Shown here in pieces: positions 1-21,418 of a DNA stretch of 21,418 nucleotides. Each line of letters starts with the position of its first letter. Positions within the stretch are counted from its first letter, which is position 1. The position numbers and the translations under genes were made by a program. Location of the stretch: the IMG/VR virus record IMGVR_UViG_3300046000_012828, positions 1 to 21,418 of that record. One strand, 5' to 3'. Below the pieces are notes generated by a model. The model did no database searches. It worked only from the letters and a program-made list of their open reading frames with translations, and was not told where the DNA came from. Source of the stretch: a virus.

Positions 1-405
1 AGGTTTAGAATAGGTAATGCTTACAGACGCCTTACCTTTAGTTTGATGGATACCGCCTTGATTATGATCTGCATGAATCATAATATCATCCCCTTTCATT
101 TCAATAGGCTTATTGATCTGTTTATAAAGAATATTAGCAATAGAGGTGTTAAACAGACGCTGAAAGCATACAGCCCCGAAAGGATCTAAATTAGGTATTT
201 CCCAGCAAAAATTTACCATAGATTCGCTATAGATATAATCTTTTTCAAGAGAATCCTCTAGATCAATAAGATTTAAAGTAACCTCAACTGGAGCTACAAA
301 AGAAACAATATTACCGATAGGTAGAGTCTTGTCTCTAAAATACTTGTAAGCGAAACGCTTATGAATAAAAGAGCCGTCGTATATTTTTTGATCGTTAATA
401 ATCAT
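1..405 (-). CDS. DUF366-like protein (partial, C-terminus beyond window)
   Basis: This reading frame runs from an ATG at 405 off the left edge, so 135 N-terminal residues are visible and the end is missing. It begins with a YDGS motif (residues 9-12). It later has an LNLIDLEDS stretch, an FGAVCFQRLF segment, a GDDI motif and an SVSITYSK segment near the visible end. This layout matches what I recall of the DUF366 family (mostly archaeal, about 190 residues). It is the last gene of a minus-strand run that contains QueC and a glutamine amidotransferase. From memory, phage genes of this kind have been discussed together with DNA 7-deazaguanine modification, possibly as a 7-carboxy-7-deazaguanine decarboxylase (DpdL), but I am not sure of that link. 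Family call moderate; function inferred from neighbours only. No good late box or Shine-Dalgarno precedes the ATG. Confidence 0.6.
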   Translation of the reverse strand, partial: MIINDQKIYDGSFIHKRFAYKYFRDKTLPIGNIVSFVAPVEVTLNLIDLEDSLEKDYIYSESMVNFCWEIPNLDPFGAVCFQRLFNTSIANILYKQINKPIEMKGDDIMIHADHNQGGIHQTKGKASVSITYSKP

Positions 406-420
406 AATGAAATTATACTG

Positions 421-1107
421 TTAAATTAAATATTTTCCATTCTTAACTTTGTCTAAAAACCATACTTGTCCTGAAAGCCATTCATCAGTAAAAGAACGAA
501 GCCCGTGAGAATTATGTATAGCATTTATATCAACGGTGCCTAATTTTAGTTTTTTACTATTACAGGACAGGCTAAAATCTATGTCATAAAAATGGGCTAC
601 ACAAGGATTAGATTCATCAAAAAATGCACCTGCCTCGTAAACTCGTTTAGAATTAAAAGCTAAAAATAAACCATCAAGTATAAGCACTCTACCATGCTTA
701 CCAAAATGAGTTACAAAAGTCCCTTTGCCACCATCTGATACGTGGCTTACTTTTCCTTTATGATCTTCTCTGGGGCTCATTAAGTGCCAAAGACATGGTT
801 CAGATATTTTTGCGCTTGAAGCGCCAGCTAAACCAATAACATCATATTTCTTTAAATTTTCATTTATTTTTTCTAACCATTCTTTATCGTTTATCAAAAC
901 ATCATCATGGATAAGAACAACATTAAAATCTTCATTTTTTATCCATTCATTATATTTTCTAGGGAGAGATTTTGTGTTAGAAAATATCTTAACACATTCT
1001 ACTTCATCTAAGCGTGGAGTGTTTAATATATGATATTTTCCATACCTCTCATTAAGCTCTTTTTCGTTAGAGGTTTGAGAGCAAAACACTACTACTGTTT
1101 TTTTCAT
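421..1107 (-). CDS. GT-A fold glycosyltransferase (family 2-like)
   Basis: The 228-residue protein has the layout of a GT-A glycosyltransferase of the Glyco_tranf_2_5 type. A hydrophobic strand leads into IHDDV (residues 66-70), the likely DXD-type metal and nucleotide-sugar site. A DGLFLAF segment (145-151) and YDIDFS (174-179) follow, with histidines at 198 and 201 near the end. There is no signal peptide or membrane segment, so it should act in the cytoplasm. Its ATG overlaps the stop of the preceding 90-residue gene by four bases, and it lies 15 bases before the DUF366-like gene. The acceptor is unknown. It could glycosylate a virion protein or surface glycan, or, given the deazaguanine genes upstream, a modified base. 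The last idea is speculation. Confidence 0.7.
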   Translation of the reverse strand: MKKTVVVFCSQTSNEKELNERYGKYHILNTPRLDEVECVKIFSNTKSLPRKYNEWIKNEDFNVVLIHDDVLINDKEWLEKINENLKKYDVIGLAGASSAKISEPCLWHLMSPREDHKGKVSHVSDGGKGTFVTHFGKHGRVLILDGLFLAFNSKRVYEAGAFFDESNPCVAHFYDIDFSLSCNSKKLKLGTVDINAIHNSHGLRSFTDEWLSGQVWFLDKVKNGKYLI

Positions 1108-1376
1108 TTCAAATCTGAAATAATATCATTTAGAGGTACGTTGGTAAACTTTTCTAAAATTAAAGAAGTATTAGGATCAGCTACAAAAGAATCTTTGTAT
1201 AGATAGATGTTGTGTAACGCGGGTTTATCAAATTTATTATTGATACTCTCTGCTAAAGTAAGCATTTTAGCTCGGTGCACATCAGTATGGTCAGAGCATA
1301 CATCAGCACCAACTGTAAACAATAGGGCTTCTATAACTAGTTGACTTTCTTCTAGAGACAAACTAATACTCTTCAT
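1104..1376 (-). CDS. Hypothetical protein, 90 residues
   Basis: I do not recognise this small protein. It opens with a predicted amphipathic helix (SISLSLEESQLVIEALLF, residues 3-20), a pattern common in small phage regulatory or accessory proteins. It has no membrane segment and one cysteine (residue 27) near two histidines (30 and 34), not arranged as a clear metal site. The stop overlaps the start of the downstream glycosyltransferase by four bases (ATGA), so the two are probably translationally coupled. The start at 1376 follows a 41-base gap after the coiled-coil membrane gene; no Shine-Dalgarno is visible. The tight packing supports a real gene. Confidence 0.65.
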   Translation of the reverse strand: MKSISLSLEESQLVIEALLFTVGADVCSDHTDVHRAKMLTLAESINNKFDKPALHNIYLYKDSFVADPNTSLILEKFTNVPLNDIISDLK

Positions 1377-1417
1377 ATTTAAAATCTATTTTAGAGTATT
1401 ATTTTATTAAATCTACT

Positions 1418-1807
1418 TTATTTTTTAGGTACTATATTGACCTTATCGAGTCTTTCAACTATTTGAGTAAGTGTTTTTTCTGTTTCAGAAGTTTTATTAC
1501 TCATGTAATGTAAAAATACTGAAGTAAAACTTGTAATTAATGCAACCCCTATAGCGGTCTTAAACTGCCAATTTAAAGTATTTCTTTCTTTTTCTTTAGC
1601 TCTAAATGAATCTACACTACTCTGTAGGTTTATTATTTGTTCTTTTAGTTCTATTTCAATTCTTCCTATATCACTTTGCAGTATAGTCACTTGCTGTATA
1701 AGACTAGGTTGACCGTTACCATCTCTAACCAACTTGCTAATAGTTCGTAGATCCTCTTTTACATTGACAATATCCCTGTTAATATAATCTATAGCATCGT
1801 TAGACAT
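1418..1807 (-). CDS. Membrane-anchored coiled-coil protein (lysis or envelope role possible)
   Basis: The 129-residue protein has a long polar helix with heptad-like hydrophobic spacing (about residues 37-75), a single predicted membrane segment (about 82-101) and a second short charged helix (107-123). A GNGQPSL motif at 30-36 resembles what I have seen in small phage membrane proteins with an N-terminal coiled coil. That layout recalls XhlA-like haemolysin or holin-accessory proteins, but there is no family-specific residue to prove it. The ATG follows a late-promoter-like box (TCTAAATA, 1813-1820 on the minus strand) by five bases, suggesting late expression, which would fit a lysis or virion-assembly role. 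That role is inference; the membrane anchor and coiled coil are visible directly. Confidence 0.7.
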   Translation of the reverse strand: MSNDAIDYINRDIVNVKEDLRTISKLVRDGNGQPSLIQQVTILQSDIGRIEIELKEQIINLQSSVDSFRAKEKERNTLNWQFKTAIGVALITSFTSVFLHYMSNKTSETEKTLTQIVERLDKVNIVPKK

Positions 1808-1812
1808 AGTTA

Positions 1813-1820
1813 TATTTAGA
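1813..1820 (-). promoter_or_regulatory. Late-promoter-like box TCTAAATA
   Basis: On the minus strand this reads TCTAAATA, one mismatch from the T4 late box TATAAATA. The bases between box and ATG (TAACT) resemble those after the perfect box at 9485. It overlaps the stop codon of the amidotransferase gene. A start five bases beyond the box implies a very short leader. Confidence 0.4.
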
Positions 1821-2490
1821 ATATAAAGTACGGGGATTTAAAATTAAATGTACAATTAATTTTTATGCGCGAGCCCTGAGAGGAATCTTGTTTACTAAAA
1901 TCTATAGAGTAAAGTTTACCTTCTTCAAGAGCTGTGCTACCTTCAAACTCGGTAGATGAAAAATCGCCATTATTTAAATTTGCAAATAGGGTACAGGAAT
2001 TACGTACGAGATATAGATTGTTTGTACGAACGTTATAAGCCCAAAATGCAAAGGTTCCTTCTAGCTTTTCAGGGCCGTGGTCAATTCCAAATAAACTAAG
2101 CATTCGAGGTATAATACAGCTATCGGTTTTATCTGCAAAATCTTGATTAGGATAATGTTCTTTTGTGAGCTGCAAAAAATTACTAACAATACCATTATGC
2201 GCAACTATCCAATCTTCATAAAAAAACGGGTGATTATTTTCTTCGTTAAAGCCTTTCGTTTCTACGGTGGGGCCTCTAGAATGATAAAGATAATATAGAC
2301 CTTCTGTATGTATACCAGGTACACATGCTGGCTTTGTCGGTTCTTTAAATTCTCCTAGAGCTTTTTTGCAGCTCCATAAAGTGAGGTCATCGAGTACAAT
2401 AGAACCGGAACTATAAAAGCCGCGATTTAAATTACTTTGATACAGTTTAAAAGCTGTATCTTTATTAGTTGATCCTGCTATACCGCACAT
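1816..2490 (-). CDS. Class II glutamine amidotransferase paired with QueC (Gat)
   Basis: The protein starts MCGIAG, placing the catalytic N-terminal cysteine at residue 2, as in N-terminal-nucleophile class II amidotransferases. Other family landmarks are HSRGPT (70-75, arginine 72 for glutamine binding), NHPF (86-89), AHNGIVSN (97-104), KTDS (121-124) and LEGTFAFW (143-150). At 224 residues it is a stand-alone glutaminase domain with no synthase domain of GlmS or PurF type. Its start lies three bases after the queC stop. In archaea and in Escherichia phage 9g such a domain is fused to QueC (Gat-QueC) and supplies ammonia to turn the nitrile of preQ0 into the amidine of archaeosine. By analogy this pair may make 2'-deoxyarchaeosine or a related amide in DNA. 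Domain call is firm; pathway role is inferred from context. Confidence 0.88.
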   Translation of the reverse strand: MCGIAGSTNKDTAFKLYQSNLNRGFYSSGSIVLDDLTLWSCKKALGEFKEPTKPACVPGIHTEGLYYLYHSRGPTVETKGFNEENNHPFFYEDWIVAHNGIVSNFLQLTKEHYPNQDFADKTDSCIIPRMLSLFGIDHGPEKLEGTFAFWAYNVRTNNLYLVRNSCTLFANLNNGDFSSTEFEGSTALEEGKLYSIDFSKQDSSQGSRIKINCTFNFKSPYFIF

Positions 2491-2493
2491 AAC

Positions 2494-3204
2494 TTAGTAT
2501 GTCTTACAATCGAATTTACTCCACGGTATTTCTTTTGCGTATTTAATTGGGTCTATAGTTTTATTATCTATGAATGCTTTAATACGAGCTGCACAAGATA
2601 CACACTCTCCGCATGCTACTTCTTTACCTTCATAGCAAGTATGCGTTTGTAAAAAATTTATGTTCAGATCAATGCCTTCTTTAACAACTCGGTCCTTGGA
2701 CCATGTCATGAACGGAGCATTTACTTTAATTGTATTCTTGCGGTTAAGATTGTATACATCATTAACTTTGTTTAAAAATAGGGAAGTACAATCCCAGTAC
2801 CCGGAAAAATCATCAGTTTGTACTGCTCCGTAAAACAAATCATTAGCACCGATACTTTCAGCCCACCCAGCTGCAGTTGTTAAAAGTAATAGATTTCTAA
2901 ATGGTACGTAACTAAGCGGCTGTGCGTTTCCTATATCTTCTCTTGCTTTAGGTATCTTAAGATCAGTATTAGTAAGAGCGGACATCTTAGAAATATCTCT
3001 AAAGAAATCCATATTTATAATTTTATGTTCGACAACACCTACATCTAGAGCTTGAGCCTTTGCACAATCAACTTCTCGAATAATCCGTTGACCGTAGTTA
3101 AAAGTTATTGCATACAATTCATCATAGTGCATACGCTTTGCAACATGATGTAGGAGAATAGAACTATCCATACCACCCGAAAGAATAACTAGTGCTTTAG
3201 ACAT
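2494..3204 (-). CDS. queC: 7-cyano-7-deazaguanine (preQ0) synthase QueC
   Basis: QueC uses ATP and ammonia to convert 7-carboxy-7-deazaguanine to preQ0. The 236-residue protein has the PP-loop SGGMDSS (9-15), YVPFRN (99-104), a GAVQTDDFSGYWDC stretch (126-139) matching the QueC substrate region, and four zinc cysteines (190, 198, 201, 204) in the form TCYEGKEVACGECVSC. Length and motif order are those of intact QueC. It heads a minus-strand run with the amidotransferase directly after it. The start ATG is preceded on the minus strand by TTATAAACAT, which contains a weak late-box-like sequence one base before the ATG. Tail end: an FDCKTY C-terminus, no extra domain. High confidence. Confidence 0.95.
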   Translation of the reverse strand: MSKALVILSGGMDSSILLHHVAKRMHYDELYAITFNYGQRIIREVDCAKAQALDVGVVEHKIINMDFFRDISKMSALTNTDLKIPKAREDIGNAQPLSYVPFRNLLLLTTAAGWAESIGANDLFYGAVQTDDFSGYWDCTSLFLNKVNDVYNLNRKNTIKVNAPFMTWSKDRVVKEGIDLNINFLQTHTCYEGKEVACGECVSCAARIKAFIDNKTIDPIKYAKEIPWSKFDCKTY

Positions 3205-3246
3205 ATGTTTATAATAAAATATAACCTTAGAAATTCAAATGTTTTT

Positions 3247-3254
3247 GATAAATA
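3247..3254 (+). promoter_or_regulatory. Late-promoter-like box GATAAATA
   Basis: GATAAATA differs from the T4 late box TATAAATA only at the first base and ends eight bases before the ATG at 3263. It lies downstream of another in-frame ATG at 3239, which argues for 3263 as the true start if the box works. Confidence 0.4.
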
Positions 3255-3262
3255 ATAGTATT

Positions 3263-3967
3263 ATGTCAAAGTTTGCAAATACATTTCTTAAATCCTTAAA
3301 CGAAGAAACCGAAAAACTTCATGGTGGTCAAAAAAACATCGATGTGGCAGACCCTAAGGGTAAAATTACAGGCGCAGATTTTGCAGCTCTTCGCAAAAAG
3401 AAGGGTTTAAAGAAAGAAGAAACAGAAGGTAATGCATTCAGTAAGGCTGTGCAAGACGCAAAAGCGGCCGGTAAAAAACCTGGTGACAAAATTAAAGTTG
3501 GCGATAAAGATATAACTCTCCGGGAAAAACATAAAATGTCAGACAAGAAGAAAAAAGCTATGAAGGAAAATTATGAAATGGAAGCAGCACCAGCTCCTTC
3601 AGGTGGAGAGATGTCCGACGAGGAGGCATATAAACGTTCTTTAGATAAAGGTACAAACCCTAGAGACTTTGACGTAGCTGATAATCCTCAACTTAAAGTT
3701 GATTCCTCAGGGGTCGACGCTGCACGTAATTGGATTTCTAAATTAGAAGAAATGGCTGATTTCGTTAATGGCACTGGCCCTGAAAGCCTTAACTCTCAAA
3801 TTAACCAGCTTGAAATTAAAAATTCAATTCCATTTCGTGGAGTTGTTCGTCGTGAAGAAAAACGTATTACTAAATTAGCTGAAAACCTTCGCGGGCTAGC
3901 TGAAGTATTTAAGTCGGTTGTTATTACTTCTGAAAAGAAAGTAAAAGACGCTTCTACCCCTCGTTAA
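3263..3967 (+). CDS. Probable internal head (core) protein, Lys/Glu-rich
   Basis: I do not recognise a named family. From the ATG at 3263 the protein has 234 residues, is strongly charged and largely hydrophilic, with Ala/Lys-rich stretches and a helical C-terminal half (about 150-225). Its N-terminus (MSKFANTFLKSLNEE) resembles those of four other proteins here: M-K/S-x-F, then an amphipathic helix ending in a hydrophobic-x-Glu triplet. In T4, internal proteins carry a short amphipathic capsid-targeting sequence cut by the gp21 protease after a similar triplet, so a scaffold or internal-protein role is plausible. An alternative ATG at 3239 adds eight residues, but the GATAAATA box lies inside that extension. 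The 3' end overlaps the opposite-strand thyX gene by 14 bases. Confidence 0.7.
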   Translation: MSKFANTFLKSLNEETEKLHGGQKNIDVADPKGKITGADFAALRKKKGLKKEETEGNAFSKAVQDAKAAGKKPGDKIKVGDKDITLREKHKMSDKKKKAMKENYEMEAAPAPSGGEMSDEEAYKRSLDKGTNPRDFDVADNPQLKVDSSGVDAARNWISKLEEMADFVNGTGPESLNSQINQLEIKNSIPFRGVVRREEKRITKLAENLRGLAEVFKSVVITSEKKVKDASTPR

Positions 3968-4628
3968 CGTTTAATTCATTTATAGCTTTAAAGGTCTCAG
4001 GAAATACTTCTTCGAGGCCTTTTTTTATGTTTAGAGCTATTTCTCTATGCTCTTTCTGAGTACCCTCGGTACAACGAAGATCTATATAATGTATCCAGCT
4101 ACGTAGGGTGCCAGACATATAAATAGTTGTTTGGGTATTAAGAGGTAGTATCATTCTTGCGGTCTCTTTTGCAATACCTTCCCTAATAAGCTGGTCATAT
4201 AGAGCCTTAGTGTTGCGTTGAGCTTCATTTACAGCATATTGTAGGTGTATTGGTAAAGCAACACTTTCTTCTCCAACCTGTCTATTAGTTTTGCCTTGCT
4301 TGCGCCACTCAATAGGTTCTAAATCAGTAGCTTCGGCATATCTCTGACTAAACTCCTGAAAAGTAAATGAGCGGTGACGCAAAATTTGCGCAGCAATAGC
4401 TCTAGACGTTTTAATTTCAAACGTACAATTTACATGCTCAAAAGGGCTCCAATGCTTATGCTTAATAAGATAACGAATAAGTTTATAGCCTGTTTCAGTA
4501 TTGAATTGATTAGCAGGGTTGCTAACTCGAGCAATATACACAATAAATTGCTCTGCTGTCATATCATGAAGACTATCAGGTTTAATCTTAATAAACGGCT
4601 GTGTGATCGCAATTAACTTTGTTTGCAT
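3954..4628 (-). CDS. thyX: Flavin-dependent thymidylate synthase ThyX
   Basis: ThyX makes dTMP from dUMP with methylene-tetrahydrofolate as carbon donor and FAD/NADPH as reductant, supplying thymidine for phage DNA synthesis. The 224-residue protein carries the family signature RHRX7S as RHRSFTFQEFSQR (84-96), preceded by HWSPFEH (59-65), the conserved start of the flavin-binding region. Later landmarks are ARMILPL (in the second half) and SWIHYIDLR. Size is typical. T4 itself uses the unrelated Td enzyme, so this is a functional replacement. The ATG at 4628 lies inside the 3' end of the primase gene (16-base overlap), so the two are likely coupled. The 3' end overlaps the convergent gene ending at 3967. 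High confidence. Confidence 0.95.
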   Translation of the reverse strand: MQTKLIAITQPFIKIKPDSLHDMTAEQFIVYIARVSNPANQFNTETGYKLIRYLIKHKHWSPFEHVNCTFEIKTSRAIAAQILRHRSFTFQEFSQRYAEATDLEPIEWRKQGKTNRQVGEESVALPIHLQYAVNEAQRNTKALYDQLIREGIAKETARMILPLNTQTTIYMSGTLRSWIHYIDLRCTEGTQKEHREIALNIKKGLEEVFPETFKAINELNVNEG

Positions 4629-5638
4629 TTGATTAAAGAATATTGTAGTTTACCTTTCATACCTTTAAAGGTATTTTTTATAATAAATTTGTAGGGGACT
4701 TCGTCAATACTTTGCGCAATACATAAATCATTAAAATCTTTGTATTGACTAAGCTCTTTCGGCCATAAAAACACAGATTCTCCTCTATCTAAAAGAGTTT
4801 TAGTAACGTCATACGCGGTACTATCTACCCATTGATTATCGAGTACATAAACCATACTGTGCATAGGAAAAAGCATTTGTAAGCGTTCAATTTGTTCTTC
4901 AGTAGGGTTAATACCAGCTAATGCTACGCTGTTACGTAGAAACATAGCGTCAATCGGTCCTTCTTGTAAGAAGATAAATTCAATATCGGGGGTAATTTTG
5001 TCTATATTAAAAATACCTTTGTCTGAATTAGTTTTAGATAGATATTTTGCTCTATCTTCATCTAATTTGTAAAGGGCTCGAGATTGATAAAATTCAATCT
5101 TGGAACCACCGTTAGGGCTATAAAAAGGAAAAATTACTCTGTTTTTATGAGTATAATCAGTAAGACTTAACCATAGAGCCTTAGGTTTATTAATTGCAGT
5201 GCTAAGCCTTCTTTTGTTTATAAATTCTAGGGCATCTTTTACTACAGAATTAGCACTATAAAAAGATATCTGATTATTATCAAATAAATTAATACAATCA
5301 TCAGGTAGACTCTTAGGATTATATTTTTTATAAACTGAAGAGCGTTTAATTATATCTTCTACAGTATCTGTGCGCAGTTCAGACTCTGCTAAAATATCTT
5401 TAAGAGACATTCCGGTCTGTTCTTTGACAAAATCAAAACCGTTAACGCTAACATTACAATTATGACAATAAAGATGGTCCTCTTCAGGTATATAAAAGAA
5501 GCGTCTCTTTTTACCTGTACTTTTGCCTTCATGGCAATACGGACATTCGCTATTGTACGTGCCAGTAGTTTTTTTAAAGACGGGCCGTTTACAATACTGA
5601 AAAAACGTATTGATTACTAGGTTTTGAGAAATATGCAC
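4613..5638 (-). CDS. 61: DNA primase, T4 gp61-like
   Basis: The 341-residue protein has the primase layout. An N-terminal zinc ribbon uses cysteines 32, 35, 58 and 61 (ECPYCHEG and LYCHNCN). A middle domain follows, then a Toprim catalytic core with the glutamate motif FLQEGPIDAMFL (223-234) and an aspartate segment VYVLDNQW (263-270). It should lay down RNA primers on the lagging strand with the replicative helicase (gp41 in T4), which is not in this window. The start is GTG (5636-5638), chosen because no in-frame ATG lies before the zinc ribbon closer than this and upstream sequence belongs to the divergent gp4 gene 19 bases away. It overlaps thyX at its 3' end. Confidence 0.88.
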   Translation of the reverse strand: MHISQNLVINTFFQYCKRPVFKKTTGTYNSECPYCHEGKSTGKKRRFFYIPEEDHLYCHNCNVSVNGFDFVKEQTGMSLKDILAESELRTDTVEDIIKRSSVYKKYNPKSLPDDCINLFDNNQISFYSANSVVKDALEFINKRRLSTAINKPKALWLSLTDYTHKNRVIFPFYSPNGGSKIEFYQSRALYKLDEDRAKYLSKTNSDKGIFNIDKITPDIEFIFLQEGPIDAMFLRNSVALAGINPTEEQIERLQMLFPMHSMVYVLDNQWVDSTAYDVTKTLLDRGESVFLWPKELSQYKDFNDLCIAQSIDEVPYKFIIKNTFKGMKGKLQYSLIKCKQS

Positions 5639-5652
5639 AGGTAAGTAACTAT

Positions 5653-5680
5653 AGTATATGGCCTACCCTAAAAATAACAA
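5653..5680 (-). promoter_or_regulatory. Possible sigma70-like promoter for primase
   Basis: On the minus strand TTGTTA (5675-5680) is followed after 16 bases by TATACT (5653-5658). Start would fall near 5646, about eight bases before the primase GTG. The elements lie inside the first codons of the divergent gp4 gene. The -10 hexamer and spacing equal those in front of uvsY. Confidence 0.35.
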
Positions 5681-6116
5681 GTACTTTCAAGGTATTTACA
5701 CCCCAATAAATAAAGAAAAATACAAAGGTAGTACAAATCCATCATACCGTTCTTCTTTAGAAAAGAATTTCTTTTTGCATTTTGATAAAAACCCTAACGT
5801 GGTAGCTTGGGCTAGTGAATCAATTGTTGTGCCTTATTACAATGATGTAGATAAGAAAGTACACAAATACTATATTGATCTTATAGCTGCTATTAAAAAT
5901 CCGGGGGGTAATGTGCAAAAATATCTTATTGAGTTAAAACCGTTTGCTCAAACTCAGCCACCAAAACAATCCAATAAGAAAAAGACTAGTACAGTTTTAT
6001 ACGAAAACTTAATGTACCATCAAAATCAGTGTAAATGGAAAGCCGCGTCTGAATACGCGGCTAAAAAAGGAATGAAATTTATTATACTAACTGAAAAATT
6101 CCTTACAGCTCATTAG
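5658..6116 (+). CDS. 4: Head completion nuclease, T4 gp4-like
   Basis: This protein matches T4 gp4 (also called gp50/gp65), a TnsA-like head-completion protein that acts on the filled head before tail joining. Shared landmarks are an MAYP start, YRSSLEKNFFLHFDKNP (30-46), NVVAWASES (47-55), VVPYYN, YYIDL (71-75), and YLIELKPFAQTQPPK (89-103). These include the nuclease residues Glu34, Asp74 and the Glu92-x-Lys94 pair. The protein then ends with QCKWKAASEYAAKKGMKF and ILTE. Length (152) equals the T4 protein. It is a plus-strand island between minus-strand genes, divergent from primase. Its 3' end overlaps the convergent gene on the other strand by 14 bases, leaving no room for a terminator. 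No Shine-Dalgarno is visible before the ATG. Confidence 0.9.
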   Translation: MAYPKNNKYFQGIYTPINKEKYKGSTNPSYRSSLEKNFFLHFDKNPNVVAWASESIVVPYYNDVDKKVHKYYIDLIAAIKNPGGNVQKYLIELKPFAQTQPPKQSNKKKTSTVLYENLMYHQNQCKWKAASEYAAKKGMKFIILTEKFLTAH

Positions 6117-6705
6117 GATCAACTGGTTCATCTCTCATACTAATACCACGACGCGAGAAAGGTGTATCTTCTTCAGTATCCCCCTCTACGTCACGTGTAA
6201 TACTACGACGACCTGGTTTAGCTTTAAAACCACGAGCCTTATAAAGAGCTTGACGCATACGATCGTATTTTGCTGAAAGCTCGTCTTTCTTAATATCGCT
6301 TAAGGAAGGCTCCTCAAGTCCAGGCTCCTCCACCGAGGATTCCTGGTCTACAATCGCCTTAACTACTGCAGGGTCAAGATTGAGAGGTGTTTCTTCCGTG
6401 CTATCAATTGCAATAGCGTCGATAATTTCATCAACTGATGCATCAGGATTATGTGCAATATAATCAGCAACTGCAAGACGGGTTCGTTCAGTAGCTGGAT
6501 CCTTGCTCAATGTGCTAATCTCCGGTTCAACGGTAGGCTCTACATCTGGAGTCATTCCAGATTTCTTAGCTCGCTGCATCTTATAGAACTTGTAGGCTGG
6601 CACGCCAGGATTCTCTGCTTTCCACTTTTGGAATTCAGGATTAGGCTTACGAGCCTCTGGCATGAAATTCTCGTTAATCTGGTTTGCTAGTTTATCGAAG
6701 CTCAT
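6103..6705 (-). CDS. Probable internal head protein with capsid-targeting-like N-terminus
   Basis: No named family is recognised. The 200-residue protein is hydrophilic and charged. It starts MSFDKLANQINENFMPEA, an amphipathic helix ending in Met-Pro-Glu before Ala, which resembles a T4 prohead protease site (hydrophobic-x-Glu then a small residue). A KPNPEFQKWKAENPG segment (20-34) follows, then acidic Pro/Glu/Ser-rich linkers (about 55-140), then an Arg/Lys-rich C-terminal segment (about 145-190). This architecture suits a protein packaged with DNA or a scaffold. Its 3' end overlaps the plus-strand gp4 gene by 14 bases. It is the last gene after the P-loop kinase (20-base gap). Role is inference. 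Confidence 0.65.
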   Translation of the reverse strand: MSFDKLANQINENFMPEARKPNPEFQKWKAENPGVPAYKFYKMQRAKKSGMTPDVEPTVEPEISTLSKDPATERTRLAVADYIAHNPDASVDEIIDAIAIDSTEETPLNLDPAVVKAIVDQESSVEEPGLEEPSLSDIKKDELSAKYDRMRQALYKARGFKAKPGRRSITRDVEGDTEEDTPFSRRGISMRDEPVDPNEL

Positions 6706-6725
6706 AATAAGTATGTTATTACTTA

Positions 6726-7436
6726 TTACTTTTTGTGCAAGTTTTTATTGGATAATCCTAACTGTTCTGAAAGAAAAGATTGTTCCTTAATATCTTTAGT
6801 AAGAAGACTATCACTCTCTCCATAAAACTCGCATTTTTCATTGATATACATCTTTAACATAGCAATGCGTTCAAGCGGATTGCCATAAATAGGGATAATA
6901 GGCGGGCAATCTTCGTTATCAAAGAATTTAGACCCCCCTTTTTGCCAGGCTTTATAAAGCATTTCAAACAATACACCTACTTCCCCTCTATAAACTGGAT
7001 CGATATCTCTCTGCTCTTTTACAGTTAAAGCAACATCATTTTCTTTAACCAAGGGCAAATAAAATAAAACCGAATAAAACTTAAGTGCGTGTCTAACCGT
7101 AACAACGCATTTATCAATAAACGCCTCATCTACGTTTGAAACTTGCTTATCATACAACCATAAAGAATAAACCAAATTATCTAATGGGGTTCGATCAAAT
7201 ATCATTTTTTTAGAACCAATATTTTCCATAGCCCCATCAACAAGAAAATTAAGTATTGTCTCTTGAGATTCTTTAGTTCCGTTTTTATTAATCGGTAATT
7301 TTTTTTCTTTAATTAAATCTCTATAAGTTTTTGTGGGTCGCTGCAATTGAGGCCACTGCAGCATCATATCTTCAATGAGTGTACTTTTACCTACACATTG
7401 AGTACCAATAACACCAATTTTTTTTAAATTTGTCAT
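6726..7436 (-). CDS. P-loop kinase/ATPase of the NadR-like (AAA_28) type
   Basis: The 236-residue protein begins with a beta strand and Walker A loop, GVIGTQCVGKST (8-19). It then has a FDRTPLDNLVY segment typical of nucleoside or nucleotide kinases and NadR-type AAA_28 ATPases (the Asp-Arg pair near the lid and substrate site), and a later KEQRDIDPVYRGE region that could form the lid. This suggests phosphoryl transfer to a small molecule (nucleotide, NAD precursor or similar), but the substrate cannot be read from the sequence. Its ATG overlaps the stop of the 76-residue gene by four bases, within the run that starts with QueD and QueE. A role in nucleotide supply is reasonable; a role in deazaguanine metabolism is unproven. 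Confidence 0.75.
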   Translation of the reverse strand: MTNLKKIGVIGTQCVGKSTLIEDMMLQWPQLQRPTKTYRDLIKEKKLPINKNGTKESQETILNFLVDGAMENIGSKKMIFDRTPLDNLVYSLWLYDKQVSNVDEAFIDKCVVTVRHALKFYSVLFYLPLVKENDVALTVKEQRDIDPVYRGEVGVLFEMLYKAWQKGGSKFFDNEDCPPIIPIYGNPLERIAMLKMYINEKCEFYGESDSLLTKDIKEQSFLSEQLGLSNKNLHKK

Positions 7437-7663
7437 TCTTCTAACGACTTAGGCTTTTCTGTATCATTTTCAACGTATTCTAAATGAGTGTTGTCAGGAG
7501 GATAATAACCGATTCCCTTTACAAAAAGCTCAAATTGTTCGATAAGCTCGTCAAGAGTAATATCTCCTCCTAAAATAACTTCAAGCTTACGCGGAGTTCC
7601 ACAATGCCCGGCAAACTCAGAGGTGTATTCGCTTTCATACGTAAATTTAATTGTAGTTTTCAT
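7433..7663 (-). CDS. Hypothetical protein, 76 residues
   Basis: I do not recognise a characterised family. The sequence has two beta-strand-like stretches (TTIKFTYES and KLEVILGGD), a HCGTPRK segment (20-26), a helix (TLDELIEQFELFVKGIGY) and an acidic tail. This fold pattern recurs in small phage proteins of unknown role. Its ATG follows directly on the stop of the 52-residue membrane protein gene (TAAATG on the minus strand), and its own stop overlaps the kinase start by four bases, so it is firmly embedded in the run. There is no membrane segment. Confidence 0.7.
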   Translation of the reverse strand: MKTTIKFTYESEYTSEFAGHCGTPRKLEVILGGDITLDELIEQFELFVKGIGYYPPDNTHLEYVENDTEKPKSLEE

Positions 7664-7822
7664 TTATATAATTTCTTCCACAATACCAATAATTTCAGCT
7701 AGAATTAACAATAAACCCCCAGCAACAATATTACCTTTTATAAAGGCAGCTCCTGCAATAATGCGTAATACGCTTTTAATTATGCTAAGTTTAAAATGCC
7801 ATTCTGGATTGGGTGTTTTCAT
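7664..7822 (-). CDS. Small membrane protein, 52 residues
   Basis: Reading the minus strand from an ATG at 7822 gives an intact 52-residue frame ending in TAA at 7664. It starts MKTPNPEWHFKLSIIKSV. It then has an almost uninterrupted hydrophobic region (about residues 18-48, with AGAAFIKGNIVAGGLLLILA) split by one lysine, so one long or two short membrane helices are possible, and ends EEII. It fills exactly the gap between the queE stop (one base away) and the next ATG (abutting), which is strong evidence that it is real. The function is unknown; small phage membrane proteins often act in lysis timing or superinfection exclusion, but nothing here decides this. Confidence 0.75.
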   Translation of the reverse strand: MKTPNPEWHFKLSIIKSVLRIIAGAAFIKGNIVAGGLLLILAEIIGIVEEII

Positions 7823-7823
7823 T

Positions 7824-8627
7824 TTATACCTTTAGAGCTTTATCCCAAATTTGCAAATGCATACGATTACTAAACTTAAACCCGTATTTCTTACAGATTT
7901 CAGCTACTGCAGGCGCGACTTCAATAAGTTCCTTACGAGAGCCACACATAGGCATAATCCATACAAGATCATTACGCAAACCTACATCAGGGTTATTAAT
8001 ATATTTTTCAAGTACTTCATTAAGATCGGATTCTTGTTTTGCAACGAACTTAAAACAAGCATCATTTTCTACCAAGAAACGAAGCACCTCTGGCTTGAAC
8101 CGCTTTTCTTCAGGGTCTCCATTGCTAGAAAGCTTAGGAGAGGTGGTAAACGTTACAGTACATCCTAATTCAAGCCACTCTCGATCAGGCATAATGGTAC
8201 CGTTCGTTTCAAAGTCGATATGAAGCAGCGGCTCCCGTGGTCCTGAAATCATGGGATCGTACTCGCAGTCCCAGCTAAAAAAGCCCCAACGGTCTCTAAT
8301 AAACTTTACAAATTCAATAAGGTTTTTTTGCTGAATAAAGGGCTCTCCACCAGTAAGCTTTAAAATAGCTCCTTGTTTAAGCATTTCATGATAATCGTTC
8401 TTCTCAAAAAGAAGAGCAGTATCTTCAAATGTCATTTTATTCTTTTTAGACCAACTTACATAACTATCACAACCAAACGGTGCATCTTCACTCTTAAACC
8501 CAATACAAGTGAGGTTGCACATAGATAGTCTCATAAACACAGAAGGATAACCGATGTATCGGCCTTCCCCCTCGAGAGTATAAAAGACAAAATCGTCAGA
8601 AAGAAAAAGAGTTTTATCAGCGCTCAT
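7824..8627 (-). CDS. queE: 7-carboxy-7-deazaguanine synthase QueE (radical SAM)
   Basis: QueE converts 6-carboxy-tetrahydropterin to 7-carboxy-7-deazaguanine using S-adenosylmethionine and a 4Fe-4S cluster. The 267-residue protein shows the family order: TLEGEG (17-22), RLSMCNLTC (33-41), LTGGEP (90-95, the SAM-binding GGE motif), FETNGT (138-143) and SPKL (162-165). The cluster loop is unusual: cysteines 37 and 41 are followed by 11 residues before the third cysteine at 53, instead of the common CX3CX2C. A CDS sequence follows as in the usual C-D-T. The ATG lies two bases after the queD stop. The family call is secure; that Cys53 is the third ligand is inference. Confidence 0.93.
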   Translation of the reverse strand: MSADKTLFLSDDFVFYTLEGEGRYIGYPSVFMRLSMCNLTCIGFKSEDAPFGCDSYVSWSKKNKMTFEDTALLFEKNDYHEMLKQGAILKLTGGEPFIQQKNLIEFVKFIRDRWGFFSWDCEYDPMISGPREPLLHIDFETNGTIMPDREWLELGCTVTFTTSPKLSSNGDPEEKRFKPEVLRFLVENDACFKFVAKQESDLNEVLEKYINNPDVGLRNDLVWIMPMCGSRKELIEVAPAVAEICKKYGFKFSNRMHLQIWDKALKV

Positions 8628-8629
8628 AG

Positions 8630-9082
8630 TTAGATATTAAAGTACTTTTGATAAATTGCACTGTTTTGTTCGTGCTCCCAAACTTCTACTTTTTCACACC
8701 AGCAACGATTATCAGTCATATTTCTGACATAAGAATCAGCAAGATCGCAGCAAAGCTCAGCAAACTTCTCTATGCCTACCCCGCCATGAAGCACAACTAG
8801 TTCAATCATTCCCTTACTCTCAAGTAAGTAAAAAGTTTCAAGATCAGGATCTTTACCCCATACTACGGTTTTATGATCAAATGTATTTTCAAGATCTCTC
8901 TTTAGTTCCTTTAGACCACCAAAATCAACTACCCAGTTGTTTTGATCAAGTTCATTACATGCAAACCAAAATTTAGCTTGTAGTCTGTACCCGTGAATAA
9001 ATTTGCAATGGCTCTTAGCGTGCGGCTGACGAAATGCACATGAACCAAGCGGTATTACTTTAGTAGAATAAAATTTGCCCAT
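8630..9082 (-). CDS. queD: 6-carboxy-tetrahydropterin synthase QueD
   Basis: QueD makes 6-carboxy-5,6,7,8-tetrahydropterin from dihydroneopterin triphosphate, the step after FolE. The 150-residue protein has HAKSHCKFIHGYRLQAKF (21-38), with the likely nucleophile Cys26 and zinc histidines among 21, 25 and 30. VVDFGGLK (51-58), the Asp69-His70 pair in TFDHKTVV and Glu136 near the end (EVWEHEQNSA) follow. The usual HGH motif is HGY here, a variant I recall from a subgroup of bacterial QueD-like proteins with FRQ...SHC...HGY signatures. It heads the QueD-QueE run. A poor -35/-10 pair (TTGAAA, 16 bases, TACCAT) precedes the ATG on the minus strand. FolE is not seen in this window. Confidence 0.9.
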   Translation of the reverse strand: MGKFYSTKVIPLGSCAFRQPHAKSHCKFIHGYRLQAKFWFACNELDQNNWVVDFGGLKELKRDLENTFDHKTVVWGKDPDLETFYLLESKGMIELVVLHGGVGIEKFAELCCDLADSYVRNMTDNRCWCEKVEVWEHEQNSAIYQKYFNI

Positions 9083-9119
9083 ACTACTATGGTATGGGAT
9101 TAAAGATTAATTTCAACTA

Positions 9120-9473
9120 CTATTTTAAGCTATCTAAATGTTTTTCTATCCATATTTCAAGACTACGCTCTTCAATGTCTCCCGGGCTACATAAAAAAGC
9201 ATTACTGTCTTCTGGATTAAAAAAGATGCTTTTTTGTAAAGCTCTTTTTTCCACTATTTCATCAAAACTTAAATAGACTCGTGCGCGTTTATCCTTGATA
9301 ACTGTATTACCTGCAAGTATAGCATACACGCAAGGGATTTGTTTAAATTCATTAACTAAAGAATTATTAGCTAAAAAATCTATAAATTCATCTTTTTTAG
9401 AAGAATCTTTAAAATAAAAAAATAAAGGTATATCATCACTATTATATATTTTATTGCGATATTTTACCTTCAC
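9120..9473 (-). CDS. Hypothetical protein, 117 residues (GTG start)
   Basis: I do not recognise this protein. It starts with GTG (9471-9473), giving residues MKVKYRNKIYNSDDIPLF. It has mixed alpha/beta composition, is rich in Lys, Asp and Glu, and has no membrane segment. It is transcribed divergently from the lysozyme gene. A perfect TATAAATA late box on the minus strand (9481-9488) ends seven bases before the GTG, so late expression is likely. That, rather than homology, suggests a virion, assembly or lysis-related role. The 37-base gap after its stop separates it from queD. Alternative internal starts are possible, but the box favours the GTG. Confidence 0.65.
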   Translation of the reverse strand: MKVKYRNKIYNSDDIPLFFYFKDSSKKDEFIDFLANNSLVNEFKQIPCVYAILAGNTVIKDKRARVYLSFDEIVEKRALQKSIFFNPEDSNAFLCSPGDIEERSLEIWIEKHLDSLK

Positions 9474-9480
9474 TAATAAT

Positions 9481-9488
9481 TATTTATA
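9481..9488 (-). promoter_or_regulatory. T4-type late promoter box TATAAATA (minus strand)
   Basis: The plus-strand bases TATTTATA read as a perfect TATAAATA on the minus strand, seven bases before the GTG start at 9473. It shares its centre with the plus-strand box, so one 12-base palindrome serves both directions. Confidence 0.7.
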
Positions 9489-9492
9489 AATA
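9485..9492 (+). promoter_or_regulatory. T4-type late promoter box TATAAATA (plus strand)
   Basis: A perfect match to the T4 gp55-dependent late box, six bases before the lysozyme ATG at 9499. In T4 transcription begins about six bases after the box, which would put the RNA start at or next to the ATG. The window also encodes a gp55 homologue. Confidence 0.75.
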
Positions 9493-9498
9493 TAACAT

Positions 9499-10134
9499 AT
9501 GAGACCGGGTCAAAGAGGTAAAATAATCTTAAATAATGAAGTGGGACCTATTACTGTAAACCTCCCCCCACCTATGCACACTCAAGTGCAGGTTGCAGAA
9601 CCGCAAAAAACGGCTCAAGGTAATTCTTTTAAAAATTTTTATCAAAGCAATATTAAATCCTTTGCACCCGCGCAGAATAATTCCTTTGTAGCTAAAGCGG
9701 CAGACTTTATAAAGCGAAACGAAGGGGTAAGAAACAGACTATACAAAGATAGCAAAGGCTACTGGACGGTAGGTATTGGTCATTTAGTTACCCCGCAAGA
9801 GTATAATACATTTAAAAATAAAACCTTAACAGACAAGGAAGTATTGGATCTTTTTAATAAAGACTTAAACAAAAAAATACAATTAGCTAAAAGCTATTTC
9901 GGATCAAAATTTGATACTTTTTCAGATGATCTCAAAATTGCTATTATCGATGGCTATTTTAGAGGAGATTTACCAGGTTCTCCTAGAACAAAAGATTTGC
10001 TACGACGTGGTAATTATAGAGGCGCTGCAAAAGAATATCTAAATAATAAAGAATACCAGGCTGCATTAGCATCTGGCTCAGGGGTAGCAAAACGCATGCA
10101 ACGTAATGCTGAAATAATGTCTAGAGAAAAATAA
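9499..10134 (+). CDS. T4-type lysozyme (glycoside hydrolase family 24) with N-terminal extension
   Basis: The C-terminal 145 residues form a T4 lysozyme domain that cleaves the beta-1,4 bond of peptidoglycan. The catalytic triad is visible as Glu75 in IKRNEG, Asp84 in YKDSKG and Thr90 in GYWTVGIGH, followed by LTDKEVLDLFNKDL and RTKDLLRRGNYRGAAKEYL segments with the family spacing. Residues 1-65 are a Pro/Gln/Asn-rich extension absent from T4 gene e product. It has no signal peptide or membrane anchor, so export would need a holin. A tail-associated lysozyme cannot be excluded, because the extension could be a docking segment. It is a plus-strand island driven by a perfect late box. It ends exactly where the convergent gene ends. 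Confidence 0.88.
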   Translation: MRPGQRGKIILNNEVGPITVNLPPPMHTQVQVAEPQKTAQGNSFKNFYQSNIKSFAPAQNNSFVAKAADFIKRNEGVRNRLYKDSKGYWTVGIGHLVTPQEYNTFKNKTLTDKEVLDLFNKDLNKKIQLAKSYFGSKFDTFSDDLKIAIIDGYFRGDLPGSPRTKDLLRRGNYRGAAKEYLNNKEYQAALASGSGVAKRMQRNAEIMSREK

Positions 10135-10524
10135 TCAGTCTATCTTAGACGGATTTAATCTGTTAATAATTGCAGCTAATTTCTTTTCTATCTCAGCAGC
10201 GTTTTTAATTGTAACTTCGTCGTCCGCGAAAACACCTGTATCAGCATCGTCTAATGACTTAGGATCTATCTCTAAGGCTCTTCTAATTAAATCTACTAGA
10301 AATGCTCGGCCTGGAGAAGACAAGGGTTTAGGTTTTTCTTCTTCTTCAGGGGAGGGTATATCAGCTGGCATCGGGGCCGGTGCTGCAGGTGGTGCGCCAG
10401 CTGGTTGGCCTTGCGGGCCACCGGTCTGATCTAGACCAGGCGCTGGTGGTACAGGTGCCGGCGCCGGTTGCTCAGTTAATAATTCGGTAAAAACTCTGTT
10501 AACTATAGAATCAAATTTTTTCAT
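10135..10524 (-). CDS. Pro/Ala-rich protein with capsid-targeting-like N-terminus
   Basis: No named family. The 129-residue protein starts MKKFDSIVNRVFTELLTE, an amphipathic helix ending in Leu-Thr-Glu at 18, like a T4 prohead protease site. A long Pro/Ala/Gly-rich linker (19-65) follows, then a folded helical segment (about 70-125). The strong base skew of the linker makes this region richer in G and C than its neighbours. The gene overlaps the upstream internal-protein-like gene by four bases and its stop abuts the lysozyme stop (convergent, no overlap). A packaged internal or scaffold-type protein is the best guess, from the N-terminus only. Confidence 0.65.
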   Translation of the reverse strand: MKKFDSIVNRVFTELLTEQPAPAPVPPAPGLDQTGGPQGQPAGAPPAAPAPMPADIPSPEEEEKPKPLSSPGRAFLVDLIRRALEIDPKSLDDADTGVFADDEVTIKNAAEIEKKLAAIINRLNPSKID

Positions 10525-10886
10525 TGTAGGGGTGTACTAGCGCTTAATTTACCTGCATCTTTTATTGCTGTCTGTAAATTTTTAATTCTATCGTTCATCA
10601 TTTTTTGTTGAGCTGGAAAGTTTTTAGCGGCTTTTTGTAATTCAGCAAGTTCAGCTTTAGCTGCATCAGTTTGAGCTTTTTTAGCTTTATCAGCTGCAAG
10701 TTTTTGGGCAGCAATGACTTTAGGGTCTATACCACCAGTGGTTGCTCCTGGTTGCGGTGTTACTGGTAGTGTGCCAGGGTTAGCTCCAGCTGGTGTAGAA
10801 GTAGTTGGCAGCCCGCTCATATTATACTCTTCTAACATCTTAAAGAACTTACTTTTGGCTTTAACTTTTTGATAAATCTTGTCCAT
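10521..10886 (-). CDS. Ala/Lys/Thr/Pro-rich protein with capsid-targeting-like N-terminus
   Basis: No named family. The 121-residue protein has a basic amphipathic N-terminal helix (MDKIYQKVKAKSKFFKMLEE), ending in a Met-Leu-Glu/Leu-Glu-Glu triplet around residues 18-20. A Thr/Pro/Gly linker (about 24-52) follows, then a long Ala/Lys-rich helix with coiled-coil character (about 53-115). The start ATG follows a partial late box (AGTAAATA on the minus strand, 10894-10901) by seven bases. Together with the following gene, which overlaps it by four bases, it looks like a two-gene late unit of scaffold or internal head proteins. That role is inferred from composition and N-terminal pattern. Confidence 0.62.
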   Translation of the reverse strand: MDKIYQKVKAKSKFFKMLEEYNMSGLPTTSTPAGANPGTLPVTPQPGATTGGIDPKVIAAQKLAADKAKKAQTDAAKAELAELQKAAKNFPAQQKMMNDRIKNLQTAIKDAGKLSASTPLQ

Positions 10887-10893
10887 TTATGTA

Positions 10894-10901
10894 TATTTAC
10901 T
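10894..10901 (-). promoter_or_regulatory. Partial late-promoter-like box AGTAAATA
   Basis: On the minus strand this reads AGTAAATA, two mismatches from the T4 late box but keeping the TAAATA core, seven bases before the ATG at 10886. Spacing equals that of the perfect boxes at 9481-9492. Confidence 0.3.
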
Positions 10902-10929
10902 AGTTTTTAACTATTTTGTAAACTCTCAG

Positions 10930-10958
10930 TTGATTTTTTTGTATATAATTTTTATAAT
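10930..10958 (+). promoter_or_regulatory. Sigma70-like (early) promoter
   Basis: TTGATT (10930-10935) and TATAAT (10953-10958) are separated by 17 bases; a second TATAAT lies at 10944-10949. Transcription would start near 10965, in the purine tract, and run antisense to the minus-strand genes ending at 11101. A related sequence (GTTGATTTTTGTAT) precedes uvsY. Confidence 0.5.
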
Positions 10959-11100
10959 CTCTTAGGGGGAGAAAGGAGAGGCTTGTTTACATAGCATTGT
11001 AAACGTTTAATTTAGATAAGGTTCTTTTTGTAGTTACTTTTTTAAGGCTCACTTCGTTCGCCTTATATACCATATATAATATATATCTCAAGCGGATATA

Positions 11101-11547
11101 TTAAATAAATGGTTGGATTTTATACTTTTCGTAAAAGGTGTTTGCCTTCTGTTTAGAGTATTTGCTGTAGTCAAAATTAAACCTAGTAGTTTTTACACTT
11201 TCTATAATTTCTCTAGATTCCCCGTTGTTTGAATCAATCCATTTAAAATCTATACTACCGTAATGCACTATAAACGGAAGGTATTTTGTAATAATATTTA
11301 AATACGTATTTGGATTATCTTTAATAACATAAAATACAGTATTTTTGTTGTTATCATTATCTTTTAACACATTAAACATGTGTTTTGTATAATGGTAGAG
11401 ACGTAGCCTATTTTTTTCTTTATCTTTTAAAGATTCTTCCAAAATACCCCAATCGTTTAATTGTTGGTAGTAGTCTTTGCTGACAATTTCTTCTATCCAG
11501 GTAAAATCAATTATTAGTAGATTGAGAGCTGTTTTGTAAAAACGCAT
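11101..11547 (-). CDS. Hypothetical protein, about 148 residues
   Basis: I do not recognise this protein. From the ATG at 11547 it starts MRFYKTALNLLIIDFTWIEE; an earlier in-frame start at 11583 would add 12 residues and lengthen the overlap with the nuclease gene from 41 to 77 bases, so the shorter form is preferred. The protein is rich in Lys, Asn, Tyr and Asp, has aromatic-rich segments (LRLYHYTKHMFNVL) and predicted mixed helices and strands, with no membrane segment or catalytic motif. It follows the PD-(D/E)XK nuclease in an overlapping frame, so the two are likely translated together and may act together. Function unknown. Confidence 0.6.
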   Translation of the reverse strand: MRFYKTALNLLIIDFTWIEEIVSKDYYQQLNDWGILEESLKDKEKNRLRLYHYTKHMFNVLKDNDNNKNTVFYVIKDNPNTYLNIITKYLPFIVHYGSIDFKWIDSNNGESREIIESVKTTRFNFDYSKYSKQKANTFYEKYKIQPFI

Positions 11548-12085
11548 CACTATACAGTCTATAATTGTCCTGGTTAAGAGCAACTATAGATTCTTTATTT
11601 GTCTCAAAAAAACCTTCCATTTTGACAATAACATAACACCCGCACGCAGGGCTGTCCTTTTTAGTGACCCAATAGTTTAAATAACTACCTTCAATTATTA
11701 ACCGATCTTTAATAGCGGAGGGGAATACTACAAACCCGCCTTTGCGGTTAATTTTAAATAGAACAAAGGGAATTTTACCGACCACAGATGCTTGTTCAAT
11801 CCAGCCATCAAGCTGTTGGTTATTAATTAACAGACTTTCAAAATTAAAATCTTTATAAAATTTACCCTCCAGTGTAATATGAGATAGAAATCTAGGTAAA
11901 ATTATATCTCCGGATGCAAGTAATAATTGTTCCGGGGTCAAGCTAGAAATACGGTTAGCATTAAAACCGCCTACAAATGCTCCGCTGTTAGGAACTCTTT
12001 GAAAATTTACTCCGTATATTGCAGTGAGATGTTTCGCAATTTCCCGTTCCCAGCTCTTACCTTTGTTCTTACTTGCATTGGCCAT
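11507..12085 (-). CDS. PD-(D/E)XK nuclease, Holliday-junction-resolvase-like
   Basis: The first half of this 192-residue protein has the restriction-like nuclease core of archaeal/phage Hjc-type resolvases. NKGKSWEREIAKHL (7-20) carries Glu13, and QRVPNSGAFVGG (29-40) follows. SGDII (58-62) carries Asp60, and LEGKFY (72-77) supplies Glu73-x-Lys75. A LDGWIEQA segment (about 93) continues the fold. It probably cuts branched DNA made during phage recombination or packaging, replacing T4 endonuclease VII, or it degrades host DNA. The C-terminal part (about 110-192) has no motif I know. It lies 13 bases after the small gene starting at 12350 and overlaps the next gene. The fold call is good; the substrate is inferred. 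Confidence 0.75.
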   Translation of the reverse strand: MANASKNKGKSWEREIAKHLTAIYGVNFQRVPNSGAFVGGFNANRISSLTPEQLLLASGDIILPRFLSHITLEGKFYKDFNFESLLINNQQLDGWIEQASVVGKIPFVLFKINRKGGFVVFPSAIKDRLIIEGSYLNYWVTKKDSPACGCYVIVKMEGFFETNKESIVALNQDNYRLYSDAFLQNSSQSTNN

Positions 12086-12098
12086 TTCTGGCTACTTA

Positions 12099-12350
12099 TT
12101 ACATCCCGGGAAAACTTCTACGTAACACTTTGCCTTTTTTAAATCCCGGCGGTTTGAATTTGGTTTTTTTAGACTTAGTGCCAAATATATTCCGGGCATC
12201 CCCAGGCGCGTAAAAATCTCCGCTTTTTCCTACTTGAGCAGGATGGGATTGACCTGGCCCGAAGGCTGTAGTTGTTGTGTTAGCAGCTGCTCCTGCATCT
12301 ACCCCTACATCTTCTAAAATCTGTTTTATTTTTTCGTCAAATTGCTTCAT
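12099..12350 (-). CDS. Small basic protein with capsid-targeting-like N-terminus
   Basis: No named family. This 83-residue protein starts MKQFDEKIKQILEDVGVDA, the same M-x-x-F amphipathic pattern as other internal-protein-like genes here, with Ile-Leu-Glu at 11-13. A small-residue linker (Gly/Ala/Thr, 20-45) follows, then a strongly basic C-terminus (about 58-80, with KSKKTKFKPPGFKKGK). After removal of the N-terminus the rest would be a small basic protein suited to binding DNA in the head. It is divergent from uvsY with 36 bases between the two starts, and it precedes the nuclease gene by 13 bases. Role is inference. Confidence 0.6.
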   Translation of the reverse strand: MKQFDEKIKQILEDVGVDAGAAANTTTTAFGPGQSHPAQVGKSGDFYAPGDARNIFGTKSKKTKFKPPGFKKGKVLRRSFPGM

Positions 12351-12351
12351 G

Positions 12352-12379
12352 TTGATTTTTGTATTATATACTATATACT
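12352..12379 (+). promoter_or_regulatory. Sigma70-like promoter for uvsY
   Basis: TTGATT (12352-12357) is followed after 16 bases by TATACT (12374-12379). The RNA would begin near 12386, at the uvsY ATG (12387). It shares the GTTGATTTTT start with the promoter at 10930 and the TATACT hexamer and spacing with the one before primase. Confidence 0.45.
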
Positions 12380-12386
12380 TAGTACT

Positions 12387-12788
12387 ATGGAATCATTGGT
12401 TTTAGATAATCTTTTTGATTTGTATCAGAAAGAGATAGCTGAGGATATTAAAGTTGATGAGTTGTCTCTAAAAGACAAAGCGATGTTAGTGCCTACTATT
12501 AAACATAAATGGGTAGGGCGTTTGATGAACCATAAAATGCAGCTCAGAAAACTTAATGATACAAAAAAGAAAGCAATAAAAAATATGATTAGCAAATCAC
12601 CTATACCGCTTTCTAAAACCACGCTAGAACAAGCTGCATCAAATGATGAGAATGTAACTAAAATACAGGAGAGTATAGATAAACTCGAAACCATTATTGA
12701 GTATTTAGAAAAAGTTGAAAAGCTTACAAGCTCTTTAACATGGGACTGTAAGAATCTTATAGACCTACAAAAACTTGAAACAACGTAA
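12387..12788 (+). CDS. uvsY: Recombination mediator UvsY
   Basis: UvsY loads the UvsX recombinase onto single-stranded DNA covered by gp32 in T4-type phages. The 133-residue protein (start MESLVLDNLFDLYQKEI) has the size and helical, charged layout of T4 UvsY. It has an N-terminal acidic segment, a long Lys/Arg-rich middle helix (about 38-66), and a C-terminal heptad-like helix (about 85-130) that would form the oligomer. A longer frame from 12342 was rejected because it begins inside the opposite gene and upstream of the promoter. Its position directly before uvsW, with the start of uvsW overlapping its stop by one base, matches the T4 neighbourhood. The family match rests on layout and synteny more than on any invariant motif. 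Confidence 0.8.
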   Translation: MESLVLDNLFDLYQKEIAEDIKVDELSLKDKAMLVPTIKHKWVGRLMNHKMQLRKLNDTKKKAIKNMISKSPIPLSKTTLEQAASNDENVTKIQESIDKLETIIEYLEKVEKLTSSLTWDCKNLIDLQKLETT

Positions 12789-14251
12789 TGAGAGTAGAGT
12801 TTAATTACGATTCTAAAAGAAAAGAAATTAAAATTGTTTCTGATTTTTTCAGTAACATTAAAGAACATTTCTCTGTACGTAATAAAGCTGCTCATTTTAA
12901 TAAATTCGGCAGATTCATGCCGCAAAGAATATATGCAATTACTCCAGCTGGCTATTGCGGGGTAGGTTTACTTCCGGAAATAGTAAAATATCTAAAAACT
13001 CTAGATATACCTTTTGAAATAGTTTTTAACGGAGAACTTATAAAATTATATGCAGACGTGCATATAGCAACACCAGGCTCTAGTGTAAGAAAATTAGATT
13101 GTAATTTTGAATTACGAGACTATCAAGCTGAAGCTATAGGTCGGGTACTTGAAAGGGGTTATGGTATAATTGAAGTAGCAACTGGAGGCGGTAAGACTTT
13201 TATTATATCAAACTTAGTATACGGTGCATTACAATATATAGAGTATACACAAAAAGTGTTAATAGTTGTACCGGATATAGGGTTAGTTGAACAGACATAT
13301 AAAGATTTTACTTCATATAATTTCCCTATGAAGTTAGTTACTAAGTGGACCGGTAATAACGAACTTGATCCTAATTGTAGAGTTATTATTGCTAATATGG
13401 GTATACTTCAGTCTGAAAAATCAGACTTATCCTGGTTTACTGAAGTAGGTCTTTTGATTGTAGATGAATGCCATAAGCTACGGCGTGGTAATAAAATTTG
13501 TAAATTACTTGATAAGATTCCTACTTTACGACGTGTAGGGTTTACCGGTACTTTACCAGAGGATGATATAGATAAATGGAATATATTTAATTATATAGGG
13601 CCTGTTATATACAAAAAAACCACAACAGAATTAAGAGAAATTGCGGGGGATAAATATATTGCAAATGCACAAGCACTTTCATTACTTTTACAGTATGACA
13701 AGATACCAGATTATACTTCGGTATCATCGATGCAAAAATACCGTCTTGAATTAGATTTTATTCATAGTAATGAATACAGAAATAAAGTTATAAAAAATGT
13801 TGTAAAAAAATTACAAAATAATTGTCTTATTCTAGTAGATCATATCGACCATGGACAGACTTTATATAATAATTTAATTACTATTGAGAATAAACAAGTA
13901 TTTTTTATACAAGGTAGTGTAGAGATAGAAGATAGACTTAAAATACAGCAGATGATGGAAGCACATAATAACGTAGTGTGTGTCGCAATAAGTAAAATTT
14001 TCTCTACCGGTATTTCAATTAAAAATATACATTATATTATGTTTGCAGCTGGTGGTAAATCAAAAATTAAAACTCTACAGTCAATAGGCCGCGGCCTTCG
14101 CACTCACGAAAATAAAACAATATTAACTCTAATAGATATAGTAGACGATTTAGTTTACGGAAAAGCACATTATAATAAACGTAAAGAATTTTATGCCCTT
14201 GAAAAAATTAAAATTACCGAAAAAAACATTACCGAAAGCAGCTCCGATTGA
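12788..14251 (+). CDS. uvsW: DNA helicase UvsW (SF2)
   Basis: UvsW is an ATP-dependent helicase that unwinds R-loops and branched DNA and switches T4 from origin-dependent to recombination-dependent replication. The 487-residue protein has an N-terminal region (1-105) like the T4 UvsW DNA-binding domain. The motor follows: LRDYQ (109-113), Walker A ATGGGKT (131-137), Walker B DECH (226-229), TGTLPE (253-258), and motif VI QSIGRGLR (about 431-438). Length is close to T4 UvsW. The last 58 bases overlap the start of the gp55 gene in another frame, so the Lys-rich C-terminal tail (about 468-487) is the part that differs most from expectation. High confidence. Confidence 0.93.
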   Translation: MRVEFNYDSKRKEIKIVSDFFSNIKEHFSVRNKAAHFNKFGRFMPQRIYAITPAGYCGVGLLPEIVKYLKTLDIPFEIVFNGELIKLYADVHIATPGSSVRKLDCNFELRDYQAEAIGRVLERGYGIIEVATGGGKTFIISNLVYGALQYIEYTQKVLIVVPDIGLVEQTYKDFTSYNFPMKLVTKWTGNNELDPNCRVIIANMGILQSEKSDLSWFTEVGLLIVDECHKLRRGNKICKLLDKIPTLRRVGFTGTLPEDDIDKWNIFNYIGPVIYKKTTTELREIAGDKYIANAQALSLLLQYDKIPDYTSVSSMQKYRLELDFIHSNEYRNKVIKNVVKKLQNNCLILVDHIDHGQTLYNNLITIENKQVFFIQGSVEIEDRLKIQQMMEAHNNVVCVAISKIFSTGISIKNIHYIMFAAGGKSKIKTLQSIGRGLRTHENKTILTLIDIVDDLVYGKAHYNKRKEFYALEKIKITEKNITESSSD

Positions 14252-14711
14252 AAAAGCAGCTGCTCCTAAAAAAGAAAAAAAATTAAGCGCGTCCGCGCAA
14301 GCTAAAAAAATTTATTATGTAAACCCCAAAGAGTTTACAGATGAACTTAAAATGTATTATGAAACTAATGTTATTACCGATAAACTCGCATTAATGATAA
14401 AAAACATTGCATACGGTCTAGCTCACGCCCCTAATTTTATTAATTACACGTTTAAAGAAGAAGCAATTGGGGATTCTTTAATCAATATGTTTAATGCCAT
14501 AAAAGACAAGAAATACAAATTTGATCGTGGCTTTAACCCGTTTTCATATTTTAATTCTATTGCGTTTAATTGCTGGAGATCTCGTATTAAGAAAGAAAAA
14601 AGAATGCGAGATACTTTAGCAGCTTACCAAGAAGAGGTTTACAGTATAATCGGTCCTCAAGTAGGGGTCGATGATCCTGTAAATCCGATGCACAAAAATA
14701 ATGACATTTAA
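14193..14711 (+). CDS. 55: Late sigma factor, T4 gp55-like
   Basis: gp55 replaces sigma70 on host RNA polymerase and recognises the TATAAATA late box. Residues from about 40 match T4 gp55: YYVNPKEFTDEL (41-52), IAYGLAHAPNFINYTF (71-86), KEEAIGDSLINMFNAI (88-103), then FNPFSYFNSIAFNCWRSRIKKEK, the region-2-like helices. Two points stand out. The first 40 residues are a Lys/Pro/Ala-rich extension not present in T4, partly encoded inside uvsW (58-base overlap); translation may really begin later, but no nearby in-frame ATG is available before the core. The C-terminus (DDPVNPMHKNNDI) lacks the LDFLYE-type clamp-binding motif of T4 gp55. The perfect late boxes in this window support the assignment. 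Confidence 0.82.
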   Translation: MPLKKLKLPKKTLPKAAPIEKAAAPKKEKKLSASAQAKKIYYVNPKEFTDELKMYYETNVITDKLALMIKNIAYGLAHAPNFINYTFKEEAIGDSLINMFNAIKDKKYKFDRGFNPFSYFNSIAFNCWRSRIKKEKRMRDTLAAYQEEVYSIIGPQVGVDDPVNPMHKNNDI

Positions 14712-15759
14712 AATCCATAACTCTGAAGTTGGTATTTTTTCAGACCCGCATTACGGAGTACACCGTAATAGTGAGACCTGGCATAAAATTGCTTTGGATC
14801 ATGCAAAATGGGCCTGCGAACAATTCAAACAAAGAGGCATAAAAGATATAATAATACCAGGAGATATATTTCATGATCGCAACGACATTGCTGTTAACAC
14901 TCTTCATATTGCTACTGACATATTCGATATACTTCGCGACTTCAATATCATTATTACAGTCGGTAATCACGACGCTTATTACCGTGACAATTCTACTGTT
15001 AATTCCGTCTCCATTCTTAGAGGCTGGTCTAATATTACTGTTATTGACACTCTTCAAGTTGTTAACCTCCAAGGTAAGACCATAACGTTTTGCCCTTGGG
15101 GGCAGGATATAAGTCAAGTACCTAAGTGTGATTTAATTGTGGGTCATTTTGAAATTAACAGTTTTAAAATGAACTCTTTTAAAGTATGTACTAATGGTCT
15201 CAAATCAGCTGATCTTACTAGTAGAGCACCACTTACTATTTCAGGCCATTTTCATCATAGAGAGGAAAGAAAGTATAACGAAGGTACGATCCTGTACGTA
15301 GGGTGCCCATATCAACAAGATTGGGGAGATTATAATACTACTAAAGGTCTTTATATATTAGATCTAGACACTCTTTCATACGAATTTATCGAAAACAATA
15401 TTTCTCCGCGTTACAATAAAATTTATTATTCAGATATTTTTAGCGGTAACCATACAGCTACTGTTATTAAGCAGTTAATTGCAGGTAATATAGTAAAGTT
15501 TATTATAGATAAGCAATTGGAGCCGAGCATGGTAGATGCTATTGTGCGTAAATTAGTATCTGTAAAGCCAGTGGAATTAACAATAGATTATGATTACACC
15601 GAAATTAATAAAGTTAACAACGAACTTGCTAATACGAAAAATTTCAGTGTAAGTGTTGAAACTTCTATATCTGAGTTTATTGATTTATTAGAGATTAAAG
15701 ATAAAGATAAAGTAAAGGAATATGTTACAGACTTGTATCATAGAGCATTAAAAACATGA
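14701..15759 (+). CDS. 47: Recombination nuclease subunit gp47 (SbcD/Mre11 family)
   Basis: gp47 with gp46 resects DNA ends for recombination-dependent replication. The 352-residue protein has the Mre11 metallophosphatase motifs: SDPHYGVH (14-21, Asp15 and His17 binding metal), PGDIFHDR (53-60), GNHDAYY (88-94), LIVGHFE (about 145-151) and SGHFHHRE (about 181-188). A C-terminal helical and strand region (about 235-352) corresponds to the capping and gp46-contact part. The ATG overlaps the gp55 stop region by 11 bases. In T4-like phages gp46 normally follows close by; here a glycosyltransferase gene starts within the last four bases, so gp46 must lie elsewhere, probably beyond the cassette. 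Confidence 0.93.
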   Translation: MTFKIHNSEVGIFSDPHYGVHRNSETWHKIALDHAKWACEQFKQRGIKDIIIPGDIFHDRNDIAVNTLHIATDIFDILRDFNIIITVGNHDAYYRDNSTVNSVSILRGWSNITVIDTLQVVNLQGKTITFCPWGQDISQVPKCDLIVGHFEINSFKMNSFKVCTNGLKSADLTSRAPLTISGHFHHREERKYNEGTILYVGCPYQQDWGDYNTTKGLYILDLDTLSYEFIENNISPRYNKIYYSDIFSGNHTATVIKQLIAGNIVKFIIDKQLEPSMVDAIVRKLVSVKPVELTIDYDYTEINKVNNELANTKNFSVSVETSISEFIDLLEIKDKDKVKEYVTDLYHRALKT

Positions 15760-16553
15760 AAATCGGAGCAGCAATCATAGCTTGTGACAGAACTAACTTT
15801 ACTGAACAATGTATCGATAGTGTACTTGCTAACAAACAAGATTTGAACGAACTAATAGTTATTAATGACGGTATACCGTGGCATTGCAATAAAAACATTG
15901 AAATATTGCAGAATACTCCTTCATATCAAACAGTAGGGGTTGCTAAAAATAAAGGTATAAAGGAACTTATAAAAAGAAATTGCGATCATATCTTTCTTAT
16001 AGAAAACGATATGATCATTAAATCTCCGTCAATATTTAACAAATATATAGAAGCGGCTAAAGTTACAGGTATTACCCATTTAAATTTTGGTTATCATGGA
16101 CCTGCAAACAGAACTAAAGACTACGCTAAGCCTAATCCGCGCTATATAGTAGAATACCCTAATAATATAAAGATTGCATTAAATATGCACTCCGTCGGAG
16201 CTTTTTCATATTTTGATAAGCGTTATATTAATGAAGTTGGTGTCCATGACATTTATTTTAAAAATGCGTGGGAGCATGTAGAACTTTGTCAACGAGGTAT
16301 TAAAAAAGGTCTATTACCTGCTTTTTGGTGGTTTCCTGATATTGAAGGTAGTAATGAACTAATAGAAGAAATACCTAATTCTATACAAAATAGTTCTATT
16401 ACTCACACTGAAGAGTGGACTACTAATATGAAAAAAGGTGCTGAGCACTATAAAAAATTGCATGGTTGGATACCCGTTCATACACCAGATACTCAAGTTG
16501 AAGTGGTATTAAAAAATCTTAAAACAATTTATAAAAAATACAAATGTACGTAA
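15756..16553 (+). CDS. Glycosyltransferase, family 2-like (GT-A fold)
   Basis: The 265-residue protein begins with a GT-A nucleotide-binding fold: MKIGAAIIACDRTNF (1-15), a CIDSVL helix (19-24), LIVINDG (33-39) and a later IENDM (82-86) at the position of the DXD metal motif, with Asn-Asp instead of Asp-x-Asp. A long C-terminal half contains FKNAWEHVELCQRG (typical of the acceptor-site acidic/His segment in GT2 enzymes) and a Trp-rich FWWFPD. No membrane segment. It overlaps gp47 by four bases and the GT11 gene by ten, and is the first gene of the glycan cassette. Donor and acceptor cannot be read from the sequence. Confidence 0.8.
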   Translation: MKIGAAIIACDRTNFTEQCIDSVLANKQDLNELIVINDGIPWHCNKNIEILQNTPSYQTVGVAKNKGIKELIKRNCDHIFLIENDMIIKSPSIFNKYIEAAKVTGITHLNFGYHGPANRTKDYAKPNPRYIVEYPNNIKIALNMHSVGAFSYFDKRYINEVGVHDIYFKNAWEHVELCQRGIKKGLLPAFWWFPDIEGSNELIEEIPNSIQNSSITHTEEWTTNMKKGAEHYKKLHGWIPVHTPDTQVEVVLKNLKTIYKKYKCT

Positions 16554-17350
16554 CACATCCAGGAGTAACTCAGTCGGGAGAATATGGTCTAGGCAATCAA
16601 ATGTTTCAGATTGCTAGTACTATAGGTATTGCTCGAACCAATGGTGGTTTACCGATATTTTTACATGATTGGAACAATAACAAGTATTTTAAAAATAAAC
16701 TCAATAAACTCTTAACAGAACCCAAAGAACCGTTCCATGTAACTGAAGCTAGTTTTGATTATACCCCGATAGTTTTACCAAAAGATAAAGCAGTAGTCTA
16801 CTTGAGTGGCTACTTACAGAGTGATAAATATTTTGCTGGTTCTGAACAGGAAGTTAGAGATACCTTTGAATTTAAAGAAAGTAATTTAAAAGAAGTAACA
16901 GATATAAAAAACAGTTTAAATTTAGGCGTTACTTGCTCAATAAGTGTTCGTCGCGGGGATTACGTTCATCTGCAACATATTCATCCCTTACAGCCAGATA
17001 GATACTGGCTTGATGCGCAGAATACAATAGAAAGTAAAACTAAAATAGATACCTATATTGTTTTTTCAGATGATATTAATTGGTGCAGAACAAATCAGCA
17101 CTTGTTTAAGCGTACCGGCAAAAAAGTCTTTTTTATGGAAGGCCGTACTCAAATAGATGACTTTATGATGATAACGCTTTGTGATCATAATATTATTACT
17201 AATTCAACGTTTGCGTGGTGGGGGGCGTATCTTAATAAAAACTTAAACAAAATAGTAGTTATGCCCTCGCTATGGTTCGGGCCGCAAGGTCCATGGTCAG
17301 GGCCATCTGATGCAAATGATCTATATGTGAAAGGATGGTATAGAGTATGA
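16544..17350 (+). CDS. GT11 family glycosyltransferase (alpha-1,2-fucosyltransferase type)
   Basis: The 268-residue protein has the GT11 signatures. GLGNQMFQ (15-22) is near the N-terminus, and ISVRRGDYV (133-141) corresponds to the family's H-x-R-R-G-D-Y donor-binding motif, with Ser in place of His. VFSDDINWCR and the C-terminal TNSTFAWWGAYLN block follow. GT11 enzymes transfer L-fucose from GDP-fucose, usually alpha-1,2 to galactose. Length is that of bacterial members. It sits between a GT2-like gene (10-base overlap) and a GT10 gene (4-base overlap), so two fucosyltransferase types are encoded together. The family call is strong; the exact linkage is not provable from sequence. Confidence 0.92.
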   Translation: MYVTHPGVTQSGEYGLGNQMFQIASTIGIARTNGGLPIFLHDWNNNKYFKNKLNKLLTEPKEPFHVTEASFDYTPIVLPKDKAVVYLSGYLQSDKYFAGSEQEVRDTFEFKESNLKEVTDIKNSLNLGVTCSISVRRGDYVHLQHIHPLQPDRYWLDAQNTIESKTKIDTYIVFSDDINWCRTNQHLFKRTGKKVFFMEGRTQIDDFMMITLCDHNIITNSTFAWWGAYLNKNLNKIVVMPSLWFGPQGPWSGPSDANDLYVKGWYRV

Positions 17351-18183
17351 TTAAAATACCTCTAAGAGATAAACATTTTAGTCACTGTATATACAGTAAT
17401 AACCCTCTACCGCCCACTTCGTTTTCAAAATATATAGAGTGGAAAAGAATAGAGGCTCATGAGGGAGATGAAAATACAGTCTATACAGATAGTTGTTTAG
17501 AAGAATGCAAAGGCGGAATAGGGTGGATATTGGAACCTTATGAACTTGATAGTAAACCTTATAATTATGTAATTAACAACAGAGACAAATTTAAAGAAAT
17601 ATGGAGTCACGATAGGGAATTTATTAATAAAGTAAACGGCACTTATGTACCGTATGGTGGTTGTTGGATCAACAGAGCAGATTTTGCTATACATCCAAAA
17701 ACTAAAAATTTTTCTATTATAGCTTCGGGTAAACGGTTAACTACAGGTCATTATATTAGACATAATATTGTGGCAGCAGCAGGTTCAAATATAGATGTTT
17801 ATGGCCGCAGTTTTTTAAATACCCCGGGATATAATGAAATTAAAAACAAAATAGAAGGATTAAAAAATTATAGATTTCATTTTGCAATTGAAAATTGTAA
17901 AAAAGATACATGGTTTACAGAAAAACTTATCGATTGTTTTGTTACAGGTACAGTACCCATATACTGGGGATCTTCAACTATTTCTGAATTTTTTAATACT
18001 GACGGGATAATTATGTTTGACAATCTTTTAGACTTAAAACAAAAATTAAAATTATGCACCCCAGATTATTACGAAAGAAAAATGCCCGCTATAAAAGAAA
18101 ACTTTGAACTTGCAAAAAAATACCTTTTAGCTGAAGACTGGATTTATAATAATATTAAACTAAATCAAAATAATTATGTTTGA
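17347..18183 (+). CDS. GT10 family glycosyltransferase (alpha-1,3/1,4-fucosyltransferase type), copy 1
   Basis: The C-terminal half carries the GT10 donor-site block: IEGLKNYRFHFAIENC (169-184), then WFTEKLIDCFVTGTVPIYWG (189-208). That is the pattern of the GDP-fucose-binding motif of alpha-1,3-fucosyltransferases. The N-terminal half (NNPLPPTSFSKYIEW, VPYGGCWI, SIIASGKR) forms the acceptor-binding part. At 278 residues it is a compact enzyme without membrane anchor. It ends in LAEDWIYNN and overlaps the next gene by eight bases. The following gene is a clear paralogue, about half identical by eye and colinear throughout, so the pair arose by tandem duplication. Probable substrate GDP-fucose or a related GDP-sugar. 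Confidence 0.88.
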   Translation: MIKIPLRDKHFSHCIYSNNPLPPTSFSKYIEWKRIEAHEGDENTVYTDSCLEECKGGIGWILEPYELDSKPYNYVINNRDKFKEIWSHDREFINKVNGTYVPYGGCWINRADFAIHPKTKNFSIIASGKRLTTGHYIRHNIVAAAGSNIDVYGRSFLNTPGYNEIKNKIEGLKNYRFHFAIENCKKDTWFTEKLIDCFVTGTVPIYWGSSTISEFFNTDGIIMFDNLLDLKQKLKLCTPDYYERKMPAIKENFELAKKYLLAEDWIYNNIKLNQNNYV

Positions 18184-19021
18184 CGACTTAAAAGACAAAA
18201 AAATAAATTTATCTATTCAAGATAGTTCGTTTCAGCACTGCGAATTTAGTAATAATCCCTTACCACCTACTTCGTTTTCAAAACATATAAACTGGGATAG
18301 ATGTACAGTTGATAAAAATACAATTTATACAGATAATCATATTCATTCAGCACCTGCTGAATCTAATATTTGGTTGCTTGAACCCGTAGGGGTAATTCCG
18401 AATATATATAATTATGTTCTAGAAAACAAAGAACGTTTTAAGAGAATATGGACTCATGAAAAAAATATTTTTGAAAAATTTAATAATGCGCAATTTGTAC
18501 CGGTGGGCGGATGCTGGATAAGTAGTAGTGATAGAATCATACATAATAAATTTAAAAACATATCTATTATAGCTTCAGATAAAAAAAATTTAGAAGGCCA
18601 TAAATTAAGACATAATGTTATTTCCGTCTTTAAAAACAGTATTGATGCTTACGGTAATGAATATACTCCTTTTAAACAGTTTTACTGTAATAAAATTGAA
18701 GGTTTAAAAGATTATAGATTTCATATAGCTATAGAAAACTGTAAAAGAGACTATTATTTTAGCGAAAAACTAATTGATTGTTTTGCTACCGGTACAATAC
18801 CGATATATTGGGGATGTCCTTCTATAGGTCAATTTTTTAATATTGATGGAATGATTCTATTTAACTCTATAGAAGAACTTAAAGAAAAACTTGAGTTATG
18901 CACACCCGAATACTATGAAAGTAAAAAAGAAGCAATTCTTAATAATTTTGAATTAGCTAAGCAATACTACTTAGCAGAAGACTGGATTTATACAAATTTA
19001 TTACAAAGTATTACAACATGA
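18176..19021 (+). CDS. GT10 family glycosyltransferase, copy 2
   Basis: This 281-residue protein is a paralogue of the gene before it. It shares NNPLPPTSFSKHINW near the start, VGGCWIS, SIIASDKK, and IEGLKDYRFHIAIENC with FSEKLIDCFATGTIPIYWG. It also shares the tail LCTPEYYESKKEAI and LAEDWIYTN. The donor block is intact, so it should be active. The differences from copy 1 lie mainly in the N-terminal acceptor half, which suggests a different acceptor sugar for the same GDP-sugar donor; this is inference. Its start overlaps copy 1 by eight bases and its stop overlaps the FkbM gene by four. A few divergent positions (Cys for Ser after YWG) are not in catalytic residues I know. Confidence 0.88.
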   Translation: MFDDLKDKKINLSIQDSSFQHCEFSNNPLPPTSFSKHINWDRCTVDKNTIYTDNHIHSAPAESNIWLLEPVGVIPNIYNYVLENKERFKRIWTHEKNIFEKFNNAQFVPVGGCWISSSDRIIHNKFKNISIIASDKKNLEGHKLRHNVISVFKNSIDAYGNEYTPFKQFYCNKIEGLKDYRFHIAIENCKRDYYFSEKLIDCFATGTIPIYWGCPSIGQFFNIDGMILFNSIEELKEKLELCTPEYYESKKEAILNNFELAKQYYLAEDWIYTNLLQSITT

Positions 19022-19695
19022 AACAAATTTTATATAAATATGATGGTAGTATAGTTACACCTTCTGAAGTACCTGAATATTATGGGCAATACGAACTTGA
19101 TAAAATTATTCATGAAGAGTATTTTAAAAACCGCTACAATGGGGTGTTTGTTGATGTAGGAGCGAATGATGGAGTTTCTATAAATAGCACTCTTTTTTTT
19201 GAAAGATACATGAAGTGGAAGGGACTCTGTATTGAGCCTAATCCAGATTCATTTGAGTTTTTAAAACGCAATAGAGACAGCTGTTTGCAAATAGCAGTTT
19301 CAGATAAAGAAGGGATAGCTGAGTTTACTAGTATTAAGGGATACTCAAATTCTTTATCCGGCTTAACTGAAGACTATCATCCGTTACATGTAAGCAGAAT
19401 ACACCAAGAACTACAAATGTACGGAGGGAACAAAAAAGCAATACCTGTGCAGACTAAGCCTCTTAATACAATTTTTGCAGAAAACAACATTACAGAGGTT
19501 AATTTGTTAAAAATAGACACTGAAGGTTCTGAGCTAAAAATTTTAAGCACTTTAAATTTTAATAACGTTAAAGTTGAGCTTGTTGTTATAGAAAATAATT
19601 ACGACTCTGAAGAATATAGAACATTTATGAAAGAAAAAGGTTTCGTTCTAAAAAAGCGGAGCGGTATTGACGAAATTTATCTTAATTCTTATTAA
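19018..19695 (+). CDS. FkbM family methyltransferase
   Basis: The 225-residue protein has the FkbM-type SAM-binding fold. VFVDVGANDG (43-52) is motif I, and LCIEPNPDSFEFLKRN carries the acidic residue that holds the SAM ribose. SLSGL and LLKIDTEGSELKIL (about 164-177) is the characteristic downstream block, followed by VELVVIENNY. FkbM enzymes O-methylate sugars or polyketides, and in glycan clusters they usually methylate a sugar hydroxyl. Placed after two fucosyltransferases, it may methylate the fucose-containing glycan. The first 40 residues (YKYDGSIVTPSEVPEYYGQYELDK) are a small extra segment. The gene overlaps GT10 copy 2 by four bases and is followed by the only gap in the cassette. 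Confidence 0.9.
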   Translation: MKQILYKYDGSIVTPSEVPEYYGQYELDKIIHEEYFKNRYNGVFVDVGANDGVSINSTLFFERYMKWKGLCIEPNPDSFEFLKRNRDSCLQIAVSDKEGIAEFTSIKGYSNSLSGLTEDYHPLHVSRIHQELQMYGGNKKAIPVQTKPLNTIFAENNITEVNLLKIDTEGSELKILSTLNFNNVKVELVVIENNYDSEEYRTFMKEKGFVLKKRSGIDEIYLNSY

Positions 19696-19729
19696 TTGTT
19701 TATTTGTTAAGATTAAATTGCCTTGTACT

Positions 19730-19806
19730 AAAGAAACCTTTTTGCTCGCATAAAATTTATTTTAGCAGAAGATTGGTTATACGAAAATGATCTTTATCTC
19801 ACATAG
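19730..19806 (+). pseudogene. Remnant 3' end of a third GT10 gene
   Basis: Between the FkbM gene and the next ATG, bases 19730-19750 read KETFLLA, and bases 19753-19806 read KFILAEDWLYENDLYLT then a stop. The intact copies read KENFELAKKYLLAEDWIY and NNFELAKQYYLAEDWIY. Placing the DNA under copy 1 aligns 47 bases with 48, so a single-base deletion after the GCA codon breaks the frame (TAA at 19751). The rest of the gene is gone. The next gene's ATG (19787) lies inside this remnant. This is direct evidence of a lost GT10 paralogue, though it is short. Confidence 0.75.
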
Positions 19807-20257
19807 AGGAAATCTAGAAGGTAAACATCCACAGGAGAATCACCCGGATAGAATTAATTATTGCTTGGAACAGGGTGTTGATGTTGAAGTTGACGTGTGG
19901 CTTATAGGTAGTGAATTTTTTTTAGGTCATGATGGACCGCAATACAAAACCACATTTGAATTTTTAATAAAACCAAAACTCTGGTTACACTGTAAAAATG
20001 TAGAGGCTTTGCAGGCTCTAAAAACTTCATTTTATGGTTTAAATTGTTTTTTTATTGATAAAGATGATTGTGTATTAACTTCGAAAAACTATATATGGTT
20101 AAGCCCTACATACAGAAAAGCATTTAAGAGTGCAATTTGTGTTATGCCAGAAGATCCAAATTGGATATTTAAGCCAGAGCAAATATTAGAATTTGGTGGA
20201 TTATGCTCTGATAATATATACTATTATAAGAACTATGTTACTAATTTTAGACGTTGA
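19787..20257 (+). CDS. GDPD/PLC-like phosphodiesterase-fold protein
   Basis: The 156-residue protein starts MIFISHRGN, placing the catalytic HRG of the glycerophosphodiester phosphodiesterase TIM barrel at 6-8. VEVDVW (33-38, metal-binding Glu34 and Asp36), LGHDGP (46-51, catalytic His48) and WLHCKN (66-71) follow. These are GDPD residues in the right order, but the protein is only about 60 percent of the usual length, so the last strands of the barrel are missing or shortened. Small GDPD-like proteins of this kind occur in polysaccharide gene clusters, with an unclear reaction. It overlaps the HAD phosphatase gene by 23 bases. The start codon lies within the GT10 remnant. Function: possibly hydrolysis of a phosphodiester in glycan or lipid synthesis. 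Confidence 0.72.
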   Translation: MIFISHRGNLEGKHPQENHPDRINYCLEQGVDVEVDVWLIGSEFFLGHDGPQYKTTFEFLIKPKLWLHCKNVEALQALKTSFYGLNCFFIDKDDCVLTSKNYIWLSPTYRKAFKSAICVMPEDPNWIFKPEQILEFGGLCSDNIYYYKNYVTNFRR

Positions 20258-20756
20258 CGGTGTTCTTACCGACGGCAAGAAGTATTACGATAGTACCGGC
20301 AAAGGAATATATAAGACTTTTTGTGATCGAGATTTTACCGCTATTAAAAAGTTTAAAGCTTCAGGATGGAACGTTGTATTTTTATCGGGAGATAAGAACG
20401 TTAATGAAGCAGTAGCGGTAAATCGAAATATACCGTTTTATTGTAACAGAGTAGACGGAGTAATGATTGATAAAGCCGAGTTTTTACCTCAATTTACAAA
20501 AACGTATAATTGTGACACTGATAATATGGTGTACGTCGGGGATGACGTGTTTGATATTAATGTTATGAAAAATGTAGGTTATGCATTTTGCCCGGAGGAT
20601 GCAGCATTTGAAGTTAAATTAATTGCTGAGTCATTACCTGTAGAAGGGGGTAATAATTGTATTTCATACTTGCATGAACGCTTAGTTCATTTAGAGCTTG
20701 TGAATCCGGTAACTATATGCCAAATTATGGATTTTGATTTAAATGAACGTTTTTGA
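20235..20756 (+). CDS. HAD phosphatase, KdsC-like
   Basis: From the ATG at 20235 (173 residues) the protein opens LILDVDGVLTDG (3-14), the HAD motif I with nucleophile Asp6 and acid Asp8 in the exact form seen in KdsC and related C0-capped phosphatases. VFLSGDKN (48-55, motif II Ser51) and YVGDDVFDINVM (motif IV) follow. KdsC removes phosphate from 3-deoxy-octulosonate 8-phosphate; relatives act on other sugar phosphates or fuse to CMP-sugar synthetases. An upstream ATG at 20193 lies inside the GDPD-like gene and would add 14 residues ahead of the fold, so it was rejected. The gene overlaps the kinase gene by 14 bases. The substrate is likely a sugar phosphate but not identified. Confidence 0.85.
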   Translation: MLLILDVDGVLTDGKKYYDSTGKGIYKTFCDRDFTAIKKFKASGWNVVFLSGDKNVNEAVAVNRNIPFYCNRVDGVMIDKAEFLPQFTKTYNCDTDNMVYVGDDVFDINVMKNVGYAFCPEDAAFEVKLIAESLPVEGGNNCISYLHERLVHLELVNPVTICQIMDFDLNERF

Positions 20757-21418
20757 TATAGCTCTTTACGGTCATTTAAGTTTTGACAATATATTTGAAA
20801 ATTTTAATTATAAAACATCAGTAGGCTGTATAGGTAATGTCTGGAGTCAGCTTAAACTTATAAATCCTAATTTAAAAATTAAAATAGAAGCGACTGATAT
20901 AGGAGAGTCTTTAATCTTAGCTGATAGGATACAGTGTAAGCGAACGAGTATATCCCGATTATCTCTTAGAACTAACAAACCCACTATACATGACGCCACT
21001 ATTAGCCATATAATGTATTTAAATGAGCTTTCCGATGTTAATTTTATAAAAGACCTAAAAGGATATATTACCGCAGATGTCTGTAACGGTAAGGCGCTAG
21101 ATACTCGTTTAGAAGTTTTAAAAAATATAGATCTCTTATTAATTTCCGATGAAGATTTAACCACGGACCCCTTAACTTTAGCGTCCCTAGTAAAAGGGTA
21201 TCTAGTAGTACATACTTCTACTGGAAGTACGGTCTACAATAAAAATAATTGGAGTCAAACGTTTAGAGCGGTACATGTTCCTAATATTAACGTACTTGGA
21301 GCCGGGGATAAATTTGCTTCTTATGTGTTAACCGGTCTACTTGACAATACTCAGAGTATAGATAAAGTAATACAGAAAGCTCATGATAGTTTAACTGATT
21401 ACTTTAAAAATGAAAAAT
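20743..21418 (+). CDS. PfkB family sugar kinase (partial, runs off the right edge)
   Basis: An open frame starts at ATG 20743, overlapping the phosphatase gene by 14 bases, and remains open to the window end (225 codons). It begins with a strand and glycine-containing turn (VFDIALYGHLSFDN, 3-16). Later NVLGAGDKFASYVLTGLL holds the PfkB anion-hole/catalytic motif GAGD, where Asp is the base in ribokinase-type sugar kinases. The early sugar-binding part is shorter than in ribokinase. With the phosphatase before it, the pair recalls heptose or other NDP-sugar activation routes (kinase, phosphatase, nucleotidyltransferase), the last enzyme perhaps being beyond the edge or fused to this protein's C-terminus. 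Family call good, substrate unknown. Confidence 0.78.
   Translation, partial: MNVFDIALYGHLSFDNIFENFNYKTSVGCIGNVWSQLKLINPNLKIKIEATDIGESLILADRIQCKRTSISRLSLRTNKPTIHDATISHIMYLNELSDVNFIKDLKGYITADVCNGKALDTRLEVLKNIDLLLISDEDLTTDPLTLASLVKGYLVVHTSTGSTVYNKNNWSQTFRAVHVPNINVLGAGDKFASYVLTGLLDNTQSIDKVIQKAHDSLTDYFKNEK

Follow-up and report, generated by a model that had tools for sequence, protein, structure and literature searches.

The late promoters of phage T4 carry the box TATAAATA at positions −13 to −6, and those of Aeh1 the box CTAAATA (PMC1524935). In T4, the strand on which the sliding clamp is loaded fixes the one orientation in which it activates late promoters (PMC2988020). Bacterial bidirectional promoters, in which a pseudo-symmetrical −10 element is common to both directions and bound one way or the other, have been described by the Grainger group (PMC12825309, PMC10268837). 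In Escherichia coli, spacings of 10, 18 or 23 bp between their two starts are common, double occupancy is excluded, and this exclusion alters output only if one direction is strongly activated (PMC12825309). Leaderless mRNAs are relevant as well, as those that begin with GTG are translated poorly in E. coli and efficiently in mycobacteria (PMC4633059).

Here, we describe a site in a 21,418-bp linear virus record of an uncultured T4-like virus of bacteria (the window, i.e. the whole stretch of DNA analysed), with genes for UvsY, gp47, gp4 and gp55, a T4-type late sigma factor. Judging from sequence, we consider it likely (probability roughly 0.78) that a 12-bp palindrome between a lysozyme gene and the divergent gene of a 117-aa protein represents two T4-type late −10 boxes sharing four bases, as a product of compaction and not a special switch. 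With T4 late promoters, the site and its clade have in common the box itself, an encoded gp55 and a position before virion genes. They differ in the clade consensus (NTAARTA, with G often replacing A), in the distance to the start codon (4–8 nt, against mostly 12–50 in T4), in lacking a Shine–Dalgarno site, and in that the sliding clamp gp45 was not detected in the clade relatives searched. Bacterial bidirectional promoters resemble the site in their shared −10 element and alternative binding, and the 23-bp start spacing predicted for the window by the T4 rule is one of their stated common classes. Unlike them, the site is predicted to be read by a phage late sigma factor instead of sigma70, it serves two protein-coding genes across a 25-bp gap with predicted near-leaderless RNAs, and its boxes are mostly separated in relatives. 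The predicted starts lie within ~3 nt of ATG or GTG and no Shine–Dalgarno site is present, as in mycobacterial leaderless mRNAs (PMC4633059); here, however, the transcripts would be late mRNAs of a T4-like phage, predicted solely from box position. Taken alone, the palindrome amounts to the phage counterpart of a known type of promoter, for which exclusion is already known from the bacterial examples.

The palindrome and its setting

The palindrome TATTTATAAATA is its own reverse complement and occurs once in the window. It contains TATAAATA on both strands, with positions 9485–9488 common to both copies, and lies in a divergent gap of 25 bases (9474–9498). The GTG of the minus-strand gene ends 7 bases from the palindrome, and the lysozyme ATG starts 6 bases from it. 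All of this geometry had been given in the original prediction, and the sequence and coordinates agree exactly. The features discussed below are as follows:

9481–9492, both strands: palindrome TATTTATAAATA, read as two overlapping divergent late-promoter −10 boxes from its sequence and from 24/24 relatives
9485–9492, plus: putative late −10 box TATAAATA of the lysozyme gene; start predicted from T4 spacing at ~9498, 1 base before ATG
9481–9488, minus: putative late −10 box TATAAATA of the 117-aa gene; predicted start ~9475, 2 bases before GTG
9499–10134, plus: lysozyme/endolysin gene, 211 aa (PF00959, 3e-8; phrog_7 endolysin, 7e-16)
9120–9473, minus: 117-aa gene beginning with GTG and conserved as neighbour of the lysozyme gene; N-terminus MKVKYRNK kept in close relatives
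14193–14711, plus: gp55-type late sigma factor, the expected reader of the boxes (phrog_234, 1.3e-16; phrog_12791, 5.6e-8)
1813–1819, minus: CTAAATA, a further late box 5 nt upstream of ATG at 1807
10894–10900, minus: GTAAATA, a further late box 7 nt upstream of ATG at 10886 of a gene with a weak head-scaffold match
12093–12099, minus: ATAAGTA, a further late box 7 nt upstream of ATG at 12085 of a RusA-like resolvase gene
5641–5647, plus: GTAAGTA, probably also a late box, 10 nt upstream of the gene for a gp4-like head-closure protein at 5658

Neither the lysozyme gene nor the 117-aa gene is preceded by a Shine–Dalgarno site. For the 117-aa protein, family and profile searches gave no family match and no match was found among isolated phages; close relatives share the sequence MKVKYRNK at its very start, and its predicted structure (pLDDT 36) was not used. 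Within the AT-rich window, TATAAATA alone is not enriched (6 found versus 6.2 expected), and the four copies outside the palindrome lie inside genes, while the 12-mer TATTTATAAATA is expected 0.07 times by chance. The decisive evidence against chance is the conservation of the boxes in relatives, which weighs more than any count in the window.

Elsewhere in the window, genes resembling QueC (by appearance only), QueE and QueD lie at 2494–3204, 7824–8627 and 8630–9082, and GTP cyclohydrolase genes are present in a 119.8-kb relative, G001; the Que-like genes may belong to a pathway for queuosine or for preQ0/7-deazaguanine DNA modification. Downstream of gp47 (15756–19695) follows a run of genes that look like glycosyltransferases and methyltransferases, in which the adjacent, similar genes at 17347–18183 and 18176–19021 have the appearance of a tandem duplication. 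As a guide to the host, the thymidylate synthase ThyX was ambiguous, as its best hits are mostly Flavobacteria-type MAG contigs, but include Proteobacteria too. The Bacteroidota −7 motif TAnnTTTG, considered as an early promoter and host clue, shows no enrichment and was discarded.

Late boxes adjoining start codons in the clade

The 7-mers over-represented before genes, sought with no prior motif, are TAAGTAT (21 versus 1.4 expected), GTAAGTA, ATAAGTA, TAAATAT, GTAAATA and similar words, i.e. NTAARTA. In five clade contigs, 98 such boxes lie 4–8 nt before start codons (assigned simply as the first in-frame ATG), where ~3.4 are expected. Shine–Dalgarno-like sites are depleted in the same contigs, with 31/526 genes compared with 75/526 for a control stretch inside genes. 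Applied to T4, the same code recovers the known T4 box and finds none at 4–8 nt and 17 at 9–53 nt, with a Shine–Dalgarno site in 14/15 boxed genes; cyanophage S-SSM7 also has no boxes at 4–8 nt. In T4 and a cyanophage, boxes are mostly found 12–50 bases upstream of start codons. If T4 spacing applies, boxes at 4–8 nt imply leaders of 0–3 nt for most boxed genes, so that late mRNAs of the clade are probably leaderless or near-leaderless, beginning at about the first codon.

In G001, boxed genes encode the portal, prohead protease, tail tube, sheath stabiliser, head closure, baseplate wedge and hub, and decoration-like proteins, with a non-virion or metabolic minority (RNR small subunit, PhoH, thymidylate kinase and an epimerase). 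Genes without a box in a partly hand-chosen, descriptive sample include those of DNA polymerase, helicase, UvsX, ssDNA-binding protein and the RNR large subunit. Some virion genes, for a baseplate wedge protein and two tail fibre proteins, likewise lack one; the tail sheath gene in this sample has a box farther upstream, at 15 nt. The sigma factor gp55 is encoded in 7/7 relatives searched, among them G001, G008, G011 and G013, and G001 has T4-type replication genes. For gp45, PF09116 matched T4 and the cultured Pelagibacter phage HTVC008M and gave no match in G001, G008, G011 or G013, some of which may be incomplete. PF02916 matched nowhere, and no gp45 was found among ten G001 candidates. In these four, the clamp may have diverged or been replaced, or its gene may lie outside the contigs where these are partial.

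T4-style late promoters had been sought in pelagimyophages before, without success (PMC7029224). In HTVC008M (loci L056–L061), box distances are bimodal: ten genes have a box at exactly 5 nt, mostly without a Shine–Dalgarno site, and a second class has boxes 16–31 nt away, mostly with one. Distance and Shine–Dalgarno absence are partly linked in this phage, because a box at 5 nt occupies the Shine–Dalgarno position. Its spacer between the DNA-end-protector gene (gp2) and the head-completion gene (gp4; L056 18917–18942) resembles that of the window, with a 26-bp divergent gap and a late box 5 nt from each ATG. It differs in that the boxes do not overlap (2 bp apart) and in that other late genes of HTVC008M have a leader with a Shine–Dalgarno site.

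Given that the box is locked to start codons at the Shine–Dalgarno position in a clade that lacks Shine–Dalgarno sites, it might instead be a translation-initiation element, acting through its AT-richness or through weak pairing of TAAG with 16S rRNA. We regard this as quite unlikely. Tightly packed co-directional genes have a box at 4–8 nt less often (21/224, 9%) than others do (75/282, 27%; p=7e-7), as expected of a promoter and not of a translation signal, since such genes need translation too. Moreover, A and G alternate at a position required for pairing, the box is absent from the hand-chosen replication genes, and it is the same motif as in the late promoters of T4 and Aeh1 (PMC1524935), in phages that encode gp55. 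We therefore rejected a translational role on depletion and motif evidence, and retain the late-promoter reading.

Conservation of the divergent spacer

Searches with both proteins and their alignments recovered the 117-aa protein at 46 loci and the lysozyme at 32. These loci collapse to 24 distinct spacers with gaps of 25–40 bp, and in each of them the 117-aa gene points away from a gene of lysozyme type. NTAARTA boxes are present on both strands in 24/24 of these spacers, 4–12 nt (usually 5–8) from the start codons; only 0.5% of shuffled spacers show this arrangement, although the 24 relatives are not mutually independent. Together with the encoded gp55 and the identity of the box with the enriched upstream motif of the clade, this bears out the prediction of two divergent late promoters. 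The same prediction left unremarked that their predicted starts fall at the start codons.

The palindrome itself fares differently. It is perfect only in the window and L068/L069, while L063 and its identical copies carry TACTTATAAATA, an imperfect palindrome, and in L070 the two boxes, both CTAAATA, are separated by 5 bp. Outside the subclade with overlap, boxes are 1–7 bp apart. Across the relatives, box sequences drift to TAAGTA, CTAAATA or GTAAATA. A tree of both proteins places the overlapping forms in one monophyletic group (support 0.94), nested in lineages with separated boxes. Loss of the palindrome in close relatives had been named as an outcome that would count against the prediction: L063 and L070 have lost it, and both kept the two promoter boxes. 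The sequences indicate that the promoters are conserved, and that the perfect palindrome or four-base overlap is a derived state limited to the nearest subclade of the window, which does not support the palindrome as the key feature.

Start codons are unequal at this symmetrical promoter (9471–9501 in the window): the 117-aa gene has GTG in 22/24 variants and the lysozyme gene ATG in 23/24, and in L077 the two are swapped. A second palindromic divergent spacer, AGTAAATATTTACT, occurs in G001 (L049 17568–17587), where late boxes cross in a 20-bp gap between genes for 349-aa and 249-aa proteins.

These relatives also bear on whether only the promoter toward the lysozyme is real, with the minus-strand match a by-product of the symmetry of an AT-rich box. 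The chance-level frequency of TATAAATA in the window fits this, as does the inherent near-symmetry of −10 boxes (PMC12825309); yet boxes do not overlap in 21/24 variants, and these still keep a separate minus-strand box 4–12 nt from the 117-aa start, which makes a one-sided promoter very unlikely.

Palindromes between divergent genes are often operators, so the dyad could bind a repressor or other dimeric protein controlling both genes, but we rejected this as exceedingly improbable, as the spacing of the dyad varies freely (overlap 2 to gap 7, counting 7-base boxes), its arms differ in sequence between relatives, with each arm keeping to its own start codon, and single copies of the box precede many genes.

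Direction of transcription and implications

Our model of two overlapping late promoters starts from what is read directly: the boxes, their both-strand conservation in the 24 spacer variants, gp55, and the lock between box and start codon. Host RNA polymerase bearing gp55 would bind the palindrome in one orientation or the other and, depending on that orientation, transcribe either the lysozyme or the 117-aa gene. Two polymerases would not be bound at once. With starts predicted 23 bp apart and 1 and 2 bases before the start codons, both RNAs would be near-leaderless and translated without a Shine–Dalgarno site. T4 spacing may not hold in this virus, and the prevalence of GTG in the 117-aa gene, combined with the poor translation of leaderless GTG in E. 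coli, counts against the near-leaderless reading. The boxes before some non-virion genes, the negative searches for gp45 in relatives and the simple assignment of start codons also weigh against the model. Ancestrally, the boxes were probably several bp apart in a gap of ~30 bp or more, and shortening to 25 bp in the subclade of the window would have fused them into the palindrome.

The site was also proposed to make late expression of the two genes mutually exclusive in each event. Simultaneous occupancy is indeed sterically unlikely, but this does not depend on the palindrome and likely applies to all variants. The stronger wording on expression is overdone, because bidirectional promoters in E. 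coli compete only when strongly activated (PMC12825309); by analogy, competition between the two genes at high late-promoter activity is plausible. Replication might even set the direction at the shared promoter, with opposite clamp orientations favouring the lysozyme or the 117-aa gene, as an analogy with T4 would have it. There is little chance that this is so; if true, it would couple fork polarity to lysis-gene choice.

The larger finding, which goes beyond the original prediction, concerns a large uncultured clade of T4-like viruses, in which late promoters and start codons are fused. This fusion is common to the clade and a cultured SAR11 phage, and predicts wholesale leaderless or near-leaderless late mRNAs. 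The motif and its distance rule are usable for annotating late genes, for correcting start codons and for testing whether a change to leaderless translation takes place late in phage infection.
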